Shown here piece by piece: positions 1-64,000 of a stretch of DNA of 64,000 nucleotides. This stretch comes from a virus. The number at the start of each line of letters is the position of its first letter. Position 1 is the stretch's first letter. The notes below the pieces were generated by a model, which had not been told where the DNA came from, made no database searches, and worked only from the letters and a program-made list of their open reading frames with translations. A program made the position numbers and the translations under genes. The stretch is taken from the IMG/VR virus record IMGVR_UViG_3300047493_000037, positions 30,713 through 94,712 of that record, one strand, 5' to 3'.

Positions 1-2
1 CG

Positions 3-2015
3 TTCTTTATTGGTACAACAGTGACTTCTGCCGGTGGCGCATTTACTGGTTATTACGCATTACTCACTACTGCAGCTACTACCAATGGATATGGTTTGCA
101 ACTTGAGTCTGCTGATCACGGTTTTGAAACTGGTGAAGAAATCATCATCAGTAACACAACTAACTGGAATGGATCTTATGTTGTTAGTTATCGCACCGCA
201 ACTGAAGTTGAGATCGCCGCACCATCCGCGCTAGCAACAGAAACTTCCGGCAATGCAACTTTAGCTAGAATGGACGTTCGCACCGAGAGAGGCATCACAA
301 AGGTTGTTCAAGGTGAAATCATCGACATCGGCGAAAATGATAGTAAGAACATTCAAAGTTATATTGGCATGTTATCTCTAGCAGAAACTAGTCCTACATA
401 CTTTATTCCTACCGGATATAATACTTTCTATAATGCTGCTAACTATAATGGAGCCTCAAATGATAACTTGACGCTTCGTGCAAGTCAACTTACAGCCATG
501 ATGGCTGATAAGGCTCAGGATAAAACTATTAAGTATTTGACTAATGCTACAAGCGTAACTAATACTACAAGTAGTGCTGCGCAACAAATTACCTTTCAAC
601 AACCTGGTTCAACATTAACAATCTTGCAACCTGGTTCTTCTGGTAATGCTGTTATAACTTTGCCAAGTTCTGGTGCTGGCATATCTTTGCTTGTCAATCA
701 ATCAGCCTATGTATACATAAATAGAAATGCCGCGACCACGCCAAGCATTATAGTCGCAAACACTTCCAATATCCCAATTGATGAAAATATCATCGTTATC
801 GCGACTAGACTTAGTGATGCGAGTATCTATCTTTGGAACGGTGAAAATTTAATCGATTTTGCCGTTTTGACTCCAAGTTATCCAGCATTAATTAAAGTAA
901 ACTTCTATGACCCTGTGAGCACTACACTTCCTGTTGGTAATCCAGTGACAGAAGATGGATTTAGTGTAACAGCCGGAGATTTGGTCTTATTTTCTAATTT
1001 GGCGAGTGGTAACAATGAAATATACATCGCTAACGGTACTGGGACCAATGTTACTGGTTGGACATTACAATATCTATTTAATGGAAGTTCTGTACCAACT
1101 GGTGCGGACACAGTTATTGTTCAACAGGGCAATGGATTTGCAAACCAGATAGGTACCTTCAATGGAACTACATGGACATTTAATTTTACTGTAAGATACT
1201 TCAACGGAACTGACTATTTTGAACAAGACGCCATCTTTACTACCACCTTAACTGATAATACTACAAATGGTACCGTATTCAGCATTGGGGCAACTGGTAG
1301 CGAATACATGGTTATAGATTTCTCTCTTAACAGAGGAACTGCTAGAGAAACTGGAACTCTTTATGTTACATCTGATGGTACAAACGTCAGCATAGCAACT
1401 GATGGAGCATATTTAAACGCAAGCGGTATCACCTTCACTGGCACTATCACTGGCAGTAATTTAGTTGTTCAGTATACAACTACTTCTACTGGCAGCAATG
1501 GAACAATGAAGTTAATGATTCGTAGGTGGTCAAATGCTCCTGGTGGTCCAAGTGGTGTGCCAAGTTATTCTGCAACTGCGAGTGCGGGACTTGCAGGCGG
1601 TGCCAACGAAGATGTTCAATTTAATAACAGTGGAGTCTTAGACGGTAACGCTAACTTCCAATGGGACTCAGGAAATGAAGCCGTTGTTTTGGGTGGTTTG
1701 CAACAGGTTATATTGCAAACTGGCAATACAATAGTTAATAACTCAACAGGTGCGCTATTTCAATATCCTGCCGCAACTTATCCATTTGCTGTTATAGAGT
1801 ATTCTATAGTTAGAAATGGAGTGTTTAGTTTAGGTCGTTTGCTTGTTGCTAATGATACCCACATTACGGCACAAAGTTATGATTTTGTGCAAACTAACAC
1901 TGTTGGAGTAACACTTAGTAGTACAATAGTTGGAGCAAACGTTGTTGTTTCTTACACAGCCTCTGCGACAGGTTTTAACGGCGTATTCAAATATTCCATG
2001 AGAAGATGGAGTTGA
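3..2015 (+). CDS. Tail-fibre/virion surface protein, 5' end outside window
   Basis: The frame is open from the first bases of the window, so the gene begins upstream; the GTG at 21 is only the first internal start-like codon. The product (at least 664 residues) is rich in Thr, Ser, Asn and Gly with short alternating hydrophobic strands, typical of beta-structured phage fibres. The last about 90 residues repeat an earlier block ending near residue 503: both close with a stretch ending in RRWS and carry similar strands (VIDFSLNRG versus VIEYSIVRN). It is followed after 10 bases by another fibre-like gene and then by a tail-collar gene, so a distal tail role is likely. No enzymatic motif was recognised. 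It ends in TGA. Confidence 0.7.
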   Translation, partial: FFIGTTVTSAGGAFTGYYALLTTAATTNGYGLQLESADHGFETGEEIIISNTTNWNGSYVVSYRTATEVEIAAPSALATETSGNATLARMDVRTERGITKVVQGEIIDIGENDSKNIQSYIGMLSLAETSPTYFIPTGYNTFYNAANYNGASNDNLTLRASQLTAMMADKAQDKTIKYLTNATSVTNTTSSAAQQITFQQPGSTLTILQPGSSGNAVITLPSSGAGISLLVNQSAYVYINRNAATTPSIIVANTSNIPIDENIIVIATRLSDASIYLWNGENLIDFAVLTPSYPALIKVNFYDPVSTTLPVGNPVTEDGFSVTAGDLVLFSNLASGNNEIYIANGTGTNVTGWTLQYLFNGSSVPTGADTVIVQQGNGFANQIGTFNGTTWTFNFTVRYFNGTDYFEQDAIFTTTLTDNTTNGTVFSIGATGSEYMVIDFSLNRGTARETGTLYVTSDGTNVSIATDGAYLNASGITFTGTITGSNLVVQYTTTSTGSNGTMKLMIRRWSNAPGGPSGVPSYSATASAGLAGGANEDVQFNNSGVLDGNANFQWDSGNEAVVLGGLQQVILQTGNTIVNNSTGALFQYPAATYPFAVIEYSIVRNGVFSLGRLLVANDTHITAQSYDFVQTNTVGVTLSSTIVGANVVVSYTASATGFNGVFKYSMRRWS

Positions 2016-2025
2016 GGTCTAACTT

Positions 2026-3369
2026 ATGGGCGTAAATCTTTTAAAAGTTGGAAATGGCGTTTCGTTAACACCTCATACACTTCCTACAAATCCAACAAAT
2101 GGTGACTTCTATTATGATGCTGCTGCTAATACATACATCTATTACAACGATGGATTTTGGATTAACTTAGCGTCTCAAGTAGATATTCCAAGTGCTGCAT
2201 CTCTTACAAGTGCTCAATTTACACTTGTAATTACTCAAAACACATTAATCAGAATTACAGGTTCTACTGCATCTACCATTTACGGTATTTCTGCTTCTGC
2301 CCCTGCTAAAACTGTAGTTATTTTTAACGCAAGTTCGGCACCAATCACTATTAACAATGATGATCCAACAGAGCCTACACCAGCTAACAGAATTATCACG
2401 TTTGGTGGCACAGACATTGTAGTTGCCCCAACACAAACTGTTCAACTTACATATGACTTAACTCAAACTAGATGGATCTTAAATTCACCAGCTTACATTC
2501 CACCAAGCGTGGCAGAAATTGCTGGCCAAGACATTCCAGCATTAAATCCGGTGTATATTTCAGCTGGGGCATCAGATGGTGGGAGAACTGCCGGAGACAT
2601 CTATCCTGTAGATACTAGCGTAGCAGAGGGTGCCTTTAGAGCTGGATTCATTGGATTCACCATTGCTGCAATCACTTCTGGATCATCGGCCCAAATTGCC
2701 CAATCAGGCATCTTAGGTGGTTTTTCAGGTCTTACTCCTGGTGCTATCTACTATGCAGATCCTACTACACCAGGCGGAATAACAACAATAAGACCAGTAT
2801 TATCTGGACAATATATTGTTCCAGTAGGTACCGCAATGTCTACAACTCAACTAGTAATCAATGCTGCTTTATATAGCTCAGCAACCATTGCTTCAAGTTT
2901 CGATGCATATCCAAATTACTTTGTAAATACAGAGTCAGATTTATCTACTGCAATTACAAATGCAACCTCGTTTGGTGGCGGTGTAATATGCTTAATGAAC
3001 AGTTTCACTATCTCTTCAGCTCACACCCTTCCTACTGGGACAGTATTAATAGGAAGAAAAGGTGGAACTATCGTGACAGTAGCTAGCGGTGGTTCTATCT
3101 CATTCGCTAGTGGCGCTAGGATGGAAGACGTGTGGTTTACCACCACTTTGACATCTGGAAGCATGGTAACTATTCCTAATAACTACTCAGTAGTGAGAGG
3201 ATGTCAGTTTACGATTCCAACTGGAAGCACTGGACAATGCATATCTGTTTCTGGTAACAGAAATATAATGTATGACAACACTTTTATTGGCGTACTCACT
3301 GGAACCGCTATAGGCATTAACTATACAGCTGGCTCAGGCAATGCCGATGAAAATTCAATTTTTAGCTAA
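2026..3369 (+). CDS. Tail-fibre protein with possible beta-helix C-terminus
   Basis: A 447-residue protein beginning MGVNLLKVGNG, low in charge and rich in Thr, Ser, Ala and Gly. The N-terminal 170 residues resemble a fibre shaft; the last 130 residues (ICLMNSFTISSAHTLPTGT, then VLIGRKGG and repeating short strands) look like the rungs of a right-handed beta-helix of the pectin-lyase type often found in phage fibres and depolymerases. No catalytic residues can be assigned. It lies in a three-gene fibre cassette, 10 bases after the preceding gene and 11 bases before the collar gene. The role as receptor-binding fibre or spike is inferred. Confidence 0.65.
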   Translation: MGVNLLKVGNGVSLTPHTLPTNPTNGDFYYDAAANTYIYYNDGFWINLASQVDIPSAASLTSAQFTLVITQNTLIRITGSTASTIYGISASAPAKTVVIFNASSAPITINNDDPTEPTPANRIITFGGTDIVVAPTQTVQLTYDLTQTRWILNSPAYIPPSVAEIAGQDIPALNPVYISAGASDGGRTAGDIYPVDTSVAEGAFRAGFIGFTIAAITSGSSAQIAQSGILGGFSGLTPGAIYYADPTTPGGITTIRPVLSGQYIVPVGTAMSTTQLVINAALYSSATIASSFDAYPNYFVNTESDLSTAITNATSFGGGVICLMNSFTISSAHTLPTGTVLIGRKGGTIVTVASGGSISFASGARMEDVWFTTTLTSGSMVTIPNNYSVVRGCQFTIPTGSTGQCISVSGNRNIMYDNTFIGVLTGTAIGINYTAGSGNADENSIFS

Positions 3370-3380
3370 GGAAACAACAA

Positions 3381-3974
3381 ATGCCTGGAATTAACGTAGC
3401 AGTAGGAGCAGCATCAACGAGCGGAGATACAGCACCAGTACCAACTGGTTGCTTTTTTCCTTTTGCTGGATCAACATCTCCGAATGGTTGGTTATTTTGT
3501 AATGGGGCAGCAATTTCAAGAACAACCTACGCTAGTCTTTTTGCCGTAATTGGAACAGCATATGGTGTAGGTGATGGATCTACAACCTTTAATGTTCCTA
3601 ATATGGCTCGAGCGGTACCCGTTGGAGCCGGTGGCACAGGAACTGGAGTTCTTGGAAACACAGTTGGTAGTATTGGTGGCGAAGAAACCCACACACTCTC
3701 TGTTGCAGAAGTGCCACCACTATCATTCTCTGGTGAAACTGGTGGTGAGAGCGCTGCCCACAGTCACACATTTCAGTTAACTCAAAATGACGCCAACGAT
3801 AGCGCAGGCCCACCCGCATTAGGTGGTAACACTGGTGGTAACAACTCAACTGATACAACCAGTGGCCCAAGCAATGACCACGCCCACGCATACTCTGGTA
3901 CTACAAGTGGTGGTGGTGGCGCACATAACAACATGCAACCATCTGTTGTATGTAACTACATTATTAAGTTCTAA
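3381..3974 (+). CDS. Phage tail collar domain protein (fibre tip)
   Basis: A 197-residue protein with a phage tail-collar domain (as in T4 gp12 and microcystin-dependent protein MdpB). Residues about 20-80 show the typical pattern FPFAGSTSPNGWLFCNGAAI, then YASLFAVIGTAYGVGDGSTTFNVPN. The middle is Gly/Thr/His rich with repeated HSHTF, HAHAY and AHNN motifs, as in metal-binding fibre tips. It ends NMQPSVVCNYIIKF, a common collar ending. The start has an upstream AAGGA. Likely the terminal receptor-binding part of a short fibre. Its stop abuts that of the convergent minus-strand gene with no spacer. Confidence 0.85.
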   Translation: MPGINVAVGAASTSGDTAPVPTGCFFPFAGSTSPNGWLFCNGAAISRTTYASLFAVIGTAYGVGDGSTTFNVPNMARAVPVGAGGTGTGVLGNTVGSIGGEETHTLSVAEVPPLSFSGETGGESAAHSHTFQLTQNDANDSAGPPALGGNTGGNNSTDTTSGPSNDHAHAYSGTTSGGGGAHNNMQPSVVCNYIIKF

Positions 3975-4352
3975 TTATTTAAAAAGCAAACTCATAACGT
4001 CGACAAACAATTGTTCTTCACAGTTATTTTTGTCTTGATAAGATTTAGACCACTTAATAAGTATCCCGTTAATCCTAGGCATAGAATTGGCATCTTCAGT
4101 CCACTGAACATCTACAGTAGAACCTGGATCTATTGCTTTAACTCGACCCTCAAAAGACTTTGCATAAAGTGGCACAAGAGAATGCAATAAGCTAGTATTA
4201 GCGGTAGATGCAATCATCTCTTCCATATCATTAATCATTTTTATAGCAAAAGCTTCTATATTTTCGTTTCTATGAGCAATTTCTTCTCTAAGTTCTTTTT
4301 TACGCTTTATTTTTGCTGCTATTTGATCAAGAAGACTATTATTTTTACTCAT
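3975..4352 (-). CDS. Unknown protein, last gene of the primase-helicase operon
   Basis: A 125-residue protein not recognised as any family. The first 50 residues are strongly charged and helical (KIKRKKELREEIAHRNE), probably a coiled coil; the second half (FEGRVKAIDPGSTVDVQWTE) looks like a small beta domain. Its ATG overlaps the stop of the primase gene (ATGAGTAA), so it is translationally coupled and probably works in replication or is simply co-expressed. It ends in TAA back-to-back with the convergent collar gene. Confidence 0.6.
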   Translation of the reverse strand: MSKNNSLLDQIAAKIKRKKELREEIAHRNENIEAFAIKMINDMEEMIASTANTSLLHSLVPLYAKSFEGRVKAIDPGSTVDVQWTEDANSMPRINGILIKWSKSYQDKNNCEEQLFVDVMSLLFK

Positions 4353-5220
4353 CTATTTTCTTAACCTTAGACATGAAAAAACTAGCAAATGCTAGCATTC
4401 CCAGTTGCTTTGCTTTGTCATTCCAGTCTTCCGTACTTTCAGTAAGAGCATAATGTGTCGCGGCATCTGCACTCTTAAACTTTCTTAACATATTCATACC
4501 AGCATCATCTGTATCAGGAGCAATTACGACTGTGAGCCCTTGTTCTTTAAGTTCTTTAAGTGTTTCTTGGTGGTGCTTAGTAGCACCAGCACCACTGCAA
4601 GAAATAGCCCTCCAGGGATTATTATTAATGCCACCGTAAGCCAAGTTGAGCGCTTGGTTAATAGATATAGCGTTAAACGCACCTTCCGTAACAATGACAC
4701 CTTTAACATTCCCAATGAATCTAGATTGATTCCACCCATAAAATAATAAACCCAACCTTGTTCCTGGCAATGTGTCCATTTTTTGGACTTCACCATCAGA
4801 ATGAATCTTAGGTATCACAAAGCGAGTTTGTGCACCACAGAAGGCGTTATCAAAATAGAATGGAAACACTATTCCATTCCTCTCTATATCATAGTAGATA
4901 TCGCCCTGTGCAGATAATCCTCTGCTACGAATATAATCTACTCCAGGCTCTGCTCGGGTATCAGAGAGTGGAATGAACCTAGAAGGCCACGACATGACTT
5001 GTAATTCATTTGGTGGTGCCTCTTTGAAATCAAAATCACCTTTTAAAAAGTCAACTAGATCAATTCCAGCGTGATAACAGTAGGATCTAAGTGAGTAACC
5101 GCGTTGGCATTTTCCAACGCAGTAAACCCATTGAGCACCGTCTTCTGGGTCAATATGCCAGTGAAGACAGTTATTCTTCTTTCCATCCTTACATATTAGG
5201 CATTTCTTTGTATCTATCAT
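4345..5220 (-). CDS. DNA primase, zinc-finger plus Toprim
   Basis: A 291-residue primase. Residues 7-40 form a zinc-binding region (CLIC, then C17 and the CVGKC motif), as in DnaG and T7 gp4 primases. Residues about 180-260 are a Toprim fold with the catalytic glutamate in VIVTEGAFNA and the acidic DTDDAG motif. The intervening region resembles the primase RNA-polymerase domain (GIVFPFYFDN). It is shorter than DnaG, about the size of T4 gp61. The start codon overlaps the helicase stop (ATGA), so the two are coupled and probably act together at the fork, making RNA primers on lagging-strand template. Confidence 0.9.
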   Translation of the reverse strand: MIDTKKCLICKDGKKNNCLHWHIDPEDGAQWVYCVGKCQRGYSLRSYCYHAGIDLVDFLKGDFDFKEAPPNELQVMSWPSRFIPLSDTRAEPGVDYIRSRGLSAQGDIYYDIERNGIVFPFYFDNAFCGAQTRFVIPKIHSDGEVQKMDTLPGTRLGLLFYGWNQSRFIGNVKGVIVTEGAFNAISINQALNLAYGGINNNPWRAISCSGAGATKHHQETLKELKEQGLTVVIAPDTDDAGMNMLRKFKSADAATHYALTESTEDWNDKAKQLGMLAFASFFMSKVKKIDE

Positions 5221-6218
5221 TTGGTTGGCAATGCCCCTACGGCAGTGGGAGGATCAACGAGCCGATCTAGCTTACGTTCTGTTTGCTCTCTTTGAGAAAG
5301 CTGTTTAAGATAACGCCCCTTTTCAAATGGACAAACAATTTTATGCCCCTGAGCAACTCCAAATCGATCCTTATGAACCATGAAGTCACTCGTAGAATCT
5401 TCAAAGTTAGGAACAACCTCAATTATGACAGACGCAGGTTCAACAATGGCAGAGCATTCCTTAATTCGCATGTCAATATCTTTTGACGGTCTTTTTCCTT
5501 GAGAATAAAGTTGAACAAACAATACAACGGGAATTTCGCACCCTTTAATGTATTGACCCAACCAGATACGAAGATCGTTTAGAACGTCATAGCGAGTGCG
5601 CTCTTTATCGTTTATAGAGTCCTTAATAAGTTGATAATAATCAATTAGGACACACGAGAAACCCTGTCCCTTGATGTTTTCCATCAACTTTTTAACACCT
5701 TCTATCTTAGTGGTAATGCCCTCTTTATAAACAACGTCAATTACCTTGATATATTCAGCTATTTCCTTGAATAATCTAAAGCACTCCATCTGTTGCTCTT
5801 GGGGCATATACCCCTTTTTATAGTCATTAAAACTATAACCCTTTTCTAAACAAGCAATACGAAAAATAACATCTAACTCTGTTTCTTCGTTAGAGATGAC
5901 AAGTACTTTCTTTTTTTGCTTCCACAATGGATAAGAAATGTTAGCAGCAACAGTGGATTTACCAGATCCAGTGTAAGCGCAAAACAAATACAAGTTTTCT
6001 CTAGTAAAAGGTATTGCTGCAGTGAGAGAATCATTAATAAGTGTTAAGCGTTCGCTTAACATTTTATTGTAATTTGCTGCGCTATTAAACATTTTACGAA
6101 GACTATCCTTACTACCAAAAGTATTAATATCTTCAAATGAAATGTCTATCTCTTTCTTTGTTGAAACTCCAGCTTTCTTTAACTGAGCATCAATTTGCTC
6201 TTTACTTAGACTCGCCAT
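5217..6218 (-). CDS. Replicative DNA helicase, DnaB/gp41-like
   Basis: A 333-residue RecA-fold ATPase. Walker A is AYTGSGKS at residues 81-88, followed by KKVLVISNEE; Walker B is the hydrophobic stretch ending in LIDYYQ near residues 189-195; a downstream VVLFVQLYSQG and a KDR basic motif match the DnaB family C-terminal domain. The N-terminal domain is short compared with DnaB. I chose ATG 6218 (MASLSKEQ) because GAGG lies 6 bases upstream; in-frame ATG 6224 and GTG 6230 are alternatives. The product should be a ring helicase that unwinds the fork and partners the primase encoded next. Confidence 0.88.
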   Translation of the reverse strand: MASLSKEQIDAQLKKAGVSTKKEIDISFEDINTFGSKDSLRKMFNSAANYNKMLSERLTLINDSLTAAIPFTRENLYLFCAYTGSGKSTVAANISYPLWKQKKKVLVISNEETELDVIFRIACLEKGYSFNDYKKGYMPQEQQMECFRLFKEIAEYIKVIDVVYKEGITTKIEGVKKLMENIKGQGFSCVLIDYYQLIKDSINDKERTRYDVLNDLRIWLGQYIKGCEIPVVLFVQLYSQGKRPSKDIDMRIKECSAIVEPASVIIEVVPNFEDSTSDFMVHKDRFGVAQGHKIVCPFEKGRYLKQLSQREQTERKLDRLVDPPTAVGALPTK

Positions 6219-6723
6219 TATCATCCTCACCTAAAATGTCTTCAACTGGGTTATATGCGTCAGATTTCAACCTACGCTCAAGATCTTCTGTATCTAAAAC
6301 AGGATAAGAGTCTGCATGTTTTCTTTGTAATTTATACTCTTTAGCAGACATAGATCCATATACTTTTGGTTCTGGATCATCATCTTTGTCTTTTGGTAAG
6401 GGGTAAACATGATAGAAGCTGTTAGTTGCCTTGTCAGCAATATCTTTTAACCAACCATCCATAAATTCTCTCTCAGTGAGTTCAGAATTAGTTGGACTAT
6501 TTTTAACCATTTTCCATGTCGCTTTTGCTAAACCAGGCGATGGAGAATGGACCTTAATTGCTTGCTGAAGATACGAGTGCGCTTCCTCAAATGTAGCGCC
6601 AGCAGAATTAAAAGCGTCAAATAGTTCATCGAAGTTTGAACTAACAAACTCCCTCGATCTATCCTTCTCTCTTAAGGATGCTTTCCACTTTTCATATATG
6701 AGATCTAAGTTACTGGTTGGCAC
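6202..6723 (-). CDS. Unknown protein upstream of helicase
   Basis: A 173-residue acidic, helical protein not recognised. The frame is open to a GTG at 6750, but a consensus AGGAGG lies 6 bases before GTG 6723 (MPTSNLDLIYEKW), so I take that start; it then overlaps the previous gene by 14 bases. The C-terminal tail is rich in Asp and Glu (DILGEDDNGESK). Its position directly before the DnaB-like helicase would fit a helicase-loading or regulatory protein, but no motif proves this. Confidence 0.6.
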   Translation of the reverse strand: MPTSNLDLIYEKWKASLREKDRSREFVSSNFDELFDAFNSAGATFEEAHSYLQQAIKVHSPSPGLAKATWKMVKNSPTNSELTEREFMDGWLKDIADKATNSFYHVYPLPKDKDDDPEPKVYGSMSAKEYKLQRKHADSYPVLDTEDLERRLKSDAYNPVEDILGEDDNGESK

Positions 6724-6910
6724 TTGATGCCTCCTCAGTTGTAACTTCACCTGTTTTTAAATTTGTGATTTGAATTTTTGCTGAATTATTCACCTTATCG
6801 ATAAATAATAGCTCTATCTTGTATTCGTCATTTAAAATGAATGGTCTATTACGACCCAACCACCAATACAACTGTGTCTTCAACTTGTTGGCGTATGAAA
6901 TTTCGCCCAT
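6710..6910 (-). CDS. Small unknown protein of the primase-helicase operon
   Basis: A 66-residue protein with an excellent AGGAGG site 5 bases before ATG 6910. The sequence (YWWLGRNRPFILNDEYKIELLFIDKVN) suggests a small all-beta domain. No family recognised. It overlaps the next gene and is probably translated with it. Confidence 0.55.
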   Translation of the reverse strand: MGEISYANKLKTQLYWWLGRNRPFILNDEYKIELLFIDKVNNSAKIQITNLKTGEVTTEEASSANQ

Positions 6911-6935
6911 AAAACCTCCTAAAATGTCTCGATGA

Positions 6936-7301
6936 TTATACGATCGGATTTAGAAAATCGTTCAGATCTTTGTCCTTTTTACGGCTGTTGCATGCGTAAC
7001 AAGCTACTACCAAGTTAGATGAATGAAAACGCTCACCACCCTTAGATAAGGGTTTAACGTGGTCAAGAGTAGCTAAATCGCTATCATGATCACTTTGAAC
7101 CTTAAGTGGACCCTTTTTGCAGTAAAAGCAAGTTAAAGTCTTATGACTTCTTAAGTACTCTCTTAAGAACCACTTGCGATACCTAAGCCAAACTTTATAG
7201 TTTAATGGAAGAGGTGCTAACTTCTTTGTTAGCAAAACTAGAGCTGCTAGACTCTGTGGGTGGGGATCATTCACTAAAACGTTGTGTCTAGAGTATCTCA
7301 T
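6936..7301 (-). CDS. HNH endonuclease
   Basis: A 121-residue HNH nuclease. Residues about 58-110 carry the full signature: CFYCKKGPL (first zinc knuckle), DHDSDLATLDHVKPLSKGG (the D-H of the first catalytic strand), SNLVVACYACNSRKKDKD (the asparagine and second CxxC). It is a free-standing nuclease; no split gene is visible beside it, so an intron-homing role is not supported. It is the first gene of the leftward operon, divergent from the UvsW-like helicase. Confidence 0.88.
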   Translation of the reverse strand: MRYSRHNVLVNDPHPQSLAALVLLTKKLAPLPLNYKVWLRYRKWFLREYLRSHKTLTCFYCKKGPLKVQSDHDSDLATLDHVKPLSKGGERFHSSNLVVACYACNSRKKDKDLNDFLNPIV

Positions 7302-7310
7302 AAAAATGTA

Positions 7311-7417
7311 GTCAGCAAGGCCATCCTAAGAGCATCCTACCCTTGCGGGCTGTGGGTCTTTCGGGGTTACTCGTTTGATAGCAGTACTAGAAACCCTTAT
7401 TCCTTTTTCTTGCTGAC
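7311..7417. ncRNA. Possible structured RNA or 5' leader between divergent operons
   Basis: A 9-base perfect inverted repeat (GTCAGCAAG at 7311-7319 and CTTGCTGAC at 7409-7417) encloses 89 bases with further short complementary blocks: CCC-TTGC-GGG near 7341, and GGGTT near 7363 with AACCC near 7392. This can fold into a closed multi-branched RNA on either strand. On the minus strand it would lie in the leader of the HNH operon. I do not recognise a known riboswitch or ribozyme core. Strand and function are unknown. Confidence 0.35.
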
Positions 7418-7436
7418 CATTTTATTTATACTAAAG

Positions 7437-7442
7437 TAGAAT
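7437..7442 (+). promoter_or_regulatory. -10 element TAGAAT of the UvsW-like gene
   Basis: TAGAAT ends 6 bases before the ATG at 7449, so the predicted transcript starts at or next to the start codon. There is no Shine-Dalgarno site and no clear -35. This is the leaderless arrangement seen at several other genes in the window. Confidence 0.5.
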
Positions 7443-7448
7443 ATACCC

Positions 7449-8843
7449 ATGTTAAGCCATATAGCAATATATAACGATCGTCTTGTGATAACAGATCCTT
7501 CTAAGGAAATGCGCAAGTTTATCGAAACTACTTTGGTATATAAGGATAAATCTAAGCAGTACCAACTCAGAAGAATGAGTAAAAATTTATGGCAACGCAA
7601 CTCTCCTGCCTATACGCAACTTCAGAGTGAAGTAGATGGATGCCTCTATGAAGAGATTGCACCAGATAAGATTGCAGTATCTTCTTGCTTTGTTGAGCTC
7701 TTAAAGGACAAATTTAATACTTTAACCCCATTAGACTTAAGAGGTGACACAGGATCAAAGGTGACGCTTCCTTGGGTTAATAAACCTTATGATCTTAGAG
7801 ACTATCAGGAAGAAGCTGTTGACTTAATGCTTAGATCGCCTCGTGGACTTATTAACCTTGCCACTGGGTTAGGTAAGACGCTTCTAGCAACACACTTCGT
7901 TCAGCGATACAAAAGAAAAGCATTGATTGTTTGTCCAAGCGAATCTGTCGCCAAACAGTTCTATGAACAATTTGTAAAGTGCTTTGGACAATCAAAGGTA
8001 GGGTTTTACGGTGGCGGAAAAAAAAGAATATGCGACCTTACAGTTGGTATTGCTGCTTCGATCTCTAAAAATATCACAGAGTTCCAGAATGCAGATCTTG
8101 GCTGTATCATACTTGATGAAACACATCATACACCAGCCACAACATTCTTCGATATCTCTCAAGGATTGGCAAAGACTGGAAAAATATTTGGACTCACCGC
8201 TACAGACTATAGAAGCGATGGCAAAGACATAATGATCACCGCTGGGTGCGGACCTGTTCTCATTCGCCGCGATATTAAGTGGGGAGTAGAAAATGGATGG
8301 CTTGCTGAACCATATTTCTTTGTAAGACAGGTTCATACATCTGGCAAAGATTATAAAGACGACAAGATCAAATCATATAAAGAGCATGTTTTAAATAGCC
8401 CCTTAATGTGTCAACAAATATTTGATGATGCTCAAAAGATGATGCTCGCAGGTAAATCTGTACTTATTCTAGTAGATGAAGTGGCGCATGGCAAACAGTT
8501 GAGCATTAGTCTTGGTATTCCATTTGCTACAGGAGTAGACTCAAAGAGTCAGCAGTACGTAAACGATCTTAATGCTGGCAAGATTAAAGGTCTAGTTGGA
8601 ACTGACGGTAAGATTGGTGAGGGATCAGATACCCAGAATGTAGATGTTCTTATCCTTGCAAACTTTGTAGCTAGTAAGGGACCTGTTACCCAAGCAGTAG
8701 GTCGAGGACTAAGAAAGCAGGGCACAAAGACAAGATGTATAATCTTGGATTATATCCCTATGGGTTCAACGATGCTTTCTAGGCATGGATTCAATAGAGT
8801 GGCCTACTATCAAGAAATAACAGATAAGGTGAAAATCATATGA
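7449..8843 (+). CDS. SF2 DNA helicase, UvsW-like
   Basis: A 464-residue superfamily 2 helicase. After a 110-residue N-terminal domain come the Q-like motif LRDYQEEAV, Walker A ATGLGKT (138-144), the DETH box (223-226), motif III GLTATD and motif VI QAVGRGLRKQG. This is the layout of T4 UvsW and UvrB/RAD25-type helicases that branch-migrate recombination intermediates and unwind R-loops. It probably works with the UvsX-like recombinase and the gp46/47 nuclease encoded further on. The predicted mRNA is leaderless. The stop overlaps the next ATG (ATGA). Confidence 0.85.
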   Translation: MLSHIAIYNDRLVITDPSKEMRKFIETTLVYKDKSKQYQLRRMSKNLWQRNSPAYTQLQSEVDGCLYEEIAPDKIAVSSCFVELLKDKFNTLTPLDLRGDTGSKVTLPWVNKPYDLRDYQEEAVDLMLRSPRGLINLATGLGKTLLATHFVQRYKRKALIVCPSESVAKQFYEQFVKCFGQSKVGFYGGGKKRICDLTVGIAASISKNITEFQNADLGCIILDETHHTPATTFFDISQGLAKTGKIFGLTATDYRSDGKDIMITAGCGPVLIRRDIKWGVENGWLAEPYFFVRQVHTSGKDYKDDKIKSYKEHVLNSPLMCQQIFDDAQKMMLAGKSVLILVDEVAHGKQLSISLGIPFATGVDSKSQQYVNDLNAGKIKGLVGTDGKIGEGSDTQNVDVLILANFVASKGPVTQAVGRGLRKQGTKTRCIILDYIPMGSTMLSRHGFNRVAYYQEITDKVKII

Positions 8844-9124
8844 ATTTTAAGAAGCCAAAGCAAGAAGTAATAGAAGAAACCACATTCAGAGTAAATGGGA
8901 TTTTATCTGCTTACTTCCAGCAGATGCAATATGGTAATCCAAGTTATCCAAGTCATATGCATAGTTACAGCGGATCATATCCTACTTATGGACCTGCTCC
9001 TATATTGGACACATTACAGTACACTATCTCTTTAGCTATAAGAGAAGCAGTTATTAGTCTAGTAGAAAATACATACACTGATATGGAATTTGAAGAAGAT
9101 CTAAACTTGAGGGATAAATCATGA
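8840..9124 (+). CDS. Small unknown protein between helicase and lysozyme
   Basis: A 94-residue protein, coupled by ATGA overlaps on both sides to the helicase and the lysozyme genes. The middle is rich in Tyr, Pro, Ser and Gly (YGNPSYPSHMHSYSG), probably disordered; the C-terminal half looks helical and ends acidic. No family recognised and no membrane segment, so it is not an obvious holin. Confidence 0.6.
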   Translation: MNFKKPKQEVIEETTFRVNGILSAYFQQMQYGNPSYPSHMHSYSGSYPTYGPAPILDTLQYTISLAIREAVISLVENTYTDMEFEEDLNLRDKS

Positions 9125-9570
9125 ATCTCAGTACAAACGGCTTAAATCTTATTAAATCATTTGAAGGTTTTAAATCTGCCCCATATCTAGACAGTGCAGG
9201 AGTTGCAACGATTGGGTACGGAACAATCCTTTATCCAGATGGCACGAATGTTACCATGGATGATGATCCCATTACGGAAACTCAAGCAGAACAATACTTG
9301 CTCGACCAAGTGAATCAAAAATGTGCTAGTGTTACTAATATGGTGACGGGACAAGTAAACCAGAACCAATTTGATGCCTTAGTGAGTTTTGCTTACAACC
9401 TAGGTCTTGGTGCATTACGTGGTTCGACACTGCTTCGCTTAGTCAACCAGAATGATTTCGATAACGCTGTGAATGAGTTTGAAAAATGGGATCGTGCTGG
9501 GGGCCAAGTCGTTCAGGGCCTACTTCGTAGGCGCACTGCAGAAGCACAATTATTTTCAACTCCAGTTTAA
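9121..9570 (+). CDS. Endolysin, T4-type lysozyme (GH24)
   Basis: A 149-residue lysozyme that cleaves the glycan strands of peptidoglycan. The catalytic triad of the family is present: Glu15, Asp24 and Thr30, in FEGFKSAPYLDSAGVATIGYG. The later signatures FDALVSFAYNLG and GLLRRRTAEAQLF also match. There is no signal peptide or transmembrane anchor, so export would need a holin. It is separated from the membrane-protein genes near 61.3-62.2 kb. It ends in TAA just before the promoter of the RNA locus. Confidence 0.93.
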   Translation: MNLSTNGLNLIKSFEGFKSAPYLDSAGVATIGYGTILYPDGTNVTMDDDPITETQAEQYLLDQVNQKCASVTNMVTGQVNQNQFDALVSFAYNLGLGALRGSTLLRLVNQNDFDNAVNEFEKWDRAGGQVVQGLLRRRTAEAQLFSTPV

Positions 9571-9578
9571 TCTCGTGG

Positions 9579-9584
9579 TATAAT
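9579..9584 (+). promoter_or_regulatory. -10 element TATAAT of the tRNA-like gene
   Basis: GTGGTATAATATTTG lies 9 bases ahead of the first base of the tRNA-like gene at 9593, so transcription would start almost at its 5' end. No -35 is evident. Confidence 0.55.
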
Positions 9585-9592
9585 ATTTGTAT

Positions 9593-9675
9593 GCCGGGGT
9601 AGCTCAGACGTGAGAGCGCCCTGCGGTCGCAAGATTGCAGGGAGGTCGGTGGTTCGTTACCATCCCCTGGCGCCA
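9593..9675 (+). tRNA. tRNA-like gene lacking a normal anticodon loop, CCA encoded
   Basis: 83 bases fold as a cloverleaf: acceptor GCCGGGG with CCCTGGC, D-arm GCTC/GAGC, T-arm GGTGG/CCATC with loop TTCGTTA, discriminator G and an encoded CCA. The anticodon arm is abnormal. CCCTGC pairs with GCAGGG, and the interior GGTC-GCAA-GATT extends the helix to 10 bp capped by a GCAA tetraloop, leaving no 7-base anticodon loop. The T-loop also lacks the conserved A58 and the D-loop lacks the GG pair. It may be a tRNA mimic or decoy rather than a decoding tRNA. A decayed Ala(CGC) tRNA is the alternative reading. Confidence 0.6.
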
Positions 9676-9774
9676 AAAAAAGAAAGATCTATATGCTCTA
9701 GGTTTCCAAGCCTCCCTAAACTCGTAGTTATTGCCTAACGGATCTCATTCGTAACTTTAACTAGGAGTATAAAC

Positions 9775-10341
9775 ATGAAAACACAAATTAGAACACTTAA
9801 ACTTAAGCTCAAAGACCTTGCCTCTCAAATTAAAAATCAAAAGAATGTCCGAAAGAAGTCTCATCCTGCTCACGCAGATGTTTACAGTGGCGACTACTCC
9901 CTCTCTTGTTTAAGAGAATCGTATCGTTATCATCATGTTGCTTATTGTCTAGCAAGGGGTCGAACCCTTGAATCAGTAGATAGTGGGGCAGGTTTAAATA
10001 TGGAACGCGTAAATTGGATCCTAAAGTGCATCGAACCAGAGTCTAGAGAGAAGCTTTACGTTGTTGTTAACGAAACCCTATCACCATCTCAGCAAGCCGT
10101 ACAATCAGCACACGCTGTAGCTGAGTTCATGAGAAAGAATCCACACACACTTTGGGCCAACGGATACCTCATCCTATTAAAGGATAGACCTTTATTTGGC
10201 GACAACATGTCTAGTAGATGGCATATGCCAGGAATAGAACGTGCAGAATTCATTGAACCAGATCTTAGCAACAAGATTACGGCTTACGCATGTTTTGGGC
10301 ACGGCGTAGAGAATCTCATGAAAAATCACAAATTGGTATAA
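9775..10341 (+). CDS. Peptidyl-tRNA hydrolase 2-like protein
   Basis: A 188-residue protein. The second half starts EKLYVVVNETLSPSQQAVQ and continues SAHAVAEF (residues 92-118), which resembles the core of PTH2-type peptidyl-tRNA hydrolases (a Val-rich strand followed by a Gln-Ala-His helix). The first 30 residues are basic and coiled; residues 40-85 form a separate helical region of unknown role. It would release peptides from drop-off peptidyl-tRNA. It sits between the two tRNA-like RNAs with an AGGAG site. The 99-base gap before it holds only TAGTTA/TAACTA complementary blocks that could fold over the leader. Family assignment is by pattern only. Confidence 0.6.
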   Translation: MKTQIRTLKLKLKDLASQIKNQKNVRKKSHPAHADVYSGDYSLSCLRESYRYHHVAYCLARGRTLESVDSGAGLNMERVNWILKCIEPESREKLYVVVNETLSPSQQAVQSAHAVAEFMRKNPHTLWANGYLILLKDRPLFGDNMSSRWHMPGIERAEFIEPDLSNKITAYACFGHGVENLMKNHKLV

Positions 10342-10342
10342 T
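10337..10342 (+). promoter_or_regulatory. -10 element TATAAT of the structured RNA
   Basis: TTGGTATAATATCAAC overlaps the stop of the PTH2-like gene. A start 7 bases downstream falls at about 10349, the first paired base of the predicted RNA. Confidence 0.5.
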
Positions 10343-10348
10343 ATCAAC

Positions 10349-10501
10349 GTGTAGCATCTCGGATAGACGAGAAAACCAGTGGGAATGATCTAAATAAATA
10401 CGCTGAACAGACCGAGGCCATACTAGTTGGGCCGTATAACAGTATCGGGGCAGGCGGAGACACAACTCCAAGATCAGTGAGACTCGAAATCTCACCTACA
10501 C
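10349..10501 (+). ncRNA. tRNA-like structured RNA with large insert
   Basis: GTGTAG (10349-10354) pairs with CTACAC (10496-10501) like an acceptor stem. After two bases comes a hairpin TCTCG-GATAGA-CGAGA (10357-10372) in D-arm position. The strand before CTACAC is a 6-bp hairpin GTGAGA-CTCGAAA-TCTCAC (10477-10495) whose 7-base loop resembles a T-loop and directly abuts the acceptor strand. About 104 bases replace the anticodon arm and include the hairpin GGAG-ACACAA-CTCC. There is no encoded CCA and no peptide tag like that of tmRNA. I do not recognise a known family. Confidence 0.45.
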
Positions 10502-10518
10502 ATATTTAAAGGATTAAC

Positions 10519-10659
10519 ATGAAGAGCAGTGAACGATTAGTTTATCTTGTCATCATAGCAGTAGGTCTACTATGGATGTCATCTCAATTTAGTCGATTCA
10601 CTGCTCACTATGACTATCTTTTAGCTCAACTAGACTATATTAACTCTCACTGTAAGTAA
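10519..10659 (+). CDS. Small single-span membrane protein
   Basis: A 46-residue ORF with AAAGGA 6-7 bases before its ATG. Residues about 7-22 (LVYLVIIAVGLLWMSS) form one hydrophobic segment preceded by a positively charged start, followed by a polar tail ending DYINSHCK. It lies between the structured RNA and the suppressor tRNA, one base from the latter, and would share their transcript. Function unknown; a toxin-like or lysis-related peptide are possibilities without direct evidence. Confidence 0.55.
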   Translation: MKSSERLVYLVIIAVGLLWMSSQFSRFTAHYDYLLAQLDYINSHCK

Positions 10660-10660
10660 T

Positions 10661-10736
10661 GGTCCCATAGCTCAGCGGCCAGAGCGGCAATCTCTAAAAT
10701 TGTGCGTCGTGGGTTCGACTCCCACTGGGACCTCCA
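10661..10736 (+). tRNA. Suppressor tRNA, anticodon CTA (reads UAG)
   Basis: A textbook 76-base tRNA with every arm paired: acceptor GGTCCCA/TGGGACC, D-arm GCTC/GAGC, anticodon arm GCAAT/ATTGT with loop CTCTAAA, variable region GCGTC, T-arm GTGGG/CCCAC with loop TTCGACT, discriminator T and encoded CCA. Position 33 is T and positions 34-36 are CTA, so it decodes the amber codon UAG. The charged amino acid cannot be deduced with confidence. Seven ORFs in the window end in TAG, so the tRNA could cause partial readthrough rather than full recoding. Confidence 0.92.
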
Positions 10737-10746
10737 CTAATCAATA

Positions 10747-10865
10747 AAAACCTATAACCCTTACGAGGGCTTTTAAGTTCCGGCCTTCTAATCCTGAATT
10801 TAAAGGTTTTCTCTTTTCCATACTTCGCCCTTCGAAGAAGGGCGAACAGCGCGCTCCCAGCGCGC
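10747..10865 (+). other. Three hairpins downstream of the suppressor tRNA
   Basis: The 280-base gap 10737-11016 has no convincing gene. It holds AAAACCT/AGGTTTT (10747-10753 with 10804-10810) enclosing CCCTTACGAGGG; a perfect 10-bp stem TTCGCCCTTC-GAA-GAAGGGCGAA at 10824-10846; and, two bases on, a perfect GC-rich stem GCGCGCT-CCC-AGCGCGC at 10849-10865. None is followed by a T-run, so they are not typical intrinsic terminators; they could protect the 3' end of the tRNA transcript. Confidence 0.6.
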
Positions 10866-10993
10866 TTAAGCCAACTAAGTTTTGTTAGGGAAGAATAGAA
10901 TAGATTTGGTTGGTGTGGATATTCTTATGATACCCGCGAGAATGAACCTTTTTAAGTTGATTTTGAAATATATTTTTACCCCGAAAAAGTTTG

Positions 10994-11010
10994 TATAAAT
11001 AGGGTATAAA
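10994..11010 (+). promoter_or_regulatory. Tandem TATAAATA promoter elements before dUTPase
   Basis: GTATAAATAGG occurs twice in direct tandem; its TATAAA cores are at 10994-10999 and 11005-11010. The second ends 6 bases before the ATG at 11017. TATAAATA is exactly the consensus of T4 late promoters, which need no -35. The downstream transcript would be leaderless. Confidence 0.6.
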
Positions 11011-11016
11011 TAGGGT

Positions 11017-11529
11017 ATGCAAAATAGAGAAGAAATTATCGCCAAAGTTAAACAAGATTATTTCAAGATTGAAGTTGAAGTGCTTGCTGATGGAAAACTT
11101 CCCGCAAAGAAGAATCAAAAAGATGCTGGATTTGATTTGTTTGCAACATCTGATATCACAATTTACCCCGGACAGGTATTAAAGCACCCACTTAACATAA
11201 AGATGAAGCTCCCCAAGAATACTTGGGCTGAGATTACCTCTAAGTCAGGTTTGGGTGCTCAAGGACTTCTGGTTTATGCTGGCGTAATCGATGAAGAGTA
11301 TCGAGGCATTCCGCATGTAGTTATGAGCAACCTATGGGTAGTTCAAGAAGTTGACTCTGATGGATATCCGCTCATGAGAACTCAACCCATCGTGATCAAG
11401 AAGGGTGAGAAATTAGCTCAACTTATCATGAGTCCGTACTCGTCAGAATATTTCATTGAGCAGGTTGAAACTGTAAGTGCGGATACCACTCGCGGATACG
11501 GCGGGTTTGGATCCACTGGGACTACTTAA
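11017..11529 (+). CDS. dut: dUTP diphosphatase (dUTPase)
   Basis: A 170-residue trimeric-type dUTPase hydrolysing dUTP to dUMP and pyrophosphate. All five family motifs are visible: DAGFDLFA (36-43), SKSGLGAQG (75-83), GVIDEEYRG (89-97), the KKGEKLAQLI motif, and the C-terminal lid RGYGGFGSTG. There is a short insert around residues 105-120 (VQEVDSDGYPLM). It keeps uracil out of phage DNA and supplies dUMP for thymidylate, fitting the dCMP deaminase and kinases elsewhere in the window. Its stop overlaps the next ATG (TAATG). Confidence 0.95.
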   Translation: MQNREEIIAKVKQDYFKIEVEVLADGKLPAKKNQKDAGFDLFATSDITIYPGQVLKHPLNIKMKLPKNTWAEITSKSGLGAQGLLVYAGVIDEEYRGIPHVVMSNLWVVQEVDSDGYPLMRTQPIVIKKGEKLAQLIMSPYSSEYFIEQVETVSADTTRGYGGFGSTGTT

Positions 11530-11915
11530 TGTTGGAAGTAAAAGAAGATTTACAGGTTATATTTAAGGGTGTTATTAAGAATATATGCGTTACGTCTCAA
11601 CCTCAATCGACTTATTCTTTTGGTGCTTTTCAACCGACCACAATAGTACCACCAACTAGTTATAGCATTAGTTTTGACTTACTAAGAAATACTAGTCCTA
11701 GTGAACTTTCCCACAACATGTTTGATGACGTAACAGATACAGCTAGAATCTTTTGCTATTCATACTTAATAGAGTCAAGTGGCTTATATAAGTGTACAGT
11801 GGACTTTATAGTTACTGACTTAGAAAAGTTTAGTGCAGATATCAAAGATTTTACATGGAAGCATTACTCTAAGGCTTTCAACAATCAGTTAGATAATGTC
11901 TTAGAAGAAGAATAA
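11529..11915 (+). CDS. Unknown protein coupled to dUTPase
   Basis: A 128-residue protein of unrecognised family, translationally coupled to dUTPase by TAATG. It looks like a mixed alpha/beta domain (ISFDLLRNTSPSELSHNMF) and ends EEE. No motif suggests an activity. Confidence 0.6.
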   Translation: MLEVKEDLQVIFKGVIKNICVTSQPQSTYSFGAFQPTTIVPPTSYSISFDLLRNTSPSELSHNMFDDVTDTARIFCYSYLIESSGLYKCTVDFIVTDLEKFSADIKDFTWKHYSKAFNNQLDNVLEEE

Positions 11916-11920
11916 CTAAG

Positions 11921-11945
11921 TATAATGCTCTCGTAACGGGAGTAA
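11921..11945 (+). promoter_or_regulatory. Promoter and leader hairpin of the methylase-like gene
   Basis: TATAAT at 11921-11926 is followed by a leader that can fold as CTCTCG-TAA-CGGGAG, which includes the GGGAG ribosome site before the TTG start at 11949. Pairing of the ribosome site may modulate translation. Confidence 0.45.
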
Positions 11946-11948
11946 ACC

Positions 11949-12686
11949 TTGGATAATATATTTCAAACTAATGTACGCGTCAATAACTTAGACGCTCTAT
12001 CTCCAGACGCCATCTGGCCTAAAAACACTGAAGTATGCATCACTCGCATTCCAATTAGGAAGCGCGATGGCTTTGACCCTGAAAAGTTTAAAGAGTTTGC
12101 AGCTAAGTTGAAGAGTCACATGGTTCCGAATGGCATAGTGTTTCTTATCTGTTATGCTCCAATTGAGGCCAAATGGCGCCCATTTGAAGTAGCAAAGATG
12201 ATGGCCGATGTAGGATTCACTCACATTGATAATATCGTCATAAAGAAGACCTGGTTCCCAGGCAAACGCTCTGAAACAAATCTAGTTAATTCCCATGAGT
12301 ATGTGTTACATTTCTGCAATGGAGATGTTTGGAAACTAGATCGCCTCCCAATAAGACAGTATATGGAAATAGACAGCGAAATTTCTTGCCCGGGGAACAC
12401 TTGGGAGATAGAAACTGGCTCTCTAGATGAGGCTTATCCTGTAGATTTAGCAGAACTTCTAATTCGCATGACAGATTGTCTTCCAGGATCAATTGTGTTC
12501 GACCCCTACTGTGGAGGAACTGGATCACTTAAGGCTGCACTTAAGTTAGGTCATAGTTTCTTTGGATTCGAGAATGATCCTAAGCAGATTAAGAAGTATG
12601 AGAAGGTTGTAAAAGAATACAACAAGGAGATGGATAATGCAGTCAGAAATAGCCCAAGCAGTAAACGATCTGATAAAAAGCGGTGA
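11949..12686 (+). CDS. N4/N6-type DNA methyltransferase-like protein
   Basis: A 245-residue protein starting at TTG with GGGAG upstream. The C-terminal half matches beta-class DNA methylases: the AdoMet motif VFDPYCGGTGS (about residue 181-191) followed by FFGFENDPKQIKKYEKV. The catalytic motif IV (usually D/N/S-PPY) should lie near the N-terminus, but there only TRIPIRK is seen in the matching place. Either the active site is altered or the protein is an inactive relative. It could modify phage DNA against host restriction. It overlaps the next gene by 50 bases. Confidence 0.7.
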   Translation: MDNIFQTNVRVNNLDALSPDAIWPKNTEVCITRIPIRKRDGFDPEKFKEFAAKLKSHMVPNGIVFLICYAPIEAKWRPFEVAKMMADVGFTHIDNIVIKKTWFPGKRSETNLVNSHEYVLHFCNGDVWKLDRLPIRQYMEIDSEISCPGNTWEIETGSLDEAYPVDLAELLIRMTDCLPGSIVFDPYCGGTGSLKAALKLGHSFFGFENDPKQIKKYEKVVKEYNKEMDNAVRNSPSSKRSDKKR

Positions 12687-13224
12687 GCCAGACATCGAGA
12701 AGCTCCTGCTTGCAGGTCCCACCCTCACTGTGGAGGATATTTATCCACACTTTAAGCATCTGTTTAGTCCTATAGCTCTTCTTACGATGAATAATAAAGG
12801 TCGAGACCTACTGTATCAGTATAATAGGCCAATTGGTCAAACAACTATGTTAGTTGATCTTTTAGCGAAATTAGGATTAAAACAACCTAGTGCTTTGGTC
12901 ACAGCTGGACATCCAAGGATAGAACACGTTCGTGATATTGATATTGTGATGTTTTTTGGTAGCAGAGCAGAAAAATCTAAGTTAGATAAGGCTATAGAAA
13001 AAGTTATTCTAACTATAAATGATGTAGCTAGCAAAGGTTTTACTAAGGTTTCGTTGCTTCAACTTGGACTTCTTAAGTTAACAACACATCCAAACATGGA
13101 ACAACAGTTTATTGTTTTGTCTTATGTTTCTATGACAAAAGCCGGCGAAGAATATGTTAAGCAGTACCATAATGGTATGACCTTCCCAGAAGGCGGAGTT
13201 CCTGCAAGAGTGGAGTATCAATGA
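12637..13224 (+). CDS. Unknown protein upstream of chaperonin
   Basis: A 195-residue protein with AAGGAG upstream of its ATG, lying inside the end of the methylase gene and overlapping the chaperonin start (ATGA). It appears alpha/beta (DIDIVMFFGSRAEKSKLDKA). No family recognised. It is far longer than GroES and lacks the GroES mobile-loop pattern, so it is not an obvious co-chaperonin, although its position invites that question. Confidence 0.6.
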   Translation: MQSEIAQAVNDLIKSGEPDIEKLLLAGPTLTVEDIYPHFKHLFSPIALLTMNNKGRDLLYQYNRPIGQTTMLVDLLAKLGLKQPSALVTAGHPRIEHVRDIDIVMFFGSRAEKSKLDKAIEKVILTINDVASKGFTKVSLLQLGLLKLTTHPNMEQQFIVLSYVSMTKAGEEYVKQYHNGMTFPEGGVPARVEYQ

Positions 13225-14942
13225 TTTACGAAAAAAGCAAAGCAAAGAGTATTACAGCAGATAGAGCTAAGATTAGAAAGATTGTTAGCGATACTATCAC
13301 TGAAATGGCCGATATTGTTGGAGCAACTCTTGGACCAGGTGGAAGACCTGTTATTCTGGAACGCGATGGTTTGTCCCCTCTTGTAACTAAAGATGGTGTC
13401 ACTGTCGCTAAGACATTAGGAATGGCAAATGCTGAAGCGAACATCATTATTGAAAGTGCAAAAGAGATTTGCCTTAGGACTGCCAAACAAGCCGGCGATG
13501 GCACGACTACAGCTATTGTTCTTGCTAGCGCAATTACTAAAAATGGGCTCAAGTTCTTAGATAGTAATCCTAAATACAACCCACAGCGTATGGTTAGTGA
13601 ACTTAATGATCTATACTCTAGCGTTATTGTTCCATTTTTGAAAGACAATGCAAGGCCGGTAAAGGAACGTCATGAACTTATTAACGTTGCTACTATTAGT
13701 GCTAATGGAGATTCAACTATCGCAGCTGCCGCTGTTGATGCAGTTATTGCCGCAGGTGAAGATGGGCAGGTTCTCATCGAAGAAGCAGATGACTCAGGAA
13801 TCAGAGTCGAAACAATAGATGGTTGTATCGTTACTAGCGGTCTTAAGGATATTGGATCTATTGGACTAGCTTTTATTAATGATCGTTCATCTCAGCAAGC
13901 TAAGATGGACAACGGGCTGGTATTCCTATATGACGGCACAATGAACGACCTTAAAGTTCCTGCTGCAATGCAAGGTGCCGTTGAAGGTAGTGCATTATAT
14001 GGAAAACCTATCGTTGTTTTTGCTCATGGGTTTTCAGATATTGTGCTAGATAAGTTTGCTAAAAATTCCAAAGGCGGATACATGGTTGTTCCTGTCAAGA
14101 CCCCTCTTGGCGGTGTGGCAAATTCACGTTCTATGTTTTTGTATGATATGGCAGCATACTCTGGCGCACAGGTTATTGATCCAGGTAATCTAGACAATTT
14201 TGTGACAGACGACGAACTAGAAGAAGCCTTTGGATCTTTTACAAATGCTAAGATCAATATGTTTGAAACATTTATTACAAGTGAAGTAGATCATGAAAAG
14301 ATTGAGGCTCGTATTGCAGAACTTAAATCTGTCATGCTTGTAGCCCCTAGTGATCGTGAACGCATGTTTGCTAAAGCAGCAATTAGCAAACTCACTGGTG
14401 GTGTATCTACTATCTGGGTAGGTGGTGGATCAGAACTTGAAGCACGTGAAAAGAAGGCCCGTGTTGAGGATGCGGTAGAAGCAGTTCGTTCTGCAATTGC
14501 CGAAGGCATTATTCCTGGCGGTTGTGGTGTTCATTTGGTTCTCTCAGATTTAATCACCCGCCATCCAAAACATGTTAAGTCTTGGGATATCATGATTAAG
14601 GCTTTGTTAGCACCTTTTGAGATGTTGTTATCTAATTGTGGTGAAGACTTTACTGATATTTGGAATGCAATTGAGCCTCATGTGATCAACACAGACAAGC
14701 CACCTAAGTTTATATTTGACGCTGAAGCACATCAGATTGTAAATGCCGAAGATGCAGGTATTATTGAACCTGCAAAGGTTTGCCGTGTAAGTTTGGGTAA
14801 TGCACTATCAGTTGCATCATTGCTTATTACCTTAGGTGGTATCGTTGTGGTTCCACGAGATTTTGGTCTTGAGAACCAGTTAGCACTTAGCAAGCAAGCT
14901 TTCCAGGACATGATGGCTGGTGGTGGCGTAGGACAAGAATAA
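13221..14942 (+). CDS. GroEL-type chaperonin (HSP60)
   Basis: A 573-residue chaperonin, slightly longer than E. coli GroEL (548). Visible ATPase motifs: ATLGPGGRPV (35-44), TKDGVTVAK with the Asp52 equivalent at 58, GDGTTT at 92-97, and the KKARVEDAVEAVRS helix that carries the Asp398 equivalent, followed by IIPGG. The apical domain is divergent. The C-terminal tail is a short GGG-containing stretch. No GroES gene is recognisable nearby, as in several large phages whose chaperonins act alone or use the host co-chaperonin. It probably helps fold abundant virion proteins. Confidence 0.95.
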   Translation: MIYEKSKAKSITADRAKIRKIVSDTITEMADIVGATLGPGGRPVILERDGLSPLVTKDGVTVAKTLGMANAEANIIIESAKEICLRTAKQAGDGTTTAIVLASAITKNGLKFLDSNPKYNPQRMVSELNDLYSSVIVPFLKDNARPVKERHELINVATISANGDSTIAAAAVDAVIAAGEDGQVLIEEADDSGIRVETIDGCIVTSGLKDIGSIGLAFINDRSSQQAKMDNGLVFLYDGTMNDLKVPAAMQGAVEGSALYGKPIVVFAHGFSDIVLDKFAKNSKGGYMVVPVKTPLGGVANSRSMFLYDMAAYSGAQVIDPGNLDNFVTDDELEEAFGSFTNAKINMFETFITSEVDHEKIEARIAELKSVMLVAPSDRERMFAKAAISKLTGGVSTIWVGGGSELEAREKKARVEDAVEAVRSAIAEGIIPGGCGVHLVLSDLITRHPKHVKSWDIMIKALLAPFEMLLSNCGEDFTDIWNAIEPHVINTDKPPKFIFDAEAHQIVNAEDAGIIEPAKVCRVSLGNALSVASLLITLGGIVVVPRDFGLENQLALSKQAFQDMMAGGGVGQE

Positions 14943-15400
14943 TGACAACTAAACAAATACTAATTATAGGTGCTATAGCATTAACTGTAGCTTTCGCGTT
15001 TGGTAGATGGAGTGCGCCAGAGAAGGTGAAAACTATTACTCAAACTGTTGAGAAAAAAACAGATGATAAGGTTGTTGCTGTCGATGATCATAAACTTACT
15101 ACTATCACTGAAACAGATAAACCTGATGGAACTAAGGTAAAGACAACTGTTATAGCAGATACTAGAGATACTAGCGTTCATGATAAGAGTACAGATCAAG
15201 TTGAAAAGACACAATCTAAGGAAGTTGATAAAAGTACTAGTAAGATTACAATATCAATGCTAGCAGGCACCAACGTTACTAGTCCTAGTTCACTTACTTA
15301 TGGTGCTTCTATAACTAAACCAATTTTAGGTCCAATCACTGTTGGCGTATTTGGTTTTCAAAATGGTACAGTTGGTGCCAGTATTGGTCTGACTTTTTAA
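14942..15400 (+). CDS. Membrane-anchored protein, possible spanin-like
   Basis: A 152-residue protein with an N-terminal transmembrane anchor at residues 6-22 (ILIIGAIALTVAFAFG), a long polar Lys/Thr/Asp-rich stretch (25-100) and a C-terminal beta-rich segment ending VGASIGLTF. The architecture (anchor, extended periplasmic region) resembles spanins or other phage envelope proteins, but no lipobox or second membrane anchor is clear. It overlaps the chaperonin stop (TAATG). Confidence 0.55.
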   Translation: MTTKQILIIGAIALTVAFAFGRWSAPEKVKTITQTVEKKTDDKVVAVDDHKLTTITETDKPDGTKVKTTVIADTRDTSVHDKSTDQVEKTQSKEVDKSTSKITISMLAGTNVTSPSSLTYGASITKPILGPITVGVFGFQNGTVGASIGLTF

Positions 15401-15401
15401 T

Positions 15402-15752
15402 ATGCCAAAATTTCGTTTTAAGTGTTCTACTTGTGGTGAAGAAAAGGTGCAACATGCTTCACTACAGCAAGTTCAAATTCCATGTCCCCAGTGCTCTTCG
15501 TCAACCATGGACCGCCAATTTCCTGGTAGTGGTTCACAGGCTGTCCGTGAAGTTGTAGATTCATACACGAACACTAGAACAGCTTCAGATGAGAAAGCAC
15601 AAAATCTTGCTCGTAAGACTGAATACTTCTGGGAAGTAGAAGTTCCAAGGTTGATACAAACCTATAGTATTCAAACCTGCTTGGAAGAAAAATGGCTAGT
15701 GTATAATGATCAGGGAGAACTGGTCATTAATAAACCACCTAGCAAACGATGA
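15402..15752 (+). CDS. FmdB-like zinc-ribbon protein
   Basis: A 116-residue protein whose first 45 residues form a zinc ribbon: Cys8 and Cys11 (CSTC), Cys28 and Cys31 (CPQC), in the pattern of the FmdB/CxxC_CXXC_SSSS family. The remaining 70 residues are charged and helical without known motif. It begins two bases after the preceding stop and overlaps the gp46-like gene by ATGA. The role is unknown; such ribbons often mediate protein or nucleic-acid contacts. Confidence 0.65.
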   Translation: MPKFRFKCSTCGEEKVQHASLQQVQIPCPQCSSSTMDRQFPGSGSQAVREVVDSYTNTRTASDEKAQNLARKTEYFWEVEVPRLIQTYSIQTCLEEKWLVYNDQGELVINKPPSKR

Positions 15753-17479
15753 AGATACAATCCGTTAAAATTGTTAATATTCTCAGTATAGAAGAGGCAT
15801 TTGTTGAGTTTGATGACTCAGGTTTAATACTTGTCCAGGGATGGAACTATGATGTTGGAAGAGCGAATGGAGCAGGAAAGACAGCTATATTCAACGCGAT
15901 TACGTTTGCTCTTTACAATAAGCTTCCTAGAAAAATTACTGCAACAGAGATTCTACGTAGAGGATCTAAAGCGGGATACGTTGAATTGTGCGTCCAAGTT
16001 GGTACGGATCAATTCGTGGTTAAAAGATCCCGTCCAACAGGCGTGCTCTTCTCTAAGGGGGCAGAAACTCTCACAATCTCCCAAGAGGGTTGGGAACGGA
16101 TTTTAGGTCTCAATTACGACCAATTTGTCATCTCTATGTATGCTTCCCAAGGAGCATCGACACGCTTTTTATCAATTAATGATTCTGATAAGAAGCAATT
16201 CTTACTTCAACTCCTAAATCTTGAAGAGTTTGCAGATTGTAAAACATTAGCCGACAAGAAGGTTAATTTGTTTCAAGCTGATTTAGCTTCTAATGAATCT
16301 AAGATTGACGCCTTAAATTCTAAGATTAGTGCTTATAGTGAATCATTAGTAGATGAAGAGTCAATAAGCAATATGATTCGTTTAGGGAACGAAAGTTTGT
16401 CTACATGGGCATCTGCTATGGCCCCTTTTATTGCAGTGCCTAAACCAGATCTTAGTAAATATCAGAAGTTGGAAGAGGATCTCTCTGTTAAGAAGGATGA
16501 GTTTATAAGGACTCGTGCAAGAAGGGAAATGCTTCATGAGCAGTATCGTAAAATTCAGAGCAAATCAAAACCCATACACATTGAAACAGAATGCTCGCAA
16601 TGTGGACATGAACTTGATACAACTGCTAAAAAAGCTCAACATGATAAATTATTGGATCGTTGTAAGGTCGAACTTCTCGAAGTTAAATCCCAAATAGACG
16701 CTTGCGACAGTGTTCTCTTCAAAGAGAATATAATTGCAGATCTTCAGATAAAACTTTTAAATAAGAAGAAAGAAGAATCTAAGGAATATGAAAAGGCCAA
16801 AGATGCCTTAAAGGATTTTCAGTCTAAGGTCGACTTAAAACAACAAGAGTTAAAACAACTAAATTTAAAACTTCAAAATAACTCTGTATTGCAGAGTAAG
16901 ATCAAAGACCTAAGCAGCTCATGTGAAGAATTTGCTAATAATAGGGCCATCATATTACGCAATATTGAGCTTTATAAGACAGTTTCTGCTATGTATTCAC
17001 CCACCGGTGCCCAGGCTTATATCCTTGATTCTGTTATAGAATCATTTAATGAGCGCATAGTGGAATATGTAAATCTTTTGTGGTCAAATCTGACCTACGA
17101 ACTTAGATCCTATAAAGAAAACGTTAAAGGCGATGTAACGGCAAAGTTTTCTGAACTTCTAGTTATGGATGGAAAACCAATATCTATTGGTAGTTTGTCT
17201 GGTGGAGAGTTTAGAGCATTGTCTCTATGTGTTGATTTTGCATTAGTAGATGTGATGGAGCGCCAGTTTGGTATATCGATGTCCCCGGTCATCCTAGATG
17301 AACCATTTGATGGTTTGGATGGCTCGGGTCGAGAGTTAATCGTGGAACTGTTAGAAACACTTGCTGAAAGACGTCAAGTAGTTATAGTAGATCATAGTTC
17401 AGAGATCAAGTCTATGTTTTCTAAGGTTATTACTGTGGAAAAGCGCGGCGGCATCTCTAAAATCAGCTTAGAATCCTGA
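15749..17479 (+). CDS. SbcC/Rad50-like ATPase, T4 gp46-like
   Basis: A 576-residue SMC-type ATPase. Walker A GRANGAGKT lies near residues 37-45; a central coiled coil (about 160-410) is interrupted by a zinc-hook CSQCG near residue 280; the signature LSGGEFRALSL and Walker B PVILDEPFDGLD follow, then a switch histidine in VIVDHSSE. It should pair with the SbcD/gp47-like nuclease at 27873 to resect double-strand ends for recombination-dependent replication. The two subunits are 10 kb apart here instead of adjacent. Confidence 0.92.
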   Translation: MKIQSVKIVNILSIEEAFVEFDDSGLILVQGWNYDVGRANGAGKTAIFNAITFALYNKLPRKITATEILRRGSKAGYVELCVQVGTDQFVVKRSRPTGVLFSKGAETLTISQEGWERILGLNYDQFVISMYASQGASTRFLSINDSDKKQFLLQLLNLEEFADCKTLADKKVNLFQADLASNESKIDALNSKISAYSESLVDEESISNMIRLGNESLSTWASAMAPFIAVPKPDLSKYQKLEEDLSVKKDEFIRTRARREMLHEQYRKIQSKSKPIHIETECSQCGHELDTTAKKAQHDKLLDRCKVELLEVKSQIDACDSVLFKENIIADLQIKLLNKKKEESKEYEKAKDALKDFQSKVDLKQQELKQLNLKLQNNSVLQSKIKDLSSSCEEFANNRAIILRNIELYKTVSAMYSPTGAQAYILDSVIESFNERIVEYVNLLWSNLTYELRSYKENVKGDVTAKFSELLVMDGKPISIGSLSGGEFRALSLCVDFALVDVMERQFGISMSPVILDEPFDGLDGSGRELIVELLETLAERRQVVIVDHSSEIKSMFSKVITVEKRGGISKISLES

Positions 17480-17492
17480 TAATATAGGTGCT

Positions 17493-18035
17493 ATGCAGGA
17501 TCTTATGGACAAGATTGAACAACTTAGAAAAAGTCTAGCGGCTATGAAGCCTAAAGACCATAATACTATTGTTCCAGCGCTCAGCTTACCTCCTGTTAAA
17601 TCCCTGTCCATCTCCTCTGCTTCTCCTGGAAAACCTGCTAAACTTCCTGGCGTATCTCAACCTTCTGGTAAAGATCCAACTAAGATGGCAGAGCAATTAA
17701 AGAACCCTAGACCTAAAAAGGTCAAAGTTGAAGTTCTCAAGACAGCTTCTAATGGTCAATGGACTTTAGAAAAAGAAGACAGTGAACAGTATAAAAGAGC
17801 TAAAGCTTATAGAAAACCAAGATTAACACCAGAAACTAAACACGTCTCTGACCCTGATCATCAACATTGGATTGTTCATTCGCTTCATGACGTCCCAAAA
17901 AGGGGTACAGCAACCCTTATGCATCATAGTGGGAACATTATGGCAACTTTTAGACATGGTGAGATGAATCCATCAAAGGCCACAGCTTCTTCTAAAGAGA
18001 AAACAGCACCAATGGCTGAAGACAAAATTGCTTAA
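17493..18035 (+). CDS. Unknown Lys/Pro-rich protein
   Basis: A 180-residue protein with a short N-terminal helix (MDKIEQLRKSLAAM), a Pro/Ser/Lys-rich disordered stretch (25-100) and a small C-terminal domain (HWIVHSLHDVPKRGTATLMH). The latter is followed by a polar tail. An AT-rich -10-like TAATAT lies just upstream of ATG 17493. No family recognised; the residue composition resembles virion-associated proteins encoded near 44-50 kb. Confidence 0.55.
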   Translation: MQDLMDKIEQLRKSLAAMKPKDHNTIVPALSLPPVKSLSISSASPGKPAKLPGVSQPSGKDPTKMAEQLKNPRPKKVKVEVLKTASNGQWTLEKEDSEQYKRAKAYRKPRLTPETKHVSDPDHQHWIVHSLHDVPKRGTATLMHHSGNIMATFRHGEMNPSKATASSKEKTAPMAEDKIA

Positions 18036-18038
18036 TTG

Positions 18039-18044
18039 TATAAT
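18039..18044 (+). promoter_or_regulatory. -10 element TATAAT of the second HNH gene
   Basis: TTGTATAAT ends exactly 6 bases before the GTG at 18051, with no Shine-Dalgarno site, predicting a leaderless GTG-initiated mRNA. Confidence 0.55.
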
Positions 18045-18050
18045 CTATAA

Positions 18051-18581
18051 GTGAAGAAAAGACCTCCATACAACCAGAACGCATCCATTCGTGGCGCATT
18101 AAGGCGACAATTTTCAAGGTCGCCAGTTGTCCGCGAAGTGTTAATGAAAGTGCGCCGTGAAATACCCAAGTTCAACAAAGACGGTAGCAGAAGTAAGAAG
18201 GATGCTGTCCAATATTGCTGTAGCCCTTGTGGCCAATGGACAAAGTCCACAGCAGTCGCAGTCGACCACATATCTCCTGTTATTGATGTTCAAGATGGGT
18301 TTGTGGACTGGAATGAGTTTATTAGTAGGTTATTCTGCGACGCCTCCAACCTCCAAGTCATTTGTGATACGTGTCACAACGCCAAGACACAAGGCGAAAG
18401 AATAGCCCGTCTAACCAAGCAATATACAGAAGAACTTAATAATCTAGAAGAACTCTGCAAAGATCCAGCTGATCCTAAGTTTCTTAAAAAGCAGTTATCT
18501 AAATATACCGCTAAAAAGAAGACTCCAGGTTTGCAAAAAATTGTAGAAAGAGCCTTGAGATTGAAACAACAATTGAAATAA
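18051..18581 (+). CDS. HNH endonuclease
   Basis: A 176-residue protein starting with GTG. The HNH core runs from about residue 56 to 124: CCSPCGQW (first CxxC), VDHISPVID (catalytic His), FISRLFCDASNLQVICDTCHNAKT (Asn and second CxxC). The N-terminus is strongly basic, and the C-terminus is a lysine-rich helix. It resembles phage HNH proteins used in DNA processing or homing; packaging-associated HNH proteins usually lie next to the terminase, which is 12 kb away here. Confidence 0.85.
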   Translation: MKKRPPYNQNASIRGALRRQFSRSPVVREVLMKVRREIPKFNKDGSRSKKDAVQYCCSPCGQWTKSTAVAVDHISPVIDVQDGFVDWNEFISRLFCDASNLQVICDTCHNAKTQGERIARLTKQYTEELNNLEELCKDPADPKFLKKQLSKYTAKKKTPGLQKIVERALRLKQQLK

Positions 18582-18590
18582 GGAATATAC

Positions 18591-18881
18591 ATGAGCGATG
18601 TTAAAAAGGTTCTAAGTAAATCTTTCGTTGATAACCATGAAAATGTCACTGAAGATGTGGCCGCTGATCTTATTGTTAAAGCTGAAATGAAGGTTAAGGA
18701 GATTAAGGAAGAGCGTGCGGCTGATGGAAAGCTAGAACAGGCTCGTCAGATTGTTAAGGACCTAAATGGTGCGTATAACAGCGCTATTAAGTACGAACAA
18801 GCAAAGATCGACTTCTTACTTGAGAAGATTGCTGAAATCCAGAGTGGCGACGTAAATCCCAGCTCAGGTGCTAACTCCTGA
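18591..18881 (+). CDS. Small helical unknown protein
   Basis: A 96-residue, highly charged, all-helical protein (VKAEMKVKEIKEERAADGKLEQ) with AAGGA upstream. No family recognised. It lies 9 bases after the HNH gene and ends in TGA just before the expression signals of the next unit. Confidence 0.6.
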   Translation: MSDVKKVLSKSFVDNHENVTEDVAADLIVKAEMKVKEIKEERAADGKLEQARQIVKDLNGAYNSAIKYEQAKIDFLLEKIAEIQSGDVNPSSGANS

Positions 18882-18911
18882 TACAATAAAGTCTACTTTT
18901 AAGGAGACTTT
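18882..18911 (+). promoter_or_regulatory. -10 and stem-loop presenting the ribosome site of the 282-aa gene
   Basis: TACAAT (18882-18887) is followed by a perfect 7-bp stem AAAGTCT (18888-18894) with AGACTTT (18905-18911); the loop contains AAGG of the AAGGAG ribosome site and the ATG follows the stem directly. If transcription starts 7 bases after the -10, the 5' strand would be mostly missing, so the hairpin would form only in transcripts coming from upstream. Confidence 0.55.
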
Positions 18912-19760
18912 ATGAGTTTACGCGATTCCTATTTTAATGGCTCTAACGGGCTACAACAGCAAATGGATGCTGCTTTTGCTAATGGTATCGCCTATGTAGG
19001 TGTTGGAGCTAATGATATCTCTACCCTGTCGTTGGGTGATAGAAATGGTTCTAACCTAGGTGCAGGATCTGGCATGCCAGGTTTGTATTTTACCTATGCA
19101 ACTCCATCTGCTAACTATGTTATGTGGATGTTTGTGGCAGGTGAACTTGCTCCCAGTGTTGCTGGTACATTAGTGCAAGTAACACTTTTGAGTGGAGACA
19201 GTTCTACCGCAGTTGCTGCAAAGATTGCAGTGGCGATGAATGCTATCGTAAGTACTCCATTTGCTTGTACTTCAAGCGCATCTGTTGTAACTATGCAGAA
19301 TACGGCTTCCGGCGTTGCTATTCTTCCTGTTTCTGCTGGAACACTTGGCGGTACTGCGGCAGTAGCTCAGGCTCAAGCCGGCATTGCTCCTACTGGTCAA
19401 TATTCTGCCTTGCAGACTGCACTTCAACAGGCTGCAGCAGGTGGTAAGCAGGATTTTAGGTTTGTTGCTCAAGGTACCGGTAATATGAATGCTGCGATTT
19501 TGAGAGCATGCAACGGCAATAATCTTGCTCTTAGGGCTTTCTTTGCAGGCGTTTATCAAGCTCTTGCTCTTCAACAGATCTATGATTATCAAGTACGTCT
19601 TCAACTAGATATTAGTACGAGCGCTGGAACAAACGTTATTTTTAACTTTAGTTTTGGTCGTCGTTTTAAGAGCGCACCAGTTAATCTAGACTCACTCACT
19701 TGTCCTCCACAAGGCAATGGTACTAATTCTTGCGACGATGGTTGGTCTCGCGGGTATTAA
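18912..19760 (+). CDS. Probable virion protein in a single-gene unit
   Basis: A 282-residue protein rich in Ala, Gly, Ser and Thr, low in charge, ending in a short Cys-containing tail (TCPPQGNGTNSC). The composition resembles the small structural proteins at 38438 and 62278 rather than its replication neighbours. It has its own -10, a strong AAGGAG site and a strong terminator, so it is probably made in large amounts. No family recognised; a virion decoration role is inferred. Confidence 0.6.
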   Translation: MSLRDSYFNGSNGLQQQMDAAFANGIAYVGVGANDISTLSLGDRNGSNLGAGSGMPGLYFTYATPSANYVMWMFVAGELAPSVAGTLVQVTLLSGDSSTAVAAKIAVAMNAIVSTPFACTSSASVVTMQNTASGVAILPVSAGTLGGTAAVAQAQAGIAPTGQYSALQTALQQAAAGGKQDFRFVAQGTGNMNAAILRACNGNNLALRAFFAGVYQALALQQIYDYQVRLQLDISTSAGTNVIFNFSFGRRFKSAPVNLDSLTCPPQGNGTNSCDDGWSRGY

Positions 19761-19785
19761 CTAAAAGTTTTAAACTTGATTAAAA

Positions 19786-19813
19786 GGGCCGCAGGAAACT
19801 GTGGTCCTTTTTT
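19786..19813 (+). terminator. Rho-independent terminator
   Basis: GGGCCGCAG and CTGTGGTCC pair over 9 positions (two G-T) around a GAAA tetraloop and are followed by a run of seven T. It closes the 282-aa gene unit. The T-run runs directly into the -10 region of the DNA polymerase promoter. Confidence 0.9.
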
Positions 19814-19818
19814 ATTTG

Positions 19819-19824
19819 TATAAT
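19819..19824 (+). promoter_or_regulatory. -10 element TATAAT of the DNA polymerase gene
   Basis: TTTGTATAAT ends 6 bases before ATG 19831, predicting a leaderless mRNA. Its upstream part is formed by the terminator, so upstream transcription and this start are cleanly separated. Confidence 0.6.
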
Positions 19825-19830
19825 CCCCGC

Positions 19831-22800
19831 ATGGCAAGATTCAAAGAACCAGCACAACTCCATAATCATAGTAAGTACTCTCTGCTCGACGCAGTTCCTT
19901 CTCCGGAAGAGTGGGTTGGTTGGTGCTTAGAAACTGGCACACCTGCTTTGGCGGTTACTGATCACGGCACAGCTATATCAATGTACGATGCTTTAAAGAC
20001 AAAAGATTTCATTAAAGCATATAATAAAGAGCATGGTACCAACCATGAGTTGGACGCCGTCACTCTAATTCCTGCTGTAGAACTTTATGTTAAGTTAAAT
20101 GCAGAGGACAAGAGTCACTATCATATTACGGCTTGGGCTGCGAGTACTGAGGGTTATCACAACCTGATGAAGCTCTCTTCTATTGCATACAACGATACAG
20201 TTTCTTTCTATGGGTCGGTAAAGGCACGTGTCACGTTCGATCAGATCAAACAATATAAGAAGGGTATTAAATTTGGCACAGGATGTATTGCAGGTCCGAT
20301 TGGTAAAGCCTTCTGGGATAACAATAGAGCGCTTGCAGAAGAGCGATTCCTCATGTATCGCGAAATTTTTGGTGAAGAATTATACATTGAGTTCCATTGT
20401 AACGATGTCACTCATAACTTTAATAAACAAACTGGAGGTTTTGACCCTATCCCAGGCGACGAGTGCTCTTGCGACGGTAATAAGCAAAAACACTACAACC
20501 TCTTTCTCCGGGACATGGTTGATAAATACGGGGGCAAGCCTATTCCCGTAACCGATGCTCACTTTATTGCCCCAGAGGACAAGGTCATTCAAGACTGTCT
20601 GTTGAAGAACGGTAATTCAAATGGTTGGTACTTCTATGAGTCATACCATCAACTTAGAGCAGAGGAAATGTATGGAAAACTCAGGGCACATCTTGGAGAC
20701 TGGTTGGACGAAAACAGGTTTGCCAGTTGGATCGACAACACGTATGAAGTTGCAAATGCTGCAAAAAACATCTACGTTAAATTTGAGTACCATCTTCCAA
20801 GGGTTGCCATCCCAACGCATATTGAAGAAAAAACTAGTGATTATGATCTACAAACTTATGCTTACATGATGGAACTCATCAAGGAGCATGGGCGTTGGAA
20901 GGAAGATCCAATTTATAAGGCCCGCTTTAAGCAAGAAGTTGATGTTATCATGAAGAATGAAAAGCTTAATTTCATACCATACTTCCTAATTTATGAGGAT
21001 ATTGGTAGATTCGCCAGGTCGCAAGGTATCCTGCAAAACATTGCCCGTGGTTCTGCTGGTGGTTCTCTATTGAGCTATTACCTCAAGATCATTCATGTTG
21101 ATCCCATTAAGGCCAATCTACCATTCGAGCGCTTTCTGTCGCATGCCCGTATTCGCGCTGGCTCATTTCCTGATATAGATGCAGACATCGGCGATCGTGC
21201 TCGATCTCTTATCATGGATTATCTTCGCAAGAAGTATGGTGCTGGGTTTGCCCAGATATCTACCTTCCAGAAGATGAAGACAAAGAATGCTATTAAAGAT
21301 GCAATGTTTGCTGTCTATGGGCGTAATCGTAATGACGTAGAAGTGAAATTAATCTGCGACTCTATTCCTGATTCACCTCAAGGAGTGGATGAATATGATT
21401 TTCTGTATGGAGGTACCGATCAAGAGGGTAACTATAATCCAGGACAAGTAGAGCTTAATAAGAATTTGGCCAATTTTTTTGCTACATATCCAGATGTAGA
21501 GAAGATGGTAAAGAAACTTATTGGCACTATTCGTGGTTGGTCTAGACATGCATCAGCATTTGTTATTTCAACTCTAGATCTTTCTGCTGAGCGCGTTCCA
21601 ACTATGGTCATGAAAGATAAAGAGTTGGGCGATATCGTCTGTACTCAATATGATGCTTCAATGGTTGAAAAATGCAACCTAGTTAAGGCAGACATATTGG
21701 GCATTAAAACGTTAACTGCCGTTTCTGATTGTGTTGCACTTGTTAAAGATGAAGTCAATTATCTTGCAGAAGAAGAGGGCATGCCACTTATTTACAGGTT
21801 GCCTGAATCTGAAGCAGTGTACGTTGATTTTTATAATAAGGATACAGATTCGTCTTTTCAGTTCAACACTGAATTAATCAAGGGATACATCCAAGAGTTC
21901 TGCCCTACAAAGCGTACTGATCTAATGGCTATGACCGCCCTTTGTCGTCCTGGAGCGTTAGATGCGCCTCTCTACGATACGACAGCAGCCCAATACTATA
22001 TGGATATTCGCAATGGAAAAAGAGATATAGAGTATCTACACAGCGATTTACAACCCATTCTAGAGTTTAGTAACGGCGTTTTTGTTTATCAAGAAGAGGT
22101 TATGAAGTTTCTAGTTGAAGTTGCTGGTTATTCTTGGGAAGAATCTGACTTGATTCGTGGGGCTATTGCGAAGAAAAAGCATGATGTCATCATGAACACT
22201 TTTGATCGTATTCGCGTTTCTTGCAGAGCTAGAGGATGGACAGATGAGGCTATAGAGACTGTTTGTCAACAGATTCAAGCTTTTGCCAGGTATTCTTTTA
22301 ATAAGTCTCACTCTCATGCATACGGCGAATTAGGATATATCACTATGTATCTCAAGCATTACCACCCATTTGAGTGGTGGGCTAGTGTGTTAAATGTGTA
22401 TATTGACGATGAAGTTAAGGTTAGACAATATATGTCTAAACTTGGACCAATTGTCAGACCGCCTTCTTTAAAGTACCCTACGAATAAGTTTGAAGTTCGT
22501 GAGATCGACGGCGAGAAATTTATTGTTACCCCTCTTTCTGCAATCAAGGGAGTTGGTCCTGCCGTTGTTAAAGAACTTTGCAATAAGGGCCCATTCCCCA
22601 CACTAGAAGACTTTGTTAAGAGAATTGACCACGCGAAGGTTAATTCTGGTGGTATCTCTTACCTTATCAAGGGTAGAGCCGCAGATGACATGATGGATAT
22701 GTCTATTGCAGATTATGGCACTCGCAGAGAGGCATTTATTAACACATATAAAAAGCTTAGAGGCAAAGAGATTAAGTTGCAGCCAGAAGTGTTCCAGTTT

Positions 22801-23265
22801 GATCCCCTTTCCATCTTCTTGATGGAAAAGGAATACAACCAAGCATTTAATAAGAATCTATTATCTGATAAAGCTATAGTAAGTATTATTAAGAATAGAT
22901 GGAATGCTCTCACTGAAACCGGTAGAGCCGGAGTTCCTTTGATGATGGGCGATGTTCCAATTTTATCAACTATTAAAGTCGCAGAAGGTTTAGTTAAAAA
23001 AGACTTTGATAAAGAAGTTGGGATGATTTTGCTTTATGAGTCCTCTGAGTTTACAAAAGGCATTTCTAAGAAGACTGGAAGACCTTGGTCTAAGGTTGCG
23101 GTTTACCTCTCTGATGGGTTTACTACGTTAGAGTGCACTTACTGGGATAAGAAGTCTGCATTAGGTTGGTCTAAGAACAGTATTGTATATGTACGTGGCA
23201 AACTTAAACCTGGTTGGAAAACTCCAGTAAACTTACAAATTGAAGAGATTGAACGTATTGAATAG
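19831..23265 (+). CDS. Family C DNA polymerase (PolIII alpha, DnaE-like)
   Basis: A 1144-residue bacterial-type replicative polymerase. The N-terminal PHP domain shows HNHSKYSLLDA (11-21) and VTDHGT (42-47). The palm carries the RGSAGGSLLSYYL motif and the catalytic acids PDIDAD (447-452). A helix-hairpin-helix (IKGVGPAVVKELCNKG, near 905) and an OB-fold (VYLSDGFTTLECTYW) follow. Size and order match DnaE. I start at ATG 19831 because TATAAT lies 6 bases before it. The gene ends in TAG; three in-frame TAGs and no other stop separate it from the next gene in the same frame. Confidence 0.95.
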   Translation: MARFKEPAQLHNHSKYSLLDAVPSPEEWVGWCLETGTPALAVTDHGTAISMYDALKTKDFIKAYNKEHGTNHELDAVTLIPAVELYVKLNAEDKSHYHITAWAASTEGYHNLMKLSSIAYNDTVSFYGSVKARVTFDQIKQYKKGIKFGTGCIAGPIGKAFWDNNRALAEERFLMYREIFGEELYIEFHCNDVTHNFNKQTGGFDPIPGDECSCDGNKQKHYNLFLRDMVDKYGGKPIPVTDAHFIAPEDKVIQDCLLKNGNSNGWYFYESYHQLRAEEMYGKLRAHLGDWLDENRFASWIDNTYEVANAAKNIYVKFEYHLPRVAIPTHIEEKTSDYDLQTYAYMMELIKEHGRWKEDPIYKARFKQEVDVIMKNEKLNFIPYFLIYEDIGRFARSQGILQNIARGSAGGSLLSYYLKIIHVDPIKANLPFERFLSHARIRAGSFPDIDADIGDRARSLIMDYLRKKYGAGFAQISTFQKMKTKNAIKDAMFAVYGRNRNDVEVKLICDSIPDSPQGVDEYDFLYGGTDQEGNYNPGQVELNKNLANFFATYPDVEKMVKKLIGTIRGWSRHASAFVISTLDLSAERVPTMVMKDKELGDIVCTQYDASMVEKCNLVKADILGIKTLTAVSDCVALVKDEVNYLAEEEGMPLIYRLPESEAVYVDFYNKDTDSSFQFNTELIKGYIQEFCPTKRTDLMAMTALCRPGALDAPLYDTTAAQYYMDIRNGKRDIEYLHSDLQPILEFSNGVFVYQEEVMKFLVEVAGYSWEESDLIRGAIAKKKHDVIMNTFDRIRVSCRARGWTDEAIETVCQQIQAFARYSFNKSHSHAYGELGYITMYLKHYHPFEWWASVLNVYIDDEVKVRQYMSKLGPIVRPPSLKYPTNKFEVREIDGEKFIVTPLSAIKGVGPAVVKELCNKGPFPTLEDFVKRIDHAKVNSGGISYLIKGRAADDMMDMSIADYGTRREAFINTYKKLRGKEIKLQPEVFQFDPLSIFLMEKEYNQAFNKNLLSDKAIVSIIKNRWNALTETGRAGVPLMMGDVPILSTIKVAEGLVKKDFDKEVGMILLYESSEFTKGISKKTGRPWSKVAVYLSDGFTTLECTYWDKKSALGWSKNSIVYVRGKLKPGWKTPVNLQIEEIERIE

Positions 23266-23307
23266 CTCAGAGAAATGAAATAGGTACTATCTTTATAGGA
23301 GAAAACG

Positions 23308-23823
23308 ATGGCAAAATTTGTAGTAGTTAATAAGGCACCAGAAACTCTAGAAAAAGGCGAAATTGTAATCAATCAGCCGGATTTTATGGAGCAAATTGTT
23401 GCTAACATCAAGAAGGCACCAAAGCATAAGCAAACTGCTATCAATCATCTTAGAGAAGTTCTAACCTCTATTGGTCAAAAGTATGATCAAGATATGAACG
23501 TTTTTAAGATTAGGTTATTGAATTACGAAGGTTTGCCTTTTAACGATAATAAGGATCTCTCTGACATAGTTGTAAGGGTGCTTAAAAATGAGTATCCAGT
23601 TCTTTTTGACAAGTATCTTGATCATGAACTTAAAAATAGGCCTGCTAATACAAAGTTGATTTATTATGTTGGCAACTTTACAAGTGCAGCACCTTTTTAT
23701 AATGCTGGATTAGATCTTATAGAAGAAAAAGATATCGAGTCTTATATGACAGGAAAACCTAAGAAGGTAGTTGGTAAGCCAGCTATTACTAAAGAGGAGG
23801 CTGAAGGGAATGGCGTCAGCTAA
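23308..23823 (+). CDS. Unknown protein following and in frame with DNA polymerase
   Basis: A 171-residue protein with TAGGAG 7 bases before ATG 23308. It is alpha/beta with a basic C-terminal tail (KPKKVVGKPAITKEEAEG). No family recognised. It lies in the same frame as the polymerase, and only TAG codons intervene, so amber suppression could make a fusion. As a separate protein it may be a polymerase accessory; that is inference from position. Confidence 0.6.
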   Translation: MAKFVVVNKAPETLEKGEIVINQPDFMEQIVANIKKAPKHKQTAINHLREVLTSIGQKYDQDMNVFKIRLLNYEGLPFNDNKDLSDIVVRVLKNEYPVLFDKYLDHELKNRPANTKLIYYVGNFTSAAPFYNAGLDLIEEKDIESYMTGKPKKVVGKPAITKEEAEGNGVS

Positions 23824-23956
23824 TTACAATGAATGTGCCGACTGTGGAGAAAAAGTTGGTGAAGATAGTTTTTGTGAAGTGTGTGGAGATGACGTCTGCG
23901 AAATGTGCATGGATACCCACTTAGAAGACTATCACGGCTCTAGTGGTGACGATTAA
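23810..23956 (+). CDS. Small Cys/His zinc-finger protein
   Basis: A 48-residue protein with three CxxC pairs (Cys9/12, 22/25, 30/33) plus His38 and His43, a treble-clef or B-box-like metal site. I start at ATG 23810 (MASANYNECADCG), preceded by AAGGGA; it overlaps the preceding gene by 14 bases. The tail is acidic (SSGDD). Function unknown. Confidence 0.7.
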   Translation: MASANYNECADCGEKVGEDSFCEVCGDDVCEMCMDTHLEDYHGSSGDD

Positions 23957-23969
23957 TAAGAAAACGTGG

Positions 23970-23995
23970 TATAATATATCTACGCCAATGTTGGC
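23970..23995 (+). promoter_or_regulatory. Promoter and leader hairpin of the SSB gene
   Basis: GTGGTATAAT has its -10 at 23970-23975. The predicted mRNA starts near 23982 and begins with the small hairpin GCCA-ATGT-TGGC (23984-23995), followed by TGGAG before ATG 24021. T4 gp32 represses its own translation by binding its leader, so this leader is a candidate autoregulatory site; the hairpin alone is weak evidence. Confidence 0.45.
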
Positions 23996-24020
23996 CTTTA
24001 ATGTATCTATGGAGAAAAAT

Positions 24021-25058
24021 ATGACAAATACTAAAATTAAGCTCAATCTCGATTCCCTAAAATCCCGCAAAGAATGGAAAAGACATAAAGTGAAAGATGG
24101 TCACAACATCTATCGCATTCTTCCCCCATTTGGCGAATCTTCAAATGGCTATCCTTATCGTAAGTGGCAAATTATCTGGGGCCTAGTTGACCCAGAAAGT
24201 GGCCGTGCTCGCCCATTTGCTTCTTCTATGACATCTGAAAAGCGTTGCCCTGTTACTGAGTATGTTTATCAACTCAAGGATCGCGCTGAAACTATGGCAG
24301 CAGAACTTAAGGCTGCTGGTAACAGTGAAGAAGATGTTCGTGCTCGCCTAAAAGATCTCCAAGATCTTATTGGCAACCTAATTCCTAAAACTGTTTATGT
24401 TTATAATGCAGCTGATAAAGCTGGTGAAGTTGGACTTCTTGAACTTAAGTCTACTGCACATAAGGACATGAAGGAAAAGATGAACCAGTACATCAACGAC
24501 TATAATCAAGATCCTACTTCACTTAACAGTGCAGACGATGATTCTGGTGTTTGGTTTGATATCAGTCGTACAAATCTCACCGGCAAGTTCCGTGACACGA
24601 CCTATAAGGTTGAAAAGCTTCAATCTAAGGTTAAGGCGCCTTCTGGTGGTGTTTCGTTTGTCGATGACCGTTCCCCTCTACCTGACGCAGTGGTCGAAAA
24701 CTATGATAATTTGGCATATGATTTGTCATCTATCTATCAATCAAAGTCGTATGATGAACTCAAGGAAGTGCTTGACGCTAATATGCCAGGTATTATCGAA
24801 ATGGTTCCAGATGCTGATCTTACGATTCAACCATCCCTAGCTAATGACTACCGCGCAACGCATGCTTTAGAAAAAGCAGTTACAAAAACTGCTGCACAAT
24901 CTGCTAAGACCGTTGGCACTTCTAAAGTTGCTCTTAAGTTGAACGATGGTGATGACGCTGAGGAAACTACAACTCGCCCCGTAAAGTCGGCAAGCAAAGC
25001 AGTTTCAACTGCTTCTGATGACTTCATGACCCAAGCGGATGCAATCCTAAACTCCTAA
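24021..25058 (+). CDS. Single-stranded DNA-binding protein, T4 gp32-like
   Basis: A 345-residue protein. The N-terminal region (KEWKRHKVKDGHNIYRILPP) and the following FASSMTSEKRCPVTEYV resemble the gp32 core, where basic and aromatic residues contact ssDNA. The C-terminal 60 residues are a flexible linker ending in an acidic DDDA/DDFMTQADAIL-type tail, as in SSBs that recruit partners. The zinc-binding cysteines of T4 gp32 are not all present. I start at ATG 24021 with GGAG upstream rather than the longer frame from 23943. It opens the recombination cluster with UvsX. Confidence 0.8.
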   Translation: MTNTKIKLNLDSLKSRKEWKRHKVKDGHNIYRILPPFGESSNGYPYRKWQIIWGLVDPESGRARPFASSMTSEKRCPVTEYVYQLKDRAETMAAELKAAGNSEEDVRARLKDLQDLIGNLIPKTVYVYNAADKAGEVGLLELKSTAHKDMKEKMNQYINDYNQDPTSLNSADDDSGVWFDISRTNLTGKFRDTTYKVEKLQSKVKAPSGGVSFVDDRSPLPDAVVENYDNLAYDLSSIYQSKSYDELKEVLDANMPGIIEMVPDADLTIQPSLANDYRATHALEKAVTKTAAQSAKTVGTSKVALKLNDGDDAEETTTRPVKSASKAVSTASDDFMTQADAILNS

Positions 25059-25066
25059 GGTGATAA

Positions 25067-25513
25067 ATGAGTGATCTTACCGAAAAGGTAGATGTCACTC
25101 GTCTCGCCCACTATGTAAATAAGATCGAGGAGCTGTCGTCTATATCAAAGACGATGGCCCCTCGATTTTTACAAGATTACATTATGGGTCAGGACGTAGC
25201 TGCTCATCTATTAGCAAAAGCAATACAGGCAGATTCTAAGGCCAAGGCAAATCTTGATTATGTGGAATCTATTGCATATCTCGAGAAGGCTCGTGAGTAC
25301 TTAGAAAAGAATAATATCAAAGATACTAGTGAAGCTAGAAAGCAATATGTAAATATTGATGTCGATGTGAAGGCAGCAAAAGATGTAAAGGCCGGAACAG
25401 AAGCATTTGTTACTTTGTTTAAGAGTAAACTTTCGCAACTTAGACAAGCACATGATGACCTAAAAAAGATCGCATATGGCGATCAAAATCTAACCCCATA
25501 TGAAGGAATGTAA
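25067..25513 (+). CDS. Unknown helical protein between SSB and UvsX
   Basis: A 148-residue, almost entirely helical, charged protein (YLEKAREYLEKNNIKDTSEA). It starts 8 bases after the SSB gene. No family recognised. The position beside SSB and UvsX would suit a recombination mediator or helicase loader, but there is no motif to support that. Confidence 0.6.
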   Translation: MSDLTEKVDVTRLAHYVNKIEELSSISKTMAPRFLQDYIMGQDVAAHLLAKAIQADSKAKANLDYVESIAYLEKAREYLEKNNIKDTSEARKQYVNIDVDVKAAKDVKAGTEAFVTLFKSKLSQLRQAHDDLKKIAYGDQNLTPYEGM

Positions 25514-25514
25514 G

Positions 25515-25802
25515 ATGAAATTCACAAGAGCAAGTAAGAAAGATAAGACGTTGGTAACTGTTTCACTTAGTGCATTAGATAACGAAGTTAACTTGTCAGT
25601 AAATGGTCCGGAGATACTTTTTGTAGAATTGATGCAGGGTGATGAATTCATTTTGACAGTGGACAAGGTTAGAACCTTGTTCAGAGTTAATAGAGAAGGC
25701 AAAACTGCAACAACCCATAGCTTTCCAAGGGCTTTGAGATTGCCTACTGTCAGCAGGCCTACTAATGCTGAAGTCGATAACATTGCAGACTTTATTGAGT
25801 AA
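25515..25802 (+). CDS. Small unknown protein before UvsX
   Basis: A 95-residue protein. I choose ATG 25515, since AAGGA lies 9 bases upstream and overlaps the end of the previous gene; an in-frame ATG at 25500 has no site. It looks mostly beta (LVTVSLSALDNEVNLSVNG) with an acidic helix at the end. No family recognised. Confidence 0.6.
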   Translation: MKFTRASKKDKTLVTVSLSALDNEVNLSVNGPEILFVELMQGDEFILTVDKVRTLFRVNREGKTATTHSFPRALRLPTVSRPTNAEVDNIADFIE

Positions 25803-25811
25803 GGAATTATT

Positions 25812-26924
25812 ATGTCAAAGTGGTTAACGAGACTTACAAGTGATTTTGGTACTATTGCAGCAGCTCTTAATACGAATATGGCACCCGTAGTTAAGTCTCG
25901 TTCACCATCTTTGAACTGGGCTACATCTATTGGTGGATTTCAACCTGGCAAGATCTCAGTCCTATATGGACCTGAGAGTGCGGGTAAGAGTCTTCTGGCT
26001 ATGATGGCAATTGCTGATGCGCAAAAACTTGACCCAGACGCAATCTTTATCTGGTTTGATGCCGAGTTTTCCTTCAATCTGTCTTTGTTTGTTAAGATTG
26101 GCGGAGATGCTAATAGGTTAATTGTTCGCAAAAGCAATGACCCTCTTAAGATCTTCGACTATATTGGCGGAGAAATGCTTGAGGCCCTTCAAGAAGGTGC
26201 ACCTATTAAGGGTATTGTTATTGACTCTATCAAGGCAATTCGATATCCTAAAGAAACTAACATGAAGCAGACAACGGACCAGAAGATGGGTGGAACCGGT
26301 GCAAGCTATCTCCCATCTACTCTAAAGCTAGTTGTTCCTGTTATTGCTGAATATAAGTTGCTTACATTCTTTATTCAACAGGTCACTATGGAAATCGATC
26401 CAATGAAGGCATTGCGTAATCCATATGTGATCACTGAGGGGCGTGCTCTTAAGCATGCAGCAGATTTGATGTTAGAGATTGTGAAACTTGACACTAAGAA
26501 TGGCGTTGTAGAGTCTGGTGAAACTATCACTGGAGCTGCACAGCAAACTGGTCACAAGGTTCGTGTTAAGGTTAAGAAGAATCGTTTGGGTGCTCCAGCT
26601 CGTATGGCTCAATTTACCTATCATTATGATCATGGGATCATTGACACTGCTTCGGAAATCTTTGAACTTGGCAAATCTTTAGGCGTCGTGTTCCATCCTA
26701 TTAGTGCAACTACTGGTAAAGAGAATAACATGGTGTGGCAGTTTGGTAATTATGACCCTATTAAGGGCGAAGATAACATGAAAGCTTTTGTAATCTCTTC
26801 TAAGAGAGTGCAAGAAGAGATTATGGAAGCTTGCTACTCTCATAGGGATAGCGAAGTTCAATTAGACGCATCTGGTTTTGTGGTTGAAGATGGAGATGCA
26901 GTTGAACTTAATTTAGGAGATTAA
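25812..26924 (+). CDS. RecA/UvsX-like recombinase
   Basis: A 370-residue strand-exchange ATPase. Walker A GPESAGKS is at residues 53-60, Walker B in GIVIDSIKAI, with the L1/L2 region around KMGGTGASYLPS, and FFIQQVTME. The C-terminus is acidic (EDGDAVELNLGD), as in UvsX, where it modulates DNA binding. It forms filaments on ssDNA coated by the SSB encoded just upstream and drives recombination-dependent replication and repair. AAGGA precedes the ATG. Confidence 0.92.
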   Translation: MSKWLTRLTSDFGTIAAALNTNMAPVVKSRSPSLNWATSIGGFQPGKISVLYGPESAGKSLLAMMAIADAQKLDPDAIFIWFDAEFSFNLSLFVKIGGDANRLIVRKSNDPLKIFDYIGGEMLEALQEGAPIKGIVIDSIKAIRYPKETNMKQTTDQKMGGTGASYLPSTLKLVVPVIAEYKLLTFFIQQVTMEIDPMKALRNPYVITEGRALKHAADLMLEIVKLDTKNGVVESGETITGAAQQTGHKVRVKVKKNRLGAPARMAQFTYHYDHGIIDTASEIFELGKSLGVVFHPISATTGKENNMVWQFGNYDPIKGEDNMKAFVISSKRVQEEIMEACYSHRDSEVQLDASGFVVEDGDAVELNLGD

Positions 26925-27515
26925 GTGATTTACTTCACATCGGACATACATTTCTGGCATGCAAACGTTATTAAGTATTGTAATAGGCCGTTTGCCAACG
27001 TAGAGGAAATGAATGAGGCGATTATCAAAAATTGGAACGATGTCGTCAAGCCAGAAGATACAGTCTACTGCCTTGGCGACATCAGTTTGTCGTTTAAGCC
27101 AATTGAAATTTATTCCGGCAGACTCAATGGCACTAAGTACCTGGTTCCTGGAAACCATGATTTCTGCCATTCCTACCATAAAAAGGGCGGTCGCAACCCA
27201 GAGACACGTAAGCACTGGATCGAAAGGTATGAAGCGCATGGCTGGAAGGTGTTACCGGAACAAACAACATTAGATATACCTGGTGTTGCCATTGTTAATG
27301 TTTGTCATCATCCATATGTCTTATTAGGACCTGGAGATGATAAGTATGCAAATTGGCGCCCTAATGATGACGGTAGATGGCTCATATGCGGCCATGTTCA
27401 TGAAAAGTGGAAAGTTGTCGACAAGATGATTAACGTAGGTGTTGATCAATGGGGTTTTAAACCAGTTGCTATTACGGAGATAGAGAAGATTATATGCTCA
27501 TCCAATACTACTTAG
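26925..27515 (+). CDS. Metallophosphoesterase
   Basis: A 196-residue calcineurin-like phosphoesterase starting at GTG with AGGAG 5 bases upstream. All metal-binding motifs are visible: SDIHFWH (Asp/His), CLGDIS, PGNHDF, VCHHPY and GHVHEKW. Such phage enzymes hydrolyse cyclic nucleotides or phosphodiesters; the substrate cannot be inferred. It ends in TAG; readthrough would run in the wrong frame across the next gene, so here TAG is most simply a genuine stop. Confidence 0.88.
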   Translation: MIYFTSDIHFWHANVIKYCNRPFANVEEMNEAIIKNWNDVVKPEDTVYCLGDISLSFKPIEIYSGRLNGTKYLVPGNHDFCHSYHKKGGRNPETRKHWIERYEAHGWKVLPEQTTLDIPGVAIVNVCHHPYVLLGPGDDKYANWRPNDDGRWLICGHVHEKWKVVDKMINVGVDQWGFKPVAITEIEKIICSSNTT

Positions 27516-27880
27516 CAGATGGCTCAGAGATTACTTACACAACTTCAATGGATATGCCCACTGTAGATGATGTTAGTAATATTGCTCTTATGTATTCACA
27601 AAAAAGGCAAAATTGTCTTCCAGAGTTTATTTTTATTAGCTCAAGAATTTATGGTGGTTTTATTTCTTCTATTGGCGGATATATGGGTCCAGTTCACGGT
27701 CCAGCGCCACACATTGTAAGCATCCACACATCTGTTGGACTACTCACTGTTAAAATTATGCCGTGGGCAACAGATACCAAACTTTTTCTTATTGGCAATA
27801 TGGATGACTTTGAGCGCTATGATGTAGATAAAATCTTTGAAGATATTGTTTTGAAAGATTGCGAGCGCGAAGGTGGCTAA
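27494..27880 (+). CDS. Unknown protein between two phosphoesterases
   Basis: A 128-residue protein overlapping the preceding gene by 22 bases and the SbcD-like gene by 8. It appears alpha/beta, with a Gly-rich middle (GGFISSIGGYMGPVHGPAPH). No family recognised. The tight overlaps suggest coupled translation. Confidence 0.6.
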   Translation: MLIQYYLADGSEITYTTSMDMPTVDDVSNIALMYSQKRQNCLPEFIFISSRIYGGFISSIGGYMGPVHGPAPHIVSIHTSVGLLTVKIMPWATDTKLFLIGNMDDFERYDVDKIFEDIVLKDCEREGG

Positions 27881-28889
27881 GGTTTTATTTATCGGCGACC
27901 CGCATCTTAAAATTAATCGCTTCGATCTAGCCACTAGTTTCCTAAAGTGGTTAAATCAACTCATTATTGATCAGAAACCCGATCTTGTGGTTAATCTTGG
28001 CGATACATTTGATACTCACGCGGTGTTGCGTTCTGAGATTCTTAATGAGTTTATAAAGCATGTAGACGTTGTTAGGGCTCAAGGAATACCGTATGTTTAC
28101 CTTCTGGGTAACCATGACATGTATAAGCCCAACGATCCTAAATATCATGCATTGTTACCTTTTAAGGGTAAGATAGACAACTTTCATGTCATAGATGAAA
28201 TTCAAGATTTTATGGGAATGACCTTTGTTCCTTATCAGCATAATGGCGCTAACTTTCCTAAGACTACAAAACCTATTGTAGTAGCTCATCAAACTTTTAT
28301 TGGAGCTGATTATGGCCCTATCCGTACTACCGAAGGCGTTGATGCGACAAGCATTAGTGGATGCGAGATTATCATCTCGGGTCACATACATAAGAAATCA
28401 GTGCTCGGATCCGTACTATACGTCGGCTCGCCATTTAGCCAAAGTGCTGCTGATGTTGATCAGGTCAAAGGGATCACCATCTTTGACACCAGTACATATC
28501 ACACCTCATTTAACCAATGTCCCTTGCCGATGTGGAGAAGGTTCACCTTTGTCTTTGACCAGCAGAATAACTTTAGAGACTTGGAGCAGGAGATTACTTC
28601 AAGAGTGGCAGGATCTAGTGATCACTGGGTTATAGAACTAACTGGCCCTAAGGCAGAAGTAGTTGGCTTTCTTGGTTCTAAGGAGTATCTTGCAGCCATT
28701 GATGGAGTAGATGTTAAGGTGAAAACAAAGTTTACTGATAATGAGAGAAAGAAGGTTTCTCTTGAAGCAAGAACGATGGAAACCATTGTATCAGAATATG
28801 TCCTTAAAGTGTATAATGGTTCTGTGAACAAGGAAGAGCTTTCTACGCTTGCTAAAAGCATCTTAAATGAATCTAGACTTAGCAAGTGA
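27873..28889 (+). CDS. SbcD/Mre11-like nuclease, T4 gp47-like
   Basis: A 338-residue nuclease starting at GTG. The phosphoesterase motifs are GDPHL, NLGDTFDTH, LGNHDM, VAHQTF and SGHIHKKS, in the order seen in SbcD and T4 gp47. The C-terminal 100 residues should contact the ATPase partner. It works with the gp46-like ATPase at 15749 to resect DNA ends. The gene closes the recombination operon and ends in TGA just before a promoter. Confidence 0.9.
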   Translation: MAKVLFIGDPHLKINRFDLATSFLKWLNQLIIDQKPDLVVNLGDTFDTHAVLRSEILNEFIKHVDVVRAQGIPYVYLLGNHDMYKPNDPKYHALLPFKGKIDNFHVIDEIQDFMGMTFVPYQHNGANFPKTTKPIVVAHQTFIGADYGPIRTTEGVDATSISGCEIIISGHIHKKSVLGSVLYVGSPFSQSAADVDQVKGITIFDTSTYHTSFNQCPLPMWRRFTFVFDQQNNFRDLEQEITSRVAGSSDHWVIELTGPKAEVVGFLGSKEYLAAIDGVDVKVKTKFTDNERKKVSLEARTMETIVSEYVLKVYNGSVNKEELSTLAKSILNESRLSK

Positions 28890-28904
28890 AAGTTGATAAC
28901 CTGA

Positions 28905-28936
28905 TATAATAAGTGTAAGGTGGTTTCACCTAGGAG
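28905..28936 (+). promoter_or_regulatory. Promoter with 5'-terminal hairpin, start of packaging unit
   Basis: TATAAT at 28905-28910 predicts a start near 28917. The RNA would begin directly with a 5-bp hairpin AGGTG-GTTT-CACCT (28918-28931), followed by the TAGGAG ribosome site and ATG 28941. Confidence 0.6.
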
Positions 28937-28940
28937 AAGT

Positions 28941-29390
28941 ATGGATAACGAAAAGTTAATTGAATTCATGGATCAGCAAAGATGGCTGTTGAATAACGGT
29001 CTAGTGCCAGATTCTGTGAAAAATCAATTGTTCTTTTACGGCTCCATTGTCCATCCTGAGGTGCAAGCAGTCGAAGTAAAGATCCATCCTGAGGAGAAGT
29101 GTGTAGACTATAAGGTCTATTTCACGAAGAAAACTCTAAAAAAGATGGAAACTTATCGCAAACTCTCCACCTCTACATCACTGTTTGGCATGTGGAGATT
29201 TAAGCGTTTTCTTACAAAAGAAGGTAGTTTGGATTTTCAAAGTATGCTAGGCTCGTTCGTTAGAGATTTTTGTGGACCAAATTGGTCAACTAAACTCACT
29301 ATAGTGGACTTCGATGTATATGTAGATAACATTGGAGTTGAAGGTGAGCCCGATAAGTCAAGTCAGCCAACTAATAAATTGCCTGACTAA
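28941..29390 (+). CDS. Unknown protein, first gene of packaging operon
   Basis: A 149-residue protein with a TAGGAG site before ATG 28941. It begins with an acidic helix, then beta-rich (EVQAVEVKIHPEEKCVDYKV) and a helical basic part. No family recognised. It heads an operon running to the large terminase, so a packaging or regulatory role is possible. Confidence 0.6.
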   Translation: MDNEKLIEFMDQQRWLLNNGLVPDSVKNQLFFYGSIVHPEVQAVEVKIHPEEKCVDYKVYFTKKTLKKMETYRKLSTSTSLFGMWRFKRFLTKEGSLDFQSMLGSFVRDFCGPNWSTKLTIVDFDVYVDNIGVEGEPDKSSQPTNKLPD

Positions 29391-29766
29391 AGATAAAGAT
29401 AGACAGCAAGATTTGTGGGTGCACTACTTAAGTGGTCACTCTCCATCGACGTTTGCTGCTCACTTAGATAAACTTAATCAAGAGTTTGTGGTCGAATCTT
29501 CTCTGCAGCAAAAACTGTGGGATGTCTTTAGTAACCCTCCATCTGATAAATTTAAAGAACTATTAAACAACTTCAGTGAAGTTGAACAATCCGTAGTCTG
29601 TCTACTAGCTTTAGGTTTAACTGTAACTGAGTTAAGTGGGTATAAAGGTATTAGTGAGATAAGGATTAGACAAGTCATGTCTGTTATTAGAGATAATGAC
29701 TGTTGGGAAGAGTTATATGGCGTTAAAGAAACGACTAACAGAAGAAGAGCGCTACGGACTGAGTGA
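29344..29766 (+). CDS. Helix-turn-helix protein, sigma/LuxR-like
   Basis: A 140-residue protein. Residues about 85-125 (FSEVEQSVVCLLALGLTVTE, then LSGYKGISEIRIRQVMSVIR) resemble the DNA-binding helix-turn-helix of sigma region 4 or LuxR proteins. I take GTG 29344 with GGAG upstream, inside the end of the preceding gene. It may be a transcription factor for late genes or a terminase accessory. Confidence 0.55.
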   Translation: MSPISQVSQLINCLTKDKDRQQDLWVHYLSGHSPSTFAAHLDKLNQEFVVESSLQQKLWDVFSNPPSDKFKELLNNFSEVEQSVVCLLALGLTVTELSGYKGISEIRIRQVMSVIRDNDCWEELYGVKETTNRRRALRTE

Positions 29767-30340
29767 AGAAGAGAATAAACTCGCCGAGAAGTATCTTAGA
29801 AAGAATAAGACTGCTGGTGCTTTAAAAGAACTTGAAGCAGCTAAGTTATTTGAACTATATCTTCTAGGTGAATCTCTATCAAAAATCGCTCAGCAGTTTC
29901 CTCAATATAGTTTGGGTCAAATTGCCCTCACTGCTGCACTTCGTGGTTGGGCTCATGATCGCGACAAGATGATGCACACCCTTCAAGATAGGGTTCGTGC
30001 TAAGGTTGTAAAATCAGTTTTAGAGCAAGTTGATTTTTTGACTGCTATGATGTCTGTCACTAATGCAGAGCATCTAGAAGTTATGATCAAGTACTGCCAA
30101 GATCCTATAAATAATCCAAAGCCTGCAATGCGTGTTACTAACATTAAAGAATATAAGGATGTTGCTGAGACTCTATACAAGATCGTTTCAGGTGCTACTC
30201 CTGGAAGCAAGGCCAATAAATCACCTATGTTTGATGCATTGAGTCCACCTCAACAAAAGAAAGAAGAAAAACCTATGGAGCAGGATGCCGCATCAATGCT
30301 CGCGGAGGTTGTAAGCGTAGATGGCGAAGACACCTTCTAA
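29717..30340 (+). CDS. Probable small terminase subunit
   Basis: A 207-residue protein directly upstream of and overlapping the large terminase gene by 20 bases. I start at ATG 29717 (MALKKRLTEE) with GGAAGAG upstream. Residues about 45-80 form a helix-turn-helix-like unit (LYLLGESLSKIAQQFPQYS), followed by a helical oligomerisation region; the C-terminus is acidic. Small terminases recognise phage DNA and activate the motor. The call rests on position and architecture. Confidence 0.7.
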   Translation: MALKKRLTEEERYGLSEEENKLAEKYLRKNKTAGALKELEAAKLFELYLLGESLSKIAQQFPQYSLGQIALTAALRGWAHDRDKMMHTLQDRVRAKVVKSVLEQVDFLTAMMSVTNAEHLEVMIKYCQDPINNPKPAMRVTNIKEYKDVAETLYKIVSGATPGSKANKSPMFDALSPPQQKKEEKPMEQDAASMLAEVVSVDGEDTF

Positions 30341-32261
30341 TTTAACATTTGAGCAGCAGAAGAAGTTGCTTCTTACTCCTTGCAAGACTAGGCAACAGGT
30401 AAAGAACTGGATCAAGTATCACTTGGCTTTGGAGTTGCCTGATGTTACTGTATCGAGGTTCTCAGACACCAATCCTTTAGATGTTATTTGGGAAGTGTAT
30501 CGCATTTGTACTCTCAAGCAAAACCCTGACAATATCCAAGAACTTCTATTCGTCGCTGGCCGTGGTTCTGGTAAGACTCTTGGTATGGCTATTGCAGAAC
30601 TTATGGTTTTGTTGCATGACCATCGTGATGTCGTGCATGTTGGTGCAATTCAAAATCAAGCTGAGCGATGCTATGCTTATCAGAAGGGCTTTCTATATAA
30701 TCGTAGATTAAAGCCCATTGTTACTCCTATGGATGTGCCAGAGGATCAACGCATTCTTGAAAAAGCTAATATGTCTAAGTCACTCTTTAATATTGGTGGT
30801 GAAAAGAAGACTATTGAGGTTATTCCATGCACATTAAAGGCCGTTAACGGTCCTCACGTGCCTCTTGTTGTTATCGATGAGATCGATACTGTGTCTGGTG
30901 AAGGCATTAAGGCATTTAAAGATATCGCTGGCATGTTAGACTCTAAGGGTGGTAAAAAGGCTCTTCGTGTGGGTATTTCTACGCGTAAATCTCGTTATGG
31001 CTTAATGAATCAAAAGCTTGAAGAGATAGAATCTACGCCAGACAAGACGCGCCAAGCCCGTAGATGGACAGCATTTGAGTTCACCGAACGCTGTCCTGAT
31101 AGTAGATCTGGAACCACTGAGTTAGATCTTTATGTTAATCAAGACAAGATGGAAGTTCTCACCGAAGAACAGTATTTAAAGAAAGATAATAATAAGCAAA
31201 AAGAATATGTAATGCATAGAGGATTTGACGGTTGTGTTAAATGCCCACTGTTCTCTGTGTGTTTAACTGATGCTAAAAAGCAGACCTCCAAATCGCCCAT
31301 GTTGAAATCTCTTGATGAGATGATTCAAAAGGTTAGAGCTGAAGGTGCAGATTGGGCTCTAGCTCAGCTCATGAACTTAAAACCTTCTGTTGAAGGTATC
31401 GTTTTTAGGGAGTTTGAAGAAAAAGTTCATGTTAAAACATGGAACGAAATGTGGCAAACATTAGTAGGTAAGCCATTCCCCGGCGAATGTACTCATGATA
31501 TTTTCGTTAAGAAGTGCCACGAGCTAAATATTCCTTGTTACGCTGGCATTGACTGGGGTTTCTCATCACCCAATACAGTAGTCTTTTTCTTTGTTGATTC
31601 TAGAGATAACATATATGTTGTGAAAACTGACGGTATGACATATGTTAGTTCACCAACTTGGATTCACCATATTAAGACTAAGTATCACACCTTGTATAGG
31701 TGCCAACTTTATGTTCCTGATGCTGCTGATCAAGGCTCCATTCAGGAAATGCAGAAGGCGGGTCTACCTGTAGCTAATCAGCCAGATAAAGGACAGATTA
31801 ATACCGGTATTCAAGTTATTAAGAAGTTCTTGAAGATGCCAGGTACAACAGAACCAAAGATTTTCTTAGCCAAAGACCACTGTCTTCCTTTGGTAAGAGA
31901 GTTTAGTCTGTATCACTACAAAGTGGATGCCGCAGGACTGATTACGGATGATCCAGATACTGAGCATGATCACTGGCTAGATGCTTTAAGATATCCAATG
32001 ACATTGCTGTTTGGGAAGTCCCAGATCATCTTAGGGAGCGGTTTGATAGATCAGGGCGCTGGTTTACAGGACACACAGGGCAATTTCCAGAGAATGCCAA
32101 CGCCTACTGAGTACGCGCTAACTCAAGGAATAAGAATGAATGATCAAGAGCCAGATAGATCTAAGTTGGGCAAAATAGGCACAGCAAAAGAGCTAGATGA
32201 AGCAAAAGATGACGATGATGACGGAATTGGTGGCGGTGGTGGCTTCATTTGGAGCGTTTAG
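30321..32261 (+). CDS. Large terminase subunit (packaging ATPase-nuclease)
   Basis: A 646-residue motor protein. Walker A AGRGSGKT is at residues 79-86, Walker B PLVVIDEI at 181-188. The RNase-H-like nuclease begins at YAGIDWGFSS (Asp411) and has further acids in YVPDAADQGS and DHWLDALRYP. Between the domains lies a cysteine cluster CVKCPLFSVC (305-314) that may bind metal. The C-terminus is Asp- and Gly-rich. The gene ends in TAG; a second TAG and then TAA follow in frame within 18 bases, so suppression would add about 9 residues. Confidence 0.95.
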   Translation: MAKTPSNLTFEQQKKLLLTPCKTRQQVKNWIKYHLALELPDVTVSRFSDTNPLDVIWEVYRICTLKQNPDNIQELLFVAGRGSGKTLGMAIAELMVLLHDHRDVVHVGAIQNQAERCYAYQKGFLYNRRLKPIVTPMDVPEDQRILEKANMSKSLFNIGGEKKTIEVIPCTLKAVNGPHVPLVVIDEIDTVSGEGIKAFKDIAGMLDSKGGKKALRVGISTRKSRYGLMNQKLEEIESTPDKTRQARRWTAFEFTERCPDSRSGTTELDLYVNQDKMEVLTEEQYLKKDNNKQKEYVMHRGFDGCVKCPLFSVCLTDAKKQTSKSPMLKSLDEMIQKVRAEGADWALAQLMNLKPSVEGIVFREFEEKVHVKTWNEMWQTLVGKPFPGECTHDIFVKKCHELNIPCYAGIDWGFSSPNTVVFFFVDSRDNIYVVKTDGMTYVSSPTWIHHIKTKYHTLYRCQLYVPDAADQGSIQEMQKAGLPVANQPDKGQINTGIQVIKKFLKMPGTTEPKIFLAKDHCLPLVREFSLYHYKVDAAGLITDDPDTEHDHWLDALRYPMTLLFGKSQIILGSGLIDQGAGLQDTQGNFQRMPTPTEYALTQGIRMNDQEPDRSKLGKIGTAKELDEAKDDDDDGIGGGGGFIWSV

Positions 32262-32283
32262 TGTACTTTAGGTCACTAGAAGG

Positions 32284-32289
32284 TATAAT
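32284..32289 (+). promoter_or_regulatory. -10 element TATAAT of the portal gene
   Basis: AAGGTATAAT ends 6 bases before ATG 32296; there is no ribosome site. A leaderless mRNA is predicted for the portal gene. Confidence 0.6.
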
Positions 32290-32295
32290 GATTAA

Positions 32296-34293
32296 ATGGC
32301 ATGGTACGATGATTGGTTGAAAAATAAAGTCCAGGGGCAAATTAATGACCTATTGAAGGCTGATGGTGTTTCACCAGAGACCCCTTCAGGTGGTATTTCT
32401 TCTTTTGCTTCACCAGAGACTCCTGCTAGTGCTAATGCCGATAGGTTGCCAGATGTACCTGAAGAAAACCATGATGCTAGCGGGCAGATTGGTCGCAAGG
32501 CGTACGTCGATGATCCTTATTTTGACCTAATTGGGTCTCAAGTCAATTACAAGTTTAAACTTAGTCGTATCTCAAACAAAACCTTGAAAGAGGTCTCTGT
32601 TAGAGATTGGCTAATTTCGGCTATCATCCAGTGCCGTATTGATACCCTGTTAAGGTTCTCTAGACCTGAACATCGTCGTTTTGAGATGGGTTTTCGCATC
32701 TTAAAGAAAGACACAGAAGCACATTACACTGATGCTGAGAAGGATGAAATTGCAGCAATTGAAGATTTCATCTATCATTGTGGCCGCAAAGAAGGAACCC
32801 CTCAGGACGATAAGAGAAACTTTGGCGAGTTCTTAAAAGTTATTGGGCGTGATGCTTTGACCTTCGGCCACGTTGCTATTGAAAAAGTTAAGACTAGAGC
32901 TGGTGGCTTACACAGGTTCCGTCCTCTTCCGGCTGAGTCAATGTATCTTATTAATAAGGCATTGTCAAAGGAACAGGTAAGTTCTAACGCAATGAAGAGT
33001 TATCAGCTAAATAGACCAAAAAGCGACAATGATCCTAAGGCTGATCAAGTTGTTAATGAAGTTGAAAATGACTTCATCAAATATGTGCAAATCTCGTATG
33101 ATAATAGGCCTCTAGCTACCTTTGGTGATGAGGATTGCATCTGGAAGTTGTTTAATCCACAGAATTTTGCTGATTCAATGGGGTATTGTTACTCACCATT
33201 AGAACTTGCTATTATTAATATCACTAACCACTTAAACGTGGAAAATTACAATGCTAACTTCTTTACTCATGGATATGCTGCACGAGGCGTATTACATTTA
33301 AAGGGTACTGTTACGCAGCAACAACTTGCTAATTTTCGTAGAACCTTTTATAACAGCATCACTGGCCATCAAAATGCTTGGAGAACGCCAATTGTTGCCG
33401 GTTTAGATGAGGTTCAATGGGTGCCGATGTCTGCTAACGCAAAAGAGATGGAGTACTTAAACTATAATAACCATCTTATGCGCATTCTTTGCGCCCAGTT
33501 TCAGATTGACCCAATAGAACTTGGTTTGGACTATTTGATATCTTCTTCTGGAAGAGCTCCTATGCAGCAATCAAGTAATGAATACAAGATCACCTATTCT
33601 CGTGAGCGTGGTCTGGTTCCAGTATTGATGTTCGTCGAAGACATCATTAATGCAGATGTTCTTCCTGCCCTAGATCCTGCTATTGCTGCCAAATATAAGT
33701 TTGTGTTTACCGGCATGACCGAGGAAACACCGCAAACTGAAATCGCTCAAATGCAAGCTGAAATGACTGTTTGGAAGACAATGAACGATCTTCTTAAGCA
33801 GGCTCAGAAGGACAAGATTGAGGAGAAAGCTGCTGATCTTCCTTTGAATCAAGCATTTTGGGCACTTGTTGAGAAAAACTATACTCGTGGTGAGATTCGT
33901 GAAAACTTCTTTGGGGATAAGGGGGCTTCACAGAGACGCGAACTTCAGTATATTCCTGGTGATCCATCATTCTTAAATTGGAATCAGTTTATTGCTACAC
34001 TTGATGCTCAGAAAAAGCAGGCAGAACAGATGGCACAACAGCAAGACGCAGCATCTCAAGAGGCTCAAATGAAGATGGAGCAAGAGAAACAGAAACATGA
34101 ACATGCTGAGGCTGCTCATAGTCGTGATAAAGAAAAGCATAACCTTGAGATGGAGCAAATTAAGGCTAAAGCTGCAAGTGATGCTGTACAACATGGTCTT
34201 AAGGATACTGCTAAGCAGTTTGGGGCTACTAAGCCATCAAATATTGGCGGACAAGCAGTTGCCAATCCTATGAACCATGAAGACAATACCTGA
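32296..34293 (+). CDS. Portal protein
   Basis: A 665-residue protein directly after the large terminase. After a Pro/Ser-rich N-terminus (20-60) comes a long portal-like core with RDWLISAIIQCRIDTLLRFS and, further on, FNPQNFADSMGYCYSPLE, VENYNANFF and LGLDYLISSSGR, patterns seen in large-phage portals. The last 110 residues are Gln/Lys/Glu-rich coiled coil and tail. It should form the dodecameric ring through which DNA is pumped. Assignment is by position, size and pattern. Confidence 0.85.
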   Translation: MAWYDDWLKNKVQGQINDLLKADGVSPETPSGGISSFASPETPASANADRLPDVPEENHDASGQIGRKAYVDDPYFDLIGSQVNYKFKLSRISNKTLKEVSVRDWLISAIIQCRIDTLLRFSRPEHRRFEMGFRILKKDTEAHYTDAEKDEIAAIEDFIYHCGRKEGTPQDDKRNFGEFLKVIGRDALTFGHVAIEKVKTRAGGLHRFRPLPAESMYLINKALSKEQVSSNAMKSYQLNRPKSDNDPKADQVVNEVENDFIKYVQISYDNRPLATFGDEDCIWKLFNPQNFADSMGYCYSPLELAIINITNHLNVENYNANFFTHGYAARGVLHLKGTVTQQQLANFRRTFYNSITGHQNAWRTPIVAGLDEVQWVPMSANAKEMEYLNYNNHLMRILCAQFQIDPIELGLDYLISSSGRAPMQQSSNEYKITYSRERGLVPVLMFVEDIINADVLPALDPAIAAKYKFVFTGMTEETPQTEIAQMQAEMTVWKTMNDLLKQAQKDKIEEKAADLPLNQAFWALVEKNYTRGEIRENFFGDKGASQRRELQYIPGDPSFLNWNQFIATLDAQKKQAEQMAQQQDAASQEAQMKMEQEKQKHEHAEAAHSRDKEKHNLEMEQIKAKAASDAVQHGLKDTAKQFGATKPSNIGGQAVANPMNHEDNT

Positions 34294-34444
34294 ACTATAT
34301 CTAAACGTCTCTAATGGAGATGTTGTTACTAAAGAGTGTCGTGAATCTGTCATGATGCTCACTAAGGTGCTTTACGCACTTCATATCATTGATGAAGAAC
34401 AGGCCTTTCAACTGGCTACAAAGTTCCGAATCTTGTTTGTATAA
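34277..34444 (+). CDS. Small ORF after portal
   Basis: A 55-residue ORF (MKTIPELYLNVSN) overlapping the portal end by 17 bases and closing on the next gene's -10. It looks helical, with MMLTKVLYALHIIDEEQAF in the middle. Two other small ORFs (36486, 43717) also sit just before promoters and share a T-x-x-L-x-x-L-x-I pattern. It has no strong ribosome site and could be coupled to the portal gene. Confidence 0.45.
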   Translation: MKTIPELYLNVSNGDVVTKECRESVMMLTKVLYALHIIDEEQAFQLATKFRILFV

Positions 34445-34445
34445 T
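34440..34445 (+). promoter_or_regulatory. -10 element TATAAT of the first dNMP kinase gene
   Basis: TTTGTATAAT overlaps the stop of the small ORF and ends 6 bases before ATG 34452, predicting a leaderless mRNA. Confidence 0.6.
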
Positions 34446-34451
34446 AAACGC

Positions 34452-35264
34452 ATGGCATTGATAATCCTTGAAGGTCTTGATAGGGTCGGTAAGACCTCTG
34501 TTGCTCAACTCTTTGAGAGCAAGGGGTACGAACTCATTCATATGTCTGCTCCGCCAAAAGGACAAACAGCAGATTTGTTCTTGGAGGAGATGATGGAGAT
34601 CATTTCTTCAGCTGCTCATAGGGATGTTGTCTTAGACCGTTCTTATTATGGTGAAACTATTTGGTCTAAAGTGTATGGCCGTGAATCTCTTATCGATGAT
34701 CAAGGAATAGAAGTGCTTCAAGAGTTAGAAGCAACCGTGGGCACTGTTCGCATACTAATGCATGATCCAAATAGTGAAGCTCATTGGCAAAGGTGTGTAG
34801 ATAATAAAGAACCTCTTACTAAGGCACAATTTGTCAAGGCTAGATCTTTGTATTCTACGATGGCAGATAAATATGGCTTTGAAAGAAAAACTCTAAAGGA
34901 TTTTCCAGATGCGCTCCAGCCGCTTCCTACTTCCAGTGCCTCAACATCAGACATGGCAAATGTTTCACCTAAGCCTGATGGGCTTGCGAAAACTGCTGAT
35001 ACAGCTAGGGATGAAATCTCTTTAAGTAAAACCAAAGAACAACTTAAATTAGAGCGCGCCAATGTTATTAATGAGGTGCTTGATAAGCGTATCATAAAAG
35101 GTAAAGGCGCCATCTATGATGACGTAGAGCGCAGCGTGCGCAACTTCCTCAATATGGAATTGGGTAAAATTCTTGGGACATCGAATCCATCGCTTACATT
35201 ATCTAATGAAGAGATTGAATTGTTAAAGTTTTTCTGCAAAAGATTAAAAGATAAGGAGTCATAA
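34452..35264 (+). CDS. Deoxynucleoside monophosphate kinase-like protein with C-terminal extension
   Basis: A 270-residue P-loop protein. Residues 1-155 resemble thymidylate kinases: GLDRVGKT (8-15), LDRSYYGE (the DR motif) and a lid region. It keeps the fold of T4 gp1/TMK proteins but differs from the second kinase at 41674. The remaining 115 residues are unusual: a Ser/Thr/Pro linker followed by a charged helical domain ending EIELLKFFCKRLKDK. The start at ATG 34452 is set by the TATAAT 6 bases before; the frame itself is open to 34389. Confidence 0.75.
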   Translation: MALIILEGLDRVGKTSVAQLFESKGYELIHMSAPPKGQTADLFLEEMMEIISSAAHRDVVLDRSYYGETIWSKVYGRESLIDDQGIEVLQELEATVGTVRILMHDPNSEAHWQRCVDNKEPLTKAQFVKARSLYSTMADKYGFERKTLKDFPDALQPLPTSSASTSDMANVSPKPDGLAKTADTARDEISLSKTKEQLKLERANVINEVLDKRIIKGKGAIYDDVERSVRNFLNMELGKILGTSNPSLTLSNEEIELLKFFCKRLKDKES

Positions 35265-35449
35265 TGACTGAGACTAAGTATCAAAAACAAATGCTAAATA
35301 GCCAAATTGATTTGAACAAACTACAACTTGAGAAACAAAAAGCGGAACTTAAAGTGTTTCTCGATAAGCAAAAAGCAGAAATTAGATTACTAGAGTTAGA
35401 TGCAGAAATAAAAGAAGAACAACTCAAACAGATGAAGAGAGAAAGATAA
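35264..35449 (+). CDS. Small coiled-coil protein
   Basis: A 61-residue protein that is one continuous charged helix with heptad-like leucines (QIDLNKLQLEKQKAELKVF). Its ATG overlaps the kinase stop (TAATG). Likely a structural or assembly factor that forms a coiled coil; the composition resembles the coiled part of the protein at 47971. Confidence 0.6.
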   Translation: MTETKYQKQMLNSQIDLNKLQLEKQKAELKVFLDKQKAEIRLLELDAEIKEEQLKQMKRER

Positions 35450-35450
35450 T

Positions 35451-36095
35451 ATGAAAGGTTTTAGACAGCAGCCACAGGGTAATCGCAAAGAGAAGCTTCG
35501 TGAGCTTGAAGTTGAAGTTAAGAATATGGCCATGGCATCCCGTATTAGCCAAATGATGACTCAGCAACTGATGCAGAACATGAAGGCTATGCATGAAGAT
35601 ATCAGTCGCACGATGGGCATTCTAAGCGAACTTCAATACAAGATCCTGGCAATCCAGAAGGTATCTGGTCTTGATGTTGAACAGATGAATACTGTTGCTA
35701 ACGAGCAACGCCTTGTTGATTTTAATGAAGCCTCTGATAAAGAAGATGCTGAGCAGGGTTTCACTGTTGGTGATGTAGTCAATGAATCTAGCACCATTAT
35801 TCTAACTTCTACCACTGAAGAGAAAGATCGCGGAATCTTCCGTTCACGTCTCAAGTTATCAGAATGTGGAGTTCCGGACTTGATTACTGCCTTTATGGGA
35901 CGTGAAGTTGGAGCAAAAGCTATTTTGCAGTTGAATGGACTTGATCATGAAGTGGAACTTTTGGGCATTAGACAACCTCCAGCAGTGGTCGCCAATTCAA
36001 CTCAGCTCGACTTGGGACCCGAAACGGATGCGTCGCCGCTTGATACTGGTAACGTTTCTCCGCCAACTGCAAGTCCTCAAGTAGGCAATGCATAA
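35451..36095 (+). CDS. Unknown protein in capsid-region operon
   Basis: A 214-residue protein: a Met/Gln-rich helix (20-75), a polar middle, a small beta domain (120-175: IFRSRLKLSECGVPDLITAF) and a Pro/Ser/Thr tail. No family recognised. It follows the coiled-coil gene by one base and overlaps the next by TAATG. Virion or assembly role inferred from location. Confidence 0.55.
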   Translation: MKGFRQQPQGNRKEKLRELEVEVKNMAMASRISQMMTQQLMQNMKAMHEDISRTMGILSELQYKILAIQKVSGLDVEQMNTVANEQRLVDFNEASDKEDAEQGFTVGDVVNESSTIILTSTTEEKDRGIFRSRLKLSECGVPDLITAFMGREVGAKAILQLNGLDHEVELLGIRQPPAVVANSTQLDLGPETDASPLDTGNVSPPTASPQVGNA

Positions 36096-36508
36096 TGTCA
36101 GACCAAGACGATAAGATGGACTCAAGATGCCCTCGTGCTCTAGAAACCCTCCCAGAGGGTTTCTGTCCACTTGCCGTCATGCGTCTTAGGGCAATCAGAA
36201 CAGCTGGACGAGAACTCACCGAAGAAGAGGAGTCTAAGCTTCCTGGTTGTCCATGGGCAGTTAATCATCAGCTTGCCAATTATTGCTTCTTTAAGTATAT
36301 AAAGGAGTTTGCCGGTGATAAACCACCTTCTGACATAGAAGTTGCTTCATTAAACTGTATGTCTGTTGATGCAGTTAAAAAGACTGAAAAGGTTGCTCTT
36401 ACTAAAATTAGAGACACCGACCAATTCCAGGATCTTAAGGATTCTATGGAAGGCGAGAATGTCGTTTCAGAACATCCGTCGGACGATGATTATAAAATCT
36501 ACAGATAG
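36095..36508 (+). CDS. Cys-rich protein with sigma region 4-like helix-turn-helix
   Basis: A 137-residue protein. Four cysteines occur as two C-x11-C pairs (12/24 and 52/64; RCPRALETLPEGFC and GCPWAVNHQLANYC), suggesting an Fe-S or zinc centre. Residues 78-106 (PSDIEVASLNCMSVDAVKKT, then EKVALTKIR) look like sigma-factor region 4. It may be a phage transcription factor, comparable in idea to T4 gp33, which uses a region-4-like fold. It ends in TAG; suppression would add 14 residues up to TAA. Confidence 0.6.
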   Translation: MSDQDDKMDSRCPRALETLPEGFCPLAVMRLRAIRTAGRELTEEEESKLPGCPWAVNHQLANYCFFKYIKEFAGDKPPSDIEVASLNCMSVDAVKKTEKVALTKIRDTDQFQDLKDSMEGENVVSEHPSDDDYKIYR

Positions 36509-36662
36509 TCAAAGATTAGCAACCTACAATCTTTTAGATTTACTCCATAAATTAGGCATTAAGACCAGACCTCTTCTTTATGTAGAGGGTTTTCTTTTAA
36601 AGAGTGTCACTTTTGACATGAAAAACCTCGTTCTGTGGCCTAGCATTAAAAACACCCCATAA
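36486..36662 (+). CDS. Small ORF with a capsid-protein-like C-terminus
   Basis: A 58-residue ORF overlapping the previous gene. Its C-terminal 19 residues, LKSVTFDMKNLVLWPSIKN, closely match residues 57-75 of the major capsid protein encoded at 39731 (LKSITFDMKNLKFWPAVSV). The N-terminal part holds YNLLDLLHKLGI, shared with the ORF at 43717. It could be a duplicated fragment of the capsid gene or a small protein that binds where the capsid N-terminus binds. Weak ribosome site. Confidence 0.5.
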   Translation: MIIKSTDSQRLATYNLLDLLHKLGIKTRPLLYVEGFLLKSVTFDMKNLVLWPSIKNTP

Positions 36663-36681
36663 ATCATAGTCTCTAGCCTGG

Positions 36682-36687
36682 TATAAT
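36682..36687 (+). promoter_or_regulatory. -10 element TATAAT of the prohead protease gene
   Basis: CTGGTATAAT ends 8 bases before ATG 36696. There is no ribosome site, so the mRNA is leaderless or nearly so. Confidence 0.55.
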
Positions 36688-36695
36688 TGAGTGGT

Positions 36696-38345
36696 ATGGC
36701 CAAGAAACCACTCGAGATTGATGCTTGCGCAGGGTCCCAGCTCAGGGATACCCAAGGAGAAATGCTCTCCGTTGAGGGAGCTGACATCTCTGAACTCCAA
36801 GCTGGCAAGGGCCGTTGGAACGACAATCACGGTAAGGGGTTTTTCAACTCTGTAGGCCGTATTACTCATGCCAAGAAGATCTTTAAAGAAGAAGACTGCG
36901 AAGATGACCGCCATAGATACTATTGGAACAAGGTCAAGGCGCCCTATGTCTACGTTAAAGGTTACCTGTACGACGACGAAGACCATCCAAACGCAAAGGC
37001 TGCCGCAGCCATCCTTCGTAACGTCCATAAGGCTGATTGTCCACTAAAACTGAAAGCCTCAGTAGAAGGTGGAGTAATTTCACGCGGGATCTCAGACCCA
37101 TCTCTTCTTGCAAGAACGAAGATACACTCTGTTGCACTTACCTTTACTCCTGCGAATGTTGCGACTCTTGTTGAGCCATTAAGTCTAGATAAATCTCAAT
37201 ATGATGAAGCCACTGATATGGTTCTCATCAAATCTGTTATACATCTTGCAGAAACCAACGTACCATCTTTTCGTCATATTGCCAGAGACGCATCTGCTTC
37301 TAAGGTTGTAAGCAACATAGAAAAGATAGCCTCTCTAGTCAAAGACGATAGACAGATTGACATACCTACTAAACAAGCGATAATTGAATATGCCTTAGAG
37401 GCAAAAATTCAAAGCAACATCGTTAAAATTCATGAAGAAGTTGAAAAAAGTTTAAAGAGTAATCTAGCAGGCGCTGCTATGATGGGCGCTGCTGCGCTTT
37501 CTCCATCTGTTGGAGATGCAAGAGCGCCTAAAAGATTACCTGCTCCACATCAAGAACAAGTACAACAAAGTTTAAATAAGATGCCGGAGCAGCATCAAAA
37601 GGCATATCAAGAATATGCAAAGAAGAACCCTCTTCTTGGCGCAATTGGCATGGTTGAATCAAGTGGCGGCAAAAATTATGCCCACAAAGCAATAAACAAC
37701 CCAAAGAGTATACATAACGGTCATGTTGCTGGTGGCATGTTCGGAATGATGCCAAATGCTGCAGAATATGCCTTAAGACATGATCCAAAACTAGCAAGCA
37801 AGTATCCTAAGCTATCCGAAGCTGCAAAAGACATGAAGAACAATCATCATGCGTTCACCGAAATGTTCAATTCTAATCCTGAGGCTGCATATGATTTTGC
37901 AAGCTCACTATTAAGCAGGAATAAGAACAAAACAAAAGACATCAATATGTTAATTCATTCTTGGAACAATGGCCTTAAGGGCACTTGGGAAAAATATAAG
38001 AATGAGGGTCCAGAGTCTATTAAGGATGCTGAATACGTTAAAAACGTTATGAAAGCATACAAAGGACTTACAGATCATAATTCAAAGAAAAATTTAACAA
38101 AAGCTCTCACTGCTGGTTATGGTGGTGCTGGTGCACCTACTTCAAATACAGGGGGTGGAGTACTTCAGTCTGAGTCATTAGATGATGGCAGAGGTAATAA
38201 AGATAAGAGTTTTAAGTATGTTACATGCGATGACTGCGGTAAAGAACAGATATATTCTAAGTATCAAGTTAAATGCAGAGATTGTAATAAGTCGTTCCCG
38301 ATGGAAAAGTTGCATAAACTTTTTTTAGGGGCGATAGCAACGTAA
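36696..38345 (+). CDS. Composite prohead protease, transglycosylase-like, capsid-motif and zinc-ribbon protein
   Basis: A 549-residue mosaic. Residues 1-160 resemble a prohead protease: GRITHAKKIF, then KLKASVEGGVISRG with candidate nucleophile Ser122 and HSVALTFTPAN; His45, His58 and His111 are candidate partners. Residues 310-435 look like a lytic transglycosylase (LGAIGMVESSGG with Glu321, AGGMFGMMPNAAEY, then HSWNNG). Residues 467-496 (TKALTAGYGGAGAP, then GGGVLQSESLD) match residues 26-54 of the capsid protein. The end is a zinc ribbon with Cys511, 514, 527 and 530. The shared GGVLQ-x-ESL may be a protease site in both proteins. Confidence 0.75.
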   Translation: MAKKPLEIDACAGSQLRDTQGEMLSVEGADISELQAGKGRWNDNHGKGFFNSVGRITHAKKIFKEEDCEDDRHRYYWNKVKAPYVYVKGYLYDDEDHPNAKAAAAILRNVHKADCPLKLKASVEGGVISRGISDPSLLARTKIHSVALTFTPANVATLVEPLSLDKSQYDEATDMVLIKSVIHLAETNVPSFRHIARDASASKVVSNIEKIASLVKDDRQIDIPTKQAIIEYALEAKIQSNIVKIHEEVEKSLKSNLAGAAMMGAAALSPSVGDARAPKRLPAPHQEQVQQSLNKMPEQHQKAYQEYAKKNPLLGAIGMVESSGGKNYAHKAINNPKSIHNGHVAGGMFGMMPNAAEYALRHDPKLASKYPKLSEAAKDMKNNHHAFTEMFNSNPEAAYDFASSLLSRNKNKTKDINMLIHSWNNGLKGTWEKYKNEGPESIKDAEYVKNVMKAYKGLTDHNSKKNLTKALTAGYGGAGAPTSNTGGGVLQSESLDDGRGNKDKSFKYVTCDDCGKEQIYSKYQVKCRDCNKSFPMEKLHKLFLGAIAT

Positions 38346-38390
38346 GGTAGTAAATGGGTATATATGGCGTGTTTAAGTAAAGGGCCATGG

Positions 38391-38430
38391 TATACTAAGT
38401 AAATCAAGTTTTAACTTTCGAGTTAAGGAG
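38391..38430 (+). promoter_or_regulatory. Promoter and UUCG leader hairpin of the 141-aa virion gene
   Basis: ATGGTATACT places a -10 at 38391-38396. The predicted leader contains TTAACT-TTCG-AGTTAA (38411-38426), a 6-bp stem with a UUCG tetraloop, immediately followed by GGAG and then ATG 38438. Confidence 0.55.
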
Positions 38431-38437
38431 CACGAAA

Positions 38438-38863
38438 ATGGCAAATATCACTTCAATCATGAACAAGGTCGCTCGCAACGCACAAGTGTTGGGGCTAACC
38501 GTTTCAGCACAAACTGCTAACAGTGTAAGTATCGCTGCTGACGGTGGCGCAACTCTAACAGTCGCTTATGCACTCGCTGCGATTCTTCCTCCAATGGGCG
38601 GCGTCGATCCTACTGTTTCGCCTTACCTTGGCATTGGCATCGCTAACCCTGGTCAACTTACTTTGACTTCTACTAACACTGGCGGCGCAGTCGCTGATGT
38701 TATCAACGGACCAATTTCCGCACAAGTTCTATGCATGCTTGCATGGTTCGCAAACGACATCATTCTTGCAGATGCAACTACTCCAGTGTCAACCGCTAAC
38801 GGTTATGCACAGGGTATTGCTCGTCTCCGTGGCGACTCTGACATGATTGGCGTTGGACAGTAA
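38438..38863 (+). CDS. Probable capsid decoration or structural protein
   Basis: A 141-residue Ala/Gly/Thr-rich protein of low charge (ADGGATLTVAYALAAILPPM). GGAG precedes the ATG. It sits directly before the scaffold-like and capsid genes with its own promoter and stable leader hairpin, which suggests high expression. Codons are more C-ending than in neighbouring genes. No family recognised; the decoration role is inferred. Confidence 0.6.
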   Translation: MANITSIMNKVARNAQVLGLTVSAQTANSVSIAADGGATLTVAYALAAILPPMGGVDPTVSPYLGIGIANPGQLTLTSTNTGGAVADVINGPISAQVLCMLAWFANDIILADATTPVSTANGYAQGIARLRGDSDMIGVGQ

Positions 38864-38871
38864 TCGGGTTT

Positions 38872-38890
38872 ATTAACTTTAGGAGTTAAT
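38872..38890 (+). promoter_or_regulatory. Stem-loop presenting the ribosome site of the scaffold gene
   Basis: ATTAACT (38872-38878) and AGTTAAT (38884-38890) pair perfectly around a 5-base loop TTAGG. The AGGAG ribosome site straddles loop and stem; ATG follows at 38894. Confidence 0.6.
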
Positions 38891-38893
38891 CGA

Positions 38894-39712
38894 ATGAAAG
38901 ACGAATTAAGAAAGAGTCTTACAGACCTGATCGACGAGACGCTTCTCGAGCTCGAAGAGCTTAAGAAGTCTCGCTTCTCAGCAAGTGAGATCGAAATTAA
39001 GGGTCCTGGCGAAGGTATTGCAGGCAAGCCAACTAATGGCGATCTTCATGCTAAGGCTGAAGATAAGAAAGATGACAAGAAGGACGATGAAGACGAAGAG
39101 GCTGAAAAGGCCGAAGGTCATAATCGTCAAGCTGATCCAGATGGTGGACACCACAAGATGGATAAGGACGAAAGTGGTATGCCAGTTGGCACTACTGCTA
39201 AGGCCGAAGGTCACAATCGTCAAGCTGATCCAGACGGCGGCCATCACAAGATGGACAAGGCTGAAGATAAAGACGATAAAGATGACGACAAGAAGAAGAA
39301 AGACAAAGACGCCAAGGGCGGCGAAGAGCACGAGAAGAAAGAAAAAGAAGCTATTGGCAAACTTGCTAATCTAGCTGGCATGCGCAAATCTGATGAAGAG
39401 ATGCAAGGCCTAATGAAGAGCTTTGTTGAAGAGAGAGTAAGACCTCTTGAAGACAAGCTGTCAACTATCCTTAATCTTGTGAACAAGATCGCAGATCAAC
39501 CAGTTGCCCATAAGGGTGTTACTGGCCGTGCTGTTCCTCTGATGAAGAGTGCTGACGAGCTCGGTGGTGGTGAATCACTTTCTAAGTCTGAAGTAGCTTC
39601 AAAGCTATTTGAGCTTAAGAAGTCAGGAACTAAAGTTGACTCTCTGGATATTACCAGGGCTGAAATGGGACACGATCTCGCAAAGATCGTAGACAAATAT
39701 AAGATTTCGTAA
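38894..39712 (+). CDS. Probable capsid scaffolding/assembly protein
   Basis: A 272-residue, highly charged protein immediately before the major capsid gene, the usual place of a scaffold. A short helical N-terminus is followed by a Lys/Asp/Glu-rich middle with a duplicated block (AEGHNRQADPDGGHHKMDK occurs twice, about 30 residues apart) and a helical C-terminal part (VRPLEDKLSTILNLVNKIAD). The duplicated blocks differ at synonymous sites, so the duplication is not very recent. Function inferred from position and composition. Confidence 0.7.
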   Translation: MKDELRKSLTDLIDETLLELEELKKSRFSASEIEIKGPGEGIAGKPTNGDLHAKAEDKKDDKKDDEDEEAEKAEGHNRQADPDGGHHKMDKDESGMPVGTTAKAEGHNRQADPDGGHHKMDKAEDKDDKDDDKKKKDKDAKGGEEHEKKEKEAIGKLANLAGMRKSDEEMQGLMKSFVEERVRPLEDKLSTILNLVNKIADQPVAHKGVTGRAVPLMKSADELGGGESLSKSEVASKLFELKKSGTKVDSLDITRAEMGHDLAKIVDKYKIS

Positions 39713-39730
39713 TCAAAGGAGAGAACGAAG

Positions 39731-41179
39731 ATGAATGACGCAATTAATCAAGTTTTGCAGGGTCTAGACCAAGGCCTCGTAAACGCAGCTGATATTGAAA
39801 ATTTGAATAAGGCGATCACCGCTGGTTACGGTGGAGCTGGTAAGCCTACAGACCTCACCTATGGTGGTGTTTTGCAGGCGGAATCCCTTGAAGCTACTCT
39901 CAAGTCGATTACTTTCGACATGAAGAATCTCAAGTTCTGGCCAGCAGTTAGCGTTGATAAGGCCTATAACTTGTTCGAACAGTACAACCGTTTGATCAGT
40001 TATGGTTCTGATTCGGCACCTTACATCGGTGAAGGTGGCGCTCCTCAGGAAGAAGATAGCACGTACGTACGTGACGGTCAAAAGATCGTGTTCTTCGGTA
40101 CTCGTCGTAGGGTTTCGCACCAGATGACGCTCGTACGTGTTACTGTTGGTGACATTGTCGCTCAGCAGGCAAAAGAAGGAACGATGCATCTTCTCAAGAA
40201 TATCGAACGTGAACTCTATTGGGGTCATGCTCACTTCATGAATGCAACTACCGGTGCAGAAACTGGTTCTGATGCTGATCTTCCAGTTAACTCTATCGCT
40301 ATGAGCGGCTTGCTAAAGCAGCTTCAGAAGGGTGACACGGATGCACAGATGCAAGCCGGTGACTTCCTCGGATATGGCGATTCTAGCTCGATCGTGACCG
40401 ATCTTGCTGGTCAGGTTATGGCTCAGGACGACATTGAACGTCTTGCCGTTATTGCCTTGGAAAACTTCGGTGCTCCAGATCAGTTGCATATCGAACCAGC
40501 TGCTCTATCAGCCTTCGTTAAGCAGTTCTATCCTCAGTTCCGTTCGGCTCCAGGTCTTGCTAACCAAACGGTTGGCTATGACGTGTCTAAGGTCCAAACG
40601 ACTGCAGGCGCTATCGATCTAAAGCCAAACTTGTTCTTGCGTCCACGTGCAGGCGTTCGCGCTCTTGCAGTGAACAACCAAGCCCCAGCAGCTTCCTTCA
40701 CGGCAGCAGCAGCGGGTGCAGCTGGTACTTCTAGCTTCGCAGCTGGAACCTATCAGGTCAAGGTAACAGCAGTGAATGATGCCGGCGAATCTTCTCCAGT
40801 GTCTTCTGCAGCTGTAACCCTCACGCAGGGCCAGAATATGGCAGTGACTCTTGGCGGAACCATCCCAAGCGGTGTTAAGTATTGGAAACTTTACATCTCC
40901 GCTCCAGGTGGTGCAGTTGGTACTGAAAAGTTCGCAGGTAACTGGGCTAACCAGGGTGCAGGCGTTTACACCAGCTCTAACGTGCAGCTCCCAGGCCTTG
41001 GTGAAGCATTCTTGCTCGACATGAGTGCTGAGTGCATGCGCTTCAAGCAACTTGCTCCTCTAAGCAAGATTAACTTCGCTATCGTGACGACTGCTCTTGA
41101 GTTCGCGATCGTGATGTACGGAGCGTTGTTCGTGTATACTCCTCGCTTCAACTGCTTGTTCCGTAATATGGGTAAGTAA
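39731..41179 (+). CDS. Major capsid protein with Ig-like insert
   Basis: A 482-residue protein in the expected order after protease and scaffold, with AAGGAG upstream and codon use typical of a very abundant protein. Residues 24-75 contain LNKAITAGYGGAGKP, GGVLQAESLE (possible maturation cleavage after Glu51) and LKSITFDMKNLKFWP. The HK97-type core continues to about 310 (DIERELYWGHAHF, then FGAPDQLHIEPAALSAFVK). Residues about 315-420 look like an inserted immunoglobulin or fibronectin-type domain (GTYQVKVTAVNDAGESSPVS), then the core ends FVYTPRFNCLFRNMGK. A strong terminator follows. Confidence 0.88.
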   Translation: MNDAINQVLQGLDQGLVNAADIENLNKAITAGYGGAGKPTDLTYGGVLQAESLEATLKSITFDMKNLKFWPAVSVDKAYNLFEQYNRLISYGSDSAPYIGEGGAPQEEDSTYVRDGQKIVFFGTRRRVSHQMTLVRVTVGDIVAQQAKEGTMHLLKNIERELYWGHAHFMNATTGAETGSDADLPVNSIAMSGLLKQLQKGDTDAQMQAGDFLGYGDSSSIVTDLAGQVMAQDDIERLAVIALENFGAPDQLHIEPAALSAFVKQFYPQFRSAPGLANQTVGYDVSKVQTTAGAIDLKPNLFLRPRAGVRALAVNNQAPAASFTAAAAGAAGTSSFAAGTYQVKVTAVNDAGESSPVSSAAVTLTQGQNMAVTLGGTIPSGVKYWKLYISAPGGAVGTEKFAGNWANQGAGVYTSSNVQLPGLGEAFLLDMSAECMRFKQLAPLSKINFAIVTTALEFAIVMYGALFVYTPRFNCLFRNMGK

Positions 41180-41227
41180 GTAATTAAAGTGTTGGGGCGG
41201 TGCTGGTGACGGCGTCGTCCCGATAGG

Positions 41228-41259
41228 GGCCAAGGTGCTGCAGCGCCTTGGCCTTTTTT
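41228..41259 (+). terminator. Rho-independent terminator after the capsid gene
   Basis: GGCCAAGG (41228-41235) pairs with CCTTGGCC (41246-41253) around a further pairable GCTGCAGC and is followed by six T. It closes the capsid transcription unit. Confidence 0.93.
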
Positions 41260-41269
41260 ATTTCCAGGG

Positions 41270-41275
41270 TAGAAT
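41270..41275 (+). promoter_or_regulatory. -10 element TAGAAT
   Basis: GGGTAGAATAACAGAC places a -10 hexamer 7 bases before ATG 41283, just behind the terminator T-run. Near-leaderless arrangement. Confidence 0.45.
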
Positions 41276-41282
41276 AACAGAC

Positions 41283-41654
41283 ATGACCAATGAACAGATT
41301 CTTGAACAACAAGTTGAAGCTTTAGAGAAACTACTCAAGTTGAGGGTTGCTATCACTCAAGAACTTGAAGCAAAAATCGCCAAGTTAGAGGCAGAAGCTG
41401 TTAAGACAATGTATCCAGGGTATTCCTACCCAGGATGGTATATGCCGCAGCAAATACAGCCTTGGGTTGGTGGCGGATCTATCACTATAACTAATACTTG
41501 TCCAGATGGTTCATTTCACGAATATGATAATGGATCAATTTGTTGCAAGAAATGTGGTTCTGGACAAATAACTACTACAACTATCGCGAACGGAACTGGT
41601 TCTCTTACTTGCTCAGATAATAATGTAGGTACTTTAATAAACCTTACAAAATAG
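41283..41654 (+). CDS. Small protein with coiled coil and Cys cluster
   Basis: A 123-residue protein: an N-terminal coiled coil (LEKLLKLRVAITQELEAKIA), a Tyr/Pro/Gly-rich linker (YPGYSYPGWYMP) and a C-terminal part with Cys pairs in SICCKKCGSG that may bind zinc. I start at ATG 41283, since the -10 lies 7 bases before. It ends in TAG; suppression would add four residues up to TAA. No family recognised; possibly a minor virion protein. Confidence 0.55.
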   Translation: MTNEQILEQQVEALEKLLKLRVAITQELEAKIAKLEAEAVKTMYPGYSYPGWYMPQQIQPWVGGGSITITNTCPDGSFHEYDNGSICCKKCGSGQITTTTIANGTGSLTCSDNNVGTLINLTK

Positions 41655-41661
41655 AAATACG

Positions 41662-41667
41662 TATAAT
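41662..41667 (+). promoter_or_regulatory. -10 element TATAAT of the thymidylate kinase gene
   Basis: TACGTATAAT ends 6 bases before ATG 41674, predicting a leaderless mRNA. Confidence 0.6.
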
Positions 41668-41673
41668 AGCTCT

Positions 41674-42333
41674 ATGAAAAGAGCAATGTATATCTGTTTT
41701 GAGGGTACTGAGGGTGTTGGTAAGACTACTCAGACACAGAAACTTGTTGATTATCTAAGGGCGAAAGGTTATAAAGTTTTGCAAACCAAAGAGCCAGGAA
41801 CAATTCATGCTCCATTAACCTTACACCTTAGAGGTTATATGTTAGATAAGCAGTTTGAGGAGCAGCTCACTGCTCCTGCTCGTGAATTAATTAGTCAGGC
41901 AATTCGTTCTATTCATCTCGAAAAAGTCATTCTCCCTGCTCTATCTGAGTATGATTACATCATTCAAGATAGGGGAGTTCTCTCTGGTTTAGCGTATGGA
42001 ACTGCTTGTGGCAATGACATTCATTATATATCTCAACTCATAGAATATGTCTGTGCCCCAGCCGAAGGCGTTCTTTCTGATCGACTTTATGACAATGTTA
42101 TTTATCTTAAGGGCGATGTCTCTGCTGGCCTAGATAAGGCGCTTAAATCAAAACAAGAATTTGCTGCTGGTGATGCCATGGAAGCTAAAGGTACATCTTT
42201 CTTGCAAAAAACCTCGGCCAACATGGACGAGTATTCTCAGTCTTTTAACACAAGTGTCGTCTCTGTAGATGGCAAAAACATCGAAGAGGTGTTTAATGAC
42301 ATCTTACGAAGTCTCAACATGGGGAACAACTAA
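41674..42333 (+). CDS. tmk: Thymidylate kinase
   Basis: A 219-residue kinase converting dTMP to dTDP with ATP. The P-loop is FEGTEGVGKTTQ (residues 9-20); KEPGT is the substrate-binding motif; IQDRGVLSGLAY carries the DR motif; the lid is long. It is more typical of the family than the kinase-like protein at 34452. It is coupled to the next gene by TAATG. With dUTPase and dCMP deaminase it serves dTTP supply. Confidence 0.88.
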   Translation: MKRAMYICFEGTEGVGKTTQTQKLVDYLRAKGYKVLQTKEPGTIHAPLTLHLRGYMLDKQFEEQLTAPARELISQAIRSIHLEKVILPALSEYDYIIQDRGVLSGLAYGTACGNDIHYISQLIEYVCAPAEGVLSDRLYDNVIYLKGDVSAGLDKALKSKQEFAAGDAMEAKGTSFLQKTSANMDEYSQSFNTSVVSVDGKNIEEVFNDILRSLNMGNN

Positions 42334-43151
42334 TGGCTAAGAAAAAGCAAGCACCTATTAAAAAGGGTCCAAGAGTTCTTATATTCGACATTGAAACTGC
42401 GCCAATTATTGCTCATGTTTGGGGTTTGTGGGAGAACAATGTTGGACTTAACCAGGTTGTCAGCGACTGGCATGTCCTAAGTTGGAGTGCAAAGTGGCTC
42501 GATGATCCTGATACAAAGATCATGTATGACGATCAGCGCAATGAAAAGAACATCAGCAATGATAAACGTTTATTGCAAGGTATTTGGAATTTGTTAAATG
42601 AAGCCGATGTTGTAATCACTCAAAACGGTAAAAGTTTCGATCAAAAGAAGCTCAATGCTAGGTTTGTTATTAATAAGATGCAAAAGCCAAGCACTTTTAA
42701 GCACATTGACACAAAGATTGTTGCTAAAAGACATTTTGCATTCCCAAGCTACAGTCTTGAATATATGTCTAACGTTTTGTGCACAACTTATAAGAAATTG
42801 AAGCATAAGAAGTACCCAGGACATGAATTGTGGACTGAGTGCTTAAAGGGTAATCTCGATGCATGGAAAGAGATGGAGACATATAACAAGCATGACGTAC
42901 TTACTCTTCAGGAAGTTTATCATGCCCTTATTCCTTGGGACAGTTCTGTGAACTTTAATTTGTATCACGATGAACTTCACAATGAGTGTAAGTGTGGAAG
43001 CACAACCTTTAATAAGAATGGTTTTTACTACACTAATGTTGGTAAGTTTCAGAAGTACAAGTGCAAGACTTGTGGAGCGGAAACTCGTGATCGTCAAAAT
43101 CTTTTCTCTAAGGAGAAGAGAGACTCTTTGCAAACCAACACTGTTGGATAA
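42333..43151 (+). CDS. 3'-5' exonuclease (RNase H-like) with zinc ribbon
   Basis: A 272-residue DnaQ/PolB-type exonuclease. Exo I is FDIETAP with Asp19 and Glu21; Exo II is in ITQNGKSFDQKKLN; Exo III is in YNKHDVLTLQEVY. A C-terminal zinc ribbon (CKCGSTTF, then YKCKTCGAETRDRQN) follows. Since the family C polymerase here shows no exonuclease insertion, this enzyme could be the proofreader; a general DNA or RNA exonuclease is equally possible. Confidence 0.85.
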   Translation: MAKKKQAPIKKGPRVLIFDIETAPIIAHVWGLWENNVGLNQVVSDWHVLSWSAKWLDDPDTKIMYDDQRNEKNISNDKRLLQGIWNLLNEADVVITQNGKSFDQKKLNARFVINKMQKPSTFKHIDTKIVAKRHFAFPSYSLEYMSNVLCTTYKKLKHKKYPGHELWTECLKGNLDAWKEMETYNKHDVLTLQEVYHALIPWDSSVNFNLYHDELHNECKCGSTTFNKNGFYYTNVGKFQKYKCKTCGAETRDRQNLFSKEKRDSLQTNTVG

Positions 43152-43160
43152 AGGGAATAT

Positions 43161-43730
43161 ATGCAGTTCAAGGAGATTGAGTTTAAGTACGATGCATCCG
43201 ATATGGAGATGAAAAAGTTCGTTGAACTCATGGAGACTTTTCCTATCAAGAAAAAGATGATGGTGAGTTCTTATGATGATTACTTCGTAGACAATACGGG
43301 TAACTTTATTAGATATAGACACCATGATGGTAGGGGAGAACTTACGATTAAAAGAAAGACTTCAGATAAGAACAATAACGAGCGAGTTGAAGTTAATGTT
43401 TCTACTGCTGGTGATAACCTTAATACGGTAACCGCCTTTGTCGATCTCCTTGGATATAAGCATAACTTTGGCATATATAAGACTTGTAAGATATACTGGA
43501 TCGATAAGGTTGTGATGGTATATTACGTTGTATATGACAAAGAGTTAAAAGAACTTAGGCGCTTTATTGAGATTGAGGCTGATGAGGACCTTAATTGGAA
43601 CTCGGAGCAAGAGGCTTGGGACGAGATAGCTAAATATGAGAAGCTGTTAGAGCCACTTGGTCTTACACCTAAGAATAGACTAAAAAAGAGCTTATTTGAG
43701 ATATTTAGGAAGAGTGATGCTACTCGTTAA
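43161..43730 (+). CDS. CYTH-domain protein (CyaB/triphosphatase family)
   Basis: A 189-residue protein with the defining ExExK signature at residues 5-9 (EIEFK), followed by strands with paired charges: RYRHHDGRGELTIKRK, ERVEVNV, KIYWIDKVV and RRFIEIEAD. This is the tunnel fold of CYTH enzymes, which act on triphosphates (inorganic triphosphate, thiamine triphosphate, or ATP to cAMP) with divalent metal. The substrate cannot be inferred. It is rare in phages; a role in nucleotide signalling or RNA 5'-triphosphate processing is possible. Confidence 0.8.
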   Translation: MQFKEIEFKYDASDMEMKKFVELMETFPIKKKMMVSSYDDYFVDNTGNFIRYRHHDGRGELTIKRKTSDKNNNERVEVNVSTAGDNLNTVTAFVDLLGYKHNFGIYKTCKIYWIDKVVMVYYVVYDKELKELRRFIEIEADEDLNWNSEQEAWDEIAKYEKLLEPLGLTPKNRLKKSLFEIFRKSDATR

Positions 43731-43851
43731 ACCGATAGCGCATGACTCTACTATAGCCTTTACGCGCCTGTTGCACAAACTGGGCATCTGGAATAAGCTT
43801 TCATATGAAACTATTGATAATTGGCGTAAAGCTATAACAGGTGCTTACTAG
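43717..43851 (+). CDS. Small ORF before promoter, ending in TAG
   Basis: A 44-residue ORF overlapping the CYTH gene by 14 bases. It contains TRLLHKLGI, shared with the ORF at 36486, and ends WRKAITGAY, reminiscent of the capsid N-terminal KAITAGY. It ends in TAG with TAA five codons on. As with the ORFs at 34277 and 36486, a -10 element follows. It could be a real small protein family or a relic. Confidence 0.4.
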   Translation: MLLVKPIAHDSTIAFTRLLHKLGIWNKLSYETIDNWRKAITGAY

Positions 43852-43893
43852 TCCCCGAAGCATTAAAAGTCGGGTTTTGGGTCCAACTCGCGG

Positions 43894-43899
43894 TATAAT
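43894..43899 (+). promoter_or_regulatory. -10 element TATAAT before the 121-aa virion gene
   Basis: GCGGTATAAT precedes a leader with TCCTA-TAACTTT-TAGGA complementarity that includes the TAGGAG ribosome site of the GTG start at 43925. Confidence 0.55.
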
Positions 43900-43924
43900 T
43901 ATCCTATAACTTTTAGGAGATACC

Positions 43925-44290
43925 GTGAAAACAGCAAATGTCGTTTCTGAGAACCTCAGACAAGCCGAAACAGGACTGGCGTGGGTAGAAGTGCTCACTA
44001 ATGCCCAGGGAACACTAAAACTCACTGATGCTCAAACCTTTAGAGTAAGGGCGACAGGTGCAACTACCGTTACAATTGACGGTCTTCTAGCGATGACTAT
44101 GTCCGCTGGTGAGATTGTTATCTTTAACACTGGTCATGGAAGCCCAGACGATACTTCTCCTTATATCACTGTTGTAATTGCTGGTGCAAATGCTTTTGTG
44201 CAAACTGCTGCAGAAGTTAATCGTCAAAGACTACAACCTAACCCATACAATCTACTTAACGAACCTGTTGGAACTGGCGAATCGCCTTAA
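43925..44290 (+). CDS. Small virion protein
   Basis: A 121-residue protein starting at GTG with TAGGAG upstream. It is beta-rich and weakly charged (TFRVRATGATTVTIDGLLAM), like phage decoration or head-fibre proteins. It opens the neck/virion operon running to 50116. No family recognised. Confidence 0.55.
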   Translation: MKTANVVSENLRQAETGLAWVEVLTNAQGTLKLTDAQTFRVRATGATTVTIDGLLAMTMSAGEIVIFNTGHGSPDDTSPYITVVIAGANAFVQTAAEVNRQRLQPNPYNLLNEPVGTGESP

Positions 44291-44302
44291 TAGGAGTTTC
44301 CT

Positions 44303-45463
44303 ATGGAGCTTAAAAGCTTTAGGGAAATTCTCCTCAAAAAGGCGAATGGCAATCCCTATTTAGAAACGTTGATCAAGTACGCCAAAGATGAACTCATTGC
44401 AGAAGAGGTTCTTGAGGCCTTAACTAAGATGGCAGAGCCTAGCGCTGCAATGGGTCGTGGTGCAAATCATGCCGTTACTTCATATGCTGCAGGTATGAAA
44501 CCTGTGCATGTGGAACAGATGCGTGATGCTCTCGCTCATCATATTTCTCACTATAAAGGTGCATTAAAAGCACATCACGAGGCTACTGATCCAAGTCAGA
44601 AAGCAAAGATGCGCGGTGTTGCCGATCAACACTTGAATAAGATTGTTCCACTTATGCATCTAGCTGGTAAGGCTAGTAAACACTCTGGCGGAAATCTCAC
44701 CATTGATTATCCTACAACTACTCCGTGGGAAACTAATTACACAACAACCGAGAGACTTCCCAATGGTAAGTTGAAGGAAGGCACAAAGGATTTAGGTCGC
44801 AGACCCTCTCCAAATGCAAACAGGAGTAAGAATCCTAGAGCTGTACCAGATTATAGATATCTGGAAATGCCGCCACATCCAGGTCATGCTTCCACTGAAA
44901 AGATGCCACATAAGGGTGGATATCCATTCGAGGATATTCAACTTGGTACTCCTATGAAGCGTGACGCAGGGCAAGCGTATCTTCCTATTGAGGATATTAA
45001 GAACAAAACTGAGTTTACTCCTCACCCATTTGACGCTCATCCAGTTCATCGTTATGCAGACGCACCACAGCATGAACTTGGTCCAGAGCATCATGAAGCC
45101 ATTAATAATGGTCTTGCATCTTGGTCTAATAGCGATCATCAGAAGCAGTGGCTGGCAGATCAGAAAGCAAAGCATGCTGCTGATCCAGAGGCTTACAAGG
45201 CTAGAGGGACAACTAAACCTGGTCACACATATGAAGGTATTCCTCTTCAAGAGATGGAACACCACAAGGGCGGACAATCAGCTCCAGCTAGTGAGATTGC
45301 TAGCGATGTAGCGCAACCTGACACTGCTTCGCCTAAAGCTGCAGCAGGAAAAGAATCTCCAGAGGATGCTTTTAATAAATTTATGTCCAGTCTATCTCCT
45401 AAACAAAAAGCGGAAATGATGGCAAACCCACAATTCAAGGCCTTGTTTGAAGGGAAGAAGTAA
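44303..45463 (+). CDS. Virion-associated unknown protein, His/Pro-rich
   Basis: A 386-residue protein. The N-terminus is helical (about 1-125, YAKDELIAEEVLEALTKMAE), the middle is rich in His, Pro, Gly and Lys and probably disordered, and the C-terminus ends in a helical Met/Lys/Gln segment (SPKQKAEMMANPQFKALFEG). TAGGAG precedes the ATG; the stop overlaps the next start. No enzyme motif seen. Internal-virion or scaffold-like role inferred. Confidence 0.55.
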   Translation: MELKSFREILLKKANGNPYLETLIKYAKDELIAEEVLEALTKMAEPSAAMGRGANHAVTSYAAGMKPVHVEQMRDALAHHISHYKGALKAHHEATDPSQKAKMRGVADQHLNKIVPLMHLAGKASKHSGGNLTIDYPTTTPWETNYTTTERLPNGKLKEGTKDLGRRPSPNANRSKNPRAVPDYRYLEMPPHPGHASTEKMPHKGGYPFEDIQLGTPMKRDAGQAYLPIEDIKNKTEFTPHPFDAHPVHRYADAPQHELGPEHHEAINNGLASWSNSDHQKQWLADQKAKHAADPEAYKARGTTKPGHTYEGIPLQEMEHHKGGQSAPASEIASDVAQPDTASPKAAAGKESPEDAFNKFMSSLSPKQKAEMMANPQFKALFEGKK

Positions 45464-47028
45464 TGACTAAGATTATTAAGTCTGAAGAACTTGATAGATT
45501 GGAAGCCATCTTACTGAAGGCTCGTAGACGTATGTCTGATGAGGCAAACGAAGATCAAGACGAAGAAGATGTATCGCCAGAAGAAGCTGGAATGAGAGAG
45601 TTTGACCCTGACACAGATGGTGATGACGCCGACAAATGGTTGGAAGAAAACGATACAGAAAATCGAGACAAGGATGACTATGATGAATACGGCCCTGATG
45701 AAGATGAAGAGTCTCACCAGCAAGAGCCTGAGTTGGATCAAGATGAAGTGGCAGATTCTGTTCCAGAAGTGGAAGGATCAAACGGTGCTCCGACTCCAGA
45801 GGTTGAAATCCCTGGAGCAGGAGGAGGAACAGCAGTTGAAGAACAACGTAGTCCAGATCAAGGACAGACTCAAGAAGAACCAGCGCAAGTAAAAGGTGAA
45901 AGTAGATTTCCACAGCCTTCTAGAGAAGACATCGCAGAAATGCGTCAATACACTCGCCCCTGGGAGCAAAGAGCTCGCGATAAGACTCGTTTAGAGGCTG
46001 AACCAGCTAAAAACCCAGTTCTTCATCATGAAGGAAAAATGGTTGAAGCTCGTAATGCTGCGCATAAGCAGTATCAAGATGCTTATGCTAGCATGCAAGC
46101 ATCTCCAGACTACCAAAATGCAGATCCTATCACTCAGATGGAGATGGATAGTAACTTTGAAAGCGACTTCCACAAGAAGAATCCTGATTATTTAGCTAAT
46201 GCTGCTAAACTTCATAGTGAAGCACATAAGAAAGGTCTTGGCGCAAAAGATGTCCACGCAGCGGCTAAAGATGAAGCTATTAGGCACGTTCTTACTGGTG
46301 GTGCTCAAGGCGATACTGGAATGTCAACCGAAGAGGCATTACAGCATGCTGGAGGAACTAAGGGAGAAGAGGGAACTACTGGGTCTATGACTCAAGATCC
46401 ATCTGCCTCTTTTGCTTCTGGCAATAAAGCATTTCTTGATCAATATGCAAAAGACTATGCAAACAAGTCAAAGAAACCTAAAGACGTAAGTGAGATGATG
46501 AATTATGATGAAGGTTCGAAAGCAGATGTTCAGCGCATCCTGGGTGAGCATCCTGCGCTTAAGGATCCTGCTAAGAAAGCTAAGGTCGATGCCTTCTTCG
46601 CGAAATACCATCCTTTGATTGGTATGAATGCCAAGAAGGTTCTTAATAAGCTTGGCTTAGATAGTAAGCGCAGCGATGTTGATTTAGGTATGCTTCATGA
46701 GGCGGGGATGCATGGTTTGATGCAGTCTATCAACGACTATAACCATGATCACCCCAGCAAGGCTTCCTTCTCAACTCATGCGGGCAATAAGATTCGTGGT
46801 TTACAGCAAACTGCTATGCGTGCACAAGATCAAGTTCCACAAGAACTAAGAGTTGGAGCGAAAAAGTTTCAACAAGCACAAGCTAGTCCAGTTTCAAAAC
46901 CAGATATCAAGGGAATGCTAAGCAAACATCCACCTGAAGTTGCTGATAGAATGAAGAGGATAGATGCCTTCAAAGCAAGTGCTGCTCCGAAGACACCTAA
47001 GCCTGAAGGAGGAACAAATGGGCAATAA
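45463..47028 (+). CDS. Acidic virion-cluster protein with sigma region 2-like C-terminal domain
   Basis: A 521-residue protein. Residues 20-150 are extremely acidic and low-complexity. The C-terminal part (about 370-460) closely follows sigma-70 region 2: FAKYHPLIGMNAKKVLNKLG, then VDLGMLHEAGMHGLMQSIND (matching the DLxQEGxxGLMxAxxxF core) and FSTHAGNKIRGLQQTA (matching FSTYAxxWIR). A short QVPQELR follows. It may be a phage sigma factor fused to an acidic domain, possibly packaged and injected. Presence among virion genes and the missing region 4 are odd. TAATG couples it to the previous gene. Confidence 0.65.
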   Translation: MTKIIKSEELDRLEAILLKARRRMSDEANEDQDEEDVSPEEAGMREFDPDTDGDDADKWLEENDTENRDKDDYDEYGPDEDEESHQQEPELDQDEVADSVPEVEGSNGAPTPEVEIPGAGGGTAVEEQRSPDQGQTQEEPAQVKGESRFPQPSREDIAEMRQYTRPWEQRARDKTRLEAEPAKNPVLHHEGKMVEARNAAHKQYQDAYASMQASPDYQNADPITQMEMDSNFESDFHKKNPDYLANAAKLHSEAHKKGLGAKDVHAAAKDEAIRHVLTGGAQGDTGMSTEEALQHAGGTKGEEGTTGSMTQDPSASFASGNKAFLDQYAKDYANKSKKPKDVSEMMNYDEGSKADVQRILGEHPALKDPAKKAKVDAFFAKYHPLIGMNAKKVLNKLGLDSKRSDVDLGMLHEAGMHGLMQSINDYNHDHPSKASFSTHAGNKIRGLQQTAMRAQDQVPQELRVGAKKFQQAQASPVSKPDIKGMLSKHPPEVADRMKRIDAFKASAAPKTPKPEGGTNGQ

Positions 47029-47968
47029 CGGTAACGATGATAGCGGATATCCATACGGACAGACACCAGATGGACTATATGAGGATCTTCCGGCAGCTGA
47101 TTTTGCAACTGGTCATATCCAAGGCACCGGCATAGTTAGAACTCCTACTGTTGCTCCATGGCCAGCGTGGTCCACAGGGCAAGAACCTGGATTTGAAAGA
47201 TATCTTCCACTTCCAACTCCTGAGACTATGAAGAACGGACCTCTATTTGGTCTGCCTTTAAAGTCATTCTTAACTGGACAAGTTGTTGAAGACAAAACTA
47301 TTGAATCTTATATTACTCAGGCTATCTCTGAGATTGAACACACTCTTAATCTCTTCATTACTCCTGTTACATTTTCAGAGAGGCATGATTACAGCAGAGA
47401 GATGCAGTTTTGGTCTTTTGGTGTCATCAAGCTGTACAACTCTCCTATTCTCAATGTTGAAGAGTATGAACTCACTTTCAACAACGGAATTGGAATTCCA
47501 GGTTCTTTGCCCTTGGTAAGGATACCTTTGGAGTTTATACATGTTCAACCTCAAGATGGCACAATTCAACTTGTTCCAGCTCAAGGTGTAACTATCTCTG
47601 GCTTTATTGTCAGTATTTATTCTGGCTTAGGGTATCATGCTTTCAACTCTCAAGCTATCTCATACTGGCCTGGAGCTGTGTTTGTGAAATATAGGGCTGG
47701 ATTTGAGCGTCATAAGGTTCCAGCCTTGCTAGTTGCGCTTATTGAAAACTTAGCCGCATATAAGTTTTTGTCTGCTCTAGGTCCAGTATTATTTCCGTAT
47801 AACTCTACTAGCGTAGGAATAGACGGAACTTCTCAAAGTGTTTCAACTCCTGGTCCACTATTTTTACAAAACAGGCTTAAAGATCTTCAGCAGATGATAG
47901 CAACAGAGATGGATGCTGCAAAAGGATACTATCAAAAACGTTTCTTAGTTGACGCGATAGGTTATTAA
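47018..47968 (+). CDS. Probable head-tail connector/neck protein
   Basis: A 316-residue protein. I choose ATG 47018 because GGAGG lies 6 bases upstream. After a disordered 70-residue N-terminus, residues about 85-300 form a compact domain with a helical segment (TIESYITQAISEIEHTLNLF), beta strands, VFVKYRAGFE and a C-terminal helix. This general layout resembles phage connector or adaptor proteins, but no family is certain. It overlaps the end of the sigma-like gene. Confidence 0.55.
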   Translation: MGNNGNDDSGYPYGQTPDGLYEDLPAADFATGHIQGTGIVRTPTVAPWPAWSTGQEPGFERYLPLPTPETMKNGPLFGLPLKSFLTGQVVEDKTIESYITQAISEIEHTLNLFITPVTFSERHDYSREMQFWSFGVIKLYNSPILNVEEYELTFNNGIGIPGSLPLVRIPLEFIHVQPQDGTIQLVPAQGVTISGFIVSIYSGLGYHAFNSQAISYWPGAVFVKYRAGFERHKVPALLVALIENLAAYKFLSALGPVLFPYNSTSVGIDGTSQSVSTPGPLFLQNRLKDLQQMIATEMDAAKGYYQKRFLVDAIGY

Positions 47969-47970
47969 AA

Positions 47971-49152
47971 ATGAGTAAGTTAATAGAAGTCACATCAGAC
48001 GGTAAACAAGAAGTAGTCCAGGGTAAGGAACCTTTAAAAAAGGAACCCAAGAGGAAGAGACTTAAGGACCGTTGGAACGATTTGAAGAAGGCACTTGATA
48101 ATAAGAAGTCCATCATGGATCTTGAGGAAGCTCAGGAAGATGATGAGCAGCCTTCTGATCAACAACCTCAGGAACAACCTGAGGGGGAACCTGTTGCAGC
48201 TGAAATCCCAGGAGAAAATGAGTCGCAAGATGCAGAGGGCGGCTCCCCAGATACAAATCTACCAGACCAAGAGGGAGAGCCAGATGGTGAAGAAGAAGAC
48301 GCATCTGATTCAGAATCAGTCGGAGTTGATCCAATGGCAATGGGAAATGATGCAACAGATGGCGAAGAAGATAAGCAAGAGGAAAATATTGATCCAGAAG
48401 AGTTGGCGGAAGCATTAAGGCAGGAAGGATATACCGAGCAAGAAGTTGCTTATATCGTTCATGGTCATCATTCCCCAGAGATTGATGAAACCAAACAAGC
48501 TAAAGCTGATGCTACTGCTGCTATGTCTCAAGTTGATGTGGATGCAGCAACAAAGCACTCTGAAATGGAGCGCGAACTTGCTCAAAAGAAGGCAGAGCAA
48601 GAACATCAGCATAAGGAGATGCTTGCTGCGCACGACCTTGAACATAAGAAGAGAATGTCTGATGTAGAGTATGATGGCGCAAAAGCATCTGCCCCAGATC
48701 CTACTGTTGATAAAAACCATCGTCAGCGTATGCTTGACTTAGAGTATGAACAAGCAAAGAGTCAAGCGCCAGATTCTGAGTACGAAAAGAATCATCGTAA
48801 GCGCATGATGGATATTGAATACGATAGTGCTAAGGCTCAGATGCCTAATGGTGAAGCTGATCAAGAGCACAATAAAAAATTAGCAGAGTTAGAAGTTGAG
48901 GCAAAGAAACTTGAACTTGAAGCTAAAAAGAAGCAAATTGAACTTGAGATAGAGTTTAAAGAGAAAGAACATGAGTTAAAACTTAAGCAGATGGAAATGC
49001 AGCTCAAGGAACAGGCTAAGCAGAAATCTCAAATTTCTGGAGAAAAGCATAAACATAAACTTGCAGAAGCAAAGAAGCCACCTGCGAAGAAACCACTAAA
49101 GAAGTCAGAAGACGAGGACGATTATGAGCAAGACGGACAAGACGCTGAATAA
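47971..49152 (+). CDS. Acidic/coiled-coil repeat protein
   Basis: A 393-residue protein. Residues 45-150 are very acidic; residues 165-375 are a long charged coiled coil that contains three imperfect 25-residue repeats (HKKRMSDVEYDGAKASAPD, NHRQRMLDLEYEQAKSQAPD, NHRKRMMDIEYDSAKAQMPN). The C-terminus alternates Lys and Asp/Glu tracts. The repeat suggests an elongated trimer or dimer. Likely an internal virion, scaffold-like or neck-spacer protein. Confidence 0.6.
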   Translation: MSKLIEVTSDGKQEVVQGKEPLKKEPKRKRLKDRWNDLKKALDNKKSIMDLEEAQEDDEQPSDQQPQEQPEGEPVAAEIPGENESQDAEGGSPDTNLPDQEGEPDGEEEDASDSESVGVDPMAMGNDATDGEEDKQEENIDPEELAEALRQEGYTEQEVAYIVHGHHSPEIDETKQAKADATAAMSQVDVDAATKHSEMERELAQKKAEQEHQHKEMLAAHDLEHKKRMSDVEYDGAKASAPDPTVDKNHRQRMLDLEYEQAKSQAPDSEYEKNHRKRMMDIEYDSAKAQMPNGEADQEHNKKLAELEVEAKKLELEAKKKQIELEIEFKEKEHELKLKQMEMQLKEQAKQKSQISGEKHKHKLAEAKKPPAKKPLKKSEDEDDYEQDGQDAE

Positions 49153-50116
49153 GTGTAACGAACTTATCGACAGATTGAACGAGCTAAAGAAGGCGCTTGA
49201 CAATGTTCAAGTGCAATCTAATAGGAAACCAGTAAACGCTCTAGGCGCTGGGTGGTCGCAAGACCCTAGCACAGGAACCTTTCATCACAGTGATCTTGGC
49301 ATGATCAGCACAACTAAACATCCTGATGGATACTATCAAGTTAATCATGGTGGGCGTTCTATCGGTCGCGCGGCTTCTCCCGGTGATGCAGGAATGAAGA
49401 TCAAGAATTATGTGAAAAACTTGCAACCAGGTGATACTGGGATGCACAACGTAGATTCTATGGCTCTTAAGGATGAAGATGGTGTTGGTAAGAGTGATTA
49501 CGGTAAATTTAAAGGCGGCAGTCAGTATGATGCCACTGCTAATTTAAAGCGTAAAGCAAACAATGTTGGAGATGTCGCTGGTGAAGGTAAGAACACAAAT
49601 GTTAAAGCATTTAGTACTAAACCTGGACAATTAAGCGCAAAACAGCAAGCAGCTAAAACTCCTTACAAAGGTGCAGCTGGTCCGGTGAAAAAATGGACAC
49701 CAGAGCAGATTGCTGCTGAGAACGAGGCACGTAAGTTAAAAAAGAATGCAGACGGTCCATGGGTCACTCACGCGTCTGTCCCTAACGCTGATGAAGAAGT
49801 TAAGAATCTTCAAAAAACTAATCCAGTCAATAAAGCAGAAGACATCATGTCTACTCAGCTAGCAAATATGATGGCTGGTAGGGCAATGCTTGGCATTAAA
49901 CCTCCAGCGCAGCCTACAGATCAAGAGATGTTTGGTCATCTAATTCCAACTGAAGAGCAGATTGAAAAAGCTGAACAAGGTTGGAATAATAGGTTAAATT
50001 GGTTAGAAGAAGCTATTAAGCCGATTTCTTCTAGGTTTAATTCGCCAGAAGAGGAAGCTCAATATTGGGCTTCTATTAAAGTCGCCGATAGAGACGATGG
50101 AAAATCAGGTTATTAA
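49124..50116 (+). CDS. Unknown virion-cluster protein
   Basis: A 330-residue protein overlapping the preceding gene by 29 bases. It starts with a helix (CNELIDRLNELKKALDN) similar to the LKKALDN helix in the 47971 protein, then a small domain (GYYQVNHGGRSIGRAASPG) that may recognise a surface, then a Lys/Ala-rich disordered stretch and a C-terminal helical part. No family recognised. The stop overlaps the next ATG. Confidence 0.55.
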   Translation: MSKTDKTLNKCNELIDRLNELKKALDNVQVQSNRKPVNALGAGWSQDPSTGTFHHSDLGMISTTKHPDGYYQVNHGGRSIGRAASPGDAGMKIKNYVKNLQPGDTGMHNVDSMALKDEDGVGKSDYGKFKGGSQYDATANLKRKANNVGDVAGEGKNTNVKAFSTKPGQLSAKQQAAKTPYKGAAGPVKKWTPEQIAAENEARKLKKNADGPWVTHASVPNADEEVKNLQKTNPVNKAEDIMSTQLANMMAGRAMLGIKPPAQPTDQEMFGHLIPTEEQIEKAEQGWNNRLNWLEEAIKPISSRFNSPEEEAQYWASIKVADRDDGKSGY

Positions 50117-51333
50117 TGCTTTCAGATAATGTAAGAAGTCGTCTAAGAAAAATTTTTGGCATCACCATGGATGAACAGGCTGCAGCTAAGGAATTAGCTG
50201 ATGCTGTTGATGCCGGAGGCGGTGGAGGTGGATCTTCAGTTTGGGGAGGAATCACTGGAACATTATCTAGTCAAGCAGATCTACAGAATGCCTTAAATGC
50301 TAAGCAGAATGCATCGTCGAAGGGCACAGCAAATGGGTATGCTAGTTTAGACTCGAATAGTTTAGTGCCTTTTACTCAAATTCCTGGTTTATCTGTCTCT
50401 GTGTCTCAGCAGGTCTACGTTGCTGTGGGTGGAAACGATACCACTGGTAATGGCACTTCTAACAATCCCTTTGCTACTATAACTCACGCCTTATCTACAA
50501 TCACTGATGCGGGAGTTCCTGAGAATGGCTCTAATAAGCGTTATGCAATTATGGTTGCTGCGGGCGCCTATGATGAACCTCAGATATTGTTAAAGCCATG
50601 GGTTTATGTGGTTGGTTCTCAGTTTGAAGCTACATACATCAGAGTAAATGGTGGTGCTGGTAGTGTGCAACTTGATTCTGTTGCTTTTACAGCACAAGCT
50701 AGTGCAAGATTTGGTCTCATAAATTGCTATCTTGGTCATGGAACAAGTTTAAATTTAGATTTATACTCGGTTGGACCTAACACCGGCACTCCATCCGCGC
50801 TAATCACTCTTCAGAGTGTGTTTGTTGCAGGTTCAACTAATTTGACCGGTCGTGCTCCAAATATCGACTACTTAGAAATGTATGATGTCTATTTTGACGG
50901 TGGATTCTCTATGGATGGTCTAGAGTTTGGTCCTGCTCAGGGGCTAACTTTTGCAAATGGTGCAACATTTACCTGTAACCATGCCAATATCAATGGACAG
51001 ATTAATAACTCACTTTTTCAGGGAGCGGTAAGTGTATCAAACTCTGTAAGTAATACTTGTGAGATAGATTTTAGTGCATGTGGCATAAGTTCAACTCTTA
51101 CTACGTCCGGCTCTAATGTTCTAATAAAGACAGACTCCGTTTCTATGCCTGTTGCTGCTAATCAAACGATTGGCATTGGTACAACTTTTGCTTACACAAG
51201 TGACACATCGCACTCTGGATATACTCCAAAGACTCCAGCGAATTGGTCTGGGCCAGCACCCACAACTGTGCAGCAAGCTATTGATCGTATGGCTGCCGTT
51301 GTTAGCACAAATGGAAGCGTTCCTATTCCTTAA
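50116..51333 (+). CDS. Tail-fibre protein with parallel beta-helix domain
   Basis: A 405-residue fibre. It has a helical N-terminus (1-35), a Gly linker, an NGYASLDSNSLVPF shaft module shared with the 52333 gene, then a right-handed beta-helix domain starting YVAVGGNDTTGNGTSNNPFA (a DUF1565-like entry) with rungs to about 340, and a final YTPKTPANWSGPAPTTVQQA module also shared with the 52333 protein. Likely trimeric, receptor-binding. Confidence 0.75.
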   Translation: MLSDNVRSRLRKIFGITMDEQAAAKELADAVDAGGGGGGSSVWGGITGTLSSQADLQNALNAKQNASSKGTANGYASLDSNSLVPFTQIPGLSVSVSQQVYVAVGGNDTTGNGTSNNPFATITHALSTITDAGVPENGSNKRYAIMVAAGAYDEPQILLKPWVYVVGSQFEATYIRVNGGAGSVQLDSVAFTAQASARFGLINCYLGHGTSLNLDLYSVGPNTGTPSALITLQSVFVAGSTNLTGRAPNIDYLEMYDVYFDGGFSMDGLEFGPAQGLTFANGATFTCNHANINGQINNSLFQGAVSVSNSVSNTCEIDFSACGISSTLTTSGSNVLIKTDSVSMPVAANQTIGIGTTFAYTSDTSHSGYTPKTPANWSGPAPTTVQQAIDRMAAVVSTNGSVPIP

Positions 51334-51338
51334 CGTGT

Positions 51339-51372
51339 TATAATGACAGGTAAGAGCCCTAAATGGTTAGGG
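51339..51372 (+). promoter_or_regulatory. Promoter and leader hairpin of the fibre operon
   Basis: TATAAT at 51339-51344 is followed by a perfect hairpin CCCTAA-ATGG-TTAGGG at 51357-51372, starting about 6 bases after the predicted +1 at 51351. GGTTGGAAC precedes the ATG at 51393. Confidence 0.6.
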
Positions 51373-51392
51373 TGCTTGGTTAGGTTGGAACA

Positions 51393-52004
51393 ATGTTAGA
51401 GAAACGCTTTGCCGCGGTACCTCCGCAGGCCTTTACGGCGAATGGGACCCTATTTGGTCTTGTTACGTTGGCAGATACCTCAATGTTCAAGGTAAAACAA
51501 CACGTTGTGTTGGATGCCACATCCTTATCAACCACTCTAGAAGTTAAAGAAGTTGTATCAAATACTCAACTTTATGTGGGACCTATAAAAGGTTCAATTA
51601 CATCGAGAACAGACATATCTGCTTATACCGTTGCAGCTGGCGCCTTTATTTACGCCAACGAACAAAATCGTCCAAACATTGATTACTCTGAAATCTGGCG
51701 TGCAGTTTACGATGAAGAACCTACTATTGCGCTACGCACGATGCTTGTTGATGAACAGGGCGATAGAATTGGTCCAAGCAACCCATTAGACGTAAATGCC
51801 ACTGTAGATGTCACTGTAAACTCAGTACAACTTTTTTCATTGCCATATGACTCTATTGCCGCAACCTATCCTACTCCAACTCAAGAAATTTACTCTACTT
51901 ACATTGGCGGTTTAAGTGGAACTTTGGTGCAAACTGCCACAGTGAACTATACTGACTCTACAAAAAACTTTATATTAAACGTAGTGAGGACGCCTTTGAG
52001 CTAA
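51393..52004 (+). CDS. Structural protein, fibre operon
   Basis: A 203-residue protein, beta-rich (MFKVKQHVVLDATSLSTTLE) with a conserved-looking centre (NIDYSEIWRAVYDEEPTIAL). Low-complexity Thr/Val C-terminus. No family recognised; it probably forms a fibre base or adaptor, since the next four genes encode fibre-like proteins. Confidence 0.6.
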   Translation: MLEKRFAAVPPQAFTANGTLFGLVTLADTSMFKVKQHVVLDATSLSTTLEVKEVVSNTQLYVGPIKGSITSRTDISAYTVAAGAFIYANEQNRPNIDYSEIWRAVYDEEPTIALRTMLVDEQGDRIGPSNPLDVNATVDVTVNSVQLFSLPYDSIAATYPTPTQEIYSTYIGGLSGTLVQTATVNYTDSTKNFILNVVRTPLS

Positions 52005-52005
52005 C

Positions 52006-52323
52006 ATGGCATTTAGGTTTAATATTTTTACAGGGACACTAGATATTGTTGGCTCTAGCTCATCTGGTGGCGTCAATGGCATTGCTCCTACTGCGATAAA
52101 TCACATCGCAACGTGGGTAGATACCACTGCATCAACTATTCAAAATAGTTTAGCATTGGTTCAACCTGGGGGCGCGATAGAGGCACAAGGATATATTTCT
52201 CAGAGAACCGTTTCTGGGGTTGTCACTGTTAACACTGGAGAAAGTTGGATTGCACCAAGTCTCACGATTGCTCCTGGTGGGCTAATAGTTTTAAACCCTG
52301 ATGCAGAATTAATCATCATTTAA
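52006..52323 (+). CDS. Small structural protein, fibre operon
   Basis: A 105-residue protein starting MAFRFNIFTGTLDIVG, two bases after the previous stop. The start motif (FNIFTGTLDIVG) is common at the N-terminus of phage fibre-associated proteins; the rest is short beta strands ending in a hydrophobic ELIII. Likely part of the fibre attachment. Confidence 0.6.
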   Translation: MAFRFNIFTGTLDIVGSSSSGGVNGIAPTAINHIATWVDTTASTIQNSLALVQPGGAIEAQGYISQRTVSGVVTVNTGESWIAPSLTIAPGGLIVLNPDAELIII

Positions 52324-52332
52324 GGATAGTAT

Positions 52333-55300
52333 ATGGCAGCTGGATCATTATTACAAATTTATCCGTTTAGCGCGAAACCCTCACCTCCTCCTGTGGGCTC
52401 TTTCCTCTTCTATATGAAGACGGACGACACCCTGTATTTGCAGGATTCTAGTGGGGTTGAATATGCTTTTGGATCTACTGCGTTTATTTCTGAGCTGGTT
52501 GGTGATGTCACTGGCATGGGTCCAGGTGTAACTACAACTACTGTTGCGTTTGTAGGTGGAGAATCCGCTGCCGATGTTGCTTCTGCCGCAAGAGCATTCT
52601 TAGCAGCTACTAGCAGTGATACGCCTAATACTATAGTGACGCGTGACGGTAGTGGTAACTTTAGTGCTAATATTATTACTGCTTCACTTAATGGTAATGC
52701 AGCTACTGCTACTTCTGCAGGTTCTGCTACTACCGCAGTGAGTTTCACTGGCCCGTTACTTGGTGATGTCACTGGAACTCAAGATGCTACGGTTGTTTCT
52801 TATGTTGATAGTTATACCGCAGCACAGGTTGGTATTTCGGTAGCGATGACACAAGCAGCAACTGCCTTAAACACTGCTTCAACTCTTGTTAAAAGAGATG
52901 CTAGCGGTAATTTTAGCGCCAATGTCATTAGTGCTTCATTGGTTGGAAATGTTACTGGCAATGTTACTGGGAATCTCACTGGCAACGTTACTGGCAACGT
53001 TAGCGGTAGTTCTTCAACGTTCACTGGCCCGTTACTTGGTGATGTCACTGGAACTCAGGGCGCAACATTTATTGACCCAACCGTTGTATCTAGTAAGGTT
53101 CTTACCGGACTTGCGACGGGCGCTAATGTGCCTATTGCTGCTACAGATTCTATCTTGGTAGCTTTTGAAAAAGTACAAGCTCAAATTTCTGCTATTGAGA
53201 ACTCTGATGTTACCGCTGTTACTGCAAGTAGCCCACTAACTAGCTCTGGCGGAGCAACTCCAAATATTAGTTTCATAAATCAATCTGCTAACGCGTTTCT
53301 TGCTGGTCCTTTAACTGGCATGCCTGCCGCACCTACATTTAGAGTAATCAATACAAGTGATTTACCAAGTTTGTCTGCAATTTATGTGCCTCAATCTGAG
53401 GTTGGTGTGGCCAACGGTGTTGCTTCGTTGGATTCAAATGCGTTGGTGCCTCTCTCTGAGATGCAGCCATCGTTGATTGCTCCCTTTTACACGGAGTACC
53501 ACGTCAATCCTGGATACACTGGTGCTACCTCTACTGGTTCATATAATCAACCATATACTACTATTCAGGCAGCAGTAAATGCTGCTCAGTCTTATGGTTC
53601 TGCCAACTCTGCTGTGATATTGCATGGTACAGGTACTACAGAGAATGTAGTTATTAATAACTATTCTTTCAACTTATTAATCTGTTATGTTAACTCTACT
53701 GCCGTAGACAACCAATTGTTCCTATTGAACGGTAACATTACAATTAGTGGGTTAAGTACCAGAATTAGACTCAAGGACTTCAAGATTCAATATCCTGGTG
53801 GAAGTCAGCCAGACTTAATTGATAGCTCTTCTGGAAGAAACTATTTTAGCAATGTTGGTTTTGAGGGCGGCGGTGGTATTCAATACACTGGTTCTTGGGC
53901 TCGTTGGCATGAGTATACAGACTGCACTATAAGTGGGACAATGAACATTGCAGGAAGTCCATCTTCCGGTTCACAGATTAGTTTGTGGCGTACTCGTGGT
54001 GGAGCAAACTATGTTCTTAATAGTTCTAATGTCACATTAGCTTTATATGATAATTTTTCTGTAGGAAACGTTACTCAAACGGCGGGTAGTTTGATTATTG
54101 ATGGCGGCCGCGGTTTTACTGCTGGATCAACTATCTCTTCTACAACGAACAACGGTTCCGATTTGCTAGAGATTCTCAATGTTTCTCTTCAAACTAGCGG
54201 AAGCAGTTTTGCTCAGATTAATAAGACAGGAACTTGTCCTTATATTCTTTCTAATGTCTTTAGAAATGAAGTCGGCGATATTTTAACGGGTACGCGCCTT
54301 GTACAAGGTGCCTCTGCTGCGGATGAAAAGTATGTTCCAACAACTCCAGCAAACTGGCCTTCTCCTCCTACGTCTGTGCTTCAAGCGCTGGACGATTTAG
54401 CCGCTAGTATATCTGGAATTAGTGGTTCTGCGATAACCTCTTTAACTGGCGATGGGACTGCTACTGGTCCAGGTGGAGCAGTATTTACTCTAGCTACAGT
54501 AAACTCAAATGTTGGCACGTTTGGTTCTTCTACGTCCATCCCTGTCTTTACAGTTAATGCAAAAGGATTAATCACTGCTGCCAGTGGCGTAGACGTCGTT
54601 GCGCCAGCTGGTACGCTTACTGGTAGCACACTTGCTAGCAATGTCTTAAGTTCTTCTTTAACTTCAGTAGGAACTCTAACTAATTTAAATGTGGCGGGCA
54701 ATGTAGGCATTGGAACCACGAGTCCTAGGTACTCAATAGATTTACAAGACCTCTCTACTGCTACTAGCGGCACTGTTTACGGCATGAAGAGTCTACTCAC
54801 CGCGCAACCTACTTCGGCTAGTGCTGCTCAATTCAAGGGCGTAGGTGGATCCGCAATCACGCCTAATGCTGGAACTCAAAATGTGTACCTTCTTCAGGGT
54901 GTTTCTGGAATGGCAAATCACAACGCTATGGGCATAGTGACATATGCTACTGGTGTGGATTGTGAAGTTTATTGTGCTCAGTCGGGAACAATCCAAAATG
55001 CTTTCGGATCTTATCATCAGGTAGCTATTAGCAACGGCGGAACAATCCAGAACGGGTATGGCAGTTACATCGCGGCGCCATATAACACTGGCGGTGGCGG
55101 AACATGGGATAATTATTACGGATTATACGTAGGAAATCCAAGTAATGTAGCAAGTGGCGTAAACTATGCAATCTACTCTCAGGGCGGTACTAACTATTTT
55201 GGCGGATTGATTCAAGCAGTTGGAGGATTGACCGGAACAGTAAATTACACCCCTTCCACCCCTTCAAATTGGCTAACTGTTCCTACTTCAGTTTCTCAAG

Positions 55301-57249
55301 CGTTGGACGATATTGCGGCAACGCATTCGCTTGCTCCGTTTATTGGAGATGCTGGAACTGGCGGCACACAAGGACTAGTTCCAGCTCCTGGCGCTGGTAC
55401 AAAAGCTGCTGGAGATTTTCTTTCTGCTGCTGGAACTTGGTCTTATGTCGATCAATCAAAACCAATCTACGCTCCTTTTACGTTGGTTGGTGCTACACAG
55501 TGGATAGGCGCAGTTAATGCGAAATTTGAAAATCTTACAACCTACACCGGTATCGATGGTCACAAGCAGTATGCTGCCGTGGTTGCTGGTGGTGGGACTG
55601 GAACGTTATTTATCTGGGATATTACCAATCCAACTATCCCAGTTCTATGTTCGTTCGTAACTCTTGCAGGTGCATATAATATATCTGTCGCCCAAATTTC
55701 TGGCGCTATTTACGCATTTGTTCCGTCTTCCGGTGGATCGAGTCTTTACATCGTTAACATAACCAACCCATATTCGCTTTCTACAACCTCTAGCATTTTG
55801 ATTTCTGGAAGTCCGGGATCACTATATGATGCTGTTTATGCTAACGGATATGTATACATAGCTACACAAAATAAGGGTTTGACAGTTGTCGATGTCGGCG
55901 GCGGTTTGGCAGGTGGAACGCTTAGTACGCCAATTCAGTCTTATCAGGAAGGCGGCACGACTAATAAGTCTGCTGGTGTGGCAGTAGTTGGAAACTTTGT
56001 TTACACTACCAATTATCAAACGACCTTCCCAGCTACGGTTCGCTATCTAAAAACATGGGAACTTGCCGCTGGCGGTGGAACTTTAGCAGTTCCATTCTTA
56101 GCAAACACTTATACTATTCCTGGCGGTCCTACACCTACATCTACTAAACCTTCTGGCATTGCTGTCAGTTCTTCTGGTAACACAGCATTTGTCACTGATG
56201 GTGGTCAGAGTGTTATCGACATCATTGACGTTACTTCGCCCACGTCTCCCAATTATCTAACGTACATTACACCATCATATACTCTTGTAACCAATACGTT
56301 GGAAGAGGTCGTCGTGTCTCCTCTAATTAATGGGAACTACATCTACGTGCCTTCTGGCGCAAATGCTACAAATGGTGGATGCATCGACCTGTTTGACATT
56401 ACTATTCCTTCTGCTCCAGTAAAGGTTAAATCGGTTTACACTGGGGTACCGAATGCTGTTTTCGGGGGTTTAGCTTTAAACAACGGATACATTTTCTGTG
56501 CAGATTATGGAGTTTCTGGAGGCTATAGTGCACTTGACGTATTCACCCAAGCCTTCCTTAGTCCAACCTTTGGGTTGCCTGTTACGTCTAATATACAAGT
56601 TGAGCAATTGAGTCCAAATACAGCTTTGATAAGTAATGGCAGTCAACAGCTCGCGAGCAGTATAACTACAGCAACCGAGTTAAGTTACGTTCATGGCGTT
56701 ACTTCTTCTATTCAGGCTCAAATTAACGCCATCATGGGATCAGGTATCACTTCTCTGAATGGCGATGTCGTTGCAACTGGTCCAGGTGCAGCTACAGCAA
56801 CAATTCAACCAAATGTTGTCACTAATTCTAAACTTGCTGAGATGGCTGCAAATACAATAAAAGGCAACAACACTGGAGTGCTTGCGAACGCAATAGATTT
56901 GAGTGAAACTCAAGTTGCTGCAATGTTGTCTTCATTCTTTGATGCTTCTGGCTCAGCAAGTACTGTTCAAACTAACCTAAGTAACTACATAGATCCTACA
57001 TCTTTGCAGTTTGGCTGGAGTTATCAGAATCCACATTATTACACTCAACTTACTTATACTGGAAGTAATGTAACTGGTATCACTTACTGGGATTCTCCTT
57101 CTATGATAACCCAAATCTTTACTAAGGGTATAACTTATACTGGCGGGCTTGTTACTCAGGTTGTGCTAACAAGAATATCTGACAGTGCAACCTTAACAAA
57201 GACGATAACATACAGTGGCTCAGAAGTGTCCACTGTAACTAGGAGTTAA
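52333..57249 (+). CDS. Giant modular tail-fibre protein
   Basis: A 1638-residue fibre, the largest gene here. Order: N-terminal attachment (PPVGSFLFYMKTDDTLYLQD), a Thr/Ala/Gly shaft with repeated FTGPLLGDVTGTQ and VTGNVTGNLTGN, an NGVASLDSNALVPL module, a beta-helix region (about 390-650), a YVPTTPANW module, a collagen-free beta shaft, a YTPSTPSNW module, a beta-propeller-like region (about 1080-1410: LFIWDITNPTIPVLCSF, LYIVNITNP, IDLFDITIPSAPVKV, LVIVD-type repeats) and a C-terminal YTGS-repeat. It probably binds host receptors or surface sugars. Confidence 0.85.
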   Translation: MAAGSLLQIYPFSAKPSPPPVGSFLFYMKTDDTLYLQDSSGVEYAFGSTAFISELVGDVTGMGPGVTTTTVAFVGGESAADVASAARAFLAATSSDTPNTIVTRDGSGNFSANIITASLNGNAATATSAGSATTAVSFTGPLLGDVTGTQDATVVSYVDSYTAAQVGISVAMTQAATALNTASTLVKRDASGNFSANVISASLVGNVTGNVTGNLTGNVTGNVSGSSSTFTGPLLGDVTGTQGATFIDPTVVSSKVLTGLATGANVPIAATDSILVAFEKVQAQISAIENSDVTAVTASSPLTSSGGATPNISFINQSANAFLAGPLTGMPAAPTFRVINTSDLPSLSAIYVPQSEVGVANGVASLDSNALVPLSEMQPSLIAPFYTEYHVNPGYTGATSTGSYNQPYTTIQAAVNAAQSYGSANSAVILHGTGTTENVVINNYSFNLLICYVNSTAVDNQLFLLNGNITISGLSTRIRLKDFKIQYPGGSQPDLIDSSSGRNYFSNVGFEGGGGIQYTGSWARWHEYTDCTISGTMNIAGSPSSGSQISLWRTRGGANYVLNSSNVTLALYDNFSVGNVTQTAGSLIIDGGRGFTAGSTISSTTNNGSDLLEILNVSLQTSGSSFAQINKTGTCPYILSNVFRNEVGDILTGTRLVQGASAADEKYVPTTPANWPSPPTSVLQALDDLAASISGISGSAITSLTGDGTATGPGGAVFTLATVNSNVGTFGSSTSIPVFTVNAKGLITAASGVDVVAPAGTLTGSTLASNVLSSSLTSVGTLTNLNVAGNVGIGTTSPRYSIDLQDLSTATSGTVYGMKSLLTAQPTSASAAQFKGVGGSAITPNAGTQNVYLLQGVSGMANHNAMGIVTYATGVDCEVYCAQSGTIQNAFGSYHQVAISNGGTIQNGYGSYIAAPYNTGGGGTWDNYYGLYVGNPSNVASGVNYAIYSQGGTNYFGGLIQAVGGLTGTVNYTPSTPSNWLTVPTSVSQALDDIAATHSLAPFIGDAGTGGTQGLVPAPGAGTKAAGDFLSAAGTWSYVDQSKPIYAPFTLVGATQWIGAVNAKFENLTTYTGIDGHKQYAAVVAGGGTGTLFIWDITNPTIPVLCSFVTLAGAYNISVAQISGAIYAFVPSSGGSSLYIVNITNPYSLSTTSSILISGSPGSLYDAVYANGYVYIATQNKGLTVVDVGGGLAGGTLSTPIQSYQEGGTTNKSAGVAVVGNFVYTTNYQTTFPATVRYLKTWELAAGGGTLAVPFLANTYTIPGGPTPTSTKPSGIAVSSSGNTAFVTDGGQSVIDIIDVTSPTSPNYLTYITPSYTLVTNTLEEVVVSPLINGNYIYVPSGANATNGGCIDLFDITIPSAPVKVKSVYTGVPNAVFGGLALNNGYIFCADYGVSGGYSALDVFTQAFLSPTFGLPVTSNIQVEQLSPNTALISNGSQQLASSITTATELSYVHGVTSSIQAQINAIMGSGITSLNGDVVATGPGAATATIQPNVVTNSKLAEMAANTIKGNNTGVLANAIDLSETQVAAMLSSFFDASGSASTVQTNLSNYIDPTSLQFGWSYQNPHYYTQLTYTGSNVTGITYWDSPSMITQIFTKGITYTGGLVTQVVLTRISDSATLTKTITYSGSEVSTVTRS
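52744..52781 (+). repeat. 38-base direct repeat, copy 1
   Basis: This block is identical to 53020-53057, both encoding FTGPLLGDVTGTQ in the same frame of the giant fibre. Exact DNA identity, despite free synonymous sites, indicates recent duplication or recombination between modules. Confidence 0.9.
53020..53057 (+). repeat. 38-base direct repeat, copy 2
   Basis: Second copy of the repeat at 52744; the distance of 276 bases is a multiple of three, so recombination between them would delete or add 92 residues without frameshift. Confidence 0.9.
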
Positions 57250-57251
57250 AT

Positions 57252-57560
57252 ATGGCAACTTTTGATCCTACTAACTTACCGTCTCAGCCTAATCCAATGT
57301 TACAGTCTAATGGTGGATATGCTCAAGTTGTAATTACCGCGACCGGAAGCGTATCTATGGAGCCTGGTGACTGGGTTGTGTTAAATCCCGCATTAGGTTT
57401 TTTGGACCCAGTAAGAAAAAATTTGTTTCAGGTTAGTAATGTTTTAGCTGCTAACTCTATTGAGATTTTGTATTCTCAAGATGGCGGTTTCACTTATCAA
57501 TCAGTCAACTTATCCTCTTCGTGGATAGTGTATGTTTTTCGCTTGCAACCAGGGAGTTAA
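57252..57560 (+). CDS. Small structural protein, fibre operon
   Basis: A 102-residue, beta-rich protein (YAQVVITATGSVSMEPGDWV) that starts two bases after the giant-fibre stop with AGGAG upstream. Size and composition suit a fibre adaptor or small tail decoration protein. No family recognised. Confidence 0.6.
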   Translation: MATFDPTNLPSQPNPMLQSNGGYAQVVITATGSVSMEPGDWVVLNPALGFLDPVRKNLFQVSNVLAANSIEILYSQDGGFTYQSVNLSSSWIVYVFRLQPGS

Positions 57561-57563
57561 TCA

Positions 57564-59804
57564 ATGAGAACTTATTTAGCCGGCCTTCAAAATTCAACCC
57601 AGACTTCTTATGCCAACAACGGTAAGACAACTATTTTGGGAAGAGCTGCACAGAAAACTATTAACTCTCAATCTGTTATTGGGCCACCTCTTACACAGTT
57701 CATTGACGTAGAAACTCTTTGCGGCTTTGTTCCTACATATTGTTACTTTAATCCAACTACAAATCACCTATTTGCACTTGGACCTGCATCTTCTACGCCA
57801 ATTGTAGCTTTATTTAACTTTAATAATCTTACTGGTGTTTATTCTTATGTCGGCAAGGTTTTAATGTCGTTGCCCAATGCTGCGGCAACTACTTACACCT
57901 TTCGTGGTTTTACTGTTTATGAAAGCGCCGGAACAATATATCCTATTATTAGTGCCACAGGCAGCGTAGTTATTAATGGTGGAACCTATGTTGGTTGGGG
58001 GCTTACTACTTCAGATTTTACAGTTGGTGGAACCACTTTATGGTCTGCTAATACATCTAGTCAAAAGGCAGTTTATTTCTTACAGGATCCAGCTGGTCTG
58101 GGTTCTGCAAACATCGCGACGACTAGCTGGGGTTGCTCACTTCCACAGTTTTCTTCAAGTTCTGGAGTGAATACTAAGGTTTGGCAATGGAATGGCACAC
58201 TTGCTCTTCCTCAGCTTTTCTCTTGGGATCTTTCTCTAACGCCAACTGTTGCTGGAACTGTAACTAATGGTATTTCTGCCCAAACAATGCTTTATGCTGG
58301 TACGTCTCCATCAGCTTTTTTCACTATGGGCACTTCTAGTAACGGATATGCTAATGGTGATATGGTTGTGCTGATGAACGGTAGCGGTAGCGTACCTACT
58401 GCTTTTAATGCTTGGACTGCAGGAACTGCCCAGGTGGCTGCAACCAACGTTTATTTTATTCGTGATTTGCAGCTAGTTTCTAGCAATTATTACTTCAATT
58501 TAGCAACAACTTCAGGTGGGGCTGCGGTAACGCCAACATCTTCTACTTCTAGTTTTACTATGATAAGAGCTTTTGGAGCTAATTCTTCATTGTTTAGCTT
58601 AAAAACTGGTGTGTTGTCGACAGCTTTCAGCTTAGGAACAATTATTCAGGCGGACTCAGTTGGCTATGCTAAACCAGTTTCTGCTCCTGCAAATACTGCG
58701 CTAAATGGGCAAGATTGCTTATACATGCACACATCTGCTGGTCTCTACATGGGAAAAATTTCAGATCTAACTTCGTTAGGCACCACATGGGCTAGTATGA
58801 CATTTACTGGTGTTAACATTACGGGCACAGGTATTGATATTGTTGCGCCTTCTGCAACCTTAGGTTGCTACTCTGGGCAGAATAATGCTTTCGATGTCGA
58901 TCGTTTTGTCTATGTTACAAACACGGCCACATATGTTATGAAGCCTTATCAGTCTTCTAATATTAGTTCAGTGTTTGGTGGTGTCACCGATACATACTAT
59001 GAAACCTTAAACCCTGTCACTGTACAAATGGGAGCTACTGCGTTAACGGGCGTAGAATCAGCTGGTGGTTGGTTATTTGCTTGTTCAAGTGGTGTTGGTC
59101 AGCGTGGTATTGTCTTTGCAGACATGTACTCAGACGCCCTTTTTGGTAACTCCGTCGTTATCAGTCCTGTTTTGTCTGTGCAGGCATCAAGCATGTTTGA
59201 GTATATTGCTACAGTTGAACAACTTTTCAACTATACTGACTCTATGAATTTTTGGATTCGTAGCGCGTCTACATCTACAGATGCTAGTTTTTCTTCTGCA
59301 AGTGCGCCTTCTGGCTATGGTCCAACATCAAATGGTTGGACTCTAATCAGTACGGCAACTAACTTAGCTTCTACAACAATTGGTCCATATTTTCAGTTTG
59401 CAATTACTTACGATATTTTAACATTAGATGCGAACACACCAGCTCAGTTGAATGACCTGGTTTATACCATCATCGGTCCTAATGATATCTCTGATTATTG
59501 GGCAGGATCTAACAATAACACTACGCAGAATGGTGTAAGTCCAGCTTATACGGCGTTCTTGTTACAGCAAGCATACGCTAGCAGTGTTCCAACTCTCTAC
59601 TTCCGCGCGTACGATGAAAATGGAAATTTGGTAGCATCAGCTAACACCGCGTCTAATCCTACGTCGTTTCAGTACACTACAAACAATGGTTTAACCTGGA
59701 ATGCTCTTGGAACTATACCAAACACGATAGATACCACTGAGGTGAGATACATCTGGGCAACTCCTCCTGGTGTTCCTGTGTTTACCAGCATAAGAGAGTC
59801 ATAA
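57564..59804 (+). CDS. Large tail-fibre/virion surface protein
   Basis: A 746-residue protein of low charge rich in Ser, Thr, Ala and Gly, with many short strands. Residues about 50-460 have irregular repeats of the kind YSYVGKVL and TYTFRGFTVY that may form a beta-propeller or related fold; the C-terminus (QFAITYDILTLDANTPAQLN, then FRAYDENGNLV) looks like one or two jelly-roll-type domains. No catalytic motif visible. Receptor-binding role inferred. Confidence 0.65.
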   Translation: MRTYLAGLQNSTQTSYANNGKTTILGRAAQKTINSQSVIGPPLTQFIDVETLCGFVPTYCYFNPTTNHLFALGPASSTPIVALFNFNNLTGVYSYVGKVLMSLPNAAATTYTFRGFTVYESAGTIYPIISATGSVVINGGTYVGWGLTTSDFTVGGTTLWSANTSSQKAVYFLQDPAGLGSANIATTSWGCSLPQFSSSSGVNTKVWQWNGTLALPQLFSWDLSLTPTVAGTVTNGISAQTMLYAGTSPSAFFTMGTSSNGYANGDMVVLMNGSGSVPTAFNAWTAGTAQVAATNVYFIRDLQLVSSNYYFNLATTSGGAAVTPTSSTSSFTMIRAFGANSSLFSLKTGVLSTAFSLGTIIQADSVGYAKPVSAPANTALNGQDCLYMHTSAGLYMGKISDLTSLGTTWASMTFTGVNITGTGIDIVAPSATLGCYSGQNNAFDVDRFVYVTNTATYVMKPYQSSNISSVFGGVTDTYYETLNPVTVQMGATALTGVESAGGWLFACSSGVGQRGIVFADMYSDALFGNSVVISPVLSVQASSMFEYIATVEQLFNYTDSMNFWIRSASTSTDASFSSASAPSGYGPTSNGWTLISTATNLASTTIGPYFQFAITYDILTLDANTPAQLNDLVYTIIGPNDISDYWAGSNNNTTQNGVSPAYTAFLLQQAYASSVPTLYFRAYDENGNLVASANTASNPTSFQYTTNNGLTWNALGTIPNTIDTTEVRYIWATPPGVPVFTSIRES

Positions 59805-59805
59805 T

Positions 59806-60798
59806 ATGAGTTATAGTCAAAACTTCTTTGGAAAATTTACTCAGCTTTTGCCAATAACCTCTATCGCAAACACAACTGCTCCAGTGTTTTCGGGGGTTTC
59901 TTCCGCTGTTGGCAATAATGATGGTTCTGTAACTGTTAACTGGTCACTTGCCACTGGAAGCGCAGCTACACCTATAAGGTATAAGGTGTATATAGCAGCT
60001 GGAGCCAGTGTGAGTCCTTCTTCTTTATTTGTTGCTGGTAATATTGCAGAAGAAGCACCTTCTACATGGACAAAAGCTAATGTTTTTCAACTAGGAGATC
60101 AGGCAACTTATCTAGTTAATGGTCAAACTTACACTGTTGGCGTGAGAGCTTTTAGCTCACAGAATATTACTGAAACAAATACAGCAACTGTAAATGTTAC
60201 TGCAATTGCTTCTGGAAATCTAGCTACAGTGCTTCAAACCATTGCTACAAGCTTAGGGGTTGTTGAGACTAATTTGTCGACGACAGCAACTAATATTGCT
60301 ACCACAGAGACGTTGCTAGCGGGAGATATTTCTACTTTTAATACTTACTTGGGAACTTTTTCTTCTAATTTAACCACGCTTGCTAGCGCAAATGCTACAT
60401 ATGCTAGCAACAATACTAGCTTTTCTAATTATTTAACCGCATTAAATACTTATTTAACTACGTTTGCCAGTGACTTATCAACGCTTTCAACAAACTTATC
60501 TACGATGTCGTCTTTGAATAGTAGTATAGCGACATCTGCTAGTAGCTTAAGCACTTCCGCATCTGGTTTGGCTTCTTCGGCTACCAGTATAGCGTCTACT
60601 GAATCATTGTTAGCAACAGATGTATCTACTTTTAGTAGTGACTTGACCACGTTCGCCAGTGACTTGACCACGTTCTCTAGCTATTTGACAACCATGGGAA
60701 CAGATATCAGTAACCTATCTACGGCAACGACTGGCGTCACTGCGGCAGCGGCAAGCATTGCAACGTCTGCTTCATTGATAGCAGCAACTATATTGTAA
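59806..60798 (+). CDS. Fibre protein: fibronectin type III domain plus Ser/Thr/Leu heptads
   Basis: A 330-residue protein. Residues about 22-135 form a fibronectin type III-like domain (DGSVTVNWSLATGSAATPIR, then YLVNGQTYTVGVRAFS). Residues 140-330 are low-complexity Ser/Thr/Ala with regular Leu (STFNTYLGTFSSNLTTLAS), probably a long uncharged trimeric helical bundle. A short stretch near 60640-60680 repeats AGTGACTTGACCACGTTC in tandem. A last gene of the fibre operon, followed by a hairpin terminator. Confidence 0.7.
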   Translation: MSYSQNFFGKFTQLLPITSIANTTAPVFSGVSSAVGNNDGSVTVNWSLATGSAATPIRYKVYIAAGASVSPSSLFVAGNIAEEAPSTWTKANVFQLGDQATYLVNGQTYTVGVRAFSSQNITETNTATVNVTAIASGNLATVLQTIATSLGVVETNLSTTATNIATTETLLAGDISTFNTYLGTFSSNLTTLASANATYASNNTSFSNYLTALNTYLTTFASDLSTLSTNLSTMSSLNSSIATSASSLSTSASGLASSATSIASTESLLATDVSTFSSDLTTFASDLTTFSSYLTTMGTDISNLSTATTGVTAAAASIATSASLIAATIL

Positions 60799-60844
60799 GG
60801 GATTTATAAGGTAGAGATGTGGAGTTGCGTTTATTTGATGAGTA

Positions 60845-60878
60845 GTGGGGAAAAAACCTTATTGGCTTTATTCCCCAC
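60845..60878. terminator. Bidirectional hairpin between convergent genes
   Basis: GTGGGG (60845-60850) pairs with CCCCAC (60873-60878), with interior AAAAAACC and GGCTTTATT extending the helix. It lies between the plus-strand fibre operon and the minus-strand gene ending at 60905, and has T-rich or A-rich flanks inside the stem, so it may stop transcription from both sides. Confidence 0.6.
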
Positions 60879-60904
60879 ACATGCTTAAGATAATTTACGA
60901 GTAA

Positions 60905-61282
60905 TTATTCAGTGATGAGTTCGTCCAGAACGATAAGTTCTTGAGCTGTTAGAGATGCCTTATCACCAAGCTCCCCTAACTTAAGTTTTCCAACTTCAAT
61001 TTCAGTGAGTAAGAGTGCATTAAGTTCAGCTACAAATGCATCTTTGTTTTCTCCAGACAGCCTTACAGAGTTATTATCATCTATTAGCAATGAACCGTCT
61101 TCTTTCTTTTCGCCAAAGCGCTTTAGTGCCTCACTGCGAACTTCTTCATATTTGGTAAGTTCATCGGTGACAACCTTGATGATGCCCCTTAGCTTAAAAG
61201 CGGTTCTCAAAGGAATTTCCTGAGATGCCAGCTTTCTAATAATTGCTTGGTATTGTGGATCTACGAGTTTACTTAGCTTCAT
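60905..61282 (-). CDS. DUF1617-like phage protein
   Basis: A 125-residue helical protein. The sequence pattern (LRTAFKLRGIIKVVTDELTK, YEEVRSEALKRFGEKKEDG, then a FVAELNALLLTEIEV helix) resembles the DUF1617 family, small phage proteins of unknown function encoded near tail genes. GGAG lies upstream of its ATG. It is transcribed against the fibre operon from a spacer shared with the membrane protein gene. Confidence 0.6.
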   Translation of the reverse strand: MKLSKLVDPQYQAIIRKLASQEIPLRTAFKLRGIIKVVTDELTKYEEVRSEALKRFGEKKEDGSLLIDDNNSVRLSGENKDAFVAELNALLLTEIEVGKLKLGELGDKASLTAQELIVLDELITE

Positions 61283-61302
61283 ACATTATCTCCTGATATA
61301 GT

Positions 61303-61312
61303 TATACTAGGA
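61303..61312 (+). promoter_or_regulatory. -10 and ribosome site of the holin-like gene
   Basis: AGTTATACT gives a -10 at 61303-61308, directly followed by AGGA as ribosome site 8 bases before ATG 61321. Confidence 0.45.
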
Positions 61313-61320
61313 AAAATATT

Positions 61321-61641
61321 ATGGACTTGCAAAAAATTGAAAACGACGGTGAATCACTTGTTTCGACTCTAAATGCAGATGGAATTCCTATTCCCCTAAT
61401 AAGAGATCCAGTTTCCAAGGTTGGTTCAGTCCCTCTATCTTTAGTTGTTCTTTCCACCTTACTAGTTGTCGTTGGCATTATAAGCAAGTGGGCAGGAAAA
61501 CTAGGTGGAATTGACATGAATATGGCTATGCAATTCTTTTATGCCAGTTGCTCCCTATACGTAGGTCATACCTTGGTTGCTAAACCAGTGACTCCAACAG
61601 TTCATCCGAATGCCCCTGTTGATAATCCAGATAATAATTGA
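61321..61641 (+). CDS. Two-span membrane protein, holin-like
   Basis: A 106-residue protein with two hydrophobic segments: about 37-56 (VPLSLVVLSTLLVVVGIISK) and about 66-87 (NMAMQFFYASCSLYVGHTLV), and a polar Pro/Asp/Asn tail. Size and topology fit a class II-type holin that would let the lysozyme at 9121 reach the wall. The lysozyme is far away, so the assignment is tentative. Confidence 0.5.
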   Translation: MDLQKIENDGESLVSTLNADGIPIPLIRDPVSKVGSVPLSLVVLSTLLVVVGIISKWAGKLGGIDMNMAMQFFYASCSLYVGHTLVAKPVTPTVHPNAPVDNPDNN

Positions 61642-61800
61642 ATGCCCATCCAAGGGTACATATTTTGATTAAAAATGCATCCCGGGACATCTAAACACCC
61701 TTAGAATCATGATCTATTGATCCATATTGATTCCCGTTTAACCACTCTAATGGATACTCTATGATATTATAGTGATAGGCTGGTAGCCTTGGGGAACATG
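61642..61800 (+). other. Spacer with promoter and leader hairpin
   Basis: 159 bases without a gene. AAGGGT and ACCCTT enclose a segment with palindrome TCCCGGGA; there are two ATTGAT copies. A -10-like TATTAT (61765-61770) predicts a start near 61777, and the RNA would begin with GGCT-GGT-AGCC (61778-61788), followed by the GGGG ribosome site of the next gene. Confidence 0.45.
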
Positions 61801-62205
61801 ATGTCAGATACTAAGAAGATCGACTATATACAGGAAAAGGTTGACTCAATGTCGACCGCCGTCGCCAGCATTGATAAAGAAATTGCCTTACAGAAGGCTG
61901 CCTTTGACACACACACCGAGCAAGACGAAAAAATGTATGGCGAGCTCAAGCGCATGAACGATATTCTTCAAGACAACACGGCATCGCTCAAAGAGCACAT
62001 GCAGCAAACCATGCTGTTAAAAAATATGGTTCTAAAGATGGATGAGCGTCTGTCTCCAATGGAAGTTGAATATATACAGAAAGCCGCAGTGAAAAGCTGG
62101 GTTCTTGCAAAGATAAAGTTTTTAGGGAAACTCGGTCTTGCCTTGGCAACTATTGATGCAGTGTGGATGTATTTGAAACCTGTCCTGGAAAGCTTGCTTA
62201 AGTGA
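61801..62205 (+). CDS. Coiled-coil membrane protein, XhlA-like
   Basis: A 134-residue protein: a charged coiled coil (about 1-85, KIDYIQEKVDSMSTAVASID) and a C-terminal hydrophobic segment (about 105-128, FLGKLGLALATIDAVWMYL). This resembles XhlA-type lysis proteins and other phage tail-anchored proteins. I start at ATG 61801 with TTGGGG 6 bases upstream; ATG 61798 is equally possible. With the preceding gene it may form a lysis pair. Confidence 0.55.
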   Translation: MSDTKKIDYIQEKVDSMSTAVASIDKEIALQKAAFDTHTEQDEKMYGELKRMNDILQDNTASLKEHMQQTMLLKNMVLKMDERLSPMEVEYIQKAAVKSWVLAKIKFLGKLGLALATIDAVWMYLKPVLESLLK

Positions 62206-62233
62206 GTATAACTGATATTATGATAACGTTGGC

Positions 62234-62273
62234 CATGAGAATAATCTCATGCCCGTAACTTCTTAAGGAGAAG
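62234..62273 (+). promoter_or_regulatory. Two leader hairpins of the 133-aa virion gene
   Basis: CATGAGA-ATAA-TCTCATG (62234-62251) is a perfect 7-bp hairpin just after the predicted start of a TATTAT promoter (62216-62221). CTTCT-TAAGG-AGAAG (62259-62273) then presents the TAAGGAG ribosome site in its loop 4 bases before ATG 62278. Confidence 0.6.
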
Positions 62274-62277
62274 GATT

Positions 62278-62679
62278 ATGGCTACACAAAATGAACTACA
62301 GGGTGGTAATACCACTTCCCCAAATCGTGCCCCAGCGGCAAAGGTTATTGCTGGCGCGCTAGCAAACAACCGCGTTGCTCAGGCTCTTATTGCTGCGCTC
62401 GGCTCTGATAGCGTGTTCGCTATCGTTGCTACCAGCACTTCAACTACTGTGAACTTCACTGCTCTTCAGGTTGGCGACATTCTAGTGCATGTTCCTGCTA
62501 CCGCAGGTAACACGTCTTTCGAGACGGTCACTGCCGCTGGAACTAAGCCTTCTGCTGCTGTTGTTGGCGACCTCTACGTCGGTCTTCGCATCGTTAACCT
62601 CGATGCTAACAACCCAATCGTTCCAGCTGGTGGTCAGCTCACTGGCAGAACCACTGGTGACGGCGGTCTTGAGTTCTAA
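62278..62679 (+). CDS. Small virion protein
   Basis: A 133-residue Ala/Thr/Gly-rich protein with C-ending codons and a strong TAAGGAG site, like the genes at 38438 and 39731. It begins MATQNELQGGNTTSPNRAP, is beta-rich in the middle and ends TTGDGGLEF. It resembles phage decoration or hub proteins in composition. Its own promoter and hairpins suggest high expression. No family recognised. Confidence 0.6.
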   Translation: MATQNELQGGNTTSPNRAPAAKVIAGALANNRVAQALIAALGSDSVFAIVATSTSTTVNFTALQVGDILVHVPATAGNTSFETVTAAGTKPSAAVVGDLYVGLRIVNLDANNPIVPAGGQLTGRTTGDGGLEF

Positions 62680-62682
62680 GTT

Positions 62683-63105
62683 TTAGTTTGAATTAATATC
62701 TGAGCTCACCTTGTTGCAAAACTCGGTGAGCTCTTTTATTTTCTGGCTCACAAATTCTTTATCATTGAGTTTGCGATTTCTGCCGGATGGATGTGGCATC
62801 TCGTAGAAGGCGACTCCAAGCAGTGTCAAAGCTTTGGCCGCCGTTTTTCCCAATGCAACTATCTTCGTTGGATAAAGACCATTAATATCTGAAGCAAGTC
62901 TCTCTAGGCTTGTTTCGATCTCTTCTTGAGTGAGCGGACGATTCTCTGCTGTCTTCTGATTCATAACATTAATATGAACCTTGGTTCCCTCGATATCCTT
63001 AATCCACTCAGTGAGAATTTTACTAGATTTGGTAGAGCCATGGAACGCTACGTCGCACGTAGACGCATTTGAAGGATTAGAACCTACGAATAGTATTGTG
63101 CTCAT
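62683..63105 (-). CDS. Uracil-DNA glycosylase-superfamily-like protein
   Basis: A 140-residue protein. It begins ILFVGSNPS, like the first motif of family 4-type uracil-DNA glycosylases (GxxPG), and has KIVALGKTAAKALTLLG and HPSGRNR near the C-terminus, like the second and third motifs. It is smaller than true UDGs and lacks the Fe-S cysteines, so it may be a related DNA-repair or base-recognising protein. Its ATG overlaps the stop of dCMP deaminase. Confidence 0.6.
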   Translation of the reverse strand: MSTILFVGSNPSNASTCDVAFHGSTKSSKILTEWIKDIEGTKVHINVMNQKTAENRPLTQEEIETSLERLASDINGLYPTKIVALGKTAAKALTLLGVAFYEMPHPSGRNRKLNDKEFVSQKIKELTEFCNKVSSDINSN

Positions 63106-63554
63106 TTGCCCACCGTGTAAGTGATCTCGTGAAAACCGTCTTCCCTCTTCTGAATATCAGTCTTAACATCTGGCATGTCAAGAATCTCTTGAAAGTCTCT
63201 GTACAAATCTCTAGCCACAACCTTGGTAATACCACAGTTAATCATTAGTCGCATACAGAGCTTGCACGGACTCAACGTGCATATCAGCGTGCACCCTTCC
63301 ATGGAGATGCCGTGACGAGCACAGTTAGCAATTAAGTTCTGCTCCGCGTGCAAGATGAACTCGTACTTCAATGGACGAGTATTAGGAAGTGCAGTATCGC
63401 TTGCGCCTCTAACAAAGCCGTTAAAGCCTGTGGCGATAATAGCCCCAGAAGTGTCATTCACAAGTACAGCGCCAACTTTTGTCTCTGCATCATGTGAACG
63501 CTTGGAGACGACGTCGGCAACTTCCATGTAGTTTGATACCTTAGAAGGTCTCAC
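63102..63554 (-). CDS. dCMP deaminase
   Basis: A 150-residue zinc deaminase converting dCMP to dUMP. The HAE motif is His69-Ala-Glu71, and the second zinc motif is SPCKLC with Cys97 and Cys100, with TGFNGFVRG before. It starts at GTG 63554, overlapping the stop of a small upstream ORF. Together with dUTPase it feeds dUMP into thymidylate synthesis. Confidence 0.92.
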   Translation of the reverse strand: MRPSKVSNYMEVADVVSKRSHDAETKVGAVLVNDTSGAIIATGFNGFVRGASDTALPNTRPLKYEFILHAEQNLIANCARHGISMEGCTLICTLSPCKLCMRLMINCGITKVVARDLYRDFQEILDMPDVKTDIQKREDGFHEITYTVGK

Positions 63555-63691
63555 AGGATGTCATCCTTGAGCGACCATGGCTTGCTCTGCATCACCTTCC
63601 ATCCATAAGGACTACCAATGTCAGTGACGGTTATTTGGCTTTCGTAAGTTGAATTAGGCTTTTTGAAGTAAACTGTTCTATATGATGGCAT
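63551..63691 (-). CDS. Small ORF coupled to dCMP deaminase
   Basis: A 46-residue ORF (MPSYRTVYFKKPNSTYESQI) with mixed beta/helix character, whose TGA overlaps the GTG start of the deaminase gene (GTGA). The rest, ITVTDIGSPYGWKVMQSKPW, reads like a genuine small protein domain. The ribosome site is weak. It fills what would otherwise be a gap between two leftward genes. Confidence 0.5.
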   Translation of the reverse strand: MPSYRTVYFKKPNSTYESQITVTDIGSPYGWKVMQSKPWSLKDDIL

Positions 63692-63714
63692 GAATGACCA
63701 ATCTGGTGAGTTCT

Positions 63715-64000
63715 CTATTCTTCGTTTTCATAGCTATTCATAGTTAGCTTACTAACCTCTTCTATCCTGGTGATCTCAGTGGGTCCTGCGGTGATGTCTT
63801 CCCAGTCATAGCCCATGTAGATCTTGTCACCCTTTTTAAGGCCGTGAAACCATGTTACTCTGAAAAGTGTATCTGACAAATCTAGGATGAGTTTCTTGTT
63901 TTTGTTAATTGCTCTGCGCCTAAAGGAAGCTTTATTTCTGCGTTCCAAGTTGTAGTCGAACGCATCTTCTTTATCGCTTAAGATAAGGTGATCGACAAAG
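63715..64000 (-). CDS. Unknown protein, 5' end outside window
   Basis: The frame is open to the right edge of the window with no convincing start inside, so at least the last 94 residues are seen. It is basic in the middle (RRNKASFRRRAINKNKKLIL) and then looks like a small beta barrel (TLFRVTWFHGLKKGDKIYMG). It ends in TAG; suppression would add about 27 residues. No family recognised. Confidence 0.5.
   Translation of the reverse strand, partial: FVDHLILSDKEDAFDYNLERRNKASFRRRAINKNKKLILDLSDTLFRVTWFHGLKKGDKIYMGYDWEDITAGPTEITRIEEVSKLTMNSYENEE

What the first reader, a model, noticed from the sequence alone, without database searches (positions are those of the whole stretch)
36696..38345. Four-part protease, transglycosylase, capsid-motif and zinc-ribbon fusion
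A prohead protease-like domain is fused to a lytic transglycosylase-like domain with the catalytic-Glu pattern, then to a copy of the capsid N-terminal motif, then to a zinc ribbon. I know of no phage protease with this order. The transglycosylase could be released inside the head by self-cleavage and act at entry.
Basis: partly seen in the sequence, partly recalled or inferred. Interest (0 to 1): 0.78.

Follow-up and report, generated by a model that had tools for sequence, protein, structure and literature searches.

The report
Capsid protease carrying releasable enzyme cargo
A phage head-maturation protease carries in one chain a probable cell-wall-cutting enzyme, a copy of the phage's own capsid cleavage-site region and a zinc ribbon; many related phages put other domains, or none, in the same slot, which suggests a general way of loading an enzyme into the phage head and cutting it free there.

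Summary
The ORF at 36696-38345 (549 aa, + strand) lies between portal and scaffold/capsid genes and reads: head maturation protease (1-~166), helical linker, signal-peptide-like segment, SLT/lysozyme-like domain (~290-460, Glu321), copy of the capsid N-terminal arm (456-496), zinc ribbon (511-530). The order is not unique: 35 of 66 distinct complete relatives have it, 12 join protease to motif directly, and 19 carry other inserts (GNAT; HEAT-like; basic/hydrophobic stretches). The motif is in all 66. It also follows the protease domain in Herelleviridae proteases (SPO1, 812, EFDG1, LMTA-34 and others), Mx1 and Mecenats66, and it co-diverges with each phage's own capsid (0 of 20,000 permutations). 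It begins at a K|[S/A] bond; the mature 812 capsid chain deposited in the PDB starts exactly there. I read the motif as a capsid-type processing (and perhaps docking) sequence inside the protease, and the slot before it as a cargo bay. In this clade the cargo is a probable transglycosylase, flanked by K251|S and K469|A, to be released in the prohead and probably ejected with the DNA. Cleavage, virion presence and peptidoglycan activity are inferred, not shown. A new variant of a known kind.

The parts
36696..38345 (+). whole gene: 549-aa head maturation protease polyprotein
36696..37193 (+). protease domain, residues 1-166; invariant H45 (36828-36830) and S122 (37059-37061)
   Evidence: phrog_1028; hhalign to SPO1-type proteases, probability 97%; invariant columns
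37191..37448 (+). helical linker between candidate cleavage sites K166|S167, K179|S180 and K251|S252
   Evidence: nearly invariant KS positions; K[SAG] site list; cleavage is inferred
37449..37538 (+). signal-peptide/membrane-like segment SLKSNLAGAAMMGAAALSPSVGDARA, residues 252-281
   Evidence: conserved K, then an A/G/M-rich stretch, in A2; hydropathy; no dedicated predictor run
37563..38075 (+). SLT/lysozyme-like domain, residues about 290-460, catalytic-type Glu321 (37656-37658)
   Evidence: Pfam SLT on the excised segment; model; fold searches; invariant Glu
38061..38183 (+). copy of the capsid N-terminal region, residues 456-496; putative scissile K469|A470 (K at 38100-38102)
   Evidence: 61% identity to capsid 14-54; present in 66 of 66 distinct complete relatives
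38226..38285 (+). zinc ribbon, C511, C514, C527, C530
   Evidence: conserved CxxC...CxxC in the family
39731..41179 (+). major capsid protein whose N-terminal region is copied; expected K27|A28 processing site (K at 39809-39811)
   Evidence: phrog_752 E 1e-58; homologue of SPO1 and 812 capsids
38894..39712 (+). scaffold-like protein with 11 K[S/A] sites
   Evidence: position next to the capsid gene; site count 11 versus 6.0 expected, p 0.019
36486..36662 (+). 58-aa ORF directly upstream whose C-terminus (LKSVTFDMKNLVLWP) copies the next part of the capsid N-arm
   Evidence: tblastn E 5e-4; same place in three relatives, profile E 1e-5 to 3e-7; pN below pS

Best explanation
The protein is a self-processing head maturation protease polyprotein with a cargo slot. 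Its N-terminal serine protease cuts after lysine, before Ser/Ala/Gly plus a hydrophobic residue, the type of bond at which the phage's capsid propeptide is removed. The copy of the capsid N-terminal region gives the protease chain the same recognition sequence as the capsid (K469|A470), so the chain is incorporated and cut on the same schedule as the capsid. In this clade the region between protease and motif, bounded by K251|S and K469|A, is a probable SLT-type transglycosylase behind a signal-peptide-like stretch. Proteolysis inside the prohead would free it; as a head-internal protein it would be ejected with the DNA and open peptidoglycan locally at entry, as T7 gp16 does. Shown: modules, their conservation, co-divergence of the motif with the capsid, variable cargo. 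Inferred: cleavage, packaging, ejection, enzymatic activity.
For: Protease identity and gene position between portal and capsid. The motif follows the protease domain in 13 of 15 phages examined outside the clade and in all 66 distinct complete clade members. Own protease-capsid motif scores exceed permuted pairings: 0 of 20,000 with 16 phages; 3 of 362,880 with 9 deep representatives. A profile of 11 Herelleviridae proteases searched against the PDB hits only major capsid proteins, through this motif (E 1e-9). PDB chain 9row, the 812 capsid, starts at S25 directly after K24, where the motif begins. Scaffolds of SPO1, 812, Iacchus, Eal132, LysYB2 and AVP have 7-10 K[S/A]-hydrophobic sites against about 1 expected. 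A K|[G/S/A/N] site precedes the SLT segment in the aligned members. Variable cargo: none in 12, SLT in 35, other in 19, among them GNAT and HEAT/LRV-repeat inserts. A prohead protease of this family is detected in virions of a Herelleviridae phage (PMC12282133). Autocleavage is known for a prohead protease of another phage (SPN3US gp245, PMC10052503).
Against: No direct evidence of cleavage, packaging or activity. SLT support by sequence is marginal: 22.4 bits on the excised domain, hhalign probability only 3.6% against E. coli and T7 SLTs although in the right register. The full-length model is poor (pTM 0.38) and its PDB search uninformative. The similarity extends about 35-40 residues past the cut, more than a protease site needs, so docking may be the main role. 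K at P1 is missing in the protease copies of Iacchus and Mecenats66. The window's own scaffold is only weakly enriched in K[S/A] sites.
Confidence: 0.55

Rival explanations
1. The capsid-motif copy is mainly a docking tag: it mimics the capsid N-arm so that the protease binds the same partner (scaffold or capsid lattice) and is built into the procapsid. Cleavage at K469 is secondary or absent.
For: The similarity covers about 40 residues on the mature side of the cut, beyond normal protease subsite range. Co-divergence with the own capsid fits a shared binding partner. A separate small ORF carries the adjoining N-arm piece.
Against: The motif starts exactly at the capsid's processing bond with K kept at P1 in most proteases.
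Confidence: 0.3
2. The SLT-like domain is a structural or regulatory spacer with a lysozyme-like fold but no peptidoglycan role, or acts in assembly rather than entry.
For: Weak sequence similarity to characterised SLTs; relatives do without it.
Confidence: 0.2
3. The capsid piece in the protease gene is a chance recombination scar without function.
For: Pieces of capsid N-terminal sequence lie both upstream of and inside the gene.
Against: The copy is in all 66 distinct complete relatives and across Herelleviridae, with strong co-divergence.
Confidence: 0.03

Closest known systems
SPO1 gp3.2-type head maturation protease (PHROG 1028, Herelleviridae)
   Same: Protease domain with invariant His and Ser, gene between portal and scaffold/capsid, capsid-like motif after the domain.
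   Different: SPO1-type proteins are about 250-280 aa with no cargo and no zinc ribbon; their motif is followed by a different helical tail.
Myxococcus phage Mx1 putative prohead protease (1239 aa)
   Same: Closest annotated phage relative (37% over residues 1-174); has the capsid motif matching its own capsid.
   Different: Its roughly 960-aa extra part lies after the motif; no SLT or zinc ribbon was recognised.
T7 gp16 internal virion protein with SLT domain
   Same: SLT domain carried by a head-internal protein proposed to open peptidoglycan at entry (own knowledge; annotation).
   Different: gp16 is not fused to a maturation protease.
Polyvalent proteins of phages and conjugative elements (PMC5512222)
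   Same: Multidomain proteins combining a peptidase with lysozyme, GNAT and other domains, proposed to self-process and to be delivered with DNA.
   Different: The peptidase described there is mainly a zincin metallopeptidase; here it is the capsid maturation protease itself, with a capsid-derived motif.
SPN3US gp245 and T4 gp21 prohead proteases
   Same: Autocleaving capsid proteases that also process internal ejection proteins (PMC10052503).
   Different: SPN3US gp245 cuts after Glu; a cargo domain inside the protease chain was not found in the passages read.

Membership tests
SPO1-type head maturation protease (PHROG 1028) | sequence profile match over the protease domain | tested here: met
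   E 3.5e-10, 24 of 24 members; hhalign probability 97%, E 1.8e-11
SPO1-type head maturation protease (PHROG 1028) | invariant active-site-type His and Ser in a SxEG context | tested here: met
   H45 and S122 invariant; aligned with H63 and S119 of SPO1-type proteases
SPO1-type head maturation protease (PHROG 1028) | gene between portal and scaffold/capsid | tested here: met
SPO1-type head maturation protease (PHROG 1028) | proteolysis of capsid, scaffold and self | not testable with these tools
   needs prohead biochemistry
Lytic transglycosylase SLT (PF01464, lysozyme-like superfamily) | score above the Pfam cut-off | tested here: inconclusive
   22.4 versus 21.3 bits on the excised window domain, 18 bits on the whole protein, no other member
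Lytic transglycosylase SLT (PF01464, lysozyme-like superfamily) | lysozyme-like fold | tested here: met
   pLDDT 85.6 model; top PDB neighbours lytic transglycosylases, probability 0.82-0.93 but E 0.16-0.4; BFVD GEWL-like E 2.7e-4
Lytic transglycosylase SLT (PF01464, lysozyme-like superfamily) | catalytic Glu in ES motif, GLMQ(I/M)MP-like and (A)YN-G-like motifs in order | tested here: met
   ESSGG, GMFGMMP, SWNNG in register; Glu invariant in A2, Asn of the last motif variable
Lytic transglycosylase SLT (PF01464, lysozyme-like superfamily) | peptidoglycan cleavage | not testable with these tools
   enzymatic assay needed
Polyvalent protein (Iyer et al. 2017) | peptidase combined with interchangeable effector domains, delivered with DNA | tested here: inconclusive
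   interchangeable inserts seen; delivery not testable

The most novel reading that the evidence does not exclude
A copy of the capsid's N-terminal processing region inside the maturation protease is a general device of SPO1-like phages, and a large clade (MAG evidence points to Bacteroidota) has turned it into a head-loading cassette: any domain placed between protease and motif is packaged, cut free at capsid-type sites and injected. The transglycosylase is one of several interchangeable cargoes.
Probability: 0.4. Interest if true: 0.8.

Novelty: new variant of a known kind. Interest (0 to 1): 0.62.

Why it matters
It suggests how SPO1-like phages recruit and time their capsid protease: it carries its own capsid's cleavage region, co-diverging with it. 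It also suggests a natural cargo bay for loading enzymes into heads with a built-in release step. Both are directly testable by mass spectrometry in cultured phages such as SPO1, 812 and Mx1. I found no description of the shared motif in the papers searched, which is not proof that none exists.

Tried and rejected
Considered the capsid pieces upstream of and inside the gene as one split gene (intron or duplication scar): rejected, because both are conserved in place in relatives, the inner copy is universal, and the upstream ORF shows pN below pS in all six comparisons (0.24-0.53 against 0.74-0.82; only four sequences, pS saturated). Full-length AlphaFold model: too poor (pTM 0.38) to say whether the motif sits in the active site; its PDB search was uninformative. 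hhalign of the SLT alignment to E. coli Slt, MltC, MltD and T7 gp16: probability only 3.6%. tblastn of the SLT domain against annotated phages: no match. PDB sequence search with the whole protein: nothing relevant. Ten literature searches found no paper describing a capsid motif in the protease or this fusion. A first tree labelling had a script error and was redone; L088 was left among the 'other' inserts there although its full-length match makes it an SLT type, hence 35/19/12 here.

Full report
WHERE IT IS. The window is part (30713-94712) of a 176,837-base IMG/VR virus record. Around the finding are terminase (30321-32261), portal (32296-34293), the finding (36696-38345), a scaffold-like acidic protein (38894-39712) and the major capsid protein (39731-41179), assigned by PHROGs and Pfam or, for the scaffold, by position. 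The capsid is of the SPO1/812 type. Related proteases occur in three metagenome-assembled genomes labelled Saprospiraceae, Flavobacteriaceae and Cytophagales, so the hosts are probably Bacteroidota, with the usual doubt about binning.

THE PROTEASE. Residues 1-166 match PHROG head maturation protease families. A profile of 24 relatives aligns to 11 Herelleviridae proteases with probability 97% and E 1.8e-11; H45 and S122 are invariant and line up with invariant H63 and S119 of the SPO1 set. The nearest annotated phage protein is the Mx1 putative prohead protease, 37% identical over residues 1-174.

THE SLT-LIKE DOMAIN. The excised domain passes the Pfam SLT cut-off by one bit, the whole protein does not, and no other member does. 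AlphaFold2 gives a confident helical domain. Its best PDB neighbours are lytic transglycosylases at good Foldseek probability but weak E-values, and in viral models GEWL/SLT-like proteins at E 2.7e-4 and probability 1.0. Glu321 is invariant in the 20 aligned members, and the GMMP and NG-type motifs follow in SLT order. I call it a probable transglycosylase. The phage has a separate lysozyme-type endolysin at about 9121-9570. SLT, GH108, M23 and amidase_2 models found nothing else in the record; the SLT model at whole-genome settings misses this domain too, so those negatives are soft.

THE CAPSID MOTIF. Residues 456-496 are 61% identical to capsid residues 14-54. In 15 phages outside the clade whose protease and capsid genes I compared, 13 have the same arrangement: SPO1, 812, LMTA-34, EFDG1, PMS2, Iacchus, Troll, Goe27, Eal132, LysYB2, AVP, Mx1 and Mecenats66. 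Bacteroides DAC16 and Chryseobacterium MA9V-3 lack it (in MA9V-3 the protease ORF was assigned by position only). Each protease copy resembles its own capsid more than expected: 0 of 20,000 permutations reach the observed own-pair score with 16 phages, and 3 of 362,880 with nine deep representatives. If the copy had arisen once before these phages split and drifted freely, own pairs should not stand out; shared recognition or gene conversion is implied. A profile of the Herelleviridae proteases alone, searched against all PDB sequences, finds only major capsid proteins, through this stretch (E 1e-9).

WHERE THE CUT WOULD BE. The deposited chain of the 812 capsid in 9row begins at S25, directly after K24. 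The motif in the proteases starts at that point, mostly with K before it. K[S/A]-hydrophobic sites are strongly over-represented in many scaffolds (for example 9 against 1.1 in SPO1, 10 against 1.2 in Eal132) but not in the window's own scaffold, which has an excess of plain K[S/A] only (11 against 6, p 0.019). In the window protein candidate sites are K166, K179, K251 and K469. K251 precedes an A/G/M-rich, signal-peptide-like stretch before the SLT domain and is conserved as K|[G/S/A/N] in the aligned members. This is inference from patterns; no cleavage was observed.

THE SLOT. Among 66 distinct complete relatives, 35 carry the SLT domain, 12 have protease and motif almost directly joined, and 19 have other material there; nearly all keep the zinc ribbon. 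Other contents include GNAT acetyltransferases (L090, L102) and HEAT-like repeats (L097). L100 has LRV/HEAT repeats between motif and ribbon, and L081 and L082 have a C-terminal extension after the ribbon. On a tree of the protease domain the three states need about 13 changes against 27 in shuffles; well-supported branches alone force at least two for the SLT state. Several inserts without SLT also begin with an EKG-plus-hydrophobic segment.

READING. The simplest account is a protease that carries its own capsid-type processing region and, in this clade, a cargo between protease and motif that is released during head maturation. For a transglycosylase the sensible place of action is the cell wall at entry, as for T7 gp16 (own knowledge; annotation). 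Support from elsewhere: a prohead protease is detected in virions of a Listeria Herelleviridae phage (PMC12282133), prohead protease autocleavage is established in SPN3US (PMC10052503), and multidomain delivered proteins with peptidases are a known theme (PMC5512222). The main rival is that the motif is a docking tag; the two are compatible.

NOVELTY. The parts are known kinds; the combination with a capsid-derived motif and an exchangeable cargo slot appears undescribed in the library searched. I score it as a new variant of a known kind.

Noticed in passing
window 36486-36662; L049 8747-8971, L053 8706-8969, L054 8724-8969: Small ORF directly upstream of the protease gene whose C-terminus copies the next part of the capsid N-arm (ESLxxxLxxVTFDxKxLxLWP). 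Together with the motif in the protease it tiles the capsid N-arm; pN is below pS in all six comparisons.
   Followed up: partly
L009, L020, L029, L032, upstream of the protease gene: HNH-endonuclease-like ORFs sit in the gap just before the protease gene in several relatives, suggesting an insertion hot spot.
   Followed up: no
window 10661-10736: tRNA with CUA anticodon (ARAGORN calls it tRNA-Pyl). TAG still ends 5 of 50 genes checked, so general recoding is unlikely; possibly a suppressor tRNA.
   Followed up: partly
window 36660-36700, also before 18051, 32296 and 41674: TATAAT about 5-12 bases before the start codon of several genes, including the protease, which may indicate a very short leader or a phage-specific promoter.
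   Followed up: no
L001 8980-12699 (Mx1): The Mx1 prohead protease is 1239 aa, with about 960 aa of material unrecognised by Pfam after the capsid motif, possibly another cargo.
   Followed up: partly
L097, L100: Protease polyproteins of 940-990 aa carry HEAT/LRV repeats and a conserved HCGN...SLR region reminiscent of PcfJ-like domains (resemblance from memory, not tested).
   Followed up: partly
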